A stretch of 64,000 nt of DNA from an uncultured Clostridia bacterium. Its GTDB lineage: Bacteria; Bacillota; Clostridia; Christensenellales; Borkfalkiaceae. The notes under the pieces were generated by a model, which saw only the letters and a program-made list of their open reading frames with translations, was not told the DNA's origin and did not search any database. Each line of letters starts with the position of its first letter. Positions within the stretch are counted from its first letter, which is position 1. The position numbers and the translations under genes were made by a program. Location of the stretch: NCBI GenBank assembly GCA_904419075.1, contig CAJFQM010000007.1, positions 62,001 to 126,000 on the forward strand, written 5' to 3'. Of this stretch, positions 1 to 64,000 are shown piece after piece.

Positions 1-398
1 CATTCGGAGAGCGCGTTGACGGCCTTGACGCCGACGCCGTGCAGGCCGCTCGATACCTTATAGCCCGAATCGCCGCCGAATTTGCCGCCCGCGTTGACCT
101 TGGTAAAGACGACTTCCAGCGTGGAAATCCCCTCTTTGGGGTGAATGTCCGTGGGAATCCCGCGGCCGTTGTCCGAAACGCTGCAACTGCCGTCCGCGTT
201 CAGAACGACCTCGATGTGCGTGCAATATCCCGCAAGCGCTTCGTCTATGGAGTTGTCCACCACTTCGTGCACGAGGTGGTGAAGCCCCTTCGCATCCGTG
301 GACGAAATATACATGCCGGGACGCTTTCTGATGTGTTCCAGACCGTCCAGAACCTGAATTTGTTCGGCGCCGTATTCGCCCTCAACTCTTTCCGCCAT
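1..398 (-). CDS. gyrB: DNA gyrase subunit B, N-terminal part (cut by window edge)
   Basis: About 132 codons from the ATG at 398 to the left edge. The protein is the ATP-binding (GHKL) part of a type IIA topoisomerase: [20 protein letters not shown] at the start, the DNSIDEA and DNGRGIP ATPase motifs, and GGKFGG and GLHGVG near the end of the visible part. GyrB supplies ATP hydrolysis for negative supercoiling together with GyrA. The YGAEQIQVL start favours GyrB over ParE, although the catalytic C-terminus is not visible. The start is the first ATG after GGAG in the leader. A TATAAT box and a palindrome lie just upstream. Confidence 0.9.
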
Positions 399-414
399 TT
401 TTTAAGCTCCTGTT

Positions 415-458
415 CGCTTTTCTTTAAGAAAAGCGGGTTATTTTACCTTCTTATTATA
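415..458 (-). promoter_or_regulatory. gyrB -10 box and 21-bp palindrome in the leader
   Basis: On the minus strand TATAAT lies at 458-453 with no clear -35. Between it and gyrB is a perfect 10-bp inverted repeat at 415-435 (CGCTTTTCTT, one central base, AAGAAAAGCG). It sits about 17 bases before the start codon, so it could be an operator or an mRNA stem. The function is inferred. Confidence 0.5.
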
Positions 459-764
459 CCACAATCGAAAAAAAAAGTACAGCGTTTTATCCGTTTTTTT
501 CTATCTTTCTTTTCCGCATGGCCCTTTTAACCCGTTTTTTTGCGTTCAGACGCGTTTTTCAATCGTCTTTGATAAAGTATACGTCCCCCCGATGCGGCTC
601 TTTTCTGCGGCGATTTTTTCCGCCTTTAACGAAAGGCGGCGTTCGGGAATTTTTTTACGGAAATTGCGGATACTTATATCCGAAAAGCGAAACAAAAAAG
701 CGGCCGCGAAAAAAGCGCGGCGAAAGCGAAGAAACGAAAACGGTAAAAATACGGGAGGCAAAAC
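459..764. other. Intergenic region, mostly featureless
   Basis: About 300 bases between divergent genes. I see T-rich tracts and one 8-bp inverted repeat (CCGCCTTT / AAAGGCGG, 620-639) without a U-tract placed for termination. There is no clear promoter for the small gene at 765. The long reading frames crossing this region on both strands have no recognisable protein and look like chance frames. Confidence 0.4.
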
Positions 765-932
765 ATGAGTATCGACGAAAGAACGACCGCCTGTCAGGGC
801 TGCAAGAAAGAAATCGAAACGGGAAAGGCATTTTTTTGTCCCGACTGCGGAGAGATCGTCTGTCCCGACTGCGCGAAAAAGAACCGCGGTATGTGCCGAC
901 GGTGTTTTTCTCCGCTCGAAAGGTTCAGCTGA
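765..932 (+). CDS. Small four-CxxC zinc-finger protein (55 aa)
   Basis: ATG at 765 preceded by GGGAGG at a normal distance; 55 codons then TGA. Four CxxC pairs are present at C10/C13, C25/C28, C33/C36 and C44/C47, which would bind two zinc ions in a treble-clef or RING-like fold. Such small proteins commonly mediate protein or nucleic-acid contacts, but the partner here is unknown. A long hairpin follows 36 bases after the stop, so the gene is probably a single transcription unit between gyrB and the XRE regulator. Codon use matches the neighbours. I do not recognise a named family. Confidence 0.65.
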   Translation: MSIDERTTACQGCKKEIETGKAFFCPDCGEIVCPDCAKKNRGMCRRCFSPLERFS

Positions 933-967
933 AACGAATTTTCCGAGCCGAAAAAACCTTGCGCGAA

Positions 968-1013
968 AAAAGCGCCTTCGGGTACGGCATTTGTCCGTAT
1001 CCGGGGGCGCTTT
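968..1013 (+). terminator. Hairpin after the zinc-finger gene
   Basis: AAAAGCGCC pairs with GGGCGCTTT, and an inner stem GGGTACGG / CCGTATCC extends it. The last bases are TTTCT. It is positioned to end the 765-932 transcript, although the T-run is short. Confidence 0.5.
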
Positions 1014-1133
1014 CTGCCGAAAAGGAGAAAACTTCCCATAAGAATAGACAAAATCCCACGCCGATTGAGTTTTCTTTTTGTCTCTTTTCCTGTATAATAG
1101 GCTCATCAAATCATGAAAGGAGCCGTAAAAAAA

Positions 1134-2384
1134 ATGGATACGCAAAAGACGGGAGAATTTCTTCGGGCGTTGCGGAAGGCAAAAGGACTTACGCAGGAGG
1201 AGGTCGCAGAGCAATTGTTTCTTTCCCCGAAAACCGTTTCGAGGTGGGAAAGCGGCGCGGGACTTCCCGACATCAATATCATTTCGGGCGTGGCGGCCCT
1301 CTACGGCGTCACGGTGGACGAAATCCTGCAAGGCGAAAAAAAGACGGACAGATCGGAAACCCTGACCGAACAGACAAAAAGACTGAAAAACGACGGCAGA
1401 GCGAGAATGATACGGGAAAATCTGCTTAAAAAATACAACGTATTCTTTATCGTCGCCGTCTCCGTGCTCGGATTTTTTCTGCTTCTCGAAATCCTTTTGG
1501 GCTTTCTCGTCAATCAATTTGCGGCGCTCGTGCTCATGCCGCTCGGCATGGCCGCGGCACTGCTCGTCGAAGCGTACGGAAATTCCGAAATCAAACGGAT
1601 CTCTTCGGAAAACGAAGACGACGCTCTCGCGGCAGGCATAGAAAAAACAAAAAAGACGATTCGGAGAAAAAATCTCCTGTTCGCCGATATTTTCGCGGGC
1701 GTTCTGCTCCTCTCCCTCGCCCTCGTCGGCATCATGTTTTCCGCGAACGGAGAAGATATCCGATCCTTCCCTCTTTACTGCGGAACGTTTACCTTTTACG
1801 TCTTTCTCGTTTGTCTTTTGGCAGGTTATCTGATTCTCCGCTCCTTTTTCTCGAAATACAGGATACGGGAAACCCGAAACCTCTTTTCCCAAAAACTCTA
1901 TGCGACGGCGCTCGTCCTGTCCGTCTTTTCCGCCCTTTTCGCCGCGACGGCCCTCGTTTCCGTTTTTGAACACGCCGAATCGCGCGCAGTATGGACCACA
2001 GCAGATGTAGTATGGCCCGAAGAGGGCGGGGTATGGTCCGAGGCAACCCGAACGGCGGAAAGCTGGATTTTCCTTCTCTTTTTCGGACTGAAAGAGAGCT
2101 TTCTCTGTCGGGGCATCGCCATAGGATTTTTTGCCGCCGCCTCGGCTCTCTTTGCCGTCGGGCGCATAATCAAAAAGCAAAAGGCAGTGTTTTTGCTGTG
2201 CGGAACGGTTTTCAGCCTGAGCGCTCCTTTTATTTCCCTTCTCGACTTTTCCGGAGAATACGCCGCGCTCAATCCCTTAGCGATTTTTGCCGCGCTCGGG
2301 AGCGTCGTCTGCGCGATTCTGCTCATCGTCAACGAGCGGCGCCTGCGCAAACAAAACGAGAACGGAAAAAGCGACGTGCAATGA
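1134..2384 (+). CDS. XRE-family regulator fused to a multi-pass membrane domain
   Basis: 416 aa. Residues about 7-62 are a classic XRE helix-turn-helix (GLTQEEVAEQL, SPKTVSRWESG, LPDI) of the Clostridial type that often precedes membrane domains. After a charged linker come about eight hydrophobic segments between residue 102 and the C-terminus, so the DNA-binding head is tethered to the membrane. The ATG at 1134 is chosen because AAAGGAG ends 11 bases upstream. A TATAAT box at 1093-1098 would place the transcript start beside an in-frame upstream ATG at 1113, making that codon unlikely. The ligand or stress sensed is unknown. A strong terminator follows. Confidence 0.8.
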   Translation: MDTQKTGEFLRALRKAKGLTQEEVAEQLFLSPKTVSRWESGAGLPDINIISGVAALYGVTVDEILQGEKKTDRSETLTEQTKRLKNDGRARMIRENLLKKYNVFFIVAVSVLGFFLLLEILLGFLVNQFAALVLMPLGMAAALLVEAYGNSEIKRISSENEDDALAAGIEKTKKTIRRKNLLFADIFAGVLLLSLALVGIMFSANGEDIRSFPLYCGTFTFYVFLVCLLAGYLILRSFFSKYRIRETRNLFSQKLYATALVLSVFSALFAATALVSVFEHAESRAVWTTADVVWPEEGGVWSEATRTAESWIFLLFFGLKESFLCRGIAIGFFAAASALFAVGRIIKKQKAVFLLCGTVFSLSAPFISLLDFSGEYAALNPLAIFAALGSVVCAILLIVNERRLRKQNENGKSDVQ

Positions 2385-2435
2385 CGTTTTTTCCGTCCGA
2401 CGGAACGCAAAAGAGAGAAATTTTCCTGCGGCTGC

Positions 2436-2476
2436 AAACCCGCGGCGGCCTTTTTCGGAAGCCGCCGCGGTTTTTT
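2436..2476 (+). terminator. Rho-independent terminator
   Basis: A 10-bp GC stem CCGCGGCGGC (2440-2449) / GCCGCCGCGG (2461-2470) followed by TTTTTT. It ends the XRE-membrane gene. Confidence 0.9.
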
Positions 2477-2552
2477 AGTCGGTCAATCGGTTAATTTGAA
2501 AAAACGTTAAAATTTTCTTTTCTTCAAAAGGCTTGTAAAAAATTTATACAAG

Positions 2553-3035
2553 TCAGCCTTTCTTATGGTCTGAAAAATATTCTTCGAGGACTTTTATGCT
2601 CTCTTCCCGCAGGACGCCCGAAGTAACCCGCGGCCTCCAAAAGGAATTTTCAAATACCGTCTCGCAGCAGCCGTTTCCTTCGTTTCCGAGAATGTGTTCC
2701 AGATCCGCGTTGCCCGCGCCGTATACCAGACGCCCCAGCTTTACCCAGACGAGCGCGCCGCTGCACATGAAACACGGCTCACAGCTGGAATACAGCGTAT
2801 ATTCTTTGAGGTCCGCGATCCCCGTCTTCGCGCAGAAATCCCGAATCAGTCCCGTTTCGGCGTGATAAGTGGGATCGTGCTCCGTGTAAATCCGATTTTC
2901 GCTCTCGAAAACGATCTCTCCGCCTTTGACGAGCACCGCGCCGAACGGTTCGTTTCCGCGGCGCACCGCCGAACGGGAAAGCTCTATCGCCCGTTTCATA
3001 AAAATTTCGTCTTGTATCGTCATTTCTTCTTCCAT
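2553..3035 (-). CDS. Cytidine/guanine-deaminase-like nucleoside deaminase
   Basis: 160 aa of the zinc-dependent CMP/dCMP deaminase fold. HAE (in YHAETG) supplies the zinc histidine and proton-shuttle glutamate, and SSCEPCFMC supplies the two zinc cysteines. Size and the long segment after the PCxxC motif resemble GuaD-type guanine deaminases more than the tRNA adenosine deaminase TadA, so the substrate is probably a free base or nucleoside; this is inference. The start at 3035 (MEEEMTIQ) follows AAAGGA; ATG at 3023 is a second option. The longer frame reaching 3218 would run into dus and is rejected. The gene lies 94 bases after dus on the same strand. Confidence 0.8.
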   Translation of the reverse strand: MEEEMTIQDEIFMKRAIELSRSAVRRGNEPFGAVLVKGGEIVFESENRIYTEHDPTYHAETGLIRDFCAKTGIADLKEYTLYSSCEPCFMCSGALVWVKLGRLVYGAGNADLEHILGNEGNGCCETVFENSFWRPRVTSGVLREESIKVLEEYFSDHKKG

Positions 3036-3129
3036 TTGTTTTGCGTTTATCCTTTGCAGGCTTTCGCCCGCCTTTATGATTTTCTCCGCCTTTCCGCCGT
3101 TATCCCGCGTTTGATTTTTCGCCTTCTCA

Positions 3130-4071
3130 TTACCGCGGAAAAATTTCCCGCACGACGGAGAGCACTTCCTCGGGGGAAGAACAGGAAAACAGGCGTTCCT
3201 TATACGCCGCCGCGCCACGTATTCCCTTGATGTAAAACACGACCATTTTCCGCATGAACACCGTCGTGAAACGCTCGTCGAACACCTTTCTCGTCTCCGA
3301 CATCTGCCCCTCGATCATTTCGCGTTTATCCTCCGAAGGTCTTCCCGTAAAGGCACAGAAAATCTGCGGGTCGGACAGCGCCGCGCGCGCGATCATGATT
3401 CCGTCCGCGCCCGTTTCGTCCATGAGCTTTTCTCCGTCGGAAACGGAAAATACCCCGCCGTTGGCGATGACGGGAATTTTCACGGCCGATTTCGCCGCGG
3501 CGATCTCCTTAAAATTCACTTCGCCCGAATAGTATTTATCCCGCGTGCGGCCGTGGACGGTCAAAAGCGCGGCCCCCGCGCCTTCCATGCGCTTTGCGAA
3601 CTCCGCGGAAATCAATTTTTCCCCCGTCACTCCGATACGGAATTTTACCGTCACCGCCTTGCCGCTCTTTACGCATTCCGAGACGATCTTTTCCGCCAGC
3701 GGCGGATTTTCCAAAAGCGCGCTGCCCTCCCCGTTCTTATAAATTTTCGGCACGGGACAGCCCATGTTGATATCGACCACGGGAAACGGCGCGAGCTCTT
3801 CGCTCTCGCAAGCCGCGCGCAGAACGTCGGGCTCGCTGCCGAAAAGCTGCACCGCGCGCGGCGTTTCGAGCCCGGTCGTATACAGCAGCTCCTTCGTGTT
3901 CTCGCTGCCGTATTTCAAGCCCTTCGCGCTGACCATTTCGGTGAACGCAAACCCCGCGCCGTATTTTTTACAGAGCATGCGGAAAGGATAATTCGTATAC
4001 CCCGCCAGCGGAGCCAAAAAGACGTTGTTTTCCGTCTCCACGGGGCCGATTTTGATTCTTTTCAGTTTCAT
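3130..4071 (-). CDS. dusB: tRNA-dihydrouridine synthase (DusB-type)
   Basis: 313 aa. An FMN-dependent TIM barrel that reduces uridine in tRNA D-loops. It begins with the typical VFLAPLAGYTNYPFR, has the catalytic cysteine in DINMGCPVPK, and the FMN/tRNA-binding HGRTRDKYYSG and IANGGV blocks. The length is normal for the family. Its ATG overlaps the stop of the upstream mazG gene by four bases (ATGA), so the two are translationally coupled. Confidence 0.92.
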   Translation of the reverse strand: MKLKRIKIGPVETENNVFLAPLAGYTNYPFRMLCKKYGAGFAFTEMVSAKGLKYGSENTKELLYTTGLETPRAVQLFGSEPDVLRAACESEELAPFPVVDINMGCPVPKIYKNGEGSALLENPPLAEKIVSECVKSGKAVTVKFRIGVTGEKLISAEFAKRMEGAGAALLTVHGRTRDKYYSGEVNFKEIAAAKSAVKIPVIANGGVFSVSDGEKLMDETGADGIMIARAALSDPQIFCAFTGRPSEDKREMIEGQMSETRKVFDERFTTVFMRKMVVFYIKGIRGAAAYKERLFSCSSPEEVLSVVREIFPR

Positions 4072-5489
4072 GCGCCGCTCTCCTCCGCCGACTTTACCGC
4101 CCTGTAATATCTCTCTTTCTCCTCCTCCGACAGGGCGTTGACGTCCTTTCCGTCCGCAAGCACCGCGCTTTCGTATGCCGTAAATCTCCTTTTGATTTTC
4201 TTTACCGTATCGAGGAGCGCTTCCTCGCAGTCCGCCCCGACTTCGCGTCCCAAATTGACGGCGCTCATCAACACGTCGCCGAGCTCCGAAGCGATTTTCT
4301 TCTTATCGCCCGCGTCCCGCGCCGCTTTCAGTTCGGAAATTTCCTCGAACAGTTTTTGTTCGGCGCTTTCGTAATCCGCATATCCCCAGCCGCCCTTTTC
4401 CACGCGCTTGGCCACCTTCTGCGCCTGCATCAGCGCGGGAAAGACCTTCGGCACGTCGTTGACCGCGTCCGAAAACGTCTCCTGATGCTTTTCCTTCATC
4501 TTGTTCTTTTCCCACACGGACAGCGCGCCCGCCTCTCCGTCCGCCTTGTCCTTGCCGAAAATGTGCGTGTGACGGGTAATCAGCTTTTCGCAGACCCCCG
4601 TCGTGACGTCCGCGAGGTCGAACGAACCGCTCTCCTCTTTCATCACCGCGTGAAAGACCGCTTGCAGCAAGATGTCCCCCGTCTCTTCCAAAACTTTGTC
4701 GTCGTCGCCCGATTCGATGGCGTCCGCCAGCTCGTACGCCTCCTCGACGGCGTTCATTTTTATGCTCTCGGGCGTCTGCACCCTGTCCCAAGGACACCCG
4801 TCCGGACGGCGGAGCCGCTCGACGAGCTCTTTGAGGTCGGAAAGCGTAAACCGCTTCTTTTCGAGCAGGGGAATACGCTCCACCGCCACCGCCGAATCGT
4901 AACCGTAAGCGTTTTGACGATCGAGTTCGAAGAGTTTGATTTTTTTCGTTTCTCCGCCGCTTATGTAGAGAACTTCCGTCTCCTCCCCGAATACGTCCGA
5001 AAGCCGCAGCTTTACGTCGCCCGCCAAAGCTCGGTCGTCCATGTCGTACACGACGAGCGGCGCGGGAAGCTCGGGCGTCTCCGCCAGCTCGTACGCAGAA
5101 ACCGCCGTATAGGAGCACTCCGCAAACCCCGCCGCCCGCACCAGCGCCGACACGCGGGAAACGCCGTCGATAATCCTGAGCTTTCCCCTCAGCCGCCTTT
5201 TCAGCTCCCGCACCGAATTGTCCTCGGACGCGGCTCCGTCCACGCAGTATACCGTCCCGTCGCCCGATTTCGCCACTTCCGCCGCCAGATTCTTGTTCAG
5301 CGTGGAAAAACTGCGGCTGCGCTTATACACTTCGTCGAGGCAGGTATGCTCCACGCCCAGCGCCGCCAGATTCCGATACGAACGGGTGAGCGCCGTCCGC
5401 GCAATCACCCGTTTTGCCTCTAAAATCGCCCGTTTTCCGTTCTCCGTCAAATCGCCTTCTTCCGCTCCCAAGCCGACTACCGTAATCAT
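4068..5489 (-). CDS. YabN-like tetrapyrrole-methylase / MazG pyrophosphohydrolase fusion
   Basis: 473 aa. Residues 1 to about 210 are a degenerate tetrapyrrole (SAM-dependent) methylase-like domain starting MITVVGLGAEEGDL. The rest holds two MazG-type all-alpha NTP pyrophosphohydrolase halves: RRPDGCPWDRVQTPES, EEAYELADAI, EETGDILLQAVFH, then KGGWGYADYESAEQKLFEEI with ELGDVLMSAVNLGR. This is the architecture of Bacillus YabN, thought to cleanse abnormal nucleotides or act in sporulation. It is 48 bases downstream of the spoVB-like gene, the same order as in the Bacillus spoVT-yabM-yabN region. AAGGAGAAGGAGAAAGG precedes the ATG. Confidence 0.9.
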   Translation of the reverse strand: MITVVGLGAEEGDLTENGKRAILEAKRVIARTALTRSYRNLAALGVEHTCLDEVYKRSRSFSTLNKNLAAEVAKSGDGTVYCVDGAASEDNSVRELKRRLRGKLRIIDGVSRVSALVRAAGFAECSYTAVSAYELAETPELPAPLVVYDMDDRALAGDVKLRLSDVFGEETEVLYISGGETKKIKLFELDRQNAYGYDSAVAVERIPLLEKKRFTLSDLKELVERLRRPDGCPWDRVQTPESIKMNAVEEAYELADAIESGDDDKVLEETGDILLQAVFHAVMKEESGSFDLADVTTGVCEKLITRHTHIFGKDKADGEAGALSVWEKNKMKEKHQETFSDAVNDVPKVFPALMQAQKVAKRVEKGGWGYADYESAEQKLFEEISELKAARDAGDKKKIASELGDVLMSAVNLGREVGADCEEALLDTVKKIKRRFTAYESAVLADGKDVNALSEEEKERYYRAVKSAEESGA

Positions 5490-5537
5490 GAAATCCTTTC
5501 TCCTTCTCCTCGGTTCCGAAATGCTCCGCCCGACGAT

Positions 5538-6908
5538 CTATTCTTCTTTGGGCGAAGCGGGCGCAGACAAAGCTGCTTCCCGCCCCTTCTTTCGTCTCGT
5601 AACGAATAAATTATACATCAAATCGAGCGCGAATGCAACCAAATAGCAGACGTCCGCGGCGATTGCCGCCCCGAAAACGGAAATTTGCGGGCGGGAAACG
5701 AGCAGAAAATTCAGGGCCGTCTTGAAGGCGACCGCGATTCCCATGGACAGCGCCGCGAATTTCGGCTTTCCCATGCCCGTAAGGCAGGCGGAGAGCGTCT
5801 GCGTACAGGAGAGCGTCACCGCGCTGACGGAAAAGACCTTCACCAATTTCACGAGCGTCGCCGTCTCCTCCGCGGAGAGCGCGCGGAAAATGACGCGCAC
5901 GGCGGGAGAGGCGAGAAGGAAGAGCCCCGCGGCGCAGGGAACGGAAACCGCCAGGGTGACGAGGAGCGCATAGACCATGCGGCGGCGCGCGCCGTTCTTC
6001 CCCCCGACGCTTTCCGAAGCGGAGGAAGCCGACACGGCGGGAACGCTGGCCGCCGCGATTCCGTAACAGACGGATACGGGGAGATTGATAATCGTCACGG
6101 CGCCGCCGGAAAACAGCCCGTAGAGCGCGACGGCGTCCTCGGTATACCGTTTGAGCAGCCTAACGATGATCACGCTGTCCAAGAGCGAGGAGAGCGGCAG
6201 GAGCGCCGCCGACAGCGTGACGGGAATGCTCAGTCTGAGGACGGACTTCATCGAAACCCTGTCCCCTTTCTTCAAGCCTGAAAAGGGCTCGGGGACGCGG
6301 CGGAACAGAAAGGCCATCAACGCGAGCGCGCACGCTTCGGAAACGGATACGGACAGGAGGATATAAGTCACCGCTTTTTCGACGTCCGAACGGAACAGGT
6401 AAGCGAACAGCAATCCGAAGCCCACCTTTACGACCTGTTCGGTCACTTCGGAAAGCGCCGTCGGAAACATGTTGTTTTCCCCCTGAAACCAGCCGCGGAA
6501 CACCGAAATCGCGGAGACGAGCAGGACGGAGGGCGCGAGGGCCAAATAGCCGTTTTTTACTTCGGGGCAGTCCTGCGCGCGGGAAAGGAGGGGCGAAAGC
6601 GCCATCATCAACAGCGTTCCCAACGCGCCGATCGAGAGAAAGAGGACAAAGGAGCTTTTGAGAAGGGATTGGGAGGATATGCCCCGCGCGTGCTTTTCCG
6701 CCACCATTTTGGCGATGGAGGAAGGGATTCCCGTCGCGGAAACGGTGAGCAGGAGGCAGTAAAAGGGATAGACCATCTGATAGAGCCCCATGCCGTAGCC
6801 GCCGATGATGTTCGTGAGCGGAATACGATAGAGCGCGCCGATGAGTTTTGCGATAAATCCGCCTACGGCGATGGTCGCCGCTCCTTTCAAAAACGATTGT
6901 TTTTTCAT
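5538..6908 (-). CDS. SpoVB/YabM-type MOP-superfamily lipid flippase
   Basis: 456 aa, about fourteen hydrophobic segments, starting MKKQSFLKGAATIAVGGFIA. Family blocks: IGALYRIPLTNIIGGYGMGLYQ, VYPFYCLLLTVSATGIPSSIAK and FRGWFQGENNMFPTALSE. Such proteins move lipid-linked sugars (peptidoglycan precursors) across the membrane, and in spore formers SpoVB is needed for cortex. The start at 6908 is chosen because AAGGA lies 7 bases upstream; a 15-codon longer frame has no ribosome site. It is first in a spoVB-mazG-dus(-deaminase) run. Confidence 0.88.
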   Translation of the reverse strand: MKKQSFLKGAATIAVGGFIAKLIGALYRIPLTNIIGGYGMGLYQMVYPFYCLLLTVSATGIPSSIAKMVAEKHARGISSQSLLKSSFVLFLSIGALGTLLMMALSPLLSRAQDCPEVKNGYLALAPSVLLVSAISVFRGWFQGENNMFPTALSEVTEQVVKVGFGLLFAYLFRSDVEKAVTYILLSVSVSEACALALMAFLFRRVPEPFSGLKKGDRVSMKSVLRLSIPVTLSAALLPLSSLLDSVIIVRLLKRYTEDAVALYGLFSGGAVTIINLPVSVCYGIAAASVPAVSASSASESVGGKNGARRRMVYALLVTLAVSVPCAAGLFLLASPAVRVIFRALSAEETATLVKLVKVFSVSAVTLSCTQTLSACLTGMGKPKFAALSMGIAVAFKTALNFLLVSRPQISVFGAAIAADVCYLVAFALDLMYNLFVTRRKKGREAALSAPASPKEE

Positions 6909-6991
6909 CTTCCCGTCCTTCTTCCGCAAACCTGCGAAAAATGTGCGGGGCATCTCCCCGCCAACGTTATTTTTCGCAATCGCGCCCCCTT

Positions 6992-7312
6992 TTATGCCCT
7001 TTTCTCCGCACGGAAAACGGGGAAAGGATATTTCCTTTCCCCGTCCGAATCTTCGTTTTTTTGTGCTTTCGATCTTATATTTGCACTTTGACGACCGCAG
7101 TCGCTTACGAACGAAGAACCTTCCGATGCGCCCGCAGACCGCACGTACAATGTGCCGTCGGGCGTTACGTTGTCGCCGGATGCCGGCTTTTCCGAAAACG
7201 AAACGTCCGGGGAGACTTCCAATGCGCTCTCGGCGAAAATCAACGTTTCCGCTGTATAATCTGCGATTCCTTCCCCGGGAAGCGCCGAAACGTCCAAATT
7301 CCTGTTTTTCAT
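6992..7312 (-). CDS. Hypothetical protein downstream of repeat A
   Basis: 106 codons from an ATG at 7312 (MKNRNLDVSALPGEG). No family is recognised. It starts exactly where the leader repeat at 7313-7500 ends, in the position taken by the small gene next to the matching repeat at 55 kb. A hairpin near its 3' end (7017-7043) lies inside the frame, which argues that the true end may be earlier or that this is a degraded gene. Confidence 0.3.
   Translation of the reverse strand: MKNRNLDVSALPGEGIADYTAETLIFAESALEVSPDVSFSEKPASGDNVTPDGTLYVRSAGASEGSSFVSDCGRQSANIRSKAQKNEDSDGERKYPFPVFRAEKRA
7017..7043 (-). terminator. Possible terminator hairpin
   Basis: ACGGGGAAAGGA pairs with TCCTTTCCCCGT; read leftwards it is followed by TTTT. 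It could end transcripts coming from repeat A or protect spoVB. Confidence 0.5.
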
Positions 7313-7500
7313 CTTTTCCAAAAAATTACACAAAAAAAGCATACCACAAAGGAGAGAAAACTGAGTCAAGCACTTTCTTTTATGTTACGCCCTTGAAGAT
7401 AACGAACCGCCCAAACTTTTGCGTGCGGGAAAACGAAGCGGAAATTTACGGACAGTCTGTTATCCGTTGTTCTTTTAATTTATTCCATCCAATGATAAAT
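7313..7500 (-). repeat. Diverged leader repeat, copy A
   Basis: On the minus strand it contains GTTATCTTCAAGGGCGTAAC, then ACATAAAAGAAAG, TTTTCTCTCC, TTTGTGGTATGC and a T-run. The same blocks in the same order occur at 55,165-55,380 in front of the decayed replication gene, including a shared GCCGATTTAT block near the far end. No rep or recombinase gene remains beside copy A. Confidence 0.65.
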
Positions 7501-7514
7501 CGGCAGGGGCGGAA

Positions 7515-7546
7515 ACAGGGCTTTCCTCTTGGGAGGAAAACCCTGT
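7515..7546 (-). terminator. Hairpin at the end of the glycan operon
   Basis: ACAGGG-TTTCCTC pairs with GAGGAAA-CCCTGT 35 bases after the last gene. The T-run is short, so it may be a processing or stability hairpin rather than a strong terminator. Confidence 0.55.
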
Positions 7547-7580
7547 CTGACGCATGAAAAATGAAAAGACGAAATTTGCG

Positions 7581-9530
7581 TTACGCCGCGGGTTTTTCCG
7601 CCACGATCGAAATTTCCGTGAAGGAAACGCTTCCCGCCTTTACCGGATTCGCCCCCGCATCGAAATAGTAGATCAATGAAAAAGCCGTGCCCGTATTTTC
7701 AGGAATTTCCAAATATACCGTATGCGTTCCTTGCGCAAATTCGGTATGTTCCATGAGCGCCGTATTCCCGATATACACGCCGAATTTGGTCGTCTGATCC
7801 GCGGTAAAGACAATTTTCAGGTATTTGCCCTTCGAAACATCATATCCCGAGACATCCTGCTGCGCTTTTGCCCACGTATCGCGCCCGTCGTTCCAAGAGA
7901 CGACGGTAACGCCGTCTTCCGTCGCGGCAACCGTATACTGCGTCGGTTGTCCCAAAGTTGCGTTCACGTCGTAAATCGTGCCGAACGTAAGGGGCATGCC
8001 GTCCGTAAAAGACACCTCGGAAATCGTAACGCTTCCCGCCTTGACGCCCTCCGCCTCTTCATTGGCGGCAAAGTAGTATTCGATGAGGAACTCCGATCCC
8101 GCCTCCGCATAGAGCGGAATATATAACGTATGCTCTCCCGCCGCGAGATCCGCACGATACATCTGCGCTTCGCCCGCACCGGTCGTATCTTTGACATAGA
8201 GAATATAAACGTCCGTCGTCCTTTCCAGCGTAAGCGCAATTTTCAGATACTCGCCCTCTTCGGCAGACCAGTTGGAAACATCCTGCCAGATTTTCGACCA
8301 CGCGCCCCTTCCGTCTGTCCAGCTGATTTTGGTGGAGCCGTCCTCCTGTTTCTCTACCGCATACGCCGCTTCCTGATTCCAAAGTTTTTCTCCCGGATCA
8401 TAGGGATCGCCGATTGAAAGCTCCGGAATTACGGGCTGAGGAGGCTCGTCGATGATGTCTCCGGGATTCTCTTCCGAAGTCTGCGGCTGATAGGGATCGG
8501 TCGTTCCGATCACAAGTTTGCCGTCCTTGGCGGTCGCAGGATAGAGCGGATCCGCCACAAAGCCCTGATTTACGCCCAGAGAGATACGCGCCATAGGCGT
8601 ATCGCCGAAACAGTTGGTACGCGCAAGCTCGAACAGATTGCCTTCAAGGTCTTCGATATAGGCGATCATCCAGCCTTCATCGCGCACGAGCGTCACATAT
8701 GAACCTCCGTTTTCCAAAAACGCCGCTTCAATCGCGTCGCCGCCTTCGGGAAGAAGATTGAAATGCACAAAGGCGTCGCTGTCGCTGAATCCACCGAACG
8801 CACCCTCCGCGTCATAGCCGAACTTGAAATGATACCACCGACTTTCGGAAAGCGTCCCCTCCGTATCGATGTTGAGGTTGAGGCGGAATTCGAGATGATC
8901 GTCCGCCATTTCGTCGATGAGCGTCGCAAAATCGGCATCCCCGATCTCCCAGCCGAGGAAGATGCGCAGAGCAAAATGCGTCTCCTTTACGGCGAGAGTA
9001 TAATTATTTTCATTCACCGTTGCATAGACGCGGGAAGTGGTTTCCGGAACACTCACCTGCGCGGGGCTGAGCAGGAATGTTTTCTGCTCGTAAATATCTT
9101 TCGGCTGCAATTCGGCGGTACACGCCTCATCGGAAAAATCCTTGCCGCAGACGGAACAATGATAATACGCAATCGCATCGCTTTCAAACATCTCGTCCGC
9201 AGTAAACGCTTCGACGAATTCGGGGGAATGCGCCGCGGGAATAACGGTATCCTCCAAGGAAATCTCGGTCGTGCCCGAAGCGTCAGAAAACAGCTTTCCG
9301 CAGCCTTCGCATTCCCAATACTGAATATTGCCGTCCTTCTCGCAGCGGGCGGCCGCGGCGGGAATCTCCTTCAACGTATGAGTATGTTCCGTCGATTCCA
9401 AAGAGTCGGCGGATGTCCCGACGGAATCCGACCCGCTCGTTGTACCCGTTCCGCAGCCGGCAAACGCCGACGCAAAGAACGCCGATGCAAACAACAGTGC
9501 CAATGTTTTCAAAAATCCTTTTTTCATCAT
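7581..9530 (-). CDS. Secreted lipoprotein with zinc-ribbon-like units and carbohydrate-binding-like modules
   Basis: 649 aa. A signal peptide ends in a lipobox (ASAFAGC). Residues about 50-145 hold two C-x-GNIxYWxCxxC-type units (CEKDGNIQYWECEGCGKLF and YYHCSVCGKDF), also found eight times in the protein at 55.7-59.8 kb. The centre (about 170-350) resembles a surface sugar-interaction domain. Residues about 370-510 and 515-649 are two copies of one module (SWTDGRGAWSKIWQDVS / SWNDGRDTWAKAQQDVS; GEYLKI / GKYLKI; KAGSVTISEVSF / KAGSVSFTEISI), and the neighbouring lipoprotein ends with a third. The modules look like beta-sandwich glycan binders; binding is inferred. It is last gene of the operon. 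Confidence 0.75.
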   Translation of the reverse strand: MMKKGFLKTLALLFASAFFASAFAGCGTGTTSGSDSVGTSADSLESTEHTHTLKEIPAAAARCEKDGNIQYWECEGCGKLFSDASGTTEISLEDTVIPAAHSPEFVEAFTADEMFESDAIAYYHCSVCGKDFSDEACTAELQPKDIYEQKTFLLSPAQVSVPETTSRVYATVNENNYTLAVKETHFALRIFLGWEIGDADFATLIDEMADDHLEFRLNLNIDTEGTLSESRWYHFKFGYDAEGAFGGFSDSDAFVHFNLLPEGGDAIEAAFLENGGSYVTLVRDEGWMIAYIEDLEGNLFELARTNCFGDTPMARISLGVNQGFVADPLYPATAKDGKLVIGTTDPYQPQTSEENPGDIIDEPPQPVIPELSIGDPYDPGEKLWNQEAAYAVEKQEDGSTKISWTDGRGAWSKIWQDVSNWSAEEGEYLKIALTLERTTDVYILYVKDTTGAGEAQMYRADLAAGEHTLYIPLYAEAGSEFLIEYYFAANEEAEGVKAGSVTISEVSFTDGMPLTFGTIYDVNATLGQPTQYTVAATEDGVTVVSWNDGRDTWAKAQQDVSGYDVSKGKYLKIVFTADQTTKFGVYIGNTALMEHTEFAQGTHTVYLEIPENTGTAFSLIYYFDAGANPVKAGSVSFTEISIVAEKPAA

Positions 9531-9547
9531 TTTTTCCCAATCCTTTC

Positions 9548-9575
9548 CTCCGCGGGAAGAAATTTCCCCGCGGAG
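9548..9575 (-). promoter_or_regulatory. Intercistronic hairpin overlapping a Shine-Dalgarno site
   Basis: Between the two lipoprotein genes CTCCGCGGG pairs with CCCGCGGAG. On the transcript the second arm runs into GGAGG of the next gene, while a second site AAAGGA stays free. It could tune translation or stabilise mRNA ends. Confidence 0.45.
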
Positions 9576-9614
9576 AGATTTTGTTTTTATGCCTGTTTTA
9601 TGCCTGAGGCAAAT

Positions 9615-12080
9615 TTATTCAGACGGCTTTTCCGCGACGAATTCCATGTTCGAAATCATCGCGCTGCCCGCTTTAATATCGTTCAGACCGCCATCTAAAA
9701 AGATGGTGATGTAGAACGTCTTCAATTCGAGTGCGGATGCGGGCACTTCGATATACAGAGTATAACTGCCCGCTTTCAGATCGGTATGCGGATACCAGGA
9801 AATATCCGTGCCGCCCAAAGATTCCGCATGGCAGACGCAGAACTTCATGTCCCGATCGAGCGTGAAATCGATGCGCAGATATTTGAATTCGGGGTCGAAT
9901 CCGGTCACCTGCGCGGCGACTTTCGCCCACATGTCGCGCCCGTCCGCCCAAGTAATCTTCGTTCCGTCATCCGTCGCTTCGACGACGAACTGCGCGGGGT
10001 CGCCCACCGACGTATTCGTATCGAAAAGCTCGCCGATTTCGCCGGGCGTGGCGGGGATGAAGAATTCGCAATCGGAAATGCGCATGCTGCCGGCCGTGCC
10101 CGCGGGCGAACCGCCGTAGTTGAGGAAGAAATACACCTGCTGCACATCCGTGCCGTCGAGGTTATCGGCATTCAGCGTAAAAGTTCTCTTTTCGCCCGGT
10201 TTAAGAACGGTATGATCCATCCAGCAAATGTTCCAGCCGCCCCAGTATACGCCGATGCTGGCATCCGCCGTGCCGATGTTTTCCGCCGTGAAAGTGAACT
10301 TCGTGTAATCGGAAGTCAGACCGAAAACGGGCATGATGACGTAAGCGTCCGTCTTTCCGGCTTCCCAAGTCGCGTCATACGCGCCTTCGCCGCTCTCGGT
10401 TACGGTGATGTCCGTAATCCCTGTGACGGGACCGAGTTGCGGTTCTGCGGGACCTGTTTCTCCGTCGCGGTAGAATTCGATGGACGTGATCTCCACCGTG
10501 CGGGTACCGGCAAAGTCTTCCACCCAAGCACTGTCAAAATAGAAATTGAGCATCGCGATGCGACTGACGCCGCTGAGGTTGACCGTAGTGGTATATTCGC
10601 CCGTCTCTTCATTATAGGGAAGAGACGCGACGGGATTATACGCCAATTCGACGACGGTCGTGGAAGAATTGACTCCGATGCCGTATTTCTCCGCTCCCAC
10701 GCTGCCCATCTCCGTCCCCGTCGTCTTGAAAGTGACGACCATAGTCGAATATTCGGGCGTCCAATAGCGGACGGGAACGTCGAGATGATCCCAGCCGACA
10801 TCTGCGTCATAGGTCGCACGGATCTTGCCGCCGATCGCCGCGCCGCTGATGTGGAATTTACTGGTAGCGTCCCATTCCTCCGTCGCATAGGGCGTATAAA
10901 TAAGTTCAAGATCGGTCACTTCGAAAGACGCCGCGCCCGAACCGACAGAATCAATATAGAAGCGGATTTCATCCAGCGCGGAAGCGCCTCGTATGTCGAT
11001 GAGGATGCTTCCCGACGCCGCCGCGAGATTCCCGTCCAGAGTCACCGACGCACCGGTCGACTCGTTAATCCCGGAAAAGGCGTTGGTACCGTCGGAGACG
11101 GTAAGGGAGGAAACGTTGGAAGAAGTATAGCGGAGACGAATACGCCCGTAAGCGCCCGTAAACCTGCCGATGCCGACGGAGACGTAAGCGCCGTCCGAAA
11201 GCCCGCCCGCCGTATAATTGACGGTAAACACCCCGTCATAGCCATCGTCCGTCTCGGACGTCGTCAGCGTATAACCGCTCCCCACCGCCGTTATCTCTTC
11301 AATCGCGGGGGAATTGTCCACTTCCGTTGCCGGATCCCCTTCCTTATGGAAAGAGATGTTGGAGATTGTCAAAGCACCTTCTTCGTCCGCGGGATTCTGC
11401 GAAGGATTGCTGTCGATGTACACGAACAGACGGCAGATCGTCTGCGTATTGAGCTTGGTTGTCGTCGTGCCGTAAGAAGAAGTGACCGTATAATAATCGG
11501 AAAGATCGGTCACATAGCTGAGTTCGCCGTCCATCAAGGTTTCGACGAGAACACCCACCGCGGGAGCGGTATCGTACCCCTCCGCATAGGCGGCGGCAAC
11601 GGCGATTTTCTCCGCACCGACGATGTTTTCCAGATCGATTCGGATATAATCGTACCCCGCGCCCGGCTGATAATTGCAGACGTCGAAATAAACGAAGCTG
11701 TATTCGGAAAGGGCCTCTCCTTCCTTAGGATAGGAGATTTCCACGCCTTCGAATCCGTCCGAGCCGAGTTCGGTCACTTCGTAACCGTCGCTCCAACCGA
11801 CTGCCCCGATATAGGGCGCTTCGCCCTCCGTAATCTCCGGCAGATCGGGCGCCGAAGGCTTTTCGGGGGGATCGGGTACGGGCGTGATCGGTTCTTCGTC
11901 GGGAATGGGAATGGAAACGATGTCGTCCGGATCTTCGCCCGAATCGTCGTCCACGCTCGTCGTGTCGCTCGTGCCGCCCGTGACGTCCGAATCCGTTCCG
12001 ACGCCGTTATTACAGCCCGCAGCCACGAGCATGGCTGCCGAAAGCAACAATGCCGCAATGGCAATCAGTGACTTTTTCAT
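9615..12080 (-). CDS. Large secreted multi-domain lipoprotein of the glycan operon
   Basis: 821 aa. Signal peptide and lipobox (LVAAGC), then an acidic Ser/Thr/Pro linker (residues about 25-85). The rest is a string of four or five beta-rich domains of 130-150 residues, each ending in a hydrophobic strand such as LTISNISFHK, FEVTDLELIY, VEITSIEFYR and SMRISDCEFF. That ending is typical of galactose-binding-like beta sandwiches. The last domain (LFDTNTSVGDPAQFVVEAT to the end) matches the module repeated in the next gene, including ADGRDMWAK and IKAGSAMISNMEFVAEKP. No catalytic domain is recognised. It probably presents or captures glycan at the surface for the importer. Confidence 0.75.
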   Translation of the reverse strand: MKKSLIAIAALLLSAAMLVAAGCNNGVGTDSDVTGGTSDTTSVDDDSGEDPDDIVSIPIPDEEPITPVPDPPEKPSAPDLPEITEGEAPYIGAVGWSDGYEVTELGSDGFEGVEISYPKEGEALSEYSFVYFDVCNYQPGAGYDYIRIDLENIVGAEKIAVAAAYAEGYDTAPAVGVLVETLMDGELSYVTDLSDYYTVTSSYGTTTTKLNTQTICRLFVYIDSNPSQNPADEEGALTISNISFHKEGDPATEVDNSPAIEEITAVGSGYTLTTSETDDGYDGVFTVNYTAGGLSDGAYVSVGIGRFTGAYGRIRLRYTSSNVSSLTVSDGTNAFSGINESTGASVTLDGNLAAASGSILIDIRGASALDEIRFYIDSVGSGAASFEVTDLELIYTPYATEEWDATSKFHISGAAIGGKIRATYDADVGWDHLDVPVRYWTPEYSTMVVTFKTTGTEMGSVGAEKYGIGVNSSTTVVELAYNPVASLPYNEETGEYTTTVNLSGVSRIAMLNFYFDSAWVEDFAGTRTVEITSIEFYRDGETGPAEPQLGPVTGITDITVTESGEGAYDATWEAGKTDAYVIMPVFGLTSDYTKFTFTAENIGTADASIGVYWGGWNICWMDHTVLKPGEKRTFTLNADNLDGTDVQQVYFFLNYGGSPAGTAGSMRISDCEFFIPATPGEIGELFDTNTSVGDPAQFVVEATDDGTKITWADGRDMWAKVAAQVTGFDPEFKYLRIDFTLDRDMKFCVCHAESLGGTDISWYPHTDLKAGSYTLYIEVPASALELKTFYITIFLDGGLNDIKAGSAMISNMEFVAEKPSE

Positions 12081-12160
12081 TGTTTTCCTCCTGAAATTCG
12101 ATATATTTTATCGTCGGGGGCTCATCGGAAAATGATGCGCTCCCCCGTTTCGCGCCTCCG

Positions 12161-13087
12161 TCATTCCTTGACGGAACCGAGCAGGATGCCCTGCACGAAA
12201 TACCTCTGCATGAAAGGATATACGCAGAGAATGGGAACCATCGCGATAAAGATCTGCGCCGAACGGAGAGTCATGTCGCTGCTCTTTTGAAGCTGCTCGA
12301 TGGTATCCGGATCGAGATGCTGAATATCGTATTGAAGTTTTTTGAAACTCTCCATCACGTCGTAGATATACGTCTGCAAAGGCCAGTGTTCGGGATCCAT
12401 ATACAGATACCCGTCGAACCAGTTATTCCAGTGCCCCACCATGCACAAAAGGGTGATTGTGGCGAGGATGGGAAGGGAAACGGGCACAACGATCTGCCAC
12501 AGGATACGGTAATCTCCCGCGCCTTCGATATTCGCCGCTTCCAGCATTTCCGTGGGAACGTTGCGGAAAAAGTTCACGAAGAGGATGAGATTCCAAGGGG
12601 ACAGCGCCCCCGGCAGGACGAGAACGAGAAAGTTGTCGATCAGCCCGATCCGCGAAATCATGATGTAAGTCGGCACCGTGCCGCCGCTGAAAAACATGCA
12701 GAGGAGAATGAGAAACACATAGAACTTTCTCCCCTTCAACGTCCTTCGGGCAAAGGCGAGCGGATAAGCCGCCAACACGGTGACGAGCAGGTTGATCCCC
12801 GTCCCCACGAACACGCGCGCCACCGAGATGCCGAAAGCGACGAAAAATTCGTTCTGCCGAAGCAGGTAAATATAGCTGTTGAGGGTGAAATCCACCGGCC
12901 AAAAGGATACGATTCCCGCCGAAACCGCCGATTGGGAACTTAAAGACACCGCCAGAATATAGACGAATGGCAGAATACACACAAGGCTCCAAAGGCACAG
13001 CACCGTTATCGTGACGACGAGAAAGATCTTCCGCGAAGTCGAAGAACGGATTTTATTGGGATTTTTCTTCAATATTCCTGCCGTCAT
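12161..13087 (-). CDS. ABC sugar transporter permease (LplC/YtcP type)
   Basis: 308 aa with six predicted membrane segments. The EAA loop that contacts the ATPase is EAANIEGAGDYRILWQIVVP, and WNNWFDGYLYM is typical of the LplC/YtcP (CUT1, AraQ-like) branch. It begins one base after the stop of the other permease gene and forms the channel with it. No ATPase gene is in the operon, so a shared MsmX-like ATPase elsewhere is likely. Confidence 0.92.
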   Translation of the reverse strand: MTAGILKKNPNKIRSSTSRKIFLVVTITVLCLWSLVCILPFVYILAVSLSSQSAVSAGIVSFWPVDFTLNSYIYLLRQNEFFVAFGISVARVFVGTGINLLVTVLAAYPLAFARRTLKGRKFYVFLILLCMFFSGGTVPTYIMISRIGLIDNFLVLVLPGALSPWNLILFVNFFRNVPTEMLEAANIEGAGDYRILWQIVVPVSLPILATITLLCMVGHWNNWFDGYLYMDPEHWPLQTYIYDVMESFKKLQYDIQHLDPDTIEQLQKSSDMTLRSAQIFIAMVPILCVYPFMQRYFVQGILLGSVKE

Positions 13088-13088
13088 G

Positions 13089-14015
13089 TCAAAGCACCTC
13101 GTAATCCAGCTTCTTCGCCGCGAACAGATAGCTCGCGCCGAACAGTACGCAGCAGATCACCGATTTGAACAAACCTACCGCCGTACCCAGCGAATATTGG
13201 AAAGTACTCGCATTCAGAAGACCGATGCGGTAGGACATCGTATCGATGATGTCACCCGATTCGTATACCAGAGAATTATAGAGGGCAAGCACCTGCTCAA
13301 ATCCCGCGTTCATGATATTGCCGATGTTGAGCACCATCATGAGAATTATGATGGGACGGATACAGGGCAAAGTGACGTGAAAACATTGTTGTACGCGGTT
13401 TGCGCCGTCGATTTCCGCCGCCTCGTAAAGCCCGGGAGACACGGCGGTAATTGCCGCCAGAAAATAGATCGCCTGATACCCCAAACTTTTCCATAGTTCC
13501 GAAACGAACAGCACGACGGGAAACCATGTATTGCTGCCCAAAAAGGATATGGGCTCTCCTCCGAACGCCTCTATCATGCGGTTGATGGGACCGTCCAAAC
13601 TCAGAAGATCGATCATGATCGACGAGAGGATTACCCAGGAAAGGAAATACGGAATAAAGACGATGACCTGTATCCCCTTTTTCAGCCGCAAAAACGGAAT
13701 TTCATTCAGAAGCAGGGAAAGCAGAATCCCCAGCCCGATGAGAAGCACGAGCTTCACCACGCTGATATATATGGTATTGAACAGCACCTGTCGGAAATCC
13801 GGACGGCTGAAAATCTGTCGGAAAAAGGCAAATCCCACGTAATCCGCGCTGAACAGTGCCTCGAAATACCCCATTCCGTATTTGGGCTGGTATTTGCTGA
13901 ATGCCATCCAAATGCCGATCATGGGAAAGACGTTGAAGACGATCAGCAAAATTGTCCCCGGAAGCATCATGCTGTGCAAAACCAGTTGTTTTTTGGTTTT
14001 GGATCTCAACTGCAT
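13089..14015 (-). CDS. ABC sugar transporter permease (LplB/YteP type)
   Basis: 308 aa from the ATG at 14015. Six membrane segments, and the EAA loop EAAEIDGANRVQQCFHVTLP. The N-terminus resembles LplB/YteP, the partner of LplC-type permeases for complex oligosaccharides. A GTG at 14018 directly before the ATG overlaps the TAG stop of the binding-protein gene by one base; the ATG is preferred because GAGGGG lies 8 bases upstream. Either way the two genes are tightly coupled. Confidence 0.92.
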   Translation of the reverse strand: MQLRSKTKKQLVLHSMMLPGTILLIVFNVFPMIGIWMAFSKYQPKYGMGYFEALFSADYVGFAFFRQIFSRPDFRQVLFNTIYISVVKLVLLIGLGILLSLLLNEIPFLRLKKGIQVIVFIPYFLSWVILSSIMIDLLSLDGPINRMIEAFGGEPISFLGSNTWFPVVLFVSELWKSLGYQAIYFLAAITAVSPGLYEAAEIDGANRVQQCFHVTLPCIRPIIILMMVLNIGNIMNAGFEQVLALYNSLVYESGDIIDTMSYRIGLLNASTFQYSLGTAVGLFKSVICCVLFGASYLFAAKKLDYEVL

Positions 14016-14017
14016 CA

Positions 14018-15928
14018 CTATGTCCCCTCTACTCTCTCCTGTCGCGCGTCATACCACTGATTGACCTGGTGAAGAACCGCGCCTCCGCCGTTGTCGGTGT
14101 ATTCTCGGACAAATTCGTCCCAATCGTCCAGACTTTTTTCGCCCGTGATGACGCCAAGGAAATACTGATCCATATACGAGTCCAGCCACTCACCGTATAC
14201 CTGCTGCGCGGGCGTGCGCTCGCCGTAAAAGACATTGAGTCTGCCCTGTTTTTCGCCTGTGGACAGTTCCGCAACGTACGAATAGCCGCCGTTCGGATTG
14301 ATCGTCTGTTCATAGATGCCGTATCCGCTCTTTTCCGCAGTGTTCATGTCCGCCGTACCCTTGCCGTTGCGAATCGCCTGCATATACGGATAACCGTATT
14401 TGAAACCGTTGTCCCGCTCGCGCGTCCACAATTTGTTGAAAATATCGCCGTATTCGCCGTTTGCCACCTCTTCGTACCACGCCTCCCAATCGTAACCGTC
14501 TTCGCACATCGCGGCAAGCGTCTCGTCGGGAATGCGGAATCCCGCTTCCCAAAGCTCTTCAAATACCTCTTCGAGACGGTAATACGAATCCATCGAATAG
14601 GGCGTATACCAAAGCTTGATGGGAACCCAGCTATAAAAGAATCCCCCTTCCGGCGTCGCCAGAGAACCGTATTTTTCCTGCGCGTCGTCGCTGTAAAACA
14701 TATCGTAAAACAAGTTGCACAGCTTTGCCGCCGCTTCGGGGTGTTCAAATCCTTTTCGCACCACGATGTACGAACCCAGACTGGTCGCATTCACGACGGG
14801 AAGAGACGCTTCGCCGTTCCGGGACGGAAGTTCAATGGAAATCCATTCCGCATCCGGCGTGTAGGCGTTGTTCACGGAGGACTGCAACGGATAGGACGCC
14901 GCGTGCCACATGCCCGACATGATCCCAACCTTTCCGGCCACGATATCGTTGGTGACTTTTGCATCCGTCGCGGTGTAAAATTCACGGGAAATCAGCCCCT
15001 CTTCGTACAGTCCGTGCAACGCTTCGAGCGCCTCTTTCATCTCGTCCGAAGTATTGGCATCGATGATTTCCCCGTTCTCTTCAAAGAAAGCGTTGGGCTG
15101 GGTGCCGAAGATGTTGAACAGACCCGACGCGGTGTTGTTTCCCTGCGCCGCCAGCTCCTGCGTGATGCCGATAGGAATGATGTCGTTCGCCGAGATTCCC
15201 TGTGAATGAGCGGCGATTTCTTCCGCATGATCCCGGAAAGCGCGCGCCGCGTCGATGAGTTCTTCATATGTCGAGGGAACTTCCTTGCCGACGATATCCA
15301 GCCAATCCTTACGAATATACAGCTTCTGAGCCGATTCGTTGGGGTTGTTGACGCTCGGGAAAGCATATAGTTTTCCTTCCCGCATACATGTTTCCAATCC
15401 CGGATAATAGAGGTCGTCGAGGAAAAAATTCTCCCGAAGGTTGTCGTTCAGATACCAAAACGCGGTACCCAGGTCTTCGATAAGTCCGTTATCCCGCAAC
15501 ATAGCAAAGGTCGTAGCATCGTTGACGACGAACATATCGGGCAATTCGTTCGCCGCGATGAGCATGCTCAGGCGGGTCTCGTAGTTGCCGCTGGAAAGAA
15601 CTGACGTATAGTCGAGTTCGATATTGAGGTAACGAAGTGCCGCATCGTTAAACGCATTGTTTGCCGGTCCCGTCGTCGCCCCGTTGTAAGTAGGCGGAAT
15701 GTTTCCGATCGGATCGTAATTGATCCCCAAAACCTTGATCGTCACCGTATCTTCGTACGCTTCCAAAGGATCGTAATCGTCCCCGAGCGGATTTTCGGGC
15801 AACGTGCCAGGATCGACAACTTCATAATCTTCATAAAGGGGCGCGGGATCGCACGCGACCGCCACGGTGCCGAATGACAGCACAGCGAGCAAAAGTGCCA
15901 TCGGTTTCATTAAATTGCGAGTTTTCAT
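14018..15928 (-). CDS. Extracellular sugar-binding lipoprotein of an LplA/YtcQ-type importer
   Basis: 636 aa. Signal peptide with lipobox (TVAVAC), then a large two-lobed solute-binding fold; ANELPDMFVVND, LYAFPSVNNPNE, LYIRKDWLDIVGKEVPSTYE and VGIMSGMWHAA are typical for large LplA/YtcQ-like oligosaccharide binders. It would be tethered outside and deliver ligand to the two permeases encoded directly downstream. The length is at the high end for binding proteins but normal for this cluster. AGGAGAG precedes the ATG. Confidence 0.9.
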   Translation of the reverse strand: MKTRNLMKPMALLLAVLSFGTVAVACDPAPLYEDYEVVDPGTLPENPLGDDYDPLEAYEDTVTIKVLGINYDPIGNIPPTYNGATTGPANNAFNDAALRYLNIELDYTSVLSSGNYETRLSMLIAANELPDMFVVNDATTFAMLRDNGLIEDLGTAFWYLNDNLRENFFLDDLYYPGLETCMREGKLYAFPSVNNPNESAQKLYIRKDWLDIVGKEVPSTYEELIDAARAFRDHAEEIAAHSQGISANDIIPIGITQELAAQGNNTASGLFNIFGTQPNAFFEENGEIIDANTSDEMKEALEALHGLYEEGLISREFYTATDAKVTNDIVAGKVGIMSGMWHAASYPLQSSVNNAYTPDAEWISIELPSRNGEASLPVVNATSLGSYIVVRKGFEHPEAAAKLCNLFYDMFYSDDAQEKYGSLATPEGGFFYSWVPIKLWYTPYSMDSYYRLEEVFEELWEAGFRIPDETLAAMCEDGYDWEAWYEEVANGEYGDIFNKLWTRERDNGFKYGYPYMQAIRNGKGTADMNTAEKSGYGIYEQTINPNGGYSYVAELSTGEKQGRLNVFYGERTPAQQVYGEWLDSYMDQYFLGVITGEKSLDDWDEFVREYTDNGGGAVLHQVNQWYDARQERVEGT

Positions 15929-16013
15929 ATCGTGTTACTCTCCTTTGACGGCAGCCGCGCGATCAGACGAAGATCCGCACGGCTCCGCCGTTCTGTAAGC
16001 TGCTGCTCTTCTC

Positions 16014-17591
16014 TCAGTCGGCATAAAGGCTGACTTCGCTAATCCACATCAGATTGGGACGTGCGGTAGGTCCGTCGCCCGCCGTCTGCACCACCCGATA
16101 GCTATCGGCGGGCGACGGGACGTTCAGCGTAATCTCGCTTCGCTCCGTCTCTTCGGGAATGTCTGAAATTTCTCCCACGCGCACCCATTCGCCGTCGATA
16201 AGTGCTTCGACGTGTACCTCTTTGGACGAATATACCAGCCCGTTGTCCCACGCCCAATCGACGACGAGTTTAGTCGCCTGTACGGGTTCGGCCACCGTCA
16301 TCTGCACCCAGTGATCCATCACCGTCTCCGCGCTTGCCCAGTTCGCCCACTGGAATCCGATGAGATCGAAGTTATCGGCGTTGGCTATATAGCCGTCGTT
16401 GAGGGCGCTTGCGCTGTATCCCGTGAACGATGAATCCACTTCCACCGTGCCGCCGTTGGAGGAATAGATGAGATTCGCAGACGAAGTATCGCCGTTGATG
16501 TCCACCCCCTCGATCGGGTCTCTCAAAGACAGCGCACGTATGCCGCGCTCGCTCTGCGGACGAAGGTCAAAGGGCGCCATCGGTCCGTCCAGAATACGGC
16601 CGTTCATCGTGAGGTAAGGGATGAAGTCGAATTCCCAGTCGAGATCGTAAATCGCCTGTTTGACGACTTCGGCTCCGTCGATCGGATAATATTCCAGCCC
16701 GAACACGGGGAAGTACTTCTTCTGCCGCACCGCGTTGACGATGGACACTCCCCACTGTCGGTTATAGGAAAACTGTACGGAATTTTCGTCCAACATGTCG
16801 TATTCGAAAGTCGTCAGGTCGTAAGCCGTACTGAACAGCTCGAACATGACCCCGTCCAACGCTTCGTACACGGTGGGTACGACGGTAAATCCACGGTTTA
16901 AGACGAGTTTAAGATCAGGCCACTTTTCGTGCACGGTCATGATGAGATCGCACATATCGTTAAAGGTTTCGGGAAAACGGTCGACGGAGTCCACCGTATC
17001 GATGAAAATACCGTCATAGCCGTCGTCCACCACGCTCTGAATGTCCTCGAAGAGGAATTCCCGCCAGGCGGGCGAACCGGGATCCGTGTAATAGGAACCC
17101 CAGTCTCCGTTGGGAATCGGCTTATCTTCTTCATCATACAGGTAATAAGACGCAAAGCCGCCCGGGCCCAGGCCGTCCCCCGTACGCAAAGGATTATCTT
17201 CGCCGAAAGAAATGTAGCGGATCGTCCAAACACCCGCCTCCTTCAATTTCTGCAATCCGTCCGCTCCGATGTTGCCGCTGATGATGCCGACGTCGTAATC
17301 AAGCATTTCTTCCTGAAAAACCCCGTAATTACAGAAATAGGAACTGACTTTGTTCCACTCCCGCTTCTGACCGTTGCGGGGGCTGTAATCGGGTTCCTGA
17401 CGGAACTGTTCGGGAACGACCGCTCCCCCCTGCGAGCCGTCCCCCGTCGAATCGGTATTCCCGTCCGTCGTACTCGTCGCGGAATCCCCGCCCGTACTCG
17501 TCGCAGGGGGATTGCCACCGCAAGCCGCCGCGGAAACGACCGTTATAACGGACAGTATCGCCGCAACCAGCGCCATTAGCTTCTTTTTCAT
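16014..17591 (-). CDS. GH114/TM1410-like glycoside hydrolase lipoprotein with a discoidin-type domain
   Basis: 525 aa from the ATG at 17591 (AGGAGG upstream); the 74-codon longer frame overlaps the preceding gene and is rejected. Signal peptide with lipobox (SAAACGG), Ser/Thr linker, then a TIM-barrel-like domain at about residues 60-360 with YDVGIISG, GVWTIRYISFGE, GYDGIFIDTVDSVDR and LVLNRGF. These match the GH114/DUF297 endo-alpha-1,4-polygalactosaminidase clan, where the IDTVD aspartates are candidate catalytic residues. Residues about 380-525 look like an F5/8 type C (galactose-binding) domain. Substrate is inferred to be a galactosamine- or hexosamine-containing glycan. Confidence 0.78.
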   Translation of the reverse strand: MKKKLMALVAAILSVITVVSAAACGGNPPATSTGGDSATSTTDGNTDSTGDGSQGGAVVPEQFRQEPDYSPRNGQKREWNKVSSYFCNYGVFQEEMLDYDVGIISGNIGADGLQKLKEAGVWTIRYISFGEDNPLRTGDGLGPGGFASYYLYDEEDKPIPNGDWGSYYTDPGSPAWREFLFEDIQSVVDDGYDGIFIDTVDSVDRFPETFNDMCDLIMTVHEKWPDLKLVLNRGFTVVPTVYEALDGVMFELFSTAYDLTTFEYDMLDENSVQFSYNRQWGVSIVNAVRQKKYFPVFGLEYYPIDGAEVVKQAIYDLDWEFDFIPYLTMNGRILDGPMAPFDLRPQSERGIRALSLRDPIEGVDINGDTSSANLIYSSNGGTVEVDSSFTGYSASALNDGYIANADNFDLIGFQWANWASAETVMDHWVQMTVAEPVQATKLVVDWAWDNGLVYSSKEVHVEALIDGEWVRVGEISDIPEETERSEITLNVPSPADSYRVVQTAGDGPTARPNLMWISEVSLYAD

Positions 17592-17616
17592 GCTCTTTCC
17601 TCCTTGCATGGATTGA

Positions 17617-18894
17617 TTATTCGGAAAAGCCCTCGATAGACTTTTCAAACTGTTTGAGATCAACGCTCTCGCCGCCGTGCAGGCGGGAGTATTCCGCCGC
17701 AAAAGCCATAATATGACTCTCAATGGCACTGTAAATCCCGGAAATCGCCTCCCGATGTCCTTCACTCGTCTCGTCGAAGAAGTCGGTGAGGAGCTGATTG
17801 TCTCCCCCGCCATGCCCCGAGAGGTCGGTCGCGAGTTTATTGATGTCGTACACTTCCGTTTCGCCGCCGAAGGGCGTACAGCGGATGATATTGCTCCGCT
17901 GATCCCCTTCGATCTCCCCTTTCGTCCCCATCACGCGGATGGAACGGAATACTTCGGCGGAAAAGGCGGACATCGTAAAACTGACTGTCACGCCGTTTTC
18001 GTATCGGATCGCCACCGACTGGTGATCGACCACATCGTTGTCGCAGGCAAAGACGCATCTGCCGTAAGGGCCTCTCTTCAAAGCCTCTTTCACCGCATCC
18101 ACACTCCCCGTCGGCGCAACCACGCACCGCACCCATGGACGTTTTGTCTCTGTATCCTTGCCCAGATAAATCCGCTTGGCGCTGTACACACAACTGTCGC
18201 AATAGGGACAGACGAGGCAGTAATCCGCCGCCCCTTCCGGCTTATGCGCGGCGTTGAAATAACTGAGGGAGCCGAAAGACGAGATGCTGCCGCAAGGGGA
18301 TCCGATGAGATAATTCAGAATATCCAAATCGTGACAGCTCTTCTGCAAGATCATCGGGCTGGAACGCTCGCAATTGCTCCAATTCCCGCGGACAAACGAA
18401 TGCGCCTGATGCCAATAGCCGACGTTTTCCACCGCGTCGATGTTGACGACCTCCCCGATCTTGCCCGATTGAATGATACTTTTGATCGTCCTGTAAAAAG
18501 TGGTATAGCGCAGGACATAGCAAACCGCCACTTTCCGATCCAGCCGTTTCGCCGCATCGCGGATGGCGATGCAATCCTTCGGCGTCGTCGCGATCGGCTT
18601 CTCCAAAATGAGATCGTATCCCCTCTCCAATCCCTCCAACGCGTGACCGACGTGCTGCTGATCCTGCGTCGCCACGATGAGAACGTCTGCCAGTTTTTCT
18701 TTCGAGAGCATCTCTTCCGCGCTACGGAAACACATCGCAGGAGGTACCTGCAAATCTTCCGCCGCCATTTTGAGTTTTGCCTCGTCGATGTCCGCAATCG
18801 CCACCACCCTCATCCGTTCGGGATGAATTTTCTGGTATTGCGCATATGTGTAAAAGCCTCGGGGACCCAGTCCCGCTATCGCAACCGTCGTCAT
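17617..18894 (-). CDS. Gfo/Idh/MocA-family sugar oxidoreductase with a Cys cluster
   Basis: 425 aa. N-terminal NAD(P)-binding Rossmann fold (VAIAGLGPRGFYTY), the EKP motif at about 99 (LILEKPIATT) and the HDLDILNYL substrate motif. A cysteine cluster CLVCPYCDSCVYSAKRIYLG sits mid-protein, as in a subgroup of these enzymes found in complex-glycan operons of Firmicutes. It likely oxidises or epimerises a sugar released by the pathway in the cytoplasm. First gene of the leftward operon; AGGAGA precedes the ATG. Confidence 0.88.
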   Translation of the reverse strand: MTTVAIAGLGPRGFYTYAQYQKIHPERMRVVAIADIDEAKLKMAAEDLQVPPAMCFRSAEEMLSKEKLADVLIVATQDQQHVGHALEGLERGYDLILEKPIATTPKDCIAIRDAAKRLDRKVAVCYVLRYTTFYRTIKSIIQSGKIGEVVNIDAVENVGYWHQAHSFVRGNWSNCERSSPMILQKSCHDLDILNYLIGSPCGSISSFGSLSYFNAAHKPEGAADYCLVCPYCDSCVYSAKRIYLGKDTETKRPWVRCVVAPTGSVDAVKEALKRGPYGRCVFACDNDVVDHQSVAIRYENGVTVSFTMSAFSAEVFRSIRVMGTKGEIEGDQRSNIIRCTPFGGETEVYDINKLATDLSGHGGGDNQLLTDFFDETSEGHREAISGIYSAIESHIMAFAAEYSRLHGGESVDLKQFEKSIEGFSE

Positions 18895-19025
18895 ATTTTC
18901 TCTCCTGATTCCATGCCGTCCTTTATTTTCTCATCGAATCTCCGCTCCGCGGATATCCGTTCCCGGAACCTTCGGGATGCCGCGTATTTTCCAAACCTCT
19001 CCCGAATTTCAATTTTTACGCCTTT

Positions 19026-19054
19026 ATTTTAACACCCTTTTTTTTTCGTGTAAA
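19026..19054 (-). promoter_or_regulatory. Promoter of the seven-gene glycan operon
   Basis: Minus strand TTTACA (19054-19049), 17-bp spacer, TAAAAT (19031-19026). The leader to the first gene is about 125 bases. The paired half-sites described next abut the -35. Confidence 0.8.
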
Positions 19055-19055
19055 T

Positions 19056-19086
19056 GCACAAAATTCTAAGAAACAAGCACAATCGT
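19056..19086. promoter_or_regulatory. AraC-type operator, two direct half-sites 21 bp apart
   Basis: GCACAAAATT at 19056 and GCACAATCGT at 19077, both on the plus strand and 21 bp apart start to start (two helical turns), as AraC-family activators need. The nearer half-site begins one base beyond the -35 of the operon promoter. The same arrangement occurs before the GH89 gene. Confidence 0.75.
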
Positions 19087-19126
19087 CTATAAAAACCAAT
19101 TTTTGTCTGTTTTTGAAAAAAAGATC

Positions 19127-19155
19127 TTGATTTTCCTTTTTCGATCGGATATAAT
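19127..19155 (+). promoter_or_regulatory. Promoter of the AraC/PocR regulator, predicting a leaderless mRNA
   Basis: TTGATT (19127-19132), 17-bp spacer, TATAAT (19150-19155). The start codon is at 19162, where transcription should begin. There is no Shine-Dalgarno sequence. Confidence 0.8.
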
Positions 19156-19161
19156 AACGGC

Positions 19162-19974
19162 ATGAAATTGGTTGTCGACGAAAAAAAACTCTATGTTCTC
19201 CTGAAGGATTTCCATCAACTCACGGGATTGAAAGTTTCCTTTTCCAAAGACTACGATACGCCCATTTTGGGCGTGCCGTATAATATCTGCGAGCTGTGCC
19301 GTTATAAACAGCTCGACCGCGAATTTTATCTCCGTTGCAAGGCGAGCGACAAAAAGGCGTACGACCTCGCCTCCCGCAGCGACGAACCGTATATCTACGA
19401 ATGCCATTACCACCTCACCGAAGCATTGCAGCCCGTGGTCGTCTACGGAAAACACGTCGGCTATTTCCTGATCGGACAGATGCTGACCGACCGAGAGAAA
19501 TTCATCCGTCTAAATCGACCGACCGATTACGAACTTTCCCTGCTCAAAGATCTGGCATCTCCCTCTCTCGAAACCCTGCGCTCGGCGGCCGCAATTCTGT
19601 CCTGTCTTGCCAAATATACCGTTATAGATCGGTATATAGGACTAAGCGCGCAACAGAATCTCGACGCCGTCCTCGAATATATCGACGAACATTACCGCGA
19701 ACACATCACCGTCGCAGACCTGTGCCGCATCTTCCATTACAGCCGGCCTTCCCTGTTCATGCATTTCAAAAACGAACTCAATCAGGGAATCACTTCCTAC
19801 ATAAATGATCTGCGACTGGAAAAAAGCAAGGCCCTTTTGGAAGAACATCCCGTCAAGGAGGTTTCCTCTCTTGTCGGTTTCGAGGACGCTAACTACTTCT
19901 CCCGCATTTTTAAAAAAAAGTACGGCGTATCCCCTTCCGTTTTCACAAAAAAGTCACCCCCCCCCCATCATTAA
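19162..19974 (+). CDS. AraC-family regulator with PocR sensor domain
   Basis: 270 aa. Residues about 8-150 are a PocR-type sensory domain with its cysteines (ICELCRYKQLDREFYLRCKASD, YIYECHYHLTEALQPVVV). The last 100 residues are the double AraC helix-turn-helix: HITVADLCRIFHYSRPSLFMHFK and VKEVSSLVGFEDANYFSRIFKKKYGVSPS. It is divergent from the importer operon and lies between it and GH89, so it is the likely activator of both. The last codons fall in a run of ten C residues (19956-19965), giving SPPPHH. The start ATG is leaderless but agrees with the expected PocR N-terminus. Confidence 0.88.
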   Translation: MKLVVDEKKLYVLLKDFHQLTGLKVSFSKDYDTPILGVPYNICELCRYKQLDREFYLRCKASDKKAYDLASRSDEPYIYECHYHLTEALQPVVVYGKHVGYFLIGQMLTDREKFIRLNRPTDYELSLLKDLASPSLETLRSAAAILSCLAKYTVIDRYIGLSAQQNLDAVLEYIDEHYREHITVADLCRIFHYSRPSLFMHFKNELNQGITSYINDLRLEKSKALLEEHPVKEVSSLVGFEDANYFSRIFKKKYGVSPSVFTKKSPPPHH

Positions 19975-20035
19975 AGTAATACAAAGAGCCACAGCCCAAT
20001 CCCTGCCCTTCGATTTTATATTTTTCCCCCAAAAA

Positions 20036-20085
20036 GCCCCGAACCCGTCGGAGCGATACGCTCCGACGGGTTCGGGGCCTTTTTT
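20036..20085. terminator. Strong bidirectional terminator between araC-type gene and GH89
   Basis: A near-perfect 20-bp stem (20036-20055 with 20059-20078) closed by a 3-base loop, with TTTTTT to the right and CTTTTTG to the left. It serves both converging genes. Confidence 0.95.
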
Positions 20086-20101
20086 AGCGTTCTTTTTGAT
20101 T

Positions 20102-22258
20102 TCAGCCGAGTTTTTCTCTTTCGCAGAAGGACAAAAATTCCCCCACCGCCTTCCCGGGATCCCCCTCAGCGACGAGGGGATAACTCTTTCTCCCGTAGGC
20201 GAACATGATTTCCCGATCGTAATCCCGATAGGCGGGAAGGGAGGCTCCGCCATACAGGGACAATTCGAGCATGGACACGAACGTTTCCCAACGGGGACGG
20301 TAAAAATCCGAAAGCATCCCCTGCCATTCCTTTGCCGCATATTCGTGGAACCAACCCGTCCGGCTGTCGCTCCAAGTCGTAATCTGCACACGGGCGTAAA
20401 ATTCAAACCAGCGTTTTTCCAGCTCGTTCTTGCCCTGTGCCTTTGCCCGTTCCAGCCATTTGCTCAAAAGAAAATGTTTGTCGGAAGCGACGATTGCCTC
20501 CTGTAAGGAGAATAATTCGAAAAACCGATGCGTCCAATGCGAAACCCCCTCCTTATCCCCCGCCTTATAAGCGCGCAGAAAGGCATAGACGGCATCCCAG
20601 CCCAACGCCGCGTTGCACTGGCGGGCGAGATCGACGAGGTCAAAGCGATAGGACGGAGCGTCTTTCAAAGAGTCGTAATCGGAAAAGAGCAGGCGGGTCG
20701 CCCGCACGAGTTCCATGCGTTCCGCCGTCCCCTCTTTACATCCTCTGCCCCAGGTAGAAACCCTGTCGACGTCGAGAGAGGGACGAGCGCAAAACACCGA
20801 TTCCATCGGATAGACGGAACTGTCCGCAAGATATACTTTCTCAGCGAGAATCGCCCACGCCTCTTCAGCTGCGGCGCTTTGCCCGCCGTAACGACGGCGG
20901 ATAAAACCGCGCAGATAATCCTCCAAAGGCAACGGCTTTTCCCGCACCGAAACGGAAGCGAAAATATCGAAAAAGATCTCCCCGTCCTCCACTCCTTCGG
21001 GCATAAAGCCGACGCCGACCATCGTACTGTCTTTATCCGCCGCAAAGGAAAAGGGTGCGGAAAGTAAGCGGCGGACATTGCCGCGCATCACGTGCTGACC
21101 GCCGAAATTGACGACGTTGCAATACAGCCACGGGGTATCGCCGAAATTGTCCCCTCCCCCGCCCTTTTCGTCCGCAAGCAGATCGCCCACCAATACCTCT
21201 CCCGCATCCAGCACGGAGAGCAGCTCCCGACGCGGATTCGCCTGCCAACCCTGTAAGAACCAGACCGCGTCCGCGTCGTGTTTTTTCATCTTTGCCATGA
21301 TCGCTTCGGCAAACGATTTCAAATCGACCCCTTCAGAAATTCCTCCTTCATGGAAGGGATCGACCGACCAATAATGCGCTTCCCCCACCGTCCGACGCTG
21401 AATTTCGTAATAGGCGTCGGCAACGGCATCGAACATCGGATCGCCGGGCAGGAGATACGCCGGACGGCGCAGACCGTTCCAAAGTCCCTGGTCGAAAGGC
21501 GCCGACTTAGGAAAATGCGCCCGAAAATCGTCCGGAACCATGCCGCAATACCCCGGCAGCATCGCCGCCGCGCCGAATTCCCGCAACCGATTTGTTATTT
21601 TCCGAGCAAGCTCCGACCGTGCGTCAAACCACCATTCCGGATACTCGCCGCCGTAATCGCTCATGTTTCCCATCCAAAGGAAGGGCAGAAAGGCGGGATT
21701 GACGAGAAATTTCCGAATCTGTTGTCCCGTATAGCCCAGCTCCTCCAACAGCTTTTTCCATACGCTCTCACAGCCGACGGGGTTGAGGATCAGATTGTAT
21801 CCGGAAAGCAACGCCCTGTCGAGTATGCGTTCCCAATCCTCCCAGCCGCTGAACGCATACGTATAGGCAAACGTACAGAAATTGAAAAGATATCGGTAAT
21901 GGAAAACGCTTCTTTCCGACTTTTTATCCTCAAAAAGAGGCGGATTCGGCGGCAGTGTCCCGCTTGTCGTGATAAATCCGACATAATAGCCGCAATATTC
22001 TCCGAGATAACGGTTAAATGCTACCGCCGCGGCAACGCCCGAAGTCGCGTCAATACAGACATGCCCCCCTTCGCAGTATAAATCATATTCGTCCATTCCG
22101 CTTTCGGACTCCCGCCGCCGAATCCGAAAAAGAGAGGCGTATCCCTCCCCCGCGACACGGCGGATCAAGCCTCGCACCGCCTCTTCGTCCAAATAAAAAG
22201 GAATATTTCGGCGCTTGGTCTCGCCCGCCCGTTTTTTGATGTTCTCCGCTCTCTTCAT
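20102..22258 (-). CDS. GH89 alpha-N-acetylglucosaminidase (NAGLU family), cytoplasmic
   Basis: 718 aa. NAGLU blocks in order: YRYLFNFCTFAYTYAFSGWE, a WMGNMSDYGGEYPEWW block, GYCGMVPDDFRAHFP, DPFHEGGISEG (position of a catalytic glutamate in the family), WFLQGWQANP, and CNVVNFGGQHVMRGN. GH89 enzymes remove terminal alpha-linked GlcNAc, as found on heparan sulfate or gastric-type mucin. There is no signal peptide, so it should act on imported oligosaccharide. The ATG at 22258 follows AAGGAGG; a TTG seven codons upstream overlaps that site and is rejected. Its promoter carries the same operator as the importer operon. Confidence 0.88.
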   Translation of the reverse strand: MKRAENIKKRAGETKRRNIPFYLDEEAVRGLIRRVAGEGYASLFRIRRRESESGMDEYDLYCEGGHVCIDATSGVAAAVAFNRYLGEYCGYYVGFITTSGTLPPNPPLFEDKKSERSVFHYRYLFNFCTFAYTYAFSGWEDWERILDRALLSGYNLILNPVGCESVWKKLLEELGYTGQQIRKFLVNPAFLPFLWMGNMSDYGGEYPEWWFDARSELARKITNRLREFGAAAMLPGYCGMVPDDFRAHFPKSAPFDQGLWNGLRRPAYLLPGDPMFDAVADAYYEIQRRTVGEAHYWSVDPFHEGGISEGVDLKSFAEAIMAKMKKHDADAVWFLQGWQANPRRELLSVLDAGEVLVGDLLADEKGGGGDNFGDTPWLYCNVVNFGGQHVMRGNVRRLLSAPFSFAADKDSTMVGVGFMPEGVEDGEIFFDIFASVSVREKPLPLEDYLRGFIRRRYGGQSAAAEEAWAILAEKVYLADSSVYPMESVFCARPSLDVDRVSTWGRGCKEGTAERMELVRATRLLFSDYDSLKDAPSYRFDLVDLARQCNAALGWDAVYAFLRAYKAGDKEGVSHWTHRFFELFSLQEAIVASDKHFLLSKWLERAKAQGKNELEKRWFEFYARVQITTWSDSRTGWFHEYAAKEWQGMLSDFYRPRWETFVSMLELSLYGGASLPAYRDYDREIMFAYGRKSYPLVAEGDPGKAVGEFLSFCEREKLG

Positions 22259-22287
22259 TTCGACCTCCTTCCGCCTCAAGCGACATC

Positions 22288-22348
22288 ATTATAGCAGAAT
22301 TTTTCGTTCGGGGAAAGGCACAATCGTATAAATCATCCGCACGATCGT
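22288..22348 (-). promoter_or_regulatory. GH89 promoter with AraC-type operator
   Basis: TATAAT at 22293-22288 with a very poor -35 (TTTCCC, 22316-22311). Half-sites GCACAATCGT (22318) and GCACGATCGT (22339) are 21 bp apart. The first begins exactly 30 bp from the start of the -10, as in the importer operon. A weak -35 fits an activator-dependent promoter. Confidence 0.75.
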
Positions 22349-22429
22349 CCGATTTTTTCAAAAGACCTTAAAAACCCATTGAATTTATCGACGAAGAAAA
22401 AGCGTTTCTCTCTTATGATACATTGATGA

Positions 22430-22682
22430 CTTTCCCTGATATTCGGGCCAAAAACGGCTGCGTTGTTTCTTTTAGCCGATCTTTGCCGCGAAAAATACGG
22501 TCTTGAACGGAATGATATTGATATTCATTTTGAAAAAACAGGCGTTTTCCGTCAGGCGTTCCGTCGCAACCGTTACAGGGCTATATTCGGTTGAAAAATC
22601 TTTGAAAGCAGAAATCGACGGCTGCTTAACCGTAAAGAACCCGAACGGCTTTGCTTTCCGAAATATCTATGACCAAAAATAA
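22430..22682 (+). pseudogene. Remnant of an unknown gene (3' end only)
   Basis: Two adjoining frames read as one protein tail: ALFLLADLCREKYGLERND to RYRAIFG (22430-22594), then VEKSLKAEIDG to NIYDQK (22590-22682), joined by one frameshift near 22590. There is no start codon or ribosome site, but a good terminator follows, so it looks like the last 85 codons of a lost gene. Family not recognised. Confidence 0.4.
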
Positions 22683-22683
22683 G

Positions 22684-22711
22684 AAAAGTCCCGACGTTTC
22701 GGGACTTTTTT
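22684..22711 (+). terminator. Rho-independent terminator after the gene remnant
   Basis: AAAAGTCCCGA / TCGGGACTTTTTT, a 7-bp GC core with flanking A/T pairs and a six-T run. Confidence 0.85.
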
Positions 22712-22878
22712 CTTTTATGCACAATGTAATATACGACTATTATAGTAAAAATATACAATATAAAAAATTTTGAAATTCGCATTTCCGTCCGTCAGGAGAC
22801 GCATTGAGCTCTTCGGAAGTATTCGGGGATATTTTTCCGTACGTTAATTAAACGTACCGAAAATGCCGTCTTATAAAC
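22712..22878. other. AT-rich intergenic segment
   Basis: No gene seen. There is a near-palindrome around GTACGTTAATTAAACGTAC (22838-22856) and several A/T runs. A GCACAATGTA at 22720 resembles an operator half-site but has no partner 21 bp away. Confidence 0.35.
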
Positions 22879-22906
22879 AAAAAAAGCCCTCCAAAAGGGC
22901 TTTTTC
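22879..22906 (-). terminator. Terminator of the tRNA-Gly gene
   Basis: Read leftwards AAAAGCCCT, a short loop, AGGGCTTTTTTT, directly after the tRNA. Confidence 0.9.
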
Positions 22907-22907
22907 G

Positions 22908-22982
22908 TGGAGCAGGTGACGAGAGTCGAACTCGCCGGAATCAGCTTGGGAAGCTGACGCCATACCGCTAGGCGACACCTGC
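22908..22982 (-). tRNA. tRNA-Gly (anticodon CCC)
   Basis: 75 bases with CCA encoded. Acceptor GCAGGTG pairs with CACCTGC, discriminator T. The anticodon arm is TCAGC-TTCCCAA-GCTGA, giving CCC, which reads GGG glycine codons. The T-loop is TTCGACT. A consensus promoter and a terminator flank it. Confidence 0.95.
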
Positions 22983-22996
22983 ATTCAAGTGTTTTC

Positions 22997-23025
22997 ATTA
23001 TATGCTATTTACGCTCAAATGTCAA
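22997..23025 (-). promoter_or_regulatory. Consensus sigma-A promoter of tRNA-Gly
   Basis: TTGACA (23025-23020), 17-bp spacer, TATAAT (23002-22997) on the minus strand, 14 bases before the mature tRNA end. Confidence 0.95.
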
Positions 23026-23060
23026 CACTTTTTACCGATAACAAACAAAAAAAATTTTCT

Positions 23061-24728
23061 TTATCCTCTTTTTCTGTCCGACAACAGATTATTGATCGCC
23101 GCGCAGAGCGCGTTCACCGAAGCGGTCGTTCCGTCGTCGTGGATTCCCGCGCCCCAATACGACTTCCCGCCGTTTTCTATGCTCAGATAGGTGATCGCCT
23201 TCGACGAGCTGCCCTCCGAAAGCGCATGCTGTTCATATCCGTTCATGATATACGGAATTCCCAAATAAACTTTCAGGGCATTGGAAACGGCGTCGAGCCG
23301 TCCGTTTCCCTCCGCGCAGAGTTCCCGACTTTTTCCCTCCTCGTCCAGAATCGAAACGGTAGCCGTGATTTTTTCCTGCTGGCGGAAACGAATATGCAAA
23401 ACGTTCAAATGAGAAGCATTCTCTATAAAATGCTCCACAAACAGACGATAAATTTCCGACGGCTTCAATTCCTTATGCTCCGTGTCCGAAATGCTTTTGA
23501 CGATTTCCGAAAACGCTTCCTTCAACCGAGCGGGCAGATGCATTTCATACGCGCTCTCCAAAATATATCCCACTCCGCCCTTTCCCGACTGGCTGTTGAT
23601 GCGAATGACGTCTTTTTCATACTCCCGACCGATGTCCCGAGGATCGAGGGGTAAATAGGGAACGTTCCAGATTTTTGCCCCCGTTTTTTCCCGATACCGC
23701 ATTCCCTTTGCAATCGCGTCCTGATGCGACCCCGAAAACGCCGCGAACACCAGTTCCCCCGCATAGGGCTGACGCGGCGGAATTTTCATTCCCGTCAAAT
23801 ACGTATATCTCGCCGCCGCATAAGGCAGATTTTCAAAATTGAGTTTCGGCTCCACTCCGTGCGAATAGAGATTGAGCGCAAGCGTCACGATATCCACGTT
23901 TCCCGTCCGTTCGCCGTTGCCGAACAGCGTCCCTTCCACGCGTTCCGCGCCCGCCAGCAGAGCCGATTCCGTCGCCGCCACGCCGCTTCCTCGGTCGTTG
24001 TGCGGATGCACGGACAAAATTACCCCGTCTTTGTAAACGAGATGCTTCCGCATATATTCCACCTGCTGCGCAAATACATGCGGCATCGCCGTCTCCACCG
24101 TCGCGGGAAGGTTGATGATCGCCTTCTTCTCCGACGTCGGCTTCCAAAGCTCCAATACCGCGTTGCAAACTTCCAGGGAAAATTCCGGCTCCGTCGCGGT
24201 AAAACTTTCGGGAGAATATTCGAGCCTCACGTTCTCTCGTCTCGAAAGCTCCCCGGCCAATGCCGCTCCGTCCAAGGCAATTTTCTTCACCTCTGCCCTG
24301 CCGCCGTGAAATACCTGTTCCCGCTGCGCGGGAGAAATCGAATTATAAATATGTACGATCGCGTTTTTCGCGCCGCGCACCGAATCGAACGTGCGGCGGA
24401 TGATATGCTCCCGAGCCTGCGTCAGCACCTGAATCGTCACGCCGTCGGGAACGAGATTTTCTTCGATCAAAGTACGGACAAAGGAATATTCCGTCTCCGA
24501 AGCGGCGGGAAATCCCACTTCGATCTCCTTGAACCCAAACTCCACCAGCATGAGAAAAAATTCTATCTTCGTACGCAGATCCATCGGCTCCACAAGTGCC
24601 TGATTTCCGTCGCGCAAATCTACACTGCACCATTCGGGCGCTTTGTCGGGAGCGTCTTTCGCAATCCAGTCCAAACAGGTTTCCTGCGGAAGAAAATACT
24701 GTTTCGCGTATTTTTCACAATTTCTCAT
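23061..24728 (-). CDS. leuA: 2-isopropylmalate synthase (LeuA, long form)
   Basis: 555 aa. Condenses acetyl-CoA with 2-ketoisovalerate, the first committed step to leucine. DLRDGNQALVEPM holds the metal and catalytic residues, VHPHNDRGSGVA the metal histidines, GTLFGNGERTGNVDIV the acetyl-CoA region. The C-terminal 130 residues form the LeuA allosteric dimer domain that binds leucine. It belongs to the 550-560 aa class rather than the 510 aa class. No other leu genes are adjacent. The leader is too short (about 30 bases) for a T-box. GGGAGG precedes the ATG. Confidence 0.92.
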   Translation of the reverse strand: MRNCEKYAKQYFLPQETCLDWIAKDAPDKAPEWCSVDLRDGNQALVEPMDLRTKIEFFLMLVEFGFKEIEVGFPAASETEYSFVRTLIEENLVPDGVTIQVLTQAREHIIRRTFDSVRGAKNAIVHIYNSISPAQREQVFHGGRAEVKKIALDGAALAGELSRRENVRLEYSPESFTATEPEFSLEVCNAVLELWKPTSEKKAIINLPATVETAMPHVFAQQVEYMRKHLVYKDGVILSVHPHNDRGSGVAATESALLAGAERVEGTLFGNGERTGNVDIVTLALNLYSHGVEPKLNFENLPYAAARYTYLTGMKIPPRQPYAGELVFAAFSGSHQDAIAKGMRYREKTGAKIWNVPYLPLDPRDIGREYEKDVIRINSQSGKGGVGYILESAYEMHLPARLKEAFSEIVKSISDTEHKELKPSEIYRLFVEHFIENASHLNVLHIRFRQQEKITATVSILDEEGKSRELCAEGNGRLDAVSNALKVYLGIPYIMNGYEQHALSEGSSSKAITYLSIENGGKSYWGAGIHDDGTTASVNALCAAINNLLSDRKRG

Positions 24729-24760
24729 GAACCCCTCCCGTTTATTCGTTTTATATTTTT

Positions 24761-24790
24761 ATCATATCATAATTCCCCGAAAAAATCAAG
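24761..24790 (-). promoter_or_regulatory. leuA promoter
   Basis: Minus strand TTGATT (24790-24785), 18-bp spacer, TATGAT (24766-24761). Confidence 0.7.
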
Positions 24791-24825
24791 TCTTTCGCAG
24801 CCGCCCCGAACTCCCTTCCCCGCAA

Positions 24826-24867
24826 AGAACGCGGGAGAGACCTTCTTCGGTCTCTCCCGCGTTCTTC
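24826..24867. terminator. 18-bp hairpin between leuA and the small membrane gene
   Basis: AAGAACGCGGGAGAGACC pairs perfectly with its mirror across a 6-base loop. T-rich bases follow on the plus side; only TTCTTT on the minus side, where it should end the 24,883-24,969 transcript. Confidence 0.7.
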
Positions 24868-24882
24868 TTTCTCGCAATCTTT

Positions 24883-24969
24883 TCAGGAATACAGGAATGC
24901 CATGACGCCCAACGCAATCACCAATAAACAACCGGCTAATGTCAAAACGATGGCCGCCCCTCTCTTCAT
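24883..24969 (-). CDS. 28-residue single-pass membrane peptide
   Basis: ATG at 24969 with AAGGAG 8 bases upstream, and its own near-perfect promoter (24,998-25,026). The peptide is MKRGAAIV, then an unbroken hydrophobic stretch to FLYS; two positive residues at the N-terminus predict an N-in orientation. It has its own downstream hairpin. No name is recognised; small peptides of this type often modulate membrane proteins. Too short for ordinary gene callers. Confidence 0.6.
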   Translation of the reverse strand: MKRGAAIVLTLAGCLLVIALGVMAFLYS

Positions 24970-24997
24970 TCCCGTCTCTCCTTCCGCAGTTTTTCTT

Positions 24998-25026
24998 ATT
25001 GTACCATAAAAATCCGCCTTTGTCAA
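24998..25026 (-). promoter_or_regulatory. Promoter of the 28-residue membrane peptide
   Basis: TTGACA (25026-25021), 17-bp spacer, TACAAT (25003-24998) on the minus strand. Confidence 0.85.
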
Positions 25027-25052
25027 CAATTGTAATAAAAAACTATGATATT

Positions 25053-25457
25053 TTAAGACAATTTTTCCGCCGCTTTCTCTTGTTCCAGACAATCGGGACA
25101 AGTGCCGAGAAATTCTATGCTGAAATCTTCGAGCCGAAAGCCGCAGCAATCCTGCACAGATTCCTTGACCGGAAAATCCGCAGGCATGAGAATATCCGCC
25201 ACCCGTCCGCATTTACGGCAATGCACGTGATAGTGCCTGCTGACGTTATAATCGTATCGGACATCGCTTCCGGCCATTCTCAGTTCCGCCGCTTGGCCTC
25301 TGCAAGTAAATCCGTTTAATACCCGAAACACCGTGGCACGGCTCACCTTAGGATACCTTTCGTGTACGTAACCATAAACCTCCGTCGCCGTCGGATGGTC
25401 CAACGACTTTAACGCATCGTAAATTATCCGCTTTTGTTTCGTCTGCCTCTCCTGCAT
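25053..25457 (-). CDS. Fur-family metal or peroxide regulator (PerR-like)
   Basis: 134 aa. Winged helix with HPTATEVYGYVHERYPKVSRATVFRVLN, then YHVHCRKCGRVADI and GTCPDCLE, giving two CxxC pairs for the structural zinc. The short N-terminus and HYHVHCRKC favour PerR or Fur over Zur, but the regulatory metal ligands do not settle it. A palindrome overlaps its own -10, suggesting autoregulation. The rubrerythrin gene 4.4 kb away would be a natural target. Confidence 0.85.
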   Translation of the reverse strand: MQERQTKQKRIIYDALKSLDHPTATEVYGYVHERYPKVSRATVFRVLNGFTCRGQAAELRMAGSDVRYDYNVSRHYHVHCRKCGRVADILMPADFPVKESVQDCCGFRLEDFSIEFLGTCPDCLEQEKAAEKLS

Positions 25458-25479
25458 GACAACTCCTTTTATTGAGATT

Positions 25480-25516
25480 TGATATTAATTATATCATATT
25501 TTTTTGAGGGAGTCAA
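25480..25516 (-). promoter_or_regulatory. Promoter and probable Fur-type autoregulatory box
   Basis: TTGACT (25516-25511), 17-bp spacer, TATAAT (25493-25488). A 17-bp palindrome TGATATTAATTATATCA (25480-25496, 7 of 8 arm pairs) covers the -10, matching the AT-rich boxes bound by Fur-family proteins. Confidence 0.7.
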
Positions 25517-25586
25517 GAATTTTCCGCAAAATATGAGCAAAAACATTATTTTCCATATCTGGGAGAGCGTATAAAAACAAAGCGTT

Positions 25587-25626
25587 CCCGCCGCTTGAAA
25601 ACCAAGCGGCGGGAGTTCTTTTTTCA
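25587..25626. terminator. Bidirectional terminator
   Basis: CCCGCCGCTTG (25587-25597) / CAAGCGGCGGG (25603-25613), with TTCTTTTTT to the right; read leftwards it ends the sleB-ypeB transcript. Confidence 0.85.
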
Positions 25627-25666
25627 GAAAATCCTTTCGAGAATTTCTCAGGTTTTCAAATTCAAT

Positions 25667-27583
25667 TTATATCAGGACTCTGCCCTGTTTGGAATTGAGT
25701 ACGTTGAGAATACGAACTTCGTTGCCCGTATTGGCATCCACATAGATGAAGTAAGTGTCTTCTTCTCCGTAGGTGCACACAAACTCGTAGGCTGCGATTT
25801 CCTTTCCGTCCACGGGAATGACCGCGAGGCGGGAGGCATCCACGCTCAGGTTCTTATTGAGCTTTTCGCGGGCTTCGCCGAGGGAAATCTTCGTGTTCGG
25901 CACAGACCTGCTACGGTGATTTTTCAGGAAGGCGACGGCATCGAAACCGACTACTTTTCCCTTCGTCTCGCAGACTTTTACCTTGACCATGTCAGGATAG
26001 TATACCGTGCCGGACTGTTCATAGGCAAAATTGAACGTGATCTGCGTTCCGCTCTCGTTTACCCATACGGCCGTCATGTTTTCATAGCCGAGACCCGCGA
26101 GATATTCTTCCGCAATCGCCTTGGAGCGTTCGACATCGAAATTCTTTTCTGTGCAATTCTCATAGAAATCGAAGGAGATCAGCGCTCCGCCGTTCTTGGC
26201 GATCTGCGCGAAAAGCTGTCTTTCATGATCGTCCAGCAGGAAGAAGTTATACGCCTGCATATCTCCGGAAATCGTTTCTCCCGCATACCCCGTGCTGACG
26301 ATCGAATAATCCTTGAAATATTCGAGGCAGAGCTCTTCCGCGCGGGAAGAGGAAATTTCGTCTTTCTTTTCCTGTTCCGCACCCTCTTTATTTTCCGCGG
26401 ACTGTTCCGCAAAAGGCCCCGATTCTTCTTTATTCTCTTCCAGCGTCGCGTTTTCCAACGTCTGGAAGCTCTCAAACACGCGGTTGCCCTTCTTCTCCTT
26501 CATGAAGGCCTGCATGTCCTTATCCGTCATTTCCAATGCCAGACGATTGAGTTCTTCTCTCACTTTATGATTGGTCTGATAAAGTTTTTCCAAGCGCGCG
26601 AGATCCGATTCCGTCAATTTCCCGCCGTTCCCGAGCTTATTGAGAAGCTCCTGAGAAGCGTCCGCCGTACGGTTGATGAAAGACGTGACGTTCGCATCCG
26701 AATGGCTGTCGATGGGGAAACGTTCGAGGCTGCTCTCCGCAAGTCTCGTCTGCACGAGAAGATCGGTAAGCAATCGGCTCTGCTGTACGGTACTCGCGGA
26801 AACGCGCACTTTATTGAGGTCGGTATTCACGTTTTCCATAATCCCGACCAGCTCGTACAGCGTACCGCGATAGGTCCCCGCCATTGCGCCGTTCATTTCC
26901 GACATATTGATGGCCCCCAGCGTAACGACCGCCGTCATCGCCAGCGTGACGACGCCGAGGGAAATCACCGCCGCCAGCCAGCCGCCGAACCCGGGCGTCC
27001 GACGGGTCTCTCTTCTATGCTGTTTATCTTTGAGTTTCTGCTCGCGCTTTTTCAGACGAGCGTCGCGCTTCTCCAATTTCAGATTATACGCCTGCTCGCG
27101 CTTCTGCTTTTTGAGCGCGAGCTTTTCCGCGCGTTCTTTCTCGATTCTCTCCATGCGCTGAGCCGCCGTCTCGCTGCGCAGAAGTTCGCGGCGGGCAAGG
27201 CGCTCCGCTTTGGCCTGCGCGCGTTTCTCCTTCATCTTTGCGCGATGCTCTTCGCGCTTCGCTTTCATTTGAAGGCGTTTTTCTTCCTGCTTCGCCTTTC
27301 TCGCGGCTTTCAGCTCCGCCTTCTTCGCTTTGCGCTGTTCTTTGGCGATCGCCGCATCCACGCGCTTCTTCGCGGCGGCTTTTTCTTTCTCTTCTTTGTT
27401 CTTTGCCGCCTTCTTTTCTTTCTTTCCGCTCTTTTTTATCGTCACCGTCTCCTTCTTGGTCACGACTTTGGGAGAGCTTTCCCCCATAGTTTCCGCCTTT
27501 ACCTGAGCGCGCTCGGAAATGTTCTCCACTTTCTCCGCTCCCGAAGACGTGTTTTTCGCGATGTTATTTTCTTTCTTTTCCAT
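25667..27583 (-). CDS. ypeB: YpeB-type germination protein with a long basic N-terminal extension
   Basis: 638 aa. Residues 1 to about 200 are almost all Lys, Arg, Glu and Ala (a charged coiled coil). A membrane segment follows at about 203-228 (GWLAAVISLGVVTLAMTAVV). The exposed part has the YpeB helical region and, in the last 200 residues, PepSY-like repeats (AEEYLAGLGYENMTAVWVNE, KISLGEAREKLNKNLSVD, ANTGNEVRILNVL). YpeB is made with SleB and localises and stabilises it in the spore. The usual protein is about 450 aa with the membrane anchor at the very N-terminus, so the 200-residue cytoplasmic extension is unusual. AAAGGAG precedes the ATG. Confidence 0.88.
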   Translation of the reverse strand: MEKKENNIAKNTSSGAEKVENISERAQVKAETMGESSPKVVTKKETVTIKKSGKKEKKAAKNKEEKEKAAAKKRVDAAIAKEQRKAKKAELKAARKAKQEEKRLQMKAKREEHRAKMKEKRAQAKAERLARRELLRSETAAQRMERIEKERAEKLALKKQKREQAYNLKLEKRDARLKKREQKLKDKQHRRETRRTPGFGGWLAAVISLGVVTLAMTAVVTLGAINMSEMNGAMAGTYRGTLYELVGIMENVNTDLNKVRVSASTVQQSRLLTDLLVQTRLAESSLERFPIDSHSDANVTSFINRTADASQELLNKLGNGGKLTESDLARLEKLYQTNHKVREELNRLALEMTDKDMQAFMKEKKGNRVFESFQTLENATLEENKEESGPFAEQSAENKEGAEQEKKDEISSSRAEELCLEYFKDYSIVSTGYAGETISGDMQAYNFFLLDDHERQLFAQIAKNGGALISFDFYENCTEKNFDVERSKAIAEEYLAGLGYENMTAVWVNESGTQITFNFAYEQSGTVYYPDMVKVKVCETKGKVVGFDAVAFLKNHRSRSVPNTKISLGEAREKLNKNLSVDASRLAVIPVDGKEIAAYEFVCTYGEEDTYFIYVDANTGNEVRILNVLNSKQGRVLI

Positions 27584-27611
27584 GCTTTTGACTCCTTTTT
27601 ATGGTTACGAC

Positions 27612-28403
27612 TCAGATCGCGAAAACGTGCTTACCGATAACGGTAATTGTCTCGCGGGTGAAAATCCATGAACTCGTCGCGATGGCGGGATTATAATAAT
27701 ACAACGCTCCGCCCGTGGGATCCCAACCGTTCACGGCGTCCTGCGCCGCGCGCATTGCCTTATCGTCCGGCGTTAAGTTGATCTGACCGTCCGACACCGC
27801 CGTGAACGCATGCTTCTGATACACTACCCCGGAAATCGTGTTGGGAAATTGCGGGCTCCTGACGCGGTTGAGTACCACCGCACCGATTGCCACCTGTCCC
27901 GTATACGGTTCCCCCCTGCCTTCCGCGTAAATCGTCTTCGCGAGAAGATACAGATCGGAGCTGGTAAATCCGGAGGCCTCGGAGTTCTGCGTCTGATTCA
28001 TGAGTACGTTATACGAATCGTTCATACCCAGAGCGCGGAAAGTCGCCGCGCCTACAATTCCGTCGGCAGTGAGTCCGTTCTTTTTCTGGAACTCGATAAC
28101 CGCAGCCTTGGTGCCTGCGCCGAAAACTCCGTCCGCTTCTCCTTTATAATATCCCCACTGTTTCAGGCGGCGCTGCACTTCCTTTACTTCGCCCCCTTTC
28201 GAGCCGGGTTTGAGCACGGCCGCCCATTCGGCAATCCCGCACGCGCTATTATCTGTCTCGACGAGCGCGGAATTTCCCGCCGCCGTCTCCCACACCGATC
28301 TGTCGGCGCGAGGACTCGCGGGCAAAGCCGCGGCAACGGCAGATATTGCTCCCGTCAGAAGTATCGCGGCAGTCAAAACGCCCGTTTTAATAAACTTTTT
28401 CAT
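27612..28403 (-). CDS. sleB: Spore cortex-lytic enzyme SleB
   Basis: 263 aa. Signal peptide (MKKFIKTGVLTAAILLTGAI), a peptidoglycan-binding repeat domain at about 62-130 (LKPGSKGGEVKEVQRRLKQW, GVFGAGTKAAVIEFQKKNGL), then the SleB catalytic domain: LAKTIYAEGRGEPYTGQVAIG, where E of YAEGRGE is the lytic-transglycosylase glutamate, and TSSWIFTR. It cuts muramic-delta-lactam cortex during germination. ypeB follows 28 bases downstream as one transcription unit. Confidence 0.95.
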   Translation of the reverse strand: MKKFIKTGVLTAAILLTGAISAVAAALPASPRADRSVWETAAGNSALVETDNSACGIAEWAAVLKPGSKGGEVKEVQRRLKQWGYYKGEADGVFGAGTKAAVIEFQKKNGLTADGIVGAATFRALGMNDSYNVLMNQTQNSEASGFTSSDLYLLAKTIYAEGRGEPYTGQVAIGAVVLNRVRSPQFPNTISGVVYQKHAFTAVSDGQINLTPDDKAMRAAQDAVNGWDPTGGALYYYNPAIATSSWIFTRETITVIGKHVFAI

Positions 28404-28471
28404 GATAAATCCTCCTGTTTATGTAGGGCGTCTGACGTCGGCCGAGCGGCTCAATTCAATCGTTTTTCAAC

Positions 28472-29014
28472 TTAATGTCCGGCTTTCCAGCGGTCGATGA
28501 TTTCCTTGATTTTGCTCTTATAGATGATATTGTCGCCCGGTTGCCCCGCAAAGCAGAGCGGCGGATAGACGACGCACCACCAATTGTCTCCCGTACCCGT
28601 TCCGAGGGCGAGGATAAGAGCCTGATAGACGCCCGCTTCCAGCGTATATTCTCCGTAGACGCGGGTGGGGAACTCCTCTTCCGTCAAACGCGCTTTCGCG
28701 CCGTAGAAAAAGCCGTGAGCCCTTAAAACTTCGTCGGCACAGCGTTCTATTCCGGAAAGATTTTCGTTCATGAGAGAGATGGCCTCTTCTTTCGTCTCGG
28801 CTTCCGCGACCAGCGGCGTGAGAAATTCCACGACCGCGTCCCGTACCATATATTTGACGTTTTGATCTTCCTCCGAATTGGAATTTGCGCGGATATGAAT
28901 GCGCAGATATTCCGTATTCGCAGAAGCCGAACCTCCGAAGCCCCCCATACACAATCCGATTGCCGACAAAATTATTATGCCTGACATTAAAAAAGTTATG
29001 CAAAATTTTTTCAT
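28472..29014 (-). CDS. spoIIR: Stage II sporulation protein R
   Basis: 180 aa from the ATG at 29014 (GGAGG upstream). N-terminal signal or anchor (MKKFCITFLMSGIIILSAIG), then the family block YLRIHIRANSNSEEDQNVKY and VRDAVVEFLTPLV, ending with WWCVVYPPLCFA and KIKEIIDRW. SpoIIR is exported from the forespore and triggers SpoIIGA cleavage of pro-sigma-E. The longer frame adding eight residues lacks a ribosome site. Confidence 0.93.
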   Translation of the reverse strand: MKKFCITFLMSGIIILSAIGLCMGGFGGSASANTEYLRIHIRANSNSEEDQNVKYMVRDAVVEFLTPLVAEAETKEEAISLMNENLSGIERCADEVLRAHGFFYGAKARLTEEEFPTRVYGEYTLEAGVYQALILALGTGTGDNWWCVVYPPLCFAGQPGDNIIYKSKIKEIIDRWKAGH

Positions 29015-29036
29015 AAAAAAATAACCTCCGCTTTTC

Positions 29037-29068
29037 AAAGAAAGGAAAACCTGTCCGTTCCTTTCTTT
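29037..29068. terminator. 11-bp AT-rich hairpin between trmL and spoIIR
   Basis: AAAGAAAGGAA / TTCCTTTCTTT with a 10-base loop, 52 bases after trmL. Probably ends trmL transcription. Confidence 0.55.
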
Positions 29069-29120
29069 ATACGGAAGTTATTGACTGCTTTGAAATAATT
29101 TATACCTTCACGAATGAATT

Positions 29121-29627
29121 TTATTTCTCCGCTTCTGTCCAACGGTGTTCGTGAAGCTCCCCCTTGTCTTTAAGCCCGCGGTAATCCGTCTGACGCAGCG
29201 CCTCATATACCGCTACGGCTACGGAATTGCTCAAATTCAAAGAACGGGCCTCGGAAAACATCGGAATCCTCAGACATTCGTCGGGATGCCTTAAAAGCAA
29301 CTCCTCGGGAAGCCCTTTCGTCTCCTTGCCGAATACGAGAAAATCCCCGTCGCGGAAAGAAGCGTCGCTATGGCGCGTCCGACCCTTGGTCGTGAAATAG
29401 AAAAAACGGGCATTCGGGAATTTCGACTCCAATTCCGCAAAGCTGTCATAATAAAAAATCTCCAAAAGGTGCCAGTAATCCAGCCCCGCGCGCTTTAAAT
29501 ATTTATCCGAGATCTCGAATCCCAACGGACGCACGAGATGCAGTCTGCACCCCGTCGCCGCACACGTACGGGCAATATTTCCCGTATTCTGCGGGATTTC
29601 GGGCTCTACCAAAACGATGTTGAACAT
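29121..29627 (-). CDS. trmL: tRNA (cytidine(34)-2'-O)-methyltransferase TrmL
   Basis: 168 aa SPOUT-class enzyme that methylates the wobble base of tRNA-Leu. Blocks: LVEPEIPQNTGNIARTCAAT, HLVRPLGFEISDKYLKRAGLDYW, LVFGKETKGLP, and the trefoil-knot end IPMFSEARSLNLSNSVAVAVYE. Normal length. Divergent from rubrerythrin. Confidence 0.95.
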   Translation of the reverse strand: MFNIVLVEPEIPQNTGNIARTCAATGCRLHLVRPLGFEISDKYLKRAGLDYWHLLEIFYYDSFAELESKFPNARFFYFTTKGRTRHSDASFRDGDFLVFGKETKGLPEELLLRHPDECLRIPMFSEARSLNLSNSVAVAVYEALRQTDYRGLKDKGELHEHRWTEAEK

Positions 29628-29836
29628 AACCGATTACCTCTGTATGAATCTATTTTACCGAAAAATTGCAGGTATTTGAGACCGCGAGTCCTAAATTTCG
29701 GAACCTTTTATTATCCTTATATATTTTACTCCGATTTCTCGAATTTGGCAAGCATTGGAAGGAACTTTCGAGCATGAAAGAAAAAATGCGGAACATACTG
29801 AATAACGAAGGCGGTGCCTTCGGGAGATTAAACAAC

Positions 29837-30433
29837 ATGCAATTTGAACAGACAGAAACTTTCAAAAATCTTGCACGCAGTTTTGCGGGAGAAAGCCAGG
29901 CAGGTATGCGCTATCAGCTCACTGCGAAACTTGCCATGCAAGAAAAACTGAAAACCCTTTCCGATGCGATCAAAACGATAGCGAAAAATGAAACGTATCA
30001 CGCGAAACGCTTTTTTGAAATGCTTCAAGAAAAAGCAGGCAGCAAAGACAATATCGTTGTGGACGCCGGATATCCTTTCCATGCGGGCAGTTTAATTGAC
30101 GGACTTCGTTTTGCCGCGATTGACGAAAAAAGCGAATCTACGGAGATTTATCCGAAATTTGCCGAAACGGCTGAAAAAGAAGGCTTTAAGGACGTCGCGG
30201 CGCTCTATCGCATGGTCGCCGAAGTGGAAAAACAGCACAATATCATTTTCAACTATCTCTATGAGGCGGTAAAAAATGATACGCTCTATAAAAACGATTC
30301 ACCCATTCTTTGGGTGTGCAGCGAATGCGGCTATATGCACGTAGGTACGGAAGCCTGGAAAATCTGCCCTTTATGCAAGGCGGATCAGGGTCACGTAGAG
30401 TTGCATTTACCCTTTGAAGGCGTAAGACTTTGA
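29837..30433 (+). CDS. Rubrerythrin
   Basis: 198 aa. Ferritin-like diiron domain with FAGESQAGMRYQL, NETYHAKRFFEML and AEVEKQHNIIF, then a C-terminal rubredoxin iron site CSECGYMHVG ... CPLCKA. It reduces hydrogen peroxide in anaerobes using rubredoxin-type electrons. The start at 29837 gives the usual N-terminus and has GGGAG upstream. An in-frame ATG at 29774, also with an AAGGA site, would add 21 residues. A TATATT box near 29720 could serve either start. Confidence 0.93.
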   Translation: MQFEQTETFKNLARSFAGESQAGMRYQLTAKLAMQEKLKTLSDAIKTIAKNETYHAKRFFEMLQEKAGSKDNIVVDAGYPFHAGSLIDGLRFAAIDEKSESTEIYPKFAETAEKEGFKDVAALYRMVAEVEKQHNIIFNYLYEAVKNDTLYKNDSPILWVCSECGYMHVGTEAWKICPLCKADQGHVELHLPFEGVRL

Positions 30434-30496
30434 TCTGACAGTCAAAGACACCGCTTTCGTATAAAATCAAAATTAATAAAAGGAGATTCAAAAATC

Positions 30497-30619
30497 ATGA
30501 AAAACAAAAACAACAACCAGAACAAAAACTACAACAATTCTCAAAACCAGAACAAAAATTGCGGCAACAAAAACTGCAATAAGAACAAGAATAACAATGA
30601 AACCCAAAACTGTGACTAA
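30497..30619 (+). CDS. Asn/Lys/Gln-rich 40-residue peptide, possibly a spore protein
   Basis: ATG at 30497 after AAAAGGAGA; 40 codons, mostly Asn, Lys and Gln (MKNKNNNQNKNYNNSQNQNK at the start), with three cysteines. The composition is that of small spore coat or gamma-type acid-soluble spore proteins of Firmicutes. It lies 63 bases after rubrerythrin and overlaps the next small gene by 23 bases in another frame. Spore role is inferred. Confidence 0.6.
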   Translation: MKNKNNNQNKNYNNSQNQNKNCGNKNCNKNKNNNETQNCD

Positions 30620-30764
30620 AAAACGTAGCCGTTCCGGTTTTGCGCCCACGAAGAAGGCTCAGGCTCTTACCGACATGCATTCGGAAACGGACGTAAACGG
30701 CAGCTATACGGGCTCGCCCGAAAACTCGCGGGAAATTCCCGTTCAGGACGCGGACGACCTGTAA
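30597..30764 (+). CDS. Small conserved-looking protein ending PVQDADDL (55 aa)
   Basis: ATG at 30597 or GTG at 30612 (50 aa). A basic N-terminus (KKRSRSGFAPTKKAQA) is followed by TDVNGSYTGSP and an acidic end PVQDADDL. I believe this ending occurs in a short uncharacterised Clostridial family, from memory only. Overlap with the preceding gene suggests translational coupling. Function unknown. Confidence 0.6.
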   Translation: MKPKTVTKKRSRSGFAPTKKAQALTDMHSETDVNGSYTGSPENSREIPVQDADDL

Positions 30765-30837
30765 AATTACAAAAAGCTTTTTTCAAACTATTTTTTCTTT
30801 TCGTTCTTCCGCGACGGAAAAACGAAAAGAAAGCGAA

Positions 30838-30875
30838 AAAACAGGGGTATGGCCTTTGGGCTATACCTCTGTTTT
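30838..30875 (-). terminator. Terminator of the acidic zinc-ribbon gene
   Basis: Read leftwards ACAGAGGTAT ... ATACCCCTGT followed by TTTTTT. Confidence 0.85.
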
Positions 30876-30898
30876 CTGCCTTTCGTCTTCTGAAACGC

Positions 30899-31441
30899 TT
30901 AAAAATCGTCGTCGCGGCGCTTCTTTCTGCCGCCCGACTTCGGCGTGGGAGCATCGTCGTCATCGAACGGATCTTCCTCGTCGTCATCGTCGTCATCATC
31001 GTCGTCGGGATAATAGTCGTCCGCCGATACGTATTCGAAATCGTCGTCCTCCCGCTTTCCTTCTTCGCTGTCGTCGTACTCGTCGTCTTCGTCCTCTTCT
31101 TCATCGTCTTCAAATTCTTCGTCGGAAAGCGGTATTCCCAAATCCTCCACGTCGTCGTCGAGATAGCTTCTCCATGCGTCGTCCTTGTCGGGATCGTCCG
31201 TCTCCTCTTCCTCGTACTCCGTCTTCTTCTTACATTCGTCGCACATCGTTTCTCCGACGCGCATGTAGTTCTCGCCGCAGATGGGGCAGAGTTCCGTTTC
31301 CTCCGTCTCCTCCACCTCTTCCAAATCGTCCGCAAAAGTCTTCGCCCCCTGCATTTCTTTCAGACATACGTCGCAATACTCCTGCGTATCCGCGTCGATG
31401 AAATTCAACTCGCATCTAGGGCATAACACGTATCTTGCCAT
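30899..31441 (-). CDS. Zinc-ribbon protein with a long acidic tail
   Basis: 180 aa. Two pairs of CxxC sets: CPRCELNF ... CDVCLKE and CPICGENY ... CDECKKK (residues 7-75), predicted as zinc ribbons. The rest is an Asp/Glu-rich disordered tail including nine Asp in a row, ending KSGGRKKRRDDDF. An acidic tail on zinc ribbons suggests binding to a basic protein or mimicking nucleic acid; this is inference. Single-gene unit with its own terminator. Confidence 0.7.
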   Translation of the reverse strand: MARYVLCPRCELNFIDADTQEYCDVCLKEMQGAKTFADDLEEVEETEETELCPICGENYMRVGETMCDECKKKTEYEEEETDDPDKDDAWRSYLDDDVEDLGIPLSDEEFEDDEEEDEDDEYDDSEEGKREDDDFEYVSADDYYPDDDDDDDDDEEDPFDDDDAPTPKSGGRKKRRDDDF

Positions 31442-31627
31442 AAACTCCTTCCCTCATTTCGTTTATTTTTTTATCGGCTCCTTCGCCGCGATTTTGCTAT
31501 ATTATATTAAGATTTTCAGAGTTTGTAAACTGTTTTTCACGCATTTTTGAATATTTCGGCAAAAAAAATTTTTTTTGCCGTAAAAAGGAGCCGCTTCTCC
31601 CTGAAACGGCTCCTTTTATCTTTTGCA

Positions 31628-34018
31628 TTATTCGTCCTTTTTATCCGTATCCGCTTCCGCCGTTTCGACGTCTTCCGCCGCAGCGGTATCTTCCGAATTT
31701 ACGGGCGCTGCCGTTTCTGCCGCGTCGGCTTTCTCGGCGCTCTCGGACGTCTCCGCCGCACCGCTCTTTTCGGCGGGTTCCGCTTCGTCGTCCGCATATA
31801 CGTCGATGGATTTATCGTCCGTCGTGTCGATGACCGGCTTCTTCACTCTCGTGGCTTCTCTGTCCGCAGCGGCCTTCCGCTTCTTCTTGACGTGGAAGAT
31901 TACCGGAATCGCAATCGCCGCAGCCACAATCAAAACGCCTGCCGCAATCCCTACGCTCAGCAAAACCTTCTGCCATGTCGCCCAGCCTTCCTCGGTCTCC
32001 TCGGGAATGTTCTTCAAGGAATCCTTCCACGCTTCGTCGATGGCTTCTTCGTCCGATTCCTTCAACTTTCCGACCATGTTCATGAAATAGCTCTCCACGC
32101 CGTAGTAAGCGTCGCCTTTATCGGCATCGAACATGGTGGAATAATCGTTCGCGTCCTTGTTGTTGCTCTTTCTCTTCCCGCTGAACGCGCGGAACTCTTC
32201 AATGGCGTATTCGCTGTAAAGATAATGGTCTTTATAGCCCGCGTCCTTCGCCTCCTGCAAGTTCTCTTCAAAATATTTCGTCTCGCCCGTGCGGAAATAA
32301 TATTTGAGCGCCGTTTGAAGGTCGGCGTTATCCGACGAGAACTCGTCGATATACTCCGTCACTTCCTCGTATTTGTCGTTGAATGCTTTCAGCTCCTCCG
32401 CATTCATGATTCCGTTCTCGCCCGCAAGGCTGACGACGTAAATATAATTATACGACGTCGACCCGAAAGACTGCGCGTTCGAGAAGAACAGATCGGTGCC
32501 GATAAATTCGGGCTTGTACCACGAAGAATTCCAGTCGATGTCCAAAATTTTCGCGGGTTTATACTCCTCCGTCAAAAGCAGGGGATTATAGTCCTCCTCC
32601 GTCCCCTTATAATTGATTCTCGAAAGATTGTTGCCGTTCGTACCCGTCGCATAATAATAGAGATAATCGCCCTCCGTTTTCCAAAGCGTAGGCGCGCTCT
32701 CCGCCTTGGGAATCATCAGCAGGCTCTCGGCGATCGTTCCGTCGGCATTCGCTTTGTTTCTGTAAACTTTGGTGTCCGACGCGTAAATATAATAGTGCGT
32801 TCCCTCTTCGATATAGAAAAGCGCGGAAGCCGAAGCATTCGTGGTATTCAAAGCGACCGTGTCGATTTCTTCGCTCTGATTGCCGGCAATCGTCTTCCAA
32901 TCCGCCGCGGACACCGCTTCGTCCGAAAGATAATAGAGCTTGCTGTTCTCGCCGTCCGAAGAAGTTTTATTGACGTTCGTGCGGGTGAAATATACTCCGT
33001 CGTTCTGATAGCTCTGAATCGTGTAGGTATAGCCGTCGGGCGTGGCGGGCGTACTCGTATCGTCGTTGAACTGCGTCTGCTTATACACGTCCGAAGAGCC
33101 CTTTCCGTCCAGCACCAGATCGCCTAAATTGACATAGGGATACGTCGTGTAATCCGAAGCGTCGAAGCCTTCCAAGTTATCTTCGAGATAGGCGCCGTCG
33201 AAAGAGTACGTCTTTCCTCCCTTCACCGTATAGGACGCCTCGGAAGAATCTACTTTTTCCACCTGCGCGTCTGCACGGACGCTGTAAAGCTGCGTATAGC
33301 TGAGCGTCGAGGACGAAGCCGAATCGACGTCCTGCGTCACGCCCATCGTATAATAGACGGTGGGATTTTCGGGATCGGAAGTATCGAAAAAGAACTCGGA
33401 ACCCGCCCCCGAGACAAGCACCGTGTCCGTACGCGTCTGCGTATTATAGGAATAGAGAGTGCTGTCGTCCACATGCAGGCAATAAACGACGCCGTCCACT
33501 TCGACGAAACGATAGTCGAGCGCGTTGTCGTCCGAACGGAAGTAATAATCCTTCATCGCTTCGCTGCCGTCGAGCTTTGCCCTCTTGAAGCTGACCCAAT
33601 CGTTCTGCACGTTGCCGTCCTGATCCTTTTCGGTCGTAGGAGAGGCATAATATACGTAATCGCCGTAAATATAAATGCCCGCATCGAAATTCTGCGCGAC
33701 GAACAGCATGGGAACCACCGTCACCGCATTGCCGTAATTCTTGCTCGCAAGGTCGGACTTGGAAAGGCGCATCAGCGCTCCCTTGACGACCTCGCCGTAT
33801 TTATTCGATGCCGTGTATTCTTCCGCCCCGTTGATGAAGTAGACGTAATTGCCCTTCTCGACGACAAAGCCGCCGTTGGACACAACCTCTCCTTCAAAAA
33901 TATCGTCTCCGGGGACTTTGGTCGAATAGTTATCCGAACACCCCGCAAACGAGACCACCGCAGCGCAGAGCGCCGCCGCGGCAATCACACTTGTCAACTT
34001 CTTGAATTTATCCCGCAT
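31628..34018 (-). CDS. Large lipoprotein with YVYY-type repeats and a C-terminal membrane anchor
   Basis: 796 aa from the ATG at 34018 (AAGGAG upstream). Lipobox SFAGC, then repeated short motifs such as GNYVYFINGAEEY, GDYVYYASP, GDYLYYYATGTN and GTDLFFSN. These recall DUF5050/beta-propeller surface proteins. Residues about 560-690 are helical. A membrane segment (VLLSVGIAAGVLIVAAAIAIPVI) at about 700-725 is followed by a basic then Ala/Glu/Asp-rich cytoplasmic tail. Both an N-terminal lipid anchor and a C-terminal anchor are unusual together. Function unknown; perhaps a cell-surface sensor. Confidence 0.7.
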   Translation of the reverse strand: MRDKFKKLTSVIAAAALCAAVVSFAGCSDNYSTKVPGDDIFEGEVVSNGGFVVEKGNYVYFINGAEEYTASNKYGEVVKGALMRLSKSDLASKNYGNAVTVVPMLFVAQNFDAGIYIYGDYVYYASPTTEKDQDGNVQNDWVSFKRAKLDGSEAMKDYYFRSDDNALDYRFVEVDGVVYCLHVDDSTLYSYNTQTRTDTVLVSGAGSEFFFDTSDPENPTVYYTMGVTQDVDSASSSTLSYTQLYSVRADAQVEKVDSSEASYTVKGGKTYSFDGAYLEDNLEGFDASDYTTYPYVNLGDLVLDGKGSSDVYKQTQFNDDTSTPATPDGYTYTIQSYQNDGVYFTRTNVNKTSSDGENSKLYYLSDEAVSAADWKTIAGNQSEEIDTVALNTTNASASALFYIEEGTHYYIYASDTKVYRNKANADGTIAESLLMIPKAESAPTLWKTEGDYLYYYATGTNGNNLSRINYKGTEEDYNPLLLTEEYKPAKILDIDWNSSWYKPEFIGTDLFFSNAQSFGSTSYNYIYVVSLAGENGIMNAEELKAFNDKYEEVTEYIDEFSSDNADLQTALKYYFRTGETKYFEENLQEAKDAGYKDHYLYSEYAIEEFRAFSGKRKSNNKDANDYSTMFDADKGDAYYGVESYFMNMVGKLKESDEEAIDEAWKDSLKNIPEETEEGWATWQKVLLSVGIAAGVLIVAAAIAIPVIFHVKKKRKAAADREATRVKKPVIDTTDDKSIDVYADDEAEPAEKSGAAETSESAEKADAAETAAPVNSEDTAAAEDVETAEADTDKKDE

Positions 34019-34190
34019 TGTAAAGGACTCCTTAAAAATAATGTCGGCCGGAAAAAAAGAACGTGCATTTCCCGACAATATCAACGCATATTCTATTATA
34101 TATCAATTCGTCAATTAAAGCAAACAAAAATGCCTCGCTTTTGCCGCTATTTTCAGTGAAAATTGTGAAATTAAAGGATTTTTTTCGGGT

Positions 34191-34523
34191 ATGGAAAGTT
34201 TCGGATTGTTCAATTTTCTAAAAAATGCCTTTTTTCCGTCCGCGACTTCGGACGAAAATACTTCCCAAAACGAAAAGGACGGCTCGCCCGCGGAAAACAA
34301 CGATTCCGCGGCGGCTCCTTCGAACTCCCCCGGCTCCCTGTTCGGGAATCTTTTTTCCCCGTTCCAAGGAAAAAAAGAATCCCCGTCGGACTCTCCCCAA
34401 CGGCAGAATGCGCATGCCGACGAACCGACAAAAAATATCGAAGAGAATAATCCCTTCCTCGCATTGATGGAACGCCACGAAAAAGCGGTCCGCGACATCG
34501 ACCGAAAAGCTCCGAGACGCTGA
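34191..34523 (+). CDS. Small hypothetical protein with a Ser/Asn/Pro-rich middle
   Basis: 110 aa. The N-terminus is MESFGLFNFLKNAFFPS, the middle is low-complexity polar sequence, and the end is NNPFLALMERHEKAVRDIDR. AAAGGA lies 12 bases upstream of the ATG. Short conserved ends around a disordered linker suggest a docking peptide. No family identified. Between its stop and the terminator at 34,709 I see nothing else. Confidence 0.5.
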   Translation: MESFGLFNFLKNAFFPSATSDENTSQNEKDGSPAENNDSAAAPSNSPGSLFGNLFSPFQGKKESPSDSPQRQNAHADEPTKNIEENNPFLALMERHEKAVRDIDRKAPRR

Positions 34524-34708
34524 ACAAGCGGTCTCCCGCCGCACGGAGAAAGCCACGAAAATCCCCCGCGATATTGACCGCAATGCGAAGAAAGGCCAAA
34601 AGGACAGCGTTTGCCGAACTGCGCACCCGATCGCGGACGACTGCGGACAAGTACTCCGCGCCGAAAGCGCGAAAAGCAGAAAAGTAACGGAATCCCGAAA
34701 AAACAATC

Positions 34709-34742
34709 AAAAAGCCCGGCCGAAATACGGCCGGGCTTTTTT
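34709..34742. terminator. Bidirectional terminator between the small gene and rpsI
   Basis: AAAAAGCCCGGCCG / CGGCCGGGCTTTTTT with a 5-base loop; ends rpsI leftwards as well. Confidence 0.95.
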
Positions 34743-34760
34743 CCGTCGAAGGACGGGAAA

Positions 34761-35174
34761 TTATCTCTTGGAGAACTGAGGCGCGCGACGAGCCTTTTTG
34801 AGACCGTACTTCTTTCTTTCCTTTGCGCGCGGGTCTCTCGTGAGGAAACCTTCCTTTTTAAGTGCGGGACGGCTGTCGGGTTCTGCTTCGAGAAGCGCCC
34901 GAGCCACGCCCAGACGGATTGCACCCGCCTGACCGGTATATCCGCCGCCGACGACGTTGACGAATACGTCGTATTTGTTCTCCGCCTCTAACAGGACAAG
35001 GGGCTGTTTGACGATGTATTGAAGCGTACCCTGAGGGAAATAATCCTCAAAGGCGCGGTCGTTGATGACGATGGTGCCGCTCCCGGCAGGAATGAGACGA
35101 ACGCGGGCAATCGCCTTCTTCCGTCTACCCGTTCCCCAGAACTGAAGCTTCTTTTTCAAATTCACTTTAGCCAT
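34761..35174 (-). CDS. rpsI: Ribosomal protein S9
   Basis: 137 aa. [20 protein letters not shown], the YFPQ block, [19 protein letters not shown], and the conserved tail ending with QFSKR that reaches the P-site tRNA. It follows rplM by 14 bases, the universal rplM-rpsI pair. Confidence 0.98.
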
Positions 35175-35188
35175 ATTTCTTCCTCTCC

Positions 35189-35620
35189 TTAGTCTGCTTT
35201 GAGTTCTTCGGGCTTCTGTGCGGCGTGATTATGTTCCGCCCCCTTATAAACTCTGAGTTTTTTCAGCATCGCTCTGCCCAAGCTGTTCTTGGGAAGCATG
35301 CCCTTCACGGCTTCATAGACGGCGAGATCGCTCTTTTCGGCCAGCAGTTTCTTATAAGAAATTTCTTTCAGGCCGCCGATGTAGCCGGTGTGATACCGAT
35401 AGAATTTATCTTCCGTCTTCTTTCCCGTCAGGACCACTTTATCGGTGTTGACGACGATGACGAAATCGCCCGTATCGACATTGGGGGTAAAGGTGGGTTT
35501 ATTTTTTCCGCGGAGCACGGACGCAACGCGGGAAGCGAGACGGCCGAGCGGAACGCCCGCGGCATCTACGACATACCACTTTCTTTCAACCGTTTGGGCG
35601 TTTGCCATATAGGTTTTCAT
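35189..35620 (-). CDS. rplM: Ribosomal protein L13
   Basis: 143 aa starting [20 protein letters not shown], with [28 protein letters not shown] and [19 protein letters not shown]. The ATG at 35620 with AGGAG upstream is the family start. First gene of rplM-rpsI. Confidence 0.98.
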
Positions 35621-35741
35621 ATCATGTTACTCCTTATTCGTGTGTATTTTCTTGCGATAAAAAATCCTGTGTGAATACCGAGCGATCCGCCTTTCAACTT
35701 ACGGGGCCAAAAGGGGCGGAGACGCCGTTTCTTCAACTTGC
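35621..35741 (-). ncRNA. rplM leader, probable L13 autoregulatory RNA
   Basis: The transcript from the promoter at 35,748 has a 120-base leader before rplM. It contains GGCGTCTCCGCCCCTTTTGG and a second arm GGCGGATCGCTCGG, which resembles the L13 leader known in Firmicutes, where excess L13 represses its own operon. The match is from memory of the motif, not a covariance search. Confidence 0.55.
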
Positions 35742-35747
35742 CTTCTA

Positions 35748-35776
35748 ATTGTATTATTAATCGAAAATTCTGTCAA
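35748..35776 (-). promoter_or_regulatory. rplM-rpsI promoter
   Basis: TTGACA (35776-35771), 17-bp spacer, TACAAT (35753-35748) on the minus strand. Confidence 0.9.
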
Positions 35777-35878
35777 GCTGTTTTGCGTCGTGTTTTTCAA
35801 TTTTTTTAGGAATTTTTTTTATTTTCCCTTTTTTCGTCACTTCCGTGGGTGTTTTCACAGATTTATCCCGTAAAGAAG

Positions 35879-35912
35879 GCCCGCGGCCGTTTTCAAACGG
35901 CCGCGGGCTTTT
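35879..35912. terminator. Terminator after the ferritin-like gene
   Basis: A 14-bp arm GCCCGCGGCCGTTT pairs with AAACGGCCGCGGGC, with CTTTT to the right and CCTTCTTT to the left. Confidence 0.8.
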
Positions 35913-35938
35913 CCATACCTTCCTCTCCGATCCGCGCC

Positions 35939-37216
35939 TTATCGGTTGCAGAAAAAATCTCCGCCCGGCGCCGCGTCGGGACAGCGCCCCACAGAAGTAT
36001 TGTCCGTCCTTCTGTCGCGCAGCTCGGGAACGGGATTCGGCGCCGTCTGATAGCGATAATCCTTCCCGTGGCGCCGAATATAGGATTTGATTATCCGATG
36101 CGAAGGAACAATGTCCGCCGAAGGATTGACGATTTCCTGATAACGGAAAAAATCCGCGTCGCGGGGAAGCTCTTTGAGCAAAAAATAATCTTCTTTGACC
36201 GAGGTGAACTGCACCGTCTTTCCCAGCACCGAACGGACGTAATCGACGTTTTCGTGCAGGGAGAGCGGCTCGGGAAATCTTCCGTCTCCCACGACTTCCT
36301 GCCAATCTTTCCCCTCGTACTTTTTCAGAAGCTCCGCCGCCTTGTGAAGATGCGAAACTTCGATCAGGAAATTCTGTTCCCAAAGTTCCCGGATACAGCG
36401 GTCGGTCTCCGTCATATAGCACGACCAATAGAGATAACATTCCGAGTATTCGTGCCAAAGGAGCATTTCCAGCCAGCTCGAACGGGGATCCATGAGGTCT
36501 TCGTACTGCGTGACGTGTTCTTCCTCGACCAGAGCGATTTCTTCATAGAGGCTGCGCCCCGCGTCCGACATGGCAAAATTCGTCACGTTCATATAGTAAT
36601 TCATCGTCTGCTGTTCCGCGGCCGTGATGATCATGGAGCCCAAAACCGTCCTCACGTCCGCCGTTCGGGAATCGATGGAACGCCTGACGTTATCGACGGG
36701 ATAGCGATGGTGAGAAATCGTCGGTCGGCCCGGCATGATTTCCGTATATCGGCCCACCAGCTTTTCCGCATATATCCCCTGTTCCGCCTCCAAGAGGTTC
36801 GCATAGCGGTAGAGATGATCGAAATCCTCCAAAAGCGCGAAATCCAGCGTCTTTTTTACATAGCAATCCTTTTCATGCCGCGCAAGTTCCGCCGTCAAAT
36901 CCACCGCCAGCTGCTCGTAGGAAATCGTATGTTCGAGAATGCTCTCGTTGGACGGTTTCAGCAGGGATATTTTTATCTGCTGCTGCTTCTCGATAAATCG
37001 GGTCAGCGCAAGTTCCCGCCGCAAATCGTTGTCGTCGATATGACGGGAAAACTGATGGGAAAACCAATTGGCTTCAAACTCCGCCCCGTTGGCGAGAATG
37101 ACGCGCGTCTTGGTGTAGGGATCGACTTCGCGCTTATTATACGGACGGGGATAGAGCTGTTGCCAATTTTCAAGCGCCTTGTCTACGGGATACGACTTTT
37201 CACAAAACGGATTCAT
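35939..37216 (-). CDS. Unknown protein with a ferritin-like helical core
   Basis: 425 aa from the ATG at 37216 (AAGGAG upstream; a GTG two codons earlier overlaps it). The middle third is all-helical with ExxH-type pairs: EQGIYAEKL, AEQQTMNYYMN, LVEEEHVTQYEDL and WHEYSECYLYW. These are spaced as in ferritin-like diiron bundles. The N-terminal 130 and C-terminal 120 residues match nothing I know. No cofactor is proven, and a missing rubredoxin domain separates it from rubrerythrin. It may handle reactive oxygen or store metal. Single-gene unit. Confidence 0.6.
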   Translation of the reverse strand: MNPFCEKSYPVDKALENWQQLYPRPYNKREVDPYTKTRVILANGAEFEANWFSHQFSRHIDDNDLRRELALTRFIEKQQQIKISLLKPSNESILEHTISYEQLAVDLTAELARHEKDCYVKKTLDFALLEDFDHLYRYANLLEAEQGIYAEKLVGRYTEIMPGRPTISHHRYPVDNVRRSIDSRTADVRTVLGSMIITAAEQQTMNYYMNVTNFAMSDAGRSLYEEIALVEEEHVTQYEDLMDPRSSWLEMLLWHEYSECYLYWSCYMTETDRCIRELWEQNFLIEVSHLHKAAELLKKYEGKDWQEVVGDGRFPEPLSLHENVDYVRSVLGKTVQFTSVKEDYFLLKELPRDADFFRYQEIVNPSADIVPSHRIIKSYIRRHGKDYRYQTAPNPVPELRDRRTDNTSVGRCPDAAPGGDFFCNR

Positions 37217-37305
37217 ACGCACTCCTTAAAAAATCATTCAATCATTTATATGATTTCGGAGCGCCGATGGTTACGACATTTTCGGATTTTCGTTCTCCCA
37301 CGAAA

Positions 37306-37336
37306 AAACGGGAACGTCTAAAAAACGTTCCCGTTT
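37306..37336 (-). terminator. Terminator of the APH-like gene
   Basis: AAACGGGAACG / CGTTCCCGTTT; read leftwards six T residues follow. Confidence 0.85.
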
Positions 37337-37346
37337 CTTTTCACAT

Positions 37347-38102
37347 TTACTGCCAATCCACCACTTCGACCCAGCGGCGGAGCAGCTCTTTTTCTTTTTC
37401 GTTGCTTCTCGCCGTCTGCGTCGCCGCCACGATGGGAAGTATCCGTTCCACATAGGCGCGGGCGGTGCCCGTCTTTTCGCAATACAGACGCAAATAGGTC
37501 TCCGCCCGCGAAGGCTCGCCGCAGAGGCGGAATGTCAGATACGTCCTCGCGGCATCCGCCGCCGCGTTTCCCTGCGTGGCGTGCGCCCAATCCACGATAT
37601 AAAACGTCCCGTCGTCCTTCAAGATGACGTTACTCGGACGAAAATCCCCGTGACAAAGTTTATAGTGTTTGGGAAGCCCGTCCAGACGAGCCTGCAAGTC
37701 ATATTTCACCGTGTCGGAATATTCGCTCGCCGCGATCTTTTCGTACATCTTATCTTTGAGCCGAGGGAGCAGCGGCACCCTCTGCGCGCTGATTTCCGTC
37801 TGCAAGTCTGCGAGCGTTCCGAGGTATTCTTCCTCCCCGGAAGGATTCTTTTTCATCAGGGCGGCGAGAGTCTCCCCTTCGATATATTCCATTACGATGG
37901 CCCATTTCCCTTCTACCGAAGTCACCGCCTCTATGCGCGGAATATGCAGAGTCGTCCTCTCCACCCGCGCCTGATTGAGCGCTTCGTTGAGAATGTTTTC
38001 CTTGGGATAGCTCCCCTCGAATAATTTGATCAGCTTATTCCCGTCGCGATAAAACGCCTTATCCTTTTTGCGGCAGATTTCCGTCATGTTTTTCAGTTCC
38101 AT
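37347..38102 (-). CDS. Aminoglycoside-phosphotransferase/choline-kinase-like kinase
   Basis: 251 aa from the ATG at 38102 (GAGGAGG upstream). Protein-kinase-like fold: WAIVMEYIEGETL (hinge), LCHGDFRPSNVILKDDG (catalytic HGDxxxxN) and YIVDWAHATQGN (metal-binding D). The family phosphorylates small molecules such as aminoglycosides, choline, homoserine or sugars; nothing here identifies the substrate, and antibiotic resistance should not be assumed. Confidence 0.85.
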   Translation of the reverse strand: MELKNMTEICRKKDKAFYRDGNKLIKLFEGSYPKENILNEALNQARVERTTLHIPRIEAVTSVEGKWAIVMEYIEGETLAALMKKNPSGEEEYLGTLADLQTEISAQRVPLLPRLKDKMYEKIAASEYSDTVKYDLQARLDGLPKHYKLCHGDFRPSNVILKDDGTFYIVDWAHATQGNAAADAARTYLTFRLCGEPSRAETYLRLYCEKTGTARAYVERILPIVAATQTARSNEKEKELLRRWVEVVDWQ

Positions 38103-38228
38103 GATTTGTTCCTCCTCATCTCTATTATAACACGTCTCTTTGGATTTTTCAACGGTCTTTTTCATTATTTTCCGGAGTTTCCCTCCGATTTATTCCCCAC
38201 GGCCCGAAAAAGCGACGAAACAAAGCCC

Positions 38229-38840
38229 TTAAAGCAGCCCCTCTATCAGGAGCTTCACCCCGATACCGACCAGCACGATTCCGCCGATGAGCTCCGCTTT
38301 ATCCGCCAATTTATCCCCGATGAGTTTCCCGATATACACGGCCAGAATACTGAACGAAAAGGTCACCGCGCCGATGATGAGCGCCGACCATCCGACGGGC
38401 GGAAATAGCCCTTCGGGCGAAATGGACGCCATCTGCAAAGTGACGCCGATCGCCAGGGCGTCTATCGAAGTCGCCACGGCCTGCAAGGCGAGCTTCCCCA
38501 CGGAAAATTCGGGGGCGGGGAGTTCCGCCTCTTCCCCGCGCGCTTTGGCGCGCATTTCCTTTATGCAGTCGAAAATCATCTTTCCGCCGATCAGCGCCAG
38601 CAAAATGAACGAAACCCACGACGAAGCCGCTTCAAACACGTCGAGAAAAGCGCCCGCGATAAGTCCCGTCAAGGCATACCCTATGAGGGGCATCACCGCC
38701 TGAAACGCGCCGAAAAATCCGCCGATCGCGAGCACCCGCTTCAAGGGCATTTTCGGATCCGTCATGCCGTGCGTCATTCCCACGGCGGCCGCGTCCATGG
38801 AAAGCGCCACGGCCAAGAGAAGTATATCCAAAATATCCAT
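38229..38840 (-). CDS. mntP: Manganese efflux pump MntP
   Basis: 203 aa, six membrane segments. Two inverted halves carry the paired acidic motifs SMDAAAVGMTHG and SIDALAIGV, which line the manganese path. Start at 38840 with GGAG upstream; the longer frame is leader. It is controlled by the manganese riboswitch directly upstream. Confidence 0.95.
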   Translation of the reverse strand: MDILDILLLAVALSMDAAAVGMTHGMTDPKMPLKRVLAIGGFFGAFQAVMPLIGYALTGLIAGAFLDVFEAASSWVSFILLALIGGKMIFDCIKEMRAKARGEEAELPAPEFSVGKLALQAVATSIDALAIGVTLQMASISPEGLFPPVGWSALIIGAVTFSFSILAVYIGKLIGDKLADKAELIGGIVLVGIGVKLLIEGLL

Positions 38841-38871
38841 TTTTTTCTCCTCGAAAAAGGATTTTTTCCCG

Positions 38872-39008
38872 AAAAAAAACGAGCCCTTATGCGCGCTTCT
38901 TCTTTCGCCTCGCATAAGTCTCGCCGTTTCATGTCAAACCCGGAAGGACATCCTTCCATTATGTGGACTTGACCGCTCTTTGATTCAAGAGCCGTGCTAC
39001 TCCCTTAT
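38872..39008 (-). ncRNA. yybP-ykoY manganese riboswitch with terminator
   Basis: The mntP leader begins AAGGGAGTAGC, the hallmark of the yybP-ykoY class, and continues through GGTCAAGTCC, GGAAGGATGTCCTTCC and GAAACGGCGAGAC. At its 3' end CTTATGCG pairs with CGCATAAG followed by eight T residues, a terminator that aptamer folding on manganese would disrupt. Known members control mntP in this way. Confidence 0.88.
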
Positions 39009-39015
39009 TTCTTAT

Positions 39016-39044
39016 ATCTTATCACAATCCGCTTTACTTGTCAA
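39016..39044 (-). promoter_or_regulatory. mntP riboswitch promoter
   Basis: TTGACA (39044-39039), 17-bp spacer, TAAGAT (39021-39016) on the minus strand. Confidence 0.88.
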
Positions 39045-39061
39045 CGATTATATGCTATAAT
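39033..39061 (+). promoter_or_regulatory. Promoter of the RlmI-like gene
   Basis: TTTACT (39033-39038), 17-bp spacer, TATAAT (39056-39061). Its -35 directly abuts the -35 of the divergent mntP promoter. Confidence 0.75.
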
Positions 39062-39099
39062 TTCCCTGTTAATTTTTCTGCTTCGAGGAAACGAACGAC

Positions 39100-40266
39100 A
39101 TGCCGTATACGATTTATCTCAAAAAAAACGAAGAAAAACGCCTGCTTGCCGGACACAGCTGGGTATACGCAAACGAGGTCTCGCGCATAGAGGGAAAGGA
39201 CAAAAACGGTTCCCTCGCCTGCGTCTGTTCCGCCGACGGACGATTCATCGGCAAAGGCTATATCAACCACGCCTCTAAAATCCTCGTCCGCCTGTTCATC
39301 CGCGGAAACGAGGAGGACGGCGAAGCCCTCTACGAAAAACGCATTTCCGCCGCCTGGGAATACCGCAAACGCCTCGGATACGAAAATTGCTGCCGCGTCG
39401 TGTTTGCGGAGGCGGACGATCTCCCCGCGCTCATCGTCGACAAATACGCCGACATTCTCGTCGTTCAATTCCTCTCGCTCGGCGTGCATCAGAGGAAAAA
39501 GCTCATCTGCCGCGCCCTCGAAAAAATCTTCTCTCCCCGCGGAATTTACGAGCGTTCCGACGTCGCCGTGCGCGCGAAAGAAGGACTTCCCTTGGAAAAA
39601 GGCGTCCTGTTCGGAGAAGTTCCCGACGAGGTCGTCATCGAGGAAAACGGGCTCAAAATGGCCGTGGACGTCAAAAACGGCCAAAAGACCGGGTATTTCC
39701 TCGACCAGAAAGAAAATCGCTTCGCCGTCCGCCGCTACGCGAAGGGCGGACGCGTTTTGGACTGCTTTTCAAACAGCGGCGGCTTTGCCCTGAATGCCGC
39801 TCTGACCGCGGAACGCGTCATCGCCGCGGATATTTCGCCCCTCGCGCTCGAAAACGTCGAAAAAAACGCTCGGCTCAACGGCATTTCCAACCTCGAAACC
39901 AAATGCGCGGACGTGTTTCAGCTCCTTCGGGAATACAGGGCGTCGGGAGAAAAATTCTCCCTCATCGTCCTCGATCCCCCCGCGTTCTGCAAGAGCGCCG
40001 ACGAGGTCAAAGACGCTTTCCGCGGCTATAAAGACATCAATATTCTCGGAATGAAACTCGTACAGAGCGGCGGATTTTTGGTCACGTGCTCCTGTTCCCA
40101 TTACATGAACCTGCCCCTCTTCGAGCGAATGCTGTCCGAAGCCGCAAGGGAGAGCGGACGGAGAGTTCGGACCGTGGAAGTCAAGACGCAGGCCCCCGAC
40201 CATCCCGCGCTTTTATGCGAGGAAGAAACCCAGTACCTCAAATTCTTTGTCTTGCAGGTTTTATGA
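39100..40266 (+). CDS. RlmI-type class I SAM-dependent rRNA methyltransferase
   Basis: 388 aa. N-terminal PUA domain (LLAGHSWVYANEVSRIEG), a central linker with RVVFAEADDLPALIVDKY, then the Rossmann domain with GYFLDQKENR, GRVLDCFSNSGGFALNAAL, the catalytic LIVLDPPAFCKS and a VTCSCSHYM block. Members methylate C5 of 23S rRNA cytidines (m5C1962 in E. coli RlmI). Divergent from mntP. Confidence 0.92.
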   Translation: MPYTIYLKKNEEKRLLAGHSWVYANEVSRIEGKDKNGSLACVCSADGRFIGKGYINHASKILVRLFIRGNEEDGEALYEKRISAAWEYRKRLGYENCCRVVFAEADDLPALIVDKYADILVVQFLSLGVHQRKKLICRALEKIFSPRGIYERSDVAVRAKEGLPLEKGVLFGEVPDEVVIEENGLKMAVDVKNGQKTGYFLDQKENRFAVRRYAKGGRVLDCFSNSGGFALNAALTAERVIAADISPLALENVEKNARLNGISNLETKCADVFQLLREYRASGEKFSLIVLDPPAFCKSADEVKDAFRGYKDINILGMKLVQSGGFLVTCSCSHYMNLPLFERMLSEAARESGRRVRTVEVKTQAPDHPALLCEEETQYLKFFVLQVL

Positions 40267-40345
40267 ATTTTCTTTGGTTTTTTTCGATATTTTATGGATA
40301 AGAGGGGAAAAATAATGTATATGCAGAATATTTTCCAAAAAATAC

Positions 40346-40374
40346 TTTACAACTTTTTCCGAACATGTTATAAT
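40346..40374 (+). promoter_or_regulatory. Promoter of the CpsC/CpsD-like pair
   Basis: TTTACA (40346-40351), 17-bp spacer, TATAAT (40369-40374). Confidence 0.85.
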
Positions 40375-40469
40375 ACTTAAAGGGCAGAAAAAGTCGAATT
40401 TTGCCGAAATTTCCTGACGGGAGTTTCGCAAGCCATATACAATATATCTATCAGCATAAGGAGAAAAAT

Positions 40470-41267
40470 ATGCAAGAAGAAATGCAGACCGAAGACGAGC
40501 TCAGTCTATCCGACATTTTCCGAGCTATTTGGTCGAGAATCTGGGCCATCGTCGCGGCTCTCGTCATCGGCGCGGCCGCCGGCATGGGCATCGCTTTTTT
40601 GAAGTACCATAACGTCCATTATTACGGAACGACGATCGATTATTTCGTTTCTTCGGCAGCCGAGGACGCCAGCGGCGAGCTTGTCGGCAATGCTTACAGC
40701 GAAAGCGTTCTCAAACAGGTTAAACTGCTCCTCGACTCCGACGCCTTCGACCGGCAGCTTATGACGGGGCTTCCCGAAGCGGAAGGAATTCAGCAGGACA
40801 CCGAAGAGGAACGTGAATTTTTCGATTTGCTCGAAGAGACGATTTCTTATACCTACGAAGTCGGAAGCAATAAACTTTCGGTAGAAATTTCCGCGCTCAA
40901 CGAACCCGATCTCGCCTCGCATCTGGAAGCGCAGGTCAAGGCGAAACTTCCCTCCTACATCGAAAGCATCATGAATGACATGGACGGCAAAACAACGACA
41001 TGTACGCAGCTCAGTTTCCGCCCTTCCGAACTTTTGAACGAGGGACAGACTATCAAAGAAATGATCAAATTCGGCCTCATCATCGGACTGGTCGCTTTTG
41101 TCGTCGCCTGTATTGTTGTCGTTATCGTCGACAGAACGGATACCCGTCTGCGCGATTATGAGGAGCTCCCCCGCAAATTCAATGTGCCCGTTTTGGGCGT
41201 CATTCCGAGGATCGAAACGATTCCCGACGACAGACACGACGTTAAGCATACGGAGGAGAGAAAATGA
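40470..41267 (+). CDS. CpsC/YveK-like polysaccharide co-polymerase (Wzz domain)
   Basis: 265 aa from the ATG at 40470 (AAGGAG upstream). Two membrane segments flank an extracellular domain: IWAIVAALVIGAAAGMGIAF near residue 27 and a second near 205-230. The short cytoplasmic end (RDYEELPRKFNVPVLGVIP) is the activating tail that stimulates a partner tyrosine kinase. The gene overlaps the kinase gene by four bases. It controls chain length of capsule or exopolysaccharide, but no other polysaccharide genes follow. Confidence 0.9.
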   Translation: MQEEMQTEDELSLSDIFRAIWSRIWAIVAALVIGAAAGMGIAFLKYHNVHYYGTTIDYFVSSAAEDASGELVGNAYSESVLKQVKLLLDSDAFDRQLMTGLPEAEGIQQDTEEEREFFDLLEETISYTYEVGSNKLSVEISALNEPDLASHLEAQVKAKLPSYIESIMNDMDGKTTTCTQLSFRPSELLNEGQTIKEMIKFGLIIGLVAFVVACIVVVIVDRTDTRLRDYEELPRKFNVPVLGVIPRIETIPDDRHDVKHTEERK

Positions 41268-42118
41268 AAGCGTTAAATAATTTTTTCAGCAATCTTCGGC
41301 GCAACAAACAAAAACGGCGCTATGAAGAGAGGACGAATGCTTCCCTCCGCGGCACCTATCTCATCGACGAAAACACTCCTTTCAACGTCGTGGAAGCCTT
41401 CCGCAACCTCAAAGCGTCTATCTCCGTCGCCATTCCCAAAAAGGAGGACGGCAGTGCGATCAGCCTGTTATTTACCTCCAACTATCCCGAAGAGGGAAAA
41501 ACCACGATCACCGTCAATCTGGCGCTCATGTTCGCCATGTCCAACGTAAAAGTGGTTCTGATCGACGCCGATATTCGCAAGGGCCGCATTTCCAAATACT
41601 TTAAGGAACAGCCCGTTCCGGGACTGAGCGATTATCTCTCCGGACAGGCAACCTTTGAGGAAATCCTCCGCCCTTCCAAAGAAAACGAAAACCTTTACGT
41701 CATTTATCAGGGAACTCCTTCCCCCCGCCCTTACGAACTTCTCGAAAGCCGCGCCATGAAGGAACTCTACGAACGGCTCAAAAAGGAATTCAATTATATC
41801 ATTTACGATACGCCGCCCATCAAATTGGTCTCCGACGCGCTCGCACTCGTTCCCGCCACGGACGGCGCTCTGCTCGTTTGCAGGCACATGGAAACGTATG
41901 AGAGCGACATTAAGACTTCTCTCGATTCTCTGAGATTCGCAAAGGCGAATATCCTCGGAATCGTCGTCAATGCGCATTTCGTCAATCCCAAAAAACTCAA
42001 AGGCAATCGCAAAAAATATTTCAATTCCTATTACTCCTACGGCGAAGGCGAACATTCCGCTCCGAAAAATTCCAATAAGGATGAAAAAATCGCCCCCCCC
42101 CCGCACTATTTTAAGTAA
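41264..42118 (+). CDS. CpsD/CapB-like bacterial tyrosine kinase
   Basis: 284 aa. BY-kinase motifs: Walker A in SNYPEEGKTTITVNLA, Walker A' in VVLIDADIRKGRIS, and YIIYDTPP as Walker B. The C-terminus has a tyrosine cluster (YFNSYYSYGEGE) as the autophosphorylation tail. The last codons are encoded by a C10 tract (42092-42101), giving APPPHYFK. It should cycle phosphorylation with the preceding gene product to control polymerisation. Confidence 0.92.
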   Translation: MKALNNFFSNLRRNKQKRRYEERTNASLRGTYLIDENTPFNVVEAFRNLKASISVAIPKKEDGSAISLLFTSNYPEEGKTTITVNLALMFAMSNVKVVLIDADIRKGRISKYFKEQPVPGLSDYLSGQATFEEILRPSKENENLYVIYQGTPSPRPYELLESRAMKELYERLKKEFNYIIYDTPPIKLVSDALALVPATDGALLVCRHMETYESDIKTSLDSLRFAKANILGIVVNAHFVNPKKLKGNRKKYFNSYYSYGEGEHSAPKNSNKDEKIAPPPHYFK

Positions 42119-42158
42119 ATGAAAAAATACGGTCAACCGAGAAAGGACCGCACTTCTT

Positions 42159-42198
42159 AGTCCCCTTCCGCCCCGCAGGCGGAAGGGGACTATTTTTT
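42159..42198 (+). terminator. Terminator of the CpsC/CpsD pair
   Basis: A 14-bp stem AGTCCCCTTCCGCC / GGCGGAAGGGGACT, then ATTTTTT. Confidence 0.95.
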
Positions 42199-42207
42199 GA
42201 GATCAAC

Positions 42208-42272
42208 TTTTCGTAAAAAGTAAAAAATTTTACGAAAAGATGTTTGAAACGAATAAAAACGATTTATATATA
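42208..42272 (+). promoter_or_regulatory. hsp20 promoter with an upstream 11-bp inverted repeat
   Basis: TTGAAA (42244-42249), 17-bp spacer, TATATA (42267-42272). Five bases before the -35 ends a perfect inverted repeat TTTTCGTAAAA / TTTTACGAAAA (42208-42218, 42228-42238) with a 9-bp spacer. The 9-bp spacer is that of the HrcA-binding CIRCE, but the sequence is different. Confidence 0.65.
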
Positions 42273-42278
42273 AAGTGT

Positions 42279-42388
42279 TCAAAGGAAAACGAGAGCCACG
42301 GACGAGGACCTCGGAAAAGGGGTGAACATCGGGGGAACGAATTCCTTTGAGCCCCACAAAAAATATTACGGAAAAGGAGATAATTATT
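42279..42388 (+). promoter_or_regulatory. hsp20 5' leader with two competing pairings
   Basis: TTCCTTTGA (42342-42350) can pair perfectly with TCAAAGGAA (42279-42287). The same TTCCTTT can instead pair with the Shine-Dalgarno AAAGGAG (42373-42379) over 7 bp with one G-U. The two folds exclude each other, a layout suited to an RNA thermometer or other switch. Confidence 0.5.
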
Positions 42389-42793
42389 ATGAAATATTTG
42401 ACTTCTGATTCTTTGAATTCTTTATTAAAACCCTTCGGAGGCTGGTTTGACACGAACTACAACATCATGAAAACGGACGTCAAGAGCAACGACAAGGAAT
42501 ACACGTTGAGCGTAGATTTGCCGGGCGTCGATAAAAAGGACATCGACATTTCTCTGAAAGACGGGTATCTGACGATCGAAGCGGTGCGCCGCAGCGAGGA
42601 GTCGGAGGGTGGCGAAAAGTCGGAATACGTATTCCGCGAGAGAAGTTTCGGCAGAATGACGAGAAGTTTCTATGTCGGAGACGGCATCAGCGATGAAAAC
42701 GTCAAGGCGAAATACGAAAACGGAATTCTGACGGTCACCGTTCCTAAATATACGGAAGAAGAAAAGGCGCTCAAAAAGATTGCGATCGAATAA
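42389..42793 (+). CDS. Small heat-shock protein (Hsp20/alpha-crystallin)
   Basis: 134 aa from the ATG at 42389 (AAGGAG, 9-base spacing). The alpha-crystallin beta-sandwich occupies most of the protein: YTLSVDLPGVDKKDIDISLK, YVFRERSFGRMTRSFYV, and the AKYENGILTVTVPK signature. It is an ATP-independent holdase. The C-terminal extension is short. The leader and upstream repeat suggest heat or stress control. Confidence 0.93.
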   Translation: MKYLTSDSLNSLLKPFGGWFDTNYNIMKTDVKSNDKEYTLSVDLPGVDKKDIDISLKDGYLTIEAVRRSEESEGGEKSEYVFRERSFGRMTRSFYVGDGISDENVKAKYENGILTVTVPKYTEEEKALKKIAIE

Positions 42794-42821
42794 TTCCCGA
42801 TTTTTATGTCGGAAAAGGAAG

Positions 42822-42860
42822 AAACGCGCGCGGCGATAATGCCGCGCGCGTTTTGATTTT
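42822..42860. terminator. Bidirectional terminator between hsp20 and the acetyltransferase
   Basis: AAACGCGCGCGGC / GCCGCGCGCGTTT with a 6-base loop, TTTTGATTTT on the right. Confidence 0.9.
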
Positions 42861-42883
42861 CCGTAAAAGAACGCTCTACGTCC

Positions 42884-43510
42884 TCACTTCGTTTCTTCCG
42901 CCACCTTTTTCCAATCGATTTCCTTTTTCTTGAAGTAATATTTTTTATCCCGATCATCGATTTCCCGAAGCACGCGGCAGGGATTTCCGACGGCAACGAC
43001 GTTTGCGGGAACGTCTTTCGTGACGACGCTCCCCGCGCCGATTACCGAATTATCCCCTATATTGATTCCGGGGAGGATGACGGCTCCTGCGCCGATCCAG
43101 CAATTCTTCCCGATATGTACGGGCGCGTTATATTGATACGCCCTTTCCCTCAGACAGGGCAAAATCGGATGCCCCGCCGTCGCGACCGTCACGTTCGGTC
43201 CGAACATAGTGCCGTCTCCCACATAAATATGCGTATCGTCCACCATGGTCAAATTGAAATTGGCATAGACGCGATTGCCGAAATGTACGTGCTTTCCGCC
43301 CCAATTCGCATGAAACGGCGGCTCGATATAACATCCTTCCCCGATTTCCGCAAACATCTCTTTTAACAGCGTTTGACGCTTTTCCGCCTCGGAAGGACGA
43401 GTCGCGTTATAGTCGTATAATTTTTCGAGACACACCGTCTGCTTTTCGACCAATTCCTCATCTTCGGTAAGATACAACTCTCCCCCCAGCATTTGTTCTA
43501 TGATATCCAT
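42884..43510 (-). CDS. Maltose/galactoside O-acetyltransferase-type hexapeptide enzyme
   Basis: 208 aa. N-terminal maltose-acetyltransferase helical cap (GELYLTEDEELVEKQ), then the left-handed beta-helix with PFHANWGGKHVHFGNRVYAN, the catalytic-histidine block ATAGHPILP, and repeats PVHIGKNCWIGAGAVILPG and VIGAGSVVTKDVPANVVAVG. It transfers acetyl from acetyl-CoA to a sugar hydroxyl; the sugar is not certain. GGAGAGG precedes the ATG. 13 bases from comFC on the same strand. Confidence 0.92.
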   Translation of the reverse strand: MDIIEQMLGGELYLTEDEELVEKQTVCLEKLYDYNATRPSEAEKRQTLLKEMFAEIGEGCYIEPPFHANWGGKHVHFGNRVYANFNLTMVDDTHIYVGDGTMFGPNVTVATAGHPILPCLRERAYQYNAPVHIGKNCWIGAGAVILPGINIGDNSVIGAGSVVTKDVPANVVAVGNPCRVLREIDDRDKKYYFKKKEIDWKKVAEETK

Positions 43511-43523
43511 TGTTCCTCTCCTT

Positions 43524-44237
43524 TTAGGCTCTCTCGGGCAACGAGGCCGCCGTCAGAAAAAACACTTCGACCGCGCCCGCCCGTTTCAGAACCTTGGCAC
43601 ATTCGCTGCCCGTGGCTCCCGTCGTCATTACGTCGTCCACGAGCAAAACCTTCCTTCCCGAAAATTCCCCCTCCGCGCGATAGGCTCCCGATACGTTCTT
43701 TATCCGTTCCGTTTTCGTCAATCTTTTCTGCGGAAGATTTTCCCGTATCTTGACTAGGCCGCCTTTTACGGGGATTCCCGTCTGTTCGGAAATTTTTTCC
43801 GCCAGATCCTTCGCCTGATTATAACCGCGTTTTCGCTCCCCTGCCTCGGTCATCGGAACGAATACGACGATATCCGCGCAAAGCCCCGAACGTTTCCAAA
43901 ACGCCGACATCTGTTCTCCGAAATAATCCGCCAGCCACCGTTCGCCGTTCTTCATCCGATTGATGAGTCCTGCGGCTTCGCCCCGATAACAGAACGGGGA
44001 AAAACCTCGGGAAAATTCGGGCGTTTTACGTTTACAATCGAGACAAAGCCCTTCCGAGACCGTCTTTCGCCCGCATTTGTCGCAGGTTCGGAAATTCCGC
44101 TCCAAAGCGGACGAACATTCTTCGCAAAGGCGCGGAGAAGGATAAGAAAAGATTTCTCTTCCGCAACAATCGCAGGAATAGCCCCGCTCCGACGAAAATT
44201 TTCGGTATTTTCCGAAAACCGAAGCGAAAAATTTCAT
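43524..44237 (-). CDS. comFC: ComFC-type phosphoribosyltransferase
   Basis: 237 aa. Zinc cysteines at the N-terminus (CDCCGREIF, CEECSS, CDKCGRKTV, CLDCKR), then the PRTase fold with the PRPP loop KVLLVDDVMTTGATG. Needed for DNA uptake in naturally competent Firmicutes, probably at the inner face of the membrane. Its start overlaps the stop of the upstream DUF368 gene (ATGA). Confidence 0.92.
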   Translation of the reverse strand: MKFFASVFGKYRKFSSERGYSCDCCGREIFSYPSPRLCEECSSALERNFRTCDKCGRKTVSEGLCLDCKRKTPEFSRGFSPFCYRGEAAGLINRMKNGERWLADYFGEQMSAFWKRSGLCADIVVFVPMTEAGERKRGYNQAKDLAEKISEQTGIPVKGGLVKIRENLPQKRLTKTERIKNVSGAYRAEGEFSGRKVLLVDDVMTTGATGSECAKVLKRAGAVEVFFLTAASLPERA

Positions 44238-45298
44238 TTCTTTTCGGAAGAATCGATTCGGGAATCTTCGGACGCGCCTTCCGTTTCGGATACGGCTGCC
44301 GGATTTTCGTTTTTATTTTCCGACTCAATCGTTTTTTTCGCTGCCGCGGCGGCTTCCGCATCCTTTTTCCGCTGATAACGCACGAGCAGGTATGAACCTA
44401 CGGCACCGATGGCAAACAGCACAATGCCGAGGACGATATCCGTCACTTTAACGCCGTTTTCCGCCCACGACGCATATACCGCGAACGTATCGGGGTTATA
44501 GAACATGGCCACGATGGAACCGAGCGACAGGCCGACGATCAAGGAATACGCGGTATGGCGGGCTCTTCCGAATACATAGGTGAGAAATTTGGAAAAGGTG
44601 AAAAGCCCCGCGAGAAAACCGACAATCAAAGCGGCATAGACGGCAAAAATCATGGGATTCGACTGCCAAAACGTAAGGCTGACGCTGTCCACGAGGGAGG
44701 TAAACCAGCCGATGGCCATGAGGACGGCCGTGGCGCTGAGGCCGGGAACGACCTGCGTGACGCCCACGACATATCCGACGGGAATACACACGAGAATCTG
44801 CCACCACTCGACGGAGGCAAAGGCGTTGGATGCCGTTCCGCCGCCCCCCGCTTCGAGCGCCACGGAAATCACGCCGATGGCGATGGGAATGAGCACGCCC
44901 AAAACGAGCAGAGCGATGCGTTTTCCGTTCATTTCCGCGCCCTTCAATTCGTCTTTGACAGCGGGGAAAGCGCCGCTCATGAGACCGGCAAACAGCCCGA
45001 CGACGGCAAACGGAAGAATCGCCAGCAACTTCTCTACGGTAAAGAACCCGAGAAGCAGTCCCAAAATCATTCCTATACCGATAGGCAAAAGGAACAAGAA
45101 ACATTTCTTGAACTGCTTGAACAGATTCCCCACGGCATAGAGAAACTGATCGTACAGCTTAAAGATGATCGCTACGGTCGAGCCGCTGATTCCCGGCACA
45201 ATGACCGCCAATCCGATAAAAAAGCCGAGCAGAGCGCTCTTACACCAGGTTTTTCGGTTATACTTGATAAGGGCGATTTCCAGACTTTCCTGCGCCAT
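44234..45298 (-). CDS. DUF368 membrane protein (PopT-type undecaprenyl-phosphate carrier)
   Basis: 354 aa, about nine to ten membrane segments. The duplicated re-entrant motifs are VIVPGISGSTVAIIFKLYDQ and VVPGLSATAVLMAIG. DUF368 proteins recycle undecaprenyl phosphate to the cytoplasmic face, supplying cell-wall synthesis. The ATG at 45298 follows AGGGAGG closely; a TTG eight codons earlier is less likely. The C-terminal 40 residues are charged and low-complexity. Co-transcribed with comFC. Confidence 0.88.
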   Translation of the reverse strand: MAQESLEIALIKYNRKTWCKSALLGFFIGLAVIVPGISGSTVAIIFKLYDQFLYAVGNLFKQFKKCFLFLLPIGIGMILGLLLGFFTVEKLLAILPFAVVGLFAGLMSGAFPAVKDELKGAEMNGKRIALLVLGVLIPIAIGVISVALEAGGGGTASNAFASVEWWQILVCIPVGYVVGVTQVVPGLSATAVLMAIGWFTSLVDSVSLTFWQSNPMIFAVYAALIVGFLAGLFTFSKFLTYVFGRARHTAYSLIVGLSLGSIVAMFYNPDTFAVYASWAENGVKVTDIVLGIVLFAIGAVGSYLLVRYQRKKDAEAAAAAKKTIESENKNENPAAVSETEGASEDSRIDSSEKK

Positions 45299-45345
45299 AT
45301 TTCCTCCCTGTTGTACCGACAATTTGATTTCCGTCGGACTTTTTC

Positions 45346-45375
45346 ATTATACCATGCTTTTATTTTCCATGTCAA
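45346..45375 (-). promoter_or_regulatory. Promoter of the DUF368-comFC pair
   Basis: TTGACA (45375-45370), 18-bp spacer, TATAAT (45351-45346) on the minus strand. Confidence 0.9.
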
Positions 45376-45561
45376 CCATTACTTTCTATTCCGAGAAGAA
45401 AAGAAAAAAAATTATAAACGAGTATTTTCCCCGCTTTTCCTTCATGGAAAAAGATGAAAAAATATTTCGGAAAAATTACCCGAATTTCGCCAAAAAAATG
45501 CAAAAAACGCCCGACCGAGGCATATATAATAGAAGAGAAATCTGCTTTTTGGGAGCATGCT

Positions 45562-46695
45562 ATGAATTTCATCAAAAAAATGTGTATTTTAAGACAGGTC
45601 AGGCAGGGATTTTCGGGCGACGGAAAGACTCTTTCGGGGCTCATCAAAATAGAACAGTACGGGAAAAATCTCTCCGTCGAAGTCTCCGTCATCAATTTCG
45701 CGCCCCTCTCTTCGGGAGAGTATTACTGCCTCTTATCCGATCGCAAAGGCAGAACGGAAATGCTCCCCCTGCGCGGAAAAAGCCTCTTTAACATCGTCTC
45801 CGAACTCAACGCGGAAGAAGGCTTCTGCGGCGTCATCTGCTTCGTCAAAAACGGCATTATCCCCATCGCTTACGGCGTGAACGGGGATAACGTCTACGAC
45901 TGGCGCACGCTCGTCAAAAATTCCGCGCCCGCGGGTGGAAAAGAGACCGCTTTCTCCGCCGACAATTTCTTCCGCCCCGAAAACGGTATGTCCTCTCCCG
46001 ATTCTCCCGGCGGATTCGAGGCTCCGCCCGCCGCGGACGGAGAGAAACGCGAACGCCCCCAGCCGCCGCGCCCTGCCGAAGAAACGCCCCCAAGCCCTTA
46101 TACGCCCAACGAGGAGGACGTTCCCGAACGCGCTGCGCCCGAGACGCCCGCCCCCTCTTCGGGAAAATACGACGACGAAACCGTCGCCACGGAAAACTAC
46201 TATCGCAAGGAGGAAGGACATGAACGCTTCGAGAATGAAGAATCTCGTACATATGCACACGCTGAAAGCGGAAATCCGCAACAAACAGAGAAAGAGCGGC
46301 AGGACTCTGCAAAGAATGGAAATGCTGAGAATATACGCAATCCGTTTGAAACGGACTCCGACGGATACTATCTCGCCGTCAAGGGCGAAATCGACGCTCT
46401 CTTCGCAAAATACCCTAAGGACGAGAGCCTGAAAAATATCTTCGCCTATTCGGAATGGGTTCGCATACAGGGCGACGAAGCAAAACCTCAATATCTCGTG
46501 GGCGTCATTTACGACGATTTGAAGGCAAAATATATCTGCTATGCCCTGCCCGCGGAAAACAAGGACGCCCCGCCCGAGGAAATCGCGGAAATCTGCACGT
46601 TCGTACCCTCTTCCGCTTTCACGGACAAAGAAGGATTCTTCGTCATTTTCCAGAGCTGCTCCACGGGCGAATGTATCCGTCCGGAAAGTCTGTAA
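45562..46695 (+). CDS. Unknown protein with two conserved-looking ends and a disordered linker
   Basis: 377 aa from the ATG at 45562 (GGGAG upstream; TATAAT at 45525-45530). Residues 1-110 form a compact beta-rich domain (GEYYCLLSDRKGRTEMLPLR, GFCGVICFVKNGIIPIAYG). Residues about 115-285 are Pro/Glu/Ser/Asn-rich and disordered. Residues about 290-377 form a second domain (YLAVKGEIDALFAKYPKDES, EWVRIQGDEAKPQYLVGVIY, FFVIFQSCSTGECI). The layout suggests an adaptor, perhaps around division or envelope functions, but I recognise no family. Confidence 0.6.
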   Translation: MNFIKKMCILRQVRQGFSGDGKTLSGLIKIEQYGKNLSVEVSVINFAPLSSGEYYCLLSDRKGRTEMLPLRGKSLFNIVSELNAEEGFCGVICFVKNGIIPIAYGVNGDNVYDWRTLVKNSAPAGGKETAFSADNFFRPENGMSSPDSPGGFEAPPAADGEKRERPQPPRPAEETPPSPYTPNEEDVPERAAPETPAPSSGKYDDETVATENYYRKEEGHERFENEESRTYAHAESGNPQQTEKERQDSAKNGNAENIRNPFETDSDGYYLAVKGEIDALFAKYPKDESLKNIFAYSEWVRIQGDEAKPQYLVGVIYDDLKAKYICYALPAENKDAPPEEIAEICTFVPSSAFTDKEGFFVIFQSCSTGECIRPESL

Positions 46696-46724
46696 ACGAA
46701 AAAACGGCCGCTAAGGCCGTTTTT

Positions 46725-46931
46725 CTATTCCGAAAGGCCGAGAATATAATCCGCCGATACGTCCAATTCCTGACAAAGTTTCGCAAACGTGTCCAGCCTC
46801 GGCAGCTTCTTCGTCGTGCAATATTGCGTGATCATCTCCGGCGTCACCCCCACGCGCCGCGCAAGCTCCACCGTCGTCAGACCGCTCCTTCTGATTTCTT
46901 CCCTTAATCGGGTCTTGATTTCTTCTACCAT
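46725..46931 (-). CDS. Small XRE-family repressor
   Basis: 68 aa helix-turn-helix: SGLTTVELARRVGVTPEMITQYCTTKKLPRLDTFAKLC. Its -10 (TATAAT, 46944-46939) lies only seven bases before the ATG, so the mRNA should be leaderless. A large inverted repeat between it and a divergent promoter is the likely operator. Confidence 0.85.
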   Translation of the reverse strand: MVEEIKTRLREEIRRSGLTTVELARRVGVTPEMITQYCTTKKLPRLDTFAKLCQELDVSADYILGLSE

Positions 46932-46938
46932 ATTAAAA

Positions 46939-46995
46939 ATTATATAACCAACAGTTAGAAAATGCTTGACTTCTAACTGTTAGTTATTATATAAT
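46939..46995. promoter_or_regulatory. Divergent promoters around an 11-bp inverted repeat
   Basis: AACAGTTAGAA (46950-46960) and TTCTAACTGTT (46971-46981), 10-bp spacer. The rightward promoter TTGACT (46966-46971) / TATAAT (46990-46995, 18-bp spacer) overlaps the right arm; the leftward -10 of the XRE gene is at 46944-46939. Classic negative autoregulation layout. Confidence 0.75.
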
Positions 46996-47065
46996 AGAAG
47001 AAAGAATATTATGCGGGAAAGACGCATAAAAAACATTGCTCATCCATAAAAAGGTTCTTATTTTT

Positions 47066-47103
47066 CAAAGAGGCCGATTCCCTTTCGGGGAACGGCCTCT
47101 TTG
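47066..47103 (+). terminator. Hairpin ending a short rightward transcript
   Basis: CAAAGAGGCCG / CGGCCTCTTTG with an inner TCCC/GGGA pairing. It would cut transcripts from the promoter at 46,966 after about 100 bases, in which I see no gene with a ribosome site. Confidence 0.65.
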
Positions 47104-47123
47104 AAATTGAAAAAGAGAAAATA

Positions 47124-47152
47124 TTGACTTCCCTTCCCCTGCGGGTTATAAT
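47124..47152 (+). promoter_or_regulatory. Promoter of the acyltransferase-like gene
   Basis: TTGACT (47124-47129), 17-bp spacer, TATAAT (47147-47152). Confidence 0.85.
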
Positions 47153-47190
47153 ATAATTGAAAATAAAAATTTAAGAGAAGAAAGAGAGTC

Positions 47191-47997
47191 ATGGATGATT
47201 TAGAAAAATTATGCAACGACATCGATATGCCCGAAGAAGTGAACGAACTTCTTAAAGGCGTCGTCCTCGGCCTGTCCGAAAACGAAGAAAACGGGTTTCT
47301 CGCCGATTTTTGCGACAAAGTCGGATATACGGCCGCGACGAAAAAGCTGCCAAAGCTCTTTCCCGACGACGAGCGCGGGCTGAAAAAGTTGAAGCTCCTG
47401 CTTTCGGCGGCGCTGAAAACCCGCGCGCTTTACGAGAAAAATCATATAGACGATAAAATTTTTGTCGATACGATGAAATGCTTTTCCCGATTCGTGCGAG
47501 AACATAAATCCACATTCGGCTCCTACGGCTTCGACCGAGATTTTTGGGTGGGACGACAGCTCTCTCTGTGCCTTTTCCGTTTGGGCGAGCTCGAATATGA
47601 ATCAGGGGAATGGGAAGGCAAAAAATTGCTTTCCGTCCATATTCCCTCGGACGCGGATCTTTCTCCCGAAAAGGTGGACGTTTCCCTCTCGTTTGCGCGA
47701 AAATTTTTCGCTTCGCATTTTCCCGAGTACGCGGACGCGAAATTTGCCTGTTATTCCTGGCTGCTCTCCCCCGCGCTCGAAAAATTGCTGCCCGAAAATT
47801 CTAAAATCATACAATTTCTGCGGCGCTTTGAAATTCTCGAAGTAAACGAAAACGCCGACGGTTATAAATTATGGGTATATAAAACGACAACTTTACCGCC
47901 CGAAGAATTTCCCGAAAACACCTCTTTACAGAGAAACATGAAAAAATATATCCTCAACGGCGGAAAAATAGGCGAGGCCTTAGGCATTATCCGATGA
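47191..47997 (+). CDS. DUF5596-like acyltransferase-domain protein
   Basis: 268 aa. Acidic helical N-terminus, then FDRDFWVGRQLSLCLFRLGELEYE and VHIPSDADLSPEKVDVSLSFARKFFASHFPEY with CYSWLLSPALEKLLPENSKI. I associate this pattern with Clostridial acyltransferase-domain proteins (DUF5596); the assignment is from memory and the substrate is unknown. Weak ribosome site (GAAGAAAGAGAG). Single gene with its own promoter. Confidence 0.6.
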   Translation: MDDLEKLCNDIDMPEEVNELLKGVVLGLSENEENGFLADFCDKVGYTAATKKLPKLFPDDERGLKKLKLLLSAALKTRALYEKNHIDDKIFVDTMKCFSRFVREHKSTFGSYGFDRDFWVGRQLSLCLFRLGELEYESGEWEGKKLLSVHIPSDADLSPEKVDVSLSFARKFFASHFPEYADAKFACYSWLLSPALEKLLPENSKIIQFLRRFEILEVNENADGYKLWVYKTTTLPPEEFPENTSLQRNMKKYILNGGKIGEALGIIR

Positions 47998-48096
47998 CGG
48001 CAAAAATAACAATGCCTGTTTATCCGATACGCGGAAAGCGGAAAAGATAAATCGCGGCCGAAAATGAAAACGGAGACATCTGTCCTTCATGAAAAT

Positions 48097-48127
48097 AAAA
48101 AAACGAGCCTGAAAGGCCCGTTTTTTT
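48097..48127 (+). terminator. Terminator downstream of the acyltransferase-like gene
   Basis: AAAACGAGCC / GGCCCGTTTTTTT with one A-C mismatch, followed by seven T residues. It is 100 bases past the stop. Confidence 0.75.
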
Positions 48128-48188
48128 ATTCAATCATCTCTAACGGAATCAAAGACAAAACATATTCCATCGCAAGCCGAAAACATGT

Positions 48189-49361
48189 CTATTCGGGATT
48201 ATCTATGAGGGTAGGATACCCCAAGGAAGCGACGGAAGAAAAATCCCAGACCGATGAAGTAAAGCCGCCCGCCTGCATGACGGAAGAAAGAGATGCTGCG
48301 ATTTCCTTTTTGGAATAACAGCGATCGAACAGAATATTCTTGGCCTCTCCAGCAAGTCCGACGATAAACCGACCGATGCCGAGGGTATTTACCGAGACCT
48401 TTGCAGAACACAGCTCGACAACGTTGTCTTTCATCGTAAACGAAGCGGGATAGGAAAAGGTTCCGACGAGTCCGCCCGCATACCTGCCCACGGACGAGCC
48501 GTCCACCTCCGCTTCGTTGCGGCAGTCGTCGATAAATGATAAGAGCTGATGGATACATGAAACAGATCGCCCATCAAACCGCCCGCAAAGACGTTCTGCG
48601 CCCCGCCGTCTCCGAAATCGAAATCAAAGACCGCATCAGCAACCGTTGCGTCGGAAATAGAAGGAATATAGAGCGAGCCCGCCCGCGGACACGGAAAACG
48701 GCCGCAGGAGGCCGCTCCGTTTGTCAAAGAAGGCTCTTCGGAATACCCGATGATCCGGTCGGCCATGGGAGGCGGAAAAGACGGATCAAGCAGGACGTAA
48801 TAGACGGTCATACTTCGGGAATTGTTTCTAACCCGATACGCGGCGTCTATCGTACGGTAAACCGAACCCATTTTCAGATCCGTAATCGCTAAGGTTGCCT
48901 CGTCCTCCCCGATCGTAAAATACGATGACGAGGCGGACGAAACAGAGCCGCACCAATTCTCGGCACTCACCGTTACAGAATGGATTCCCTCCGAAAGTTC
49001 ATAGGGAACTATATAGCGCTAGACCCCGGAAATATCGCCCGCGATCGTCCCGCACCTTCCGTCTATATAAACCGTAATGCGGTCGTCCGCGTCCCCTGCC
49101 GGCTACGGTCAGACGATTGGAGAAAAGCGTCGAACCGCCGCAGCAGGGACAGGGACGGGGTGAGCAAGCGACTAAATCGGAACAACAAGGCTTCGGATAA
49201 GGATAAAAACAGTTCGGAGCCGTAAAATTCAGAGGTTCGGAATCGGAAAAAGCCGAACCGAACAGACAGGGATCAAAGTAAGAAAAAACAAGGCGGAAAT
49301 CCGCGAAACAGACAATAAGACATAGGTATACCTTTTTTGTGTTGTATTCATTATTATGCAT
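48189..49361 (-). pseudogene. Decayed secreted surface protein (GLUG-like)
   Basis: Reading from the ATG at 49361: a hydrophobic start (KKVYLCLIVCFADF), a Cys/Pro-rich part (CSPRPCPCCGGSTLFSNRLT), a frameshift near 49,110 into RITVYIDGRCGTIAGDISGV, an in-frame TAG at about 49,021, then YIVPYELSEGIHSVTVSAEN to AQNVFAGGLMGDLFH, a second frameshift near 48,530, and VDGSSVGRYAGGLVGTFSYP to the stop at 48189. The GGLMG and GGLVG pieces recall GLUG adhesin repeats. At least three lesions; non-functional unless the assembly is wrong here. Confidence 0.7.
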
Positions 49362-49397
49362 GCACCCGAAAATCCGTGCGGAAACAACAAAACAACC

Positions 49398-49434
49398 CAG
49401 CCCTTCAAAAGTCAAATAGACTTTTGAAGGGCTG
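49398..49434 (-). terminator. Terminator of the glycosyltransferase gene
   Basis: A 16-bp stem CAGCCCTTCAAAAGTC / GACTTTTGAAGGGCTG with a 5-base loop; leftwards GGTTGTTTTG follows. Confidence 0.8.
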
Positions 49435-49462
49435 GATGAAATTTTTCTTTCCCGTTCTAGGT

Positions 49463-50494
49463 TCAGCTGCATTTGAGTTTTGCGCGGAAAAATTTATAGC
49501 CGAGCAAAGTAGCTTTTCCCTGCATGCGGAAAGGCATCCAATCCACGATAGCGGGATATGTATTATATTTGAGATAGCGATATAATTTTTTATCTTTCGC
49601 CTTGATAAACCGCCACAACGCTTTCAGGGTGGCCTTTCGCTTGACGGGCTCGTCTTTTCCGCCCGTCGTGAACATGATCGTCAGAGTCATCACCACGGCG
49701 AGGTCGTGCAGCATATACCGTCTGAGTCCTTTCGGGAAATATCTGATCCCCTCATACCGATAAGCGGAAACCATTTCCTTCATCACGCGAATTTGCTGTT
49801 CGTAACGCCTGACAATATTTTCTTCGCTCACCGATTGATCGGATCTGCCGATAAAATAGCGATATAAATCGATGTCCAGATAACAAAGTTTTTCCATATA
49901 AGGCAGGGGCTTATAGGCAAAAATATTATCCACATAAAAAGTATGCTCGGGCAACACGGTATTGCTTGCACGCAACTTATCCGTCCGATATACGAGCGAA
50001 TGCATCAAAAGTACAGAGGACGTACGGAATCTCTTTACCTGCTCCCAACCGAAAATTTCCTTCTTCGGGAAATTTCCTTTGAAACTCCTGACAAATCTCG
50101 TTCCGTTATAGACTTTTTCATATACAAAATTAGTCAAATATAAATCGGGAAGGCGTTTTTCTCTCAGATGCTTTCTTATCGTTTCCAAAAGCACCCTCAA
50201 CGAATCCGCATCGAGCCAATCGTCCGAATCCACCACTTTATAGTATAACCCCGAGGCAAGTTCCAGTCCCTTATTGACCCCCGAACCGTGTCCGCCGTTC
50301 TCTTTATGCACCGCGCGGATAATGGAAGGATATCTCTCCGCATACCTGTCCGCAATATCCGCCGTACCGTCCGACGAACCGTCGTTCACAATAATGATTT
50401 CCACATCCTCTCCGCCTGTCAAAAGACTGTCTATACATTGACACATGTAATTTTCGGAATTGTAACAGGGGACCGCAAACGTAATCAGTTTCAT
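49463..50494 (-). CDS. Family 2 glycosyltransferase
   Basis: 343 aa from the ATG at 50494 (GGAGG upstream). GT-A fold: ITFAVPCYNSENYMCQCIDS, IIIVNDGSSDGTADIADRY, NGGHGSGVNKGLELASG, then YYKVVDSDDWLDADSL where DSDD binds the metal and sugar nucleotide. The C-terminal third is basic and amphipathic. Probably adds a sugar to a surface polymer. Single gene. Confidence 0.9.
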   Translation of the reverse strand: MKLITFAVPCYNSENYMCQCIDSLLTGGEDVEIIIVNDGSSDGTADIADRYAERYPSIIRAVHKENGGHGSGVNKGLELASGLYYKVVDSDDWLDADSLRVLLETIRKHLREKRLPDLYLTNFVYEKVYNGTRFVRSFKGNFPKKEIFGWEQVKRFRTSSVLLMHSLVYRTDKLRASNTVLPEHTFYVDNIFAYKPLPYMEKLCYLDIDLYRYFIGRSDQSVSEENIVRRYEQQIRVMKEMVSAYRYEGIRYFPKGLRRYMLHDLAVVMTLTIMFTTGGKDEPVKRKATLKALWRFIKAKDKKLYRYLKYNTYPAIVDWMPFRMQGKATLLGYKFFRAKLKCS

Positions 50495-50907
50495 ATTATT
50501 TTCCTCCGTTTTCCGCCAATTCATTTAATCTATATTCCTGAGGGTTTGTATTATATCATAAAAACAGGAAAAAAACAATATTTTTGGCGTATTCTGCCGT
50601 TTTTTGTGCCTAAATTGTCTTTTTAAGAAAAATCTGCATTTATTTCTTTATAATCGACTTATCTGTTTACCCCTTCCCTTTACTCCGTTTTCACTTTTCC
50701 GCGTACGCTTCCCTGCCTGCTTCCTTTTTGCTCATTTCCGCCGGCCTTTGAACTCTTTTTGAGAATTTGCCCGATTATTTTTTACAGGGACAAATATTAC
50801 TCAAAATATCATAAATTTTTTCCATAAAATACAAAGTTTCGTAATATTACGGCATTTCGTCATAGTAGAATAAGAAATATAAACTTATTTTACGGAGGTA
50901 TTTTCTT
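50495..50907. other. AT-rich intergenic region with the glycosyltransferase promoter
   Basis: A minus-strand promoter TTGTTT (50578-50573), 17-bp spacer, TATAAT (50555-50550) serves the glycosyltransferase. The remaining 300 bases hold T-rich DNA and no clear gene; the rightward XRE gene has only a weak TAGAAT-like box near 50,863. Confidence 0.6.
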
Positions 50908-51153
50908 ATGATGCAATTTAATAAAGCCGTAGCATTACGAATCCGTGAACTCATGAAAGAACGCCAGCTCACTCAGTACGCCTTGGCGAAGAGAAGCGGG
51001 ATTTCGACGTCTACGCTCAACACCGTTTTATCCGGCAAACTTCCGGGAAGGTTAGATACCACTATGCTGAATATCTGCCGCGGACTCGATATCGAACTGG
51101 CCGATTTTTATAATACGGAAAGTTTGAAACGCAAAAATATTGCAGATGATTAA
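50908..51153 (+). CDS. Small XRE-family regulator
   Basis: 81 aa: RELMKERQLTQYALAKRSGI, STLNTVLSGKLPGRLDTTML, LDIELADFYNTE. GGAGG lies 9 bases before the ATG. The isolated helix-turn-helix without a ligand domain is typical of repressors of mobile or house-keeping genes. Confidence 0.85.
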   Translation: MMQFNKAVALRIRELMKERQLTQYALAKRSGISTSTLNTVLSGKLPGRLDTTMLNICRGLDIELADFYNTESLKRKNIADD

Positions 51154-51157
51154 CCTG

Positions 51158-51186
51158 AAAAGCCGGAACTTTATATCCGGCTTTTT
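51158..51186 (+). terminator. Terminator of the XRE gene
   Basis: AAAAGCCGGA / TCCGGCTTTTT. Confidence 0.9.
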
Positions 51187-51327
51187 CTTTACGGAAAGAA
51201 GTTTTCCCGATTTTCTTTTTCAAATCTTTGCCGTCCCCGTTTATTTTTTATAGTACTTATCTATTTTTTCAAAATTTCCATATTTGGGGAATTTTCAAAA
51301 AACGCCTTATGATACAATAATATTGCT

Positions 51328-51705
51328 ATGAAAACAATTCAAATAAAAACCTTAGAATTGTTGCTTATCAAGGCTTTACACAGCAAAAATTTCTCAAACG
51401 ACAAACTTTACACCTCTTTCCGCTATATGTTAAATCACTTCTCTGACGAAGATTATCTTTATGCTTTTAATCATCGCAGAATCATCTCTGTCATTTACCT
51501 CGAAAATTTCTATGCGCACAGGACGGTAAAGGCATTGACGCAGTATTTACATATGGACAACAAAACTTTACTTTCTTACAGAAAAGCTTATCTTAAACTT
51601 TTCGCCAAACAGTATATGGATCTCGTCTCTTTCAGAAAAACAGATTTTTTACTGTTATATTCTGTTCTTTCCGAAGATTTACAGGTCAATTCTCTGGTCA
51701 GCTGA
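51328..51705 (+). CDS. Hypothetical Tyr/Leu-rich helical protein
   Basis: 125 aa. No family known. Helical with many aromatic residues (YLENFYAHRTVKALTQYLHM, LLSYRKAYLKLF). A TACAAT box ends nine bases before the ATG and no Shine-Dalgarno is visible, so the mRNA may be nearly leaderless. AT-rich relative to genes further left; it may belong to the accessory region. Confidence 0.5.
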   Translation: MKTIQIKTLELLLIKALHSKNFSNDKLYTSFRYMLNHFSDEDYLYAFNHRRIISVIYLENFYAHRTVKALTQYLHMDNKTLLSYRKAYLKLFAKQYMDLVSFRKTDFLLLYSVLSEDLQVNSLVS

Positions 51706-51802
51706 TTCGGGATTCGTTCAAAAAACAGACCCTGAACCTCGAAAAGTTCAGAGCCTTTCTACCTATGCGCTTTTATTCGCCTGTAAACCTTTTTAATCAT
51801 AA
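51706..51802. other. Short intergenic segment
   Basis: A small hairpin CTGAAC / GTTCAG (about 51,731-51,752) could end the preceding transcript. Nothing else seen. Confidence 0.4.
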
Positions 51803-51834
51803 AAAACGGCCAAAACTTATCCTTTGGCCGTTTT
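51803..51834 (-). terminator. Terminator behind the tRNA fragment
   Basis: AAAACGGCCAAA / TTTGGCCGTTTT; read leftwards TTTTTT follows. It sits two bases after the CCA end of the tRNA fragment. Confidence 0.9.
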
Positions 51835-51836
51835 AA

Positions 51837-51877
51837 TGGCGTGTCCGCCGAGGCTCGAACCCGGACCGAAAGCACCG
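51837..51877 (-). pseudogene. 3' end of a tRNA gene (attachment-site scar)
   Basis: Minus strand: T-arm CCGGG-TTCGAGC-CTCGG, 3' acceptor strand CGGACAC, discriminator G, then CCA at 51839-51837. The matching 5' acceptor (GTGTCCG) and the D and anticodon arms are missing; the sequence upstream turns AT-rich. This is what remains when a mobile element integrates into the 3' end of a tRNA gene. Confidence 0.75.
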
Positions 51878-52069
51878 AAAAAGTATAAACGCATAAAATA
51901 TATGATTGTTTTGAATATTTTTCCGTATTTTATAGATGATTTCTTGTGGAATGAATATTTAATGTATATTTTACGCCCAAAAGAAACAAACTTTTCAAAT
52001 TAAAAATTATCTTCTACTTTGTTTCAATATAAATGTTTTTTCCCGCATAAATTTTTTTTCCCGCTATCG
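51878..52069. other. AT-rich start of the accessory region
   Basis: No gene recognised; base composition drops sharply at the tRNA fragment. Confidence 0.4.
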
Positions 52070-52803
52070 TCAGATATATTCACCAAATGTCCAATTCTTT
52101 TGTACATAGCGATATTTCTTTTCGGGACGGTCAATATTTAGATATGTACACACTGTTTTTGACCTCAAAATACTGCTTATAAGAAACGTATCGCCATTAT
52201 AATAACAAGAAGACACTCCCAAATAAACAGCTTGAGCTATTGAGTGGTAATCTTGCATTTCATCTATTCCTTTTCTATCGTTACCTATAATCTTGCAGTT
52301 TCTCTTTTTGAAATGGAAAAACGAGCTTTCGCAAAGCAAATAGATATTTTTTTCGAGTGTATCAGGATGGATTTTTCCACCTTTTACATATGCCCAATTA
52401 GAGTCTTTCAATCGTGACATATCGAGAATCTCATCAAAAAATCCACAATAAAGCTGACATATAATCCAATGGTCAGCAACCTCGGGGAGAATCTTCGATC
52501 TGTATGATATATGGTCTTGAATTTTTCTGATTATAACATACTTTCCGTCCATCGCCCTAAAGTAATCTTCGTCAAAACAACTCTCTTCCGGAAAATAATT
52601 TTTATCCTTAGTCTTTAACTGAAAAGCAACATAATCACCCACGTTAAAAACAGAGTTACAATACCAATTTACTTTAATCTTCTTTTTGGCATATTGCAGT
52701 GACAGCAGCATTTCCTTAAACACTGCGAGAACTTTTTTCTTTTATCAAGCACTTTCTCGCTTTCGTCCGCCCCTATATTGAGGCCAAATACAGAGTCAAC
52801 CAT
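52070..52803 (-). CDS. AT-rich hypothetical protein requiring a -1 frameshift
   Basis: Frame 1 starts at the ATG at 52803 (MVDSVFGLNIGADESEKVLD) and reaches A_AAA_AAG at 52738-52732, exactly phased as AGA-AAA-AAG. A -1 slip there continues as GTT CTC GCA and joins the long frame VLAVFKEMLLSLQYAKKKIK ending at 52070, giving about 244 aa. Without slipping, frame 1 stops after 40 codons and the long frame has no good start or ribosome site. The long part has NVGDYVAFQLKTKD, DHWIICQLYCGFFDE and FLISSILRSK; no family recognised. Either a programmed frameshift or a one-base deletion in the A-run. Confidence 0.55.
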
Positions 52804-53011
52804 ATTAATTTATCTGCCTTTCCAACATGGAAAACATAAACGCCGTACTGATTGCAGACGGATTATCTCAATCCGACAAGACTTCGCAAGTTAAATCAAA
52901 TCGCCATTTCACAAATGAAAGTCTTAAACGAAACGGAAAAGAGAAAATTATTAAAATAATCCCCTTCCGAAATTTTTGCATGTTTGTTGTGGCGATTGTA
53001 GCATAATCCTC
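52804..53011. other. AT-rich segment without a convincing gene
   Basis: A plus-strand frame of 57 codons (from about 52,827) is open but has no ribosome site and unusual codon use. Confidence 0.35.
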
Positions 53012-53154
53012 GCCGTTGTCAACGCAAAAAATTATTGCTGAAAATTATTACATATTCTAAATTTGAAAGCCGAGCCGATGAACAGCTCGGCTTTTTTCTT
53101 TGTTCCACTTTTTTTATTCTAACGCAATAATTTTTTTGTGATCGTTGACAACGG
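53012..53154. repeat. 143-bp MITE-like segment with terminal inverted repeats
   Basis: Left end GCCGTTGTCAACG-CA-AAAAAATTATTGC (53012-53038) is mirrored by the right end, which reads GCCGTTGTCAACG, ATCACA, AAAAAATTATTGC on the other strand (53124-53154). Between them is a hairpin GCCGAGC / GCTCGGC with TTTTTT. It lies at the broken 3' end of the recombinase pseudogene. Confidence 0.6.
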
Positions 53155-53159
53155 CATCC

Positions 53160-54276
53160 CCCATTTCCAATGAATTTCGTTTCATTCGTCTTATGCTCCT
53201 GCCGCCACCGCAAAGGCAATGCTACCCGTATCAGACGAGTTATTTCCTCAGAGTGTTTTCTTTTTAATTGTAACTCCTTTTTAGCAGAATTTATTGTCTT
53301 ATCCGCAAGCTCGGAATTATGACGTATATATTCTTCACAGATCGCCTCTTCGTCGAGAACGATCCGTCTCGCCATTTCCCGTATATCTTCAAGCACGATT
53401 TCTTCCAAAATACTCGCCGCGATATAATGCGAAAAGCAATATAACTTGCCGTACCGTAAATGAAAACCGCAATTAAAATGATAGAACCGTTTCCCCGTAT
53501 TGCGGCTGACTGTCGTACAAAGTTTCATCATTTCCCTCATCGTAACCGCTGTCCAAATACCTACCGCATTCGGTTTCGGCTTTTATCCGGTTTGGCTATA
53601 AGCATAAACAGCAGGAGAACGGATCCCTTCCTTGTTCAAAACTTCCGCTATCTTCATCGAGCTTATCTCAAAAGCATACATTTCAAATATCCGTCTTACA
53701 ATAGGCGCCGCCTCTTCATCAATGACGGGAGCGCGTTTCTTCTTATCCGTTCCGATTTTATATCCGTAAGCTGCTTTCTTTGCAGGATAAATCCTTTCTT
53801 TGCAGGATAAATCCTTTCTTTCGCATTGCCTCTCTTCACGGCTCGTATCTTCTTGCTTGTATTTGCGGCGTGCCATTCGTTAAACACGTTCATGATCGGC
53901 ATCATTTCCATCGTACCGTTGTCACGGTTTTTCGTATCTACGTTATCTTGTATAGCCATGAACTATATACCAAACGCTGAAAAAACATAATCGATATATC
54001 GCCCGACTTCGATATAATTTCTGCCGAAACGCGACAAATCTTTTACGATAATCGTATTGATCACGCCCATCTTTGCGTCGTCCAAAAGCCGCTGCACTTC
54101 GGGGCATTGAAAGGTTACACCCGAAACGCCGCCATCGATGTATTTCGTCGTGAATTTCGAAGTTATGTTCTTCCGCATACTTTCTGAGGAGCGTACGCTG
54201 ATTATCGATGCATATCGATTCGCCCTGACGTTCGTGAAAGCCTGAGATATAATCCCGCTTAATTCTTCTGTTTCAT
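53160..54276 (-). pseudogene. Decayed large serine recombinase (TnpX-like)
   Basis: Start at 54276 (MKQKN, immediate stop), then scattered frames: LYLRLSR, RTLLRKYAEEHNFEIHDE, YIDGGVSGVTFQCPEVQRLL and INTIIVKDLSRFGRNYIEVG (resolvase catalytic domain), NEWHAANTSKKIRAV, YGYKIGTDKKKRAPVIDEEA and IAEVLNKEGIRSPAVYAYS (recombinase domain), and HFNCGFHLRYGKLYCFSHYI (remains of the zinc ribbon). The active-site Ser region is degraded, and a 20-bp tandem duplication and several frameshifts break it. Four bases after the rep pseudogene. Confidence 0.88.
53781..53820. repeat. 20-bp tandem duplication inside the recombinase
   Basis: TGCAGGATAAATCCTTTCTT occurs twice head to tail (53781-53800, 53801-53820). 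Twenty bases is not a multiple of three, so it shifts the frame. Confidence 0.9.
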
Positions 54277-54280
54277 ACGT

Positions 54281-55031
54281 TTACCTCGCTGCTTTGCAGA
54301 CTTGATTTACGGCAAGAGTTTCCATTGTTTCTTCGAAATCCTTGCCTCCTTTGAAATATCTGCGGACGAAATAAGCCTTTCCGCCCACGGTTTTCCGAAG
54401 GCAATGCACTTCACCCTTGACGAAAAGGGCGTCTCCGTTTACACTCTCCGCCCGAAACGCTCATTGAAAAAACCGTGCCGGATACTCTTTTCCCGTCGGT
54501 GCCGCTTAGTGCCGTAATCCTCGCGTTCTTCCAACTTACCTGGCATTGCGCCTTCGGGTATGTAATTGAGCGCGTGGAAATGTAACCGTTCTCCCAACTC
54601 TCCGCGGTCCCATGCGCCCATATACCGCCAGTCACGCCGTGATGAGAGGTGATAGAGCGTGTTCATCAACGATGAGCGGAAAGTTTCTTCCGTATGCTTT
54701 CGGGATTCGAACGTGTAAGCGCAAAAGAAATTCCATCGGTTGGTATACCCGCGCCGTATTAACCGCTTGTAACGCTCCCAGCGGTTTCGGCTTAAACTGT
54801 TAAAATGTTCTTACACAAACTGTTCCGCCTCATCCTCGTCATTGAACATGGGCGTAAACTCCTGCAACGATTTGGCTTTACGGCTTTTTCAAAGCGTTCC
54901 TCAAACTGCTGCAATTCCTCGCTCTTTTCGCGCTCTTGCCGCCGCCGTTTCTTCCTGTAAGGGCGTTCGGTATGAGGTATCGCTATCCAGTGGCTGCCGT
55001 CATAGTAAATCTTTGCCTCGAGAAGGTTCAT
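54281..55031 (-). pseudogene. Decayed HUH replication initiator (rolling-circle Rep-like)
   Basis: From the ATG at 55031: AKIYYDGSHWIAIPHTERPY, then a frameshift near 54,890 into KSLQEFTPMFNDEDEAEQFV, an in-frame TAA, EHFNSLSRNRWERYKRLIRR, NRWNFFCAYTFESRKHTEET, the nicking motif ERLHFHALNYIPEGAM (HUH, HFH), and after a stop at the GRRV site VNGDALFVKGEVHCL to KDFEETMETL, ending TAA at 54281. This matches Rep proteins that sit beside serine recombinases in Clostridial mobile elements. At least three lesions. Confidence 0.82.
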
Positions 55032-55216
55032 CTTTCATCTCCCCGCTTTAGTAGCGCCGTGCAAACCGCCGTCTGCTCATACTTCGGCAAAGGGAATACC
55101 TTGCCGTGCCGCTCGCCGTTATCTGAACGGTCTTCGTCTTTTTTTCCTGCAAATTCTTGTTCTCCGAAAAAAAATTTGCGCGAAAAAAAAGGCATAGCAC
55201 AAAAGAGAGAAATCAC
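55028..55216 (-). CDS. Small gene coupled to the rep pseudogene
   Basis: Up to 62 codons, ending KVFPLPKYEQTAVCTALLKR-GDER; its TGA overlaps the rep ATG (ATGA). The true start is uncertain: the first ATG (55216) lies inside the leader repeat, and a start near 55,150 after CGGAG is possible. Part of a mobile-element operon; function unknown. Confidence 0.5.
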   Translation of the reverse strand: MISLFCAMPFFSRKFFFGEQEFAGKKDEDRSDNGERHGKVFPLPKYEQTAVCTALLKRGDER

Positions 55217-55380
55217 TGTCAGTTAGTTTCTTTCTTTTATGTTATGCCCTTGAAGATAACGACCCCGCCCGACTCTTCCGCTCGGGGTAACGGCGCGGTA
55301 ATTCTCAGCCTGCTACAATCTCAATGGTATCGCTTCACGGCTTCTCTATTCTTTTCTTTCAAATCATAAATCGGCGCTCT
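55165..55380 (-). repeat. Diverged leader repeat, copy B
   Basis: Minus strand: GCCGATTTATGATT near the start, then GTTATCTTCAAGGGCATAAC, ACATAAAAGAAAG, TTTCTCTCTTTTGTGC, TATGCC and a T-run, leading into the small gene. Matches copy A at 7.3-7.5 kb block by block. Confidence 0.65.
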
Positions 55381-55419
55381 TATTCAGTTGTACCAAACCC
55401 TTTTCAGGTGCATGTGCCT

Positions 55420-55448
55420 ATTATATGCCCTCTCAAAGGAATCGTCAA
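55420..55448 (-). promoter_or_regulatory. Promoter of the decayed rep-recombinase operon
   Basis: TTGACG (55448-55443), 17-bp spacer, TATAAT (55425-55420). It gives a leader of about 200 bases containing copy B. Confidence 0.8.
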
Positions 55449-55548
55449 ACGTATGTTCATATATTTTTAGAAAAAGCAGAAATTTATTCGAGGTTATCCA
55501 CAATACCGAAGGGAAAAAGCGGAACAGCAAATAAAAACATACGTAGCT

Positions 55549-55671
55549 TTACAATGAACGCCCGTCCGACACGTATTTTTTTCGAATACCGCCCGTTTGG
55601 AAACGGCGGTTTGAGTTATCGTTTGAGCGGTTGCGTTTCGGCCTGTTTTTAGGCGTGAGCTTGTCTGCCAC
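55549..55671 (-). CDS. Basic 40-residue peptide, probable gene fragment
   Basis: GTG start at 55671, reading VADKLTPKNRPKRNRSNDNS to a TAA at 55549; very rich in Lys, Arg and Asn. It resembles N-termini of mobilisation proteins, but this is a guess. No clear ribosome site. Confidence 0.3.
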   Translation of the reverse strand: MADKLTPKNRPKRNRSNDNSNRRFQTGGIRKKYVSDGRSL

Positions 55672-55700
55672 TTACTATTTTCGTCCCGTTTTTTGCATAG

Positions 55701-55733
55701 CAAAACCGCCCCTTTCGGAGCGGCTTTGAAAGA
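55701..55733 (-). terminator. Terminator of the LRR lipoprotein gene
   Basis: Read leftwards AAAGCCGCTCC-GAAA-GGGGCGGTTTT, 12 bases after the stop. Confidence 0.8.
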
Positions 55734-55744
55734 TATTGGTTATA

Positions 55745-58700
55745 TTAAACTGTTTCTTTTGTCCATATTATAGGTGTTACTCCGTCCACGTCATAGTGCC
55801 AATAATTGCCATCCGGAACTGTTATTTCTCCTGTAAAGGGGTTATCCTCACTATACCAAAAAGTTTCATATTCAGAAATATTTCCGCCCGGGCGTTCTAT
55901 ATCCCACCATTCATCCGGCCCTGCACAATAATAGACTTTAGTGGGAGTTTCTTTTAAAGGAAACGCATTCGTCCCAATATATGTTACGCTATTTGGAACA
56001 ATTAATGTTACAGTTTCACTTTGAGAAAAAGCATAATCTTCAATTTTTTTGACTTGGTAGACAACATTTTCGAAAATAATTTGATCCTTTATAATTATGT
56101 CTCCTCTAGCCAATCCTTGGTGAGGTAATACAGCTTCCCCGTCTTTAAGCTTATAACGCACATCATCCTGTACAATGTATATGTATCCGTCATTTGCCAC
56201 GCCGTATTGTCCGAAACCGGTTCCCCATACCACAGGACAACCTGAATCGGTCGATGAATTTTTATTCCAAAGCTCATCCCAACCGGCGGGTTTTTCCCCG
56301 ATTTCACAACGAATTGTGAGTGCATCGCAAACAGAAAATGCTCGGCTGCCAATGTATTCTACATTTTTAGGTATATAAATATCGGTCATATATCTACAAC
56401 CACTAAATGCACTAGAGCCTATGCTCTTAACGTTGATGTCTAAGATAATCGGCATGCCGTTTGCACACAATCTAAAACAATTCGCAAATGCACTGTCTCC
56501 TATAATTTGCAAGGCAGATGATAAATCTGCATAATGGAGTGTTTCACACCCAAAGAATGCATAATTTCCTATGTCCATAACAGAATCAGGGAGATAAATT
56601 GTTGTTAGAGAAATACAACCATAAAAAGTACTATCGGCAATCGTAGTCAATCCTTCCGGAAGTTCTGCAGCTATAAGCGAGGCACAATCATAAAATGCGC
56701 TTTCTCCAATACTTTTTACTGAATCGGAAATTGTGATCTTTGTAATTAGATCGCAACCACAGAATGCATAATCAGTAATTTTTGTAACTTTATCTGAAAT
56801 ATGAATTTCACCTTCAATTTCTTTCCCGTTTATATAAAGAACTCTATCCCCTTCTTGTTCCCCGTAGGGTACAGGTCCCATCAGAGATTTCAAGCCTTCG
56901 ATTATACACCAATCGTCAACGGTCCCGAGATAATTAATAACGAAACCGCCGCAATCAGAAAAAGCACTCGCTCCGATATTTTTAATATTCTTACCAAATG
57001 AAATTTCTTCTAATGCAACACATTCGTAAAAACAACTTTCCGGGATAATGTCTAAAAAACAATCTACAGAGAAGCTAACTTTTTTTAAAGAAGAACAACG
57101 GCTGAAAACATTTTGTCCCATTTCGCGCACTGTATAAGGGATAGTAATATTTTCTATCTTACTACATATTGAGAAAGCACCTCTACCAATAGAAGTCAAG
57201 CCTTCCTGCAAACTGATAGTATGTAAGGCAGTGCATTCGCTAAAGGCGGAATCACCAATCGTTTTGATATTTCTGGTGAGATACACTCTTTCCAGCGAAG
57301 TGCAACCATTAAACGAATAATCTCCTAATGACGTAACCTTAGAAGGAATCTTAATTTCTTGCAACGCAATGCAATTATTAAAAGCAAAACTTCCTATTTC
57401 CCCGGAAATACCGGTTCCGAAATTAACTGTCTCAAGGGCAATGCAGTCTTTGAACATTGAGCTATAAATCTGCGTAATCCCGTTGCCCAGTGTAACTTCG
57501 CGTAAAACAGCATTATTTCCCAGCCCGGAAACCGACTCTATTCCATTACCAATCACTACTGTTTCCAGCGATGAGCATCCGCTAAACATTAAGGTATTGT
57601 TACATGTCGCACTATCAGGGATAACTATATTCTTAATTGACGGGCAATTTGTCAGAGCATATCCGGAAATATTTCCAATTCCATCTTCCAAAATAAGCTC
57701 TGTAAGCGAATCGCAACCAGAAAAGGCATAATCTCCAATCATCTGTACGCTTGCGGGTACCGTAATGTTTTCTATAGCAGAACAATATTCAAATGCGTTT
57801 TGGCCGATCTCTATCAGTCCTTCAGGCAAAATAACTTCTGCAAGCTTTTTATATCCGCTAAACGCATATGCACCGATTGTACGTACGCCTGCGGGAATGG
57901 TGAGCGAGGTAACTTCTTGACCGTTTAAATACAGTGTTGCCCCCGTGCAGAGCGGATTTCCGTTTTCACCGAAATTTGTCATACACCATGCAGACATATC
58001 GCTTATATGCACTTCTTTCAAATTTATACACCCTCGGAAAGCAGCCGCACCGACAAATTTTAACGAAGAGGGAAGTGTAATCTTTATAAGTGAACGATTA
58101 TCCGAAAAAGTCCTTTCTTCGATTTGTTCTCCGCTTGTGATTGTAAGCTCTTTCAATTCAAGATTGGCAACGCTTTTTGCCGCAATAGCGGGGACAGAAG
58201 CCTCAGATAAATTGACACAGCCACTGAATATATTGGATCCAACTTCTTTTATACTATCCGGAATGGTGATATCCTCCAATGAAACACATTTTTCAAATGC
58301 AAGGGCACCAATACGAGTTACACTGTCAGGTATTGATATATTACAAAGATTTGAACAATCGCTGAATGCCCGTTCCGCTATTTCCGTAACCAGTAATCCG
58401 TTATATTCAGCAGGAATGATAACATTCACGGGGTCGAATCCTTCTCCTGCTTTCACAGAGTAACCGTTCCCGGTTGATAAAAATTCAAGTCCGTATGTAT
58501 ATCCGAGCTCAAAACCGCAAACAGAACAAAAACTTTCGGGTTCGTTATTCCAAATGTGGGATTCCTGACCTTGTTTTGCTTTACATACGGTACATTCCCG
58601 CCAATGCGAATATTCGTCTGTAAAGTAAATATCAGAAAAATTGTGTTCTTTTAAAGGAAGATACAACGAACTTTGGTCCAATTCCTGGATTCCTTCCGCG

Positions 58701-59827
58701 TCGGAAAAGGTATTAAAACATGCTGAACACTGCCAGTATTCTATATTGCCAGGTACGGCACATGTTGATTCCTGCGCATCATAATGCGTAAGGTTATGTC
58801 CTGGTGCAGGAACAATTGTATCTTCTTTTGATACAGGAACTTGCGCCGTACTATCCGCAAAAATGCCGCCACACCGGGAACAAGTCCAATACTCTATATT
58901 GCCGTTTTGCGTACACGTTGCATTTCGGTCAGCAATATATTGCGTATCATGTCCTTGTGCGGGGACATATAAATCATCGGAAGAAGAGATTTCAGTATCT
59001 CCGTTTCCGTCCCAATAATTATTATTACACCGTATACAATGGTAATGCCCGACTACGCCCTCTTGTGTACAGGTTGCTGTTTTTTCAAGCCATTCCATAT
59101 CGTGACCTAAAGCAACCGTATCTGCCGTATTTATAGCAGTCACGCATTCAGCATCTGAAAACATGGCATAGCAATTTTTGCACTGCCAGTATTCTATATT
59201 TCCTCCCTCAGTACAGGTTGCCTGTACAGCTGCGTAATGCTCTAATTCATGATGTCCGTCAAGTATTACTGAATTTTTATCGGCAATTTCTTTTATGCAC
59301 GCTTCATCTTCAAAATACAAGCCACACGTGTCGCATTCCCAGTATTCAATATTACCGTCCTCTGTGCAAGAGGCGGATTTTGCAGCAATATACTTAGGAT
59401 TGTGATGGGCAGCAATCCTAACAGTTGCCTTATCAGATATTTCTAAGGAACCAGCCTCATCAGCAAAATATTTACCGCACGCTTCGCATTCCCAATACTC
59501 TTTATTGCCGTCTTCTGTACAACTTTCGATTTTCGGGGCATGATATACGAGTTTATGCGTCGCGGGTATCAGAAAATAACTTTCTTTCAATATTTCTTTG
59601 TTACCTTCGGCATCTGAAAATAATTTGCCGCATTTCGAACATGTCCAGTATTCAATGTTACCATCTTCCGTGCAAGTAGGCTCGTTAGCTTCGTGATACA
59701 CTAATACATGTTCATGCTCCGAATTTTTATCACCCTTGGGATTATTGCTGTCACAAGCGGCAAGTCCTATTGCACAAAATATTGCCGCTATCATAATAAA
59801 TATGCAAATTAAATATTTGCGTTTCAC
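55745..59827 (-). CDS. Giant lipoprotein with zinc-ribbon-like repeats and BspA-type leucine-rich repeats
   Basis: 1360 aa from a GTG at 59827 (AGGAGG seven bases upstream). Signal peptide with lipobox (AIGLAAC). Residues about 40-440 hold seven to eight units of about 50 residues of the form CTEDGNIEYWxCxxCGKxFxD ending in H. Residues about 450-1250 are roughly thirty BspA-type LRRs (for example SVTRIGALAFEKCVSLEDIT, IPDSVKEVGxxxFSGC). The last 100 residues are a capping region with WYSEDNPFTGEITVPDG. BspA proteins bind host matrix or other cells; adhesion is inferred. More AT-rich than genes at the left. Confidence 0.88.
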   Translation of the reverse strand: MKRKYLICIFIMIAAIFCAIGLAACDSNNPKGDKNSEHEHVLVYHEANEPTCTEDGNIEYWTCSKCGKLFSDAEGNKEILKESYFLIPATHKLVYHAPKIESCTEDGNKEYWECEACGKYFADEAGSLEISDKATVRIAAHHNPKYIAAKSASCTEDGNIEYWECDTCGLYFEDEACIKEIADKNSVILDGHHELEHYAAVQATCTEGGNIEYWQCKNCYAMFSDAECVTAINTADTVALGHDMEWLEKTATCTQEGVVGHYHCIRCNNNYWDGNGDTEISSSDDLYVPAQGHDTQYIADRNATCTQNGNIEYWTCSRCGGIFADSTAQVPVSKEDTIVPAPGHNLTHYDAQESTCAVPGNIEYWQCSACFNTFSDAEGIQELDQSSLYLPLKEHNFSDIYFTDEYSHWRECTVCKAKQGQESHIWNNEPESFCSVCGFELGYTYGLEFLSTGNGYSVKAGEGFDPVNVIIPAEYNGLLVTEIAERAFSDCSNLCNISIPDSVTRIGALAFEKCVSLEDITIPDSIKEVGSNIFSGCVNLSEASVPAIAAKSVANLELKELTITSGEQIEERTFSDNRSLIKITLPSSLKFVGAAAFRGCINLKEVHISDMSAWCMTNFGENGNPLCTGATLYLNGQEVTSLTIPAGVRTIGAYAFSGYKKLAEVILPEGLIEIGQNAFEYCSAIENITVPASVQMIGDYAFSGCDSLTELILEDGIGNISGYALTNCPSIKNIVIPDSATCNNTLMFSGCSSLETVVIGNGIESVSGLGNNAVLREVTLGNGITQIYSSMFKDCIALETVNFGTGISGEIGSFAFNNCIALQEIKIPSKVTSLGDYSFNGCTSLERVYLTRNIKTIGDSAFSECTALHTISLQEGLTSIGRGAFSICSKIENITIPYTVREMGQNVFSRCSSLKKVSFSVDCFLDIIPESCFYECVALEEISFGKNIKNIGASAFSDCGGFVINYLGTVDDWCIIEGLKSLMGPVPYGEQEGDRVLYINGKEIEGEIHISDKVTKITDYAFCGCDLITKITISDSVKSIGESAFYDCASLIAAELPEGLTTIADSTFYGCISLTTIYLPDSVMDIGNYAFFGCETLHYADLSSALQIIGDSAFANCFRLCANGMPIILDINVKSIGSSAFSGCRYMTDIYIPKNVEYIGSRAFSVCDALTIRCEIGEKPAGWDELWNKNSSTDSGCPVVWGTGFGQYGVANDGYIYIVQDDVRYKLKDGEAVLPHQGLARGDIIIKDQIIFENVVYQVKKIEDYAFSQSETVTLIVPNSVTYIGTNAFPLKETPTKVYYCAGPDEWWDIERPGGNISEYETFWYSEDNPFTGEITVPDGNYWHYDVDGVTPIIWTKETV

Positions 59828-59870
59828 TGAAAATCCTCCTGACACATATTATTAAATATTTTCATGTGTT

Positions 59871-61152
59871 TTATTTTTTGTCCTGCGTTCTCTGTATGCT
59901 GCCGTCCGTACAAACGATCGCATCATAGACCGCTCCGTTCCGCCACGTTTGCGCCCCGTTGACTTTAGTTCCGCCGACCTCTTTCCATTGTCCCATCGTC
60001 CCGCGGAAAGTTACGGAAGTAAGACCGGAACACCCCGTGAAATAATCATATTCGACAGTGGTTATTCTGTCATTAAAAGTAATTGACTCAAGCCATTGCA
60101 CAATAATAGAACGCAAAGTATTCCATTTGGTACACGGTATCCGGAATAATAAAATCTCCCGTCCGTCCTGTGGGAACTCGTAAAAGTTTCAAGCCCGTTT
60201 TATCGTAAAGCACTCCATCGACAAATAGGATTTGTTTTCGGCAGAAACATGGATGGCGGTGATGTCGGGACTGCTTTTGTTATAGACTTCGATCAAGTGC
60301 GTAGCGCCGTCAAAAGCATCGCTTTCAATCAAAGCAACATTCTCGGGAACGGTAAAAGTAATCAGCCCCGAACAATTCTCGAAAACACGCACTCCAATCG
60401 TCTCGATAGTATCGGGAAGCGTAATGGAAGTAAGAAGCACCCAACCGCTGAATGCCATCGAATCAATTGCTGTCAGACTGTCGGGGAATACGACCGAAAC
60501 AAGTTTCTTACATTCCATGAACACCGCTTGCGAAATCGAAGTAAAGCCTTTCGGGATTACGACAGAGGTGATACTCATGTTTTGGCGGAAAGCTTCTTCG
60601 AATCCTTTGACGGGCAGAGTTTCACCCTCAAACTGCGCATGGGCGGGGATTATAAGGTCTGTATCCGTTGCCGTTCCGATAGACGCAACGATAAGTTTTG
60701 CGTTCTCACCGTTTCCCGACTTTGTGTATTCCAACCTCTCGGTATATTACATTTCATAGCCGCATACTTTGCAAATATTTTGTTCGTTTCATTGGTGCTT
60801 GCCTTATTCAGAAACAAGGTCGTGTCCGCAAGTTTCCGCATGCCGGTGCTCGGTTTCGTCTTTTCTCTGCCGCAGACTGTACAAACATATTTTATTGATC
60901 CCGTCGTTCCACAGCCAGAAGGTGTAATCACCGTACCGCTATCTCATTCGGGCTACTCTTTTAGGGTATTGGCGGTACAGCCAGTGCATCTGTGCCAGTG
61001 GTTTTCCTCATCGCTCGTCCATTCCGTCGAAAAAGCGTGCTCATGCTTTTCTTCAGGATTAGGACTCAGAGTTGTTGACGTACACGCTGTAAAACTGAAT
61101 ACACCCGTGAAAACCATTATTATGGCTAACATCGACAAAAGTATTTTTTCAT
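59871..61152 (-). pseudogene. Decayed paralogue of the LRR lipoprotein
   Basis: ATG at 61152 after AGGAG; the frame breaks at once (one A missing in the run after ATG) and continues as LLSMLAIIMVFTGVFSFTAC (signal peptide and lipobox), EKHEHAFSTEWTSDEENHWH, then shifted fragments: CGTTGSIKYVCTVCGREKTK, NGENAKLIVASIGTATDTDL with four LRRs (VFPDSLTAIDSMAF, LPDTIETIGVRVFENCSGLI), and the C-terminal ITFNDRITTVEYDYFTGC to the stop at 59871. Several frameshifts. Confidence 0.75.
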
Positions 61153-61241
61153 CTTGCTCTCCTGTAAATTTTATAGAGCAGGGCATAATTAAAGGGCGCA
61201 TCCAATCGAAAACACGCCCTGCACCTGTATCTCCGATTGTT

Positions 61242-61324
61242 GGCACAAAACTTCCCTTATAACGAAAATAGAAATACGAAATGTCTATTCGTACCCGTTA
61301 TAAGGTATTATGAAGTTTTGTGCC
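61242..61324. repeat. 83-bp imperfect palindrome
   Basis: GGCACAAAACTTC then CCTTATAACG on the left is mirrored by CGTTATAAGG, six unpaired bases, GAAGTTTTGTGCC on the right. An inner inverted pair TACGAA / TTCGTA sits in the loop. Confidence 0.75.
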
Positions 61325-61536
61325 GATTACAGTATACCATAGGCGGGCAAATTTTGCAAGAACAGCGCGGGTATTTGCTATAAAAAATAAATATCCACCC
61401 GCATAGCGGGCGGTATTTTATTTTCGGCTATAAGCCTAATCAGTACCGACAGCGCACAAGTACGCCGAAGAATTGACCTGCCAGTCATGCATTTGTTACT
61501 TGCTGCCCTTAAAAGGATCGTTAGGGTCGAACACGC

Positions 61537-61965
61537 TTAATTAATCTGCTTCTTTATCTTGCTTAATTGGTTTGCTATATACTCTTTTATTGCAGAGGTA
61601 CTTTTTCCTACCGTATCTACATAGTATCCTTTACACCAAAATTCGCGATTACGGTATGCAAACTTCATATTTCCCCACTTTTGGTATATCATTAGGCTAC
61701 TCTTGCCTTTCAAATATCCCGTAAATCCCGCAACGCTCATTTTGGGCGGGATACTTACCAACATATGTATATGATCAGGGCATATCTCGCCTTCTATTAC
61801 TTCTTCTCCTTTCCATTGGCATAACGTTCGCAAAATTTCACGTGTTTCTATCCGCTTCTCTTCATAAAATACTTTCCGCCTGTACTTCGGTGCGAACACG
61901 ATTTGATACTTGCAATTCCATTTCGTATGTACTATAATGTTTGTGGTGTTATTTTGCTCCGGCAT
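61537..61965 (-). CDS. tnpA: IS200/IS605-family Y1 transposase TnpA
   Basis: 142 aa from the ATG at 61965 (GGAGG upstream). HUH motif HIHM at residues 65-68 and the nucleophilic tyrosine near residue 129 (STSAIKEYIANQ). It acts as a dimer on single-stranded DNA, excising and inserting one strand at hairpin ends. Complete in length, so potentially active. Confidence 0.93.
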   Translation of the reverse strand: MPEQNNTTNIIVHTKWNCKYQIVFAPKYRRKVFYEEKRIETREILRTLCQWKGEEVIEGEICPDHIHMLVSIPPKMSVAGFTGYLKGKSSLMIYQKWGNMKFAYRNREFWCKGYYVDTVGKSTSAIKEYIANQLSKIKKQIN

Positions 61966-61983
61966 TATAATTATCCTCCGTTC

Positions 61984-62023
61984 GATTTTATTTCTGCAAC
62001 CAGCAGGTCGCAGAAATAAAATC
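61984..62023 (-). promoter_or_regulatory. 14-bp hairpin in the tnpA leader
   Basis: GATTTTATTTCTGC (61984-61997) pairs perfectly with GCAGAAATAAAATC (62010-62023), ending four bases before the GGAGG of tnpA. In IS200 of enterobacteria such leader hairpins block expression from outside transcripts; the same role is inferred here. Confidence 0.6.
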
Positions 62024-62086
62024 AAACGGAGTTTTTTGTCTATTCATCGGTTAACCTTTTTTCAACCACGCGACTATCGCGTGGTT

Positions 62087-62339
62087 TTCGTTTACAAAGA
62101 GCCGCTCAGAAAAAGCAAAATTCGGAGGAGTTTTCTGCTCTAGAATGCAACTGCCTCCTTGTTTTTGAGTATTCCAACACCAAATAGAGCCCCAAATATA
62201 AGTCTATACTCAAAAAATAGTCGATTTACGCCCTTGTACTCCCCACCCGCTATCGCAAAGATTCGCGGAATTCATCATTCGCTTAGTTGTATTATTTACT
62301 GAAAATCAGTAAATAACAGATATTATAGAAAATATTTTA
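62087..62339. other. Intergenic region
   Basis: No gene seen. T/A-rich inverted stretch ACTGAAAATCAGT (62299-62311) lies just past the MFS gene end and may be its terminator. Confidence 0.35.
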
Positions 62340-63533
62340 TTATCTCTTCTGCTCTTTGAATTTTCGATTAAGAACAAACAAACCAAGGACAAGTATAATC
62401 GGGAATATGGTCGCGGTTAACAATCCTATTTGAAGATTTCCGCCCGCCATATCGGAAATCCCTCCTACCATTGCGGGGCCTACGGTAGAGCCTAAATCTC
62501 CGGCCAAAGCTAAAAAGGCAAACATAGCCGTGCCGCCTTTCGGACACTTTCGGGAAGAAATACTGATGGTACCCGGCCACATAATACCAACCGAAAAACC
62601 ACACAACGCACAACCAGATAGACCGATGATCGGTAAAGCGGACAAAGATGCAGTCAAATAGCAGATTGCACATAACGCGCCACACGCTAACATGGTTTTG
62701 GTCAAGTTCAGTTTCCCGCTCATTTTTCCATATAAGCTGCGAGATATTCCCATAAACGCCGCAAACAAACAGGGGCCCGCCAAATCTCCGACGGTTTTGG
62801 AAACACCCATTGCCGACTCTGTGAAAGCGGAAGCCCATTGCGCCATAGACGCTTCGGATGCGCCGGAACATGCCATGAGCAGGATCAATAACCAAAACAG
62901 CGGTAATTTAAATAGTTGTCCGGGACGCATGCTCTCGCCCTCTTCCGTCAATCGTTCGATAGGGCAGTTGATAAAATTGAATGCGTTGTATAATGGCACC
63001 GCCGCCCAAATCAATGTTAAAATCTTCCAGTTTTCTACGCCAAATACTGCAAAAAAGAACGTTGAACCCAAAACCACGCCGACTGCCCCCCAGCAATAAA
63101 ATGAGTGCAACAAACTCATCATGCCCTCTTTATTTTTAAAAGGACAGGCTTCGACAATAGGACTTATCAATACTTCGATCAGACCGCTGCCCATGGCATA
63201 GAGTACCACTGCGATCAAAATTCCTAAAAACGGGGCAGGGATTAGTTCCGGCAGAACGGTAAGCAGAACAAGCCCTGCCGCAGACAGTACCTGAGAGGAA
63301 ATTACACAGAAACGATACCCAATTTTATCGACAAATTTAGTGGCCGCCAAATCGATCAGAAATTGTGTTAAGTAGAATGCAAGCGGAATTAGCGCAATTT
63401 TATCCAGACCGATTCCATAGCTGCTTTGGAATGTTAAAAACAAGAGAGGCGCGAAGTTTGCGGCTATAGCTTGGGTAACATATCCGATATAGCAAGCGAT
63501 AAGAGTTTTTTTATATTTTCGATTTTCAGTCAT
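62340..63533 (-). CDS. MFS transporter
   Basis: 397 aa, twelve membrane segments in two halves (N-half ACYIGYVTQAIAANFAPLLF; C-half beginning at KLPLFWLLILLMACSGASEA). The FAPLLFLTFQ and EASMAQWASAF regions resemble sugar-type MFS carriers of the FucP-like branch, but the substrate is unknown. The ATG at 63533 lies one base after the stop of the upstream DUF1349 gene, and has no ribosome site of its own, implying translational coupling. Possibly takes up a glycoside product. Confidence 0.85.
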   Translation of the reverse strand: MTENRKYKKTLIACYIGYVTQAIAANFAPLLFLTFQSSYGIGLDKIALIPLAFYLTQFLIDLAATKFVDKIGYRFCVISSQVLSAAGLVLLTVLPELIPAPFLGILIAVVLYAMGSGLIEVLISPIVEACPFKNKEGMMSLLHSFYCWGAVGVVLGSTFFFAVFGVENWKILTLIWAAVPLYNAFNFINCPIERLTEEGESMRPGQLFKLPLFWLLILLMACSGASEASMAQWASAFTESAMGVSKTVGDLAGPCLFAAFMGISRSLYGKMSGKLNLTKTMLACGALCAICYLTASLSALPIIGLSGCALCGFSVGIMWPGTISISSRKCPKGGTAMFAFLALAGDLGSTVGPAMVGGISDMAGGNLQIGLLTATIFPIILVLGLFVLNRKFKEQKR

Positions 63534-63534
63534 A

Positions 63535-64000
63535 TCACTTGCCCGCACGAATGTTCCGCTCTGTTCTTTTTTCAATGCTGAGATTTTTATACACTCGGAT
63601 GCCTCCGTTTCCTACCGGAGCCTGCGCCCAAAGTCCAACTTTGATAACAGGATCTACAGGAAGAAGAAAATATCTCATCATATAGAAATTGATTCCGTCC
63701 ACAGAGTAGTGAAAACTAAAGTTGTTGCCGCCCCGAAAGACCTGCCGCCAAACGGTCTTTCCCTCCAGATTGCAACCATTCGCATCATCGGAGTCTCCTT
63801 TTGTTACCACACTTACTGCTGCATGTGTACCAAAGTCAGTAAGTTCAAAACAGCATTTCGCCCAGCAGTTTTGATCTTTCATAACCATTACAGAGGCGGA
63901 ATCGTAGGTGTCCTTAAAGTCATGGGAAACTTTTACCTTGAGAACGAAGTCTCCCTCCATTTCCATGTAGTAATATGGAGTGTTGCATAATGACTCGGGA
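63535..64000 (-). CDS. DUF1349/YesU-like beta-sandwich protein, C-terminal part
   Basis: Runs off the right edge; 154 codons visible, beginning ESLCNTPYYYMEMEGDFVLK. Blocks VSHDFKDTYDSASVMVMKDQ, WAKCCFELTDFGTHAAVSVV, FRGGNNFSFHYSVDGINFYM and VGLWAQAPVGNGG are those of DUF1349 (concanavalin-like) proteins, which sit in plant- and host-glycan loci. The start is outside the window. Operon partner of the MFS gene. Confidence 0.8.
   Translation of the reverse strand, partial: PESLCNTPYYYMEMEGDFVLKVKVSHDFKDTYDSASVMVMKDQNCWAKCCFELTDFGTHAAVSVVTKGDSDDANGCNLEGKTVWRQVFRGGNNFSFHYSVDGINFYMMRYFLLPVDPVIKVGLWAQAPVGNGGIRVYKNLSIEKRTERNIRAGK

Follow-up and report, generated by a model that had tools for sequence, protein, structure and literature searches.

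Matching 21-bp paired operators suggest a PocR–AraC regulon of a sugar importer operon and a separate GH89 gene in an uncultured Clostridia bacterium

The window analysed here, a stretch of 64,000 nt, comes from an uncultured gut-type Clostridia bacterium, whose full genome (2,332,098 bases or 2.33 Mb, in 38 contigs) we rebuilt for scanning. A regulator gene on the plus strand lies between an importer operon and the gene of a GH89 enzyme, both on the minus strand (Table 1). The regulator combines a PocR sensory domain (Pfam PF10114, residues 4–154 of 270) with a C-terminal AraC double helix-turn-helix (PF12833 and PF00165), and is matched by the solved chains of AraC, Rns and MarA.

The importer operon, whose predicted extent follows from the tight packing of genes on the same strand, begins with a Gfo/Idh/MocA oxidoreductase and continues with a GH114/PelA-like lipoprotein, a large sugar-binding protein and two permeases; no ATPase gene was recognised in it. 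The matches of the GH114/PelA-like lipoprotein to PF03537 (E = 3e-9) and to PelA chains (4e-13) are both partial, and its start and lipobox were read from the sequence; a surface scavenger of alpha-1,4-GalNAc polymers is a possible role. Enzymes of the GH114/PelA type are endo-alpha-1,4-N-acetylgalactosaminidases. The binding protein has an 80% match in a further genome (G073), located at the edge of a contig; a search for a close regulator in G073 found none. Of the two large lipoproteins that follow the permeases, the 821-aa protein had no match in Pfam, NCBIfam or PDB and the 649-aa protein had none in Pfam or NCBIfam and only a short, weak one in PDB. Their C-terminal segments, built of repeated units, look alike by eye, and both proteins are possibly glycan-binding surface proteins.

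The GH89 protein carries all three NAGLU domains (N, barrel and C), as does the Clostridium perfringens enzyme CpGH89, and alignment to the structure of the latter (2vc9) shows both catalytic glutamates to be kept; their positions come from a manual count along the alignment that uses a deduced chain offset. In CpGH89 the catalytic residues are E483 and E601 (PMC8225759). The protein differs from CpGH89/NAGLU in comprising 718 aa without carbohydrate-binding modules or a visible signal peptide, and it is therefore probably cytoplasmic. A TTG at 22279 was considered as its start and set aside in favour of the ATG at 22258, which has a GGAGG site. A strong bidirectional terminator separates the regulator gene from the convergent GH89 gene, so that GH89 depends on its own promoter. 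Upstream of the gene we note a tRNA gene (22911–22982) and, between 22400 and 22900, short reading frames that look broken. Apart from this tRNA, the leaders gave no Rfam match that would indicate a riboswitch.

Table 1. Genes, operators, promoters and terminator at the locus (positions in the window; −10 and −35 elements given on the promoter strand)
Feature	Position	Strand	Basis or conservation
649-aa uncharacterised lipoprotein, possible operon member	7581..9530	-	Sequence
821-aa uncharacterised lipoprotein with repeated segments, probable operon member	9615..12080	-	Same strand; partly collinear in the relative
ABC permease 2	12161..13087	-	Pfam PF00528
ABC permease 1	13089..14018	-	Pfam PF00528
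Large sugar solute-binding protein, 636 aa	14018..15928	-	Pfam SBP_bac_1; solved relatives including AlgQ1/AlgQ2
GH114/PelA-hydrolase-like protein with lipoprotein signal and F5/8 type C-like domain	16014..17591	-	Pfam PF03537, PelA chains
Gfo/Idh/MocA oxidoreductase, first gene of importer operon	17617..18894	-	Pfam; collinear in the relative
Importer promoter: −35 TTTACA (19054-19049), 17 nt, TGT-TAAAAT (19031-19026)	19026..19054	-	−35 and −10 identical in the relative
Importer operator, proximal half-site AATTTTGTGC	19056..19065 (promoter strand 19065-19056)	-	Identical in the relative
Importer operator, distal half-site ACGATTGTGC	19077..19086 (promoter strand 19086-19077)	-	One change in the relative
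Regulator promoter TTGATT-N17-TATAAT, 6 nt to ATG, no Shine-Dalgarno	19127..19155	+	−10 to ATG identical in the relative
PocR–AraC regulator, 270 aa	19162..19974	+	PF10114 E = 3.3e-24, PF12833 E = 1.7e-18
Strong bidirectional terminator	20036..20078	.	20-pair stem, T tail on both strands
GH89 alpha-N-acetylglucosaminidase, 718 aa	20102..22258	-	Pfam NAGLU domains, E down to 3e-91
GH89 promoter: −35 TTTCCC (22316-22311), 17 nt, TGC-TATAAT (22293-22288)	22288..22316	-	Sequence and genome scan
GH89 operator, proximal half-site ACGATTGTGC	22318..22327 (promoter strand 22327-22318)	-	Sequence and genome scan
GH89 operator, distal half-site ACGATCGTGC	22339..22348 (promoter strand 22348-22339)	-	Sequence and genome scan

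The importer and GH89 promoters both read along the minus strand, and each is preceded by two direct half-sites (ACGATYGTGC/AATTTTGTGC on the promoter strand). On the forward strand these are GCACAAAATT (proximal) and GCACAATCGT (distal) at the importer, and GCACAATCGT (proximal) and GCACGATCGT (distal) at GH89, and all four lie where the initial annotation of this DNA had placed them. It had further described a distance of 21 bp between half-site starts and a −10 hexamer at an offset of 30 from the proximal half-site; reading the sequence returns both values at both promoters, with 11 nt left between the half-sites and with hexamers at 19026 (TAAAAT) and 22288 (TATAAT). The proximal half-sites had been said to abut the −35. 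They are indeed adjacent to it, but with a gap, since one nucleotide intervenes on the promoter strand at both promoters. The GH89 −35 is as poor as had been stated (TTTCCC, 3/6 of TTGACA), and that of the importer reaches 5/6 (TTTACA); the spacer to the −10 is 17 nt in either case. Both promoters also have an extended −10 (TGn-TAWAAT; TGT at the importer, TGC at GH89), a feature absent from the initial annotation.

We scanned the whole genome for comparable sites. Bare GCAC pairs are frequent at every spacing, with 27 at 21 bp, so the four-base core alone carries no meaning; the rare feature is the 10-bp similarity combined with the promoter geometry, not the pairing of GCAC. A match at 19–20 of 20 positions with a 21-bp spacing occurs genome-wide only at the two sites of the window. 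Since the scoring pattern was derived from these two sites, we added a leave-one-out test, in which the matrix (PWM) was trained solely on the importer operator from this genome and one relative. The GH89 operator then ranks directly after the training site genome-wide, at 24.1 bits compared with 19.7 for the next (margin 4.4), and once a −10 at the matching offset is counted in, it reaches 34.4 bits compared with 17.4 (margin 17). At other spacings (11 to 40) the top score is 23.8, at 39 bp; the margin is thus modest without the promoter and becomes large once the promoter is included. Under a simple base-composition model, the GH89 operator would be expected 0.03 times per genome without the −10. 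Requiring a −10 at that offset lowers the expectation to ~1e-5 and leaves the site far above all others, which makes a chance resemblance, for which the 27 GCAC pairs could be cited, extremely improbable. The initial annotation would have taken many equally good sites inside unrelated genes as a refutation; the scan found none. As further members of a regulon, the next-best sites in the genome were rejected, given their far lower scores and the lack of a −10 at the right place.

Our comparison genome is that of a relative in another genus (L063, apparently the same contig as G066:C34), which is 89% complete. It holds the one regulator ortholog found, 84% identical and with nearly unchanged predicted recognition-helix regions (few residue differences), and a collinear importer operon. 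Within the divergent gap, the stretch of half-sites, −35 and −10 is identical at 58/69 positions and the remainder at 104/199, a footprint defined by two genomes. In a site search of the relative's genome the importer operator scored highest, followed by weak matches with two mismatches; a one-mismatch site lies within a coding sequence resembling dUTPase by eye and was dismissed. Operator, regulator and importer thus travel together. The earlier proposal that one factor co-regulates the importer operon and GH89 is strongly supported by genome-wide uniqueness and by the conservation of this block, and the AraC-family regulator encoded between the two units very probably turns both on together.

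The divergent PocR–AraC protein is the best candidate for binding both operators, as suggested by its divergent neighbourhood, its co-conservation with the operator, the AraC-typical direct repeat of 21 bp and the position of the sites next to the −35s. A search of this genome with the regulator yielded 19 matches, which are most probably other AraC-type proteins and any of which might control both promoters through these sites while the divergent gene acts elsewhere. We regard this as unlikely: the gap upstream of the divergent regulator gene itself holds the operator, the relative in another genus has kept the two together, and the genome offers no operator of such quality beyond those of the importer and GH89. 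Among the regions upstream of 52 PocR–AraC homologs, the 21-bp repeat was not clearly enriched.

The placement of the half-sites beside the −35 points to activation rather than repression. Sites that end one base from an imperfect −35 followed by an extended −10 fit activation of class II, and we consider it probable, with good confidence, that the importer operon and GH89 form a two-promoter regulon under the PocR–AraC protein with class II-like activation. In this model, the PocR domain would sense a small molecule; two regulator subunits would occupy the direct half-sites in tandem, just upstream of the −35; and the regulator would recruit RNA polymerase to promoters with extended −10 and imperfect −35 elements, in a manner resembling AraC class II activation. 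One promoter would then serve the oxidoreductase, the GH114/PelA-like lipoprotein, the sugar-binding protein, the two permeases and probably the two further lipoproteins, and the other GH89, probably a cytoplasmic protein, as a separately terminated unit. A distant loop site was not detected. The importer −35 could permit transcription independent of the activator. This same 5/6 match, and the capacity of a protein beside the −35 to block polymerase, would also agree with a factor that represses until released by ligand, or that represses without ligand and activates with it; a constitutive promoter fitted with the boxes of Salmonella PocR can be repressed by that protein (PMC11264322). Against this stand the 3/6 match of the GH89 −35 and the location of the sites, which lie upstream of the −10/−35 spacer rather than over it, like those of AraC class II activators, whereas pure repressors more usually sit downstream of the −10. 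Repression in either form therefore seems a slim prospect compared with activation.

Outside the half-sites and the −10, the importer and GH89 promoters share 19/35 positions, a value that equals or beats ~99% of 461 extended −10 sequences compared with the GH89 promoter. This hints that one of the two promoters may descend from the other by duplication. That the GH89 promoter is just a degenerate duplicate, its likeness reflecting descent and not present regulation, is nevertheless very improbable: the resemblance of the two promoters is among its strongest in the half-sites, whereas the −35 and the DNA separating the half-sites differ to a large degree, and descent is in any case compatible with regulation.

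In the relative, neither GH89 (in the 89% of the genome available) nor a second operator was detected, so that GH89 was either recruited here or lost there; and since the regulator, the operator and the importer all persist in the relative, the pathway does not strictly require GH89. The relative's contig has no similarity beyond the regulator, so the segment that carries GH89 may have been acquired. In three other genomes with GH89 homologs (41–46% identity), the flanks hold no paired sites. The initial annotation had tied alpha-GlcNAc removal to import: the catalytic glutamate pair and the lack of a visible signal peptide favour this coupling, and the relative without detectable GH89 weakens it. 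The combination of a PelA-like enzyme with GH89 suggests an alpha-linked amino-sugar polymer as substrate. A more specific scheme, in which the regulon scavenges such a polymer (a Pel-like or galactosaminogalactan-like exopolysaccharide) by PelA/GH114-like cutting at the surface, ABC uptake, removal of alpha-GlcNAc by GH89 and product sensing by PocR, is speculative and probably incorrect; if true, a cytoplasmic GH89 would have been recruited through the gain of a matching operator.

In AraC itself, the araI1–I2 half-sites form a direct repeat of 21 bp with the proximal one beside the −35, and the half-site is TAGC/TCCATA. The half-site described here (GCACRAWMRT) is unlike that of AraC, and the sensory domain is PocR rather than cupin. 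To our knowledge, Salmonella PocR is the only PocR to have been characterised. The two units that it activates include a catabolic operon, and the number of units predicted here is likewise two. As the regulator of cob/pdu it shares with the present protein the PocR sensory domain and the AraC helix-turn-helix; its boxes of 20 and 48 bp lie 52 bp apart, with box II 9 bp from the −35, and the interaction with the promoter has been called unclear (PMC11264322). We rejected identity with the Salmonella-type protein on account of (i) the score against its equivalog family (NCBIfam NF047788), 99.9 bits with a cut-off of 500, and (ii) the operator, 10-bp half-site pairs at 21 bp as opposed to boxes of 20 and 48 bp. 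Motifs with a 21-bp direct-repeat periodicity have been predicted for AraC-family regulators of rhamnose regulons in Bacillales, Bacteroides and Enterococcus (PMC3870299), and the tandem periodicity and the sugar uptake or catabolism targets are common to these, to AraC and to the regulon proposed here.

A neighbouring AraC regulator also accompanies AlgQ2/LplA-type operons for oligosaccharide ABC importers, which likewise combine a large binding protein, two permeases, no recognised ATPase gene, a surface glycosidase-like protein and an oxidoreductase. What differs here is the surface enzyme, a GH114/PelA-like lipoprotein, and the separately promoted GH89. The regulon is thus of a kind already known, well supported and ordinary, and otherwise a case of routine sugar uptake. 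It yields a specific candidate operator for a PocR–AraC regulator beyond the cob/pdu systems, points to the genes that this regulator probably controls in an uncultured gut-type bacterium, and may exemplify how a scavenging enzyme enters, or leaves, a regulon via a matching operator.

The promoter arrangement of the regulator gene itself, with its −10 so close to the ATG, suggests that the regulator mRNA is probably leaderless. Genome-wide, TATAAT precedes ATG by 6 nt in 39 cases, compared with 3 at 5 nt and 7 at 7 nt; when a −35 is required, 14 cases with 6 nt are left, none of them (0) with a Shine-Dalgarno sequence. In this Clostridia-type genome, leaderless genes seem to be reasonably frequent.
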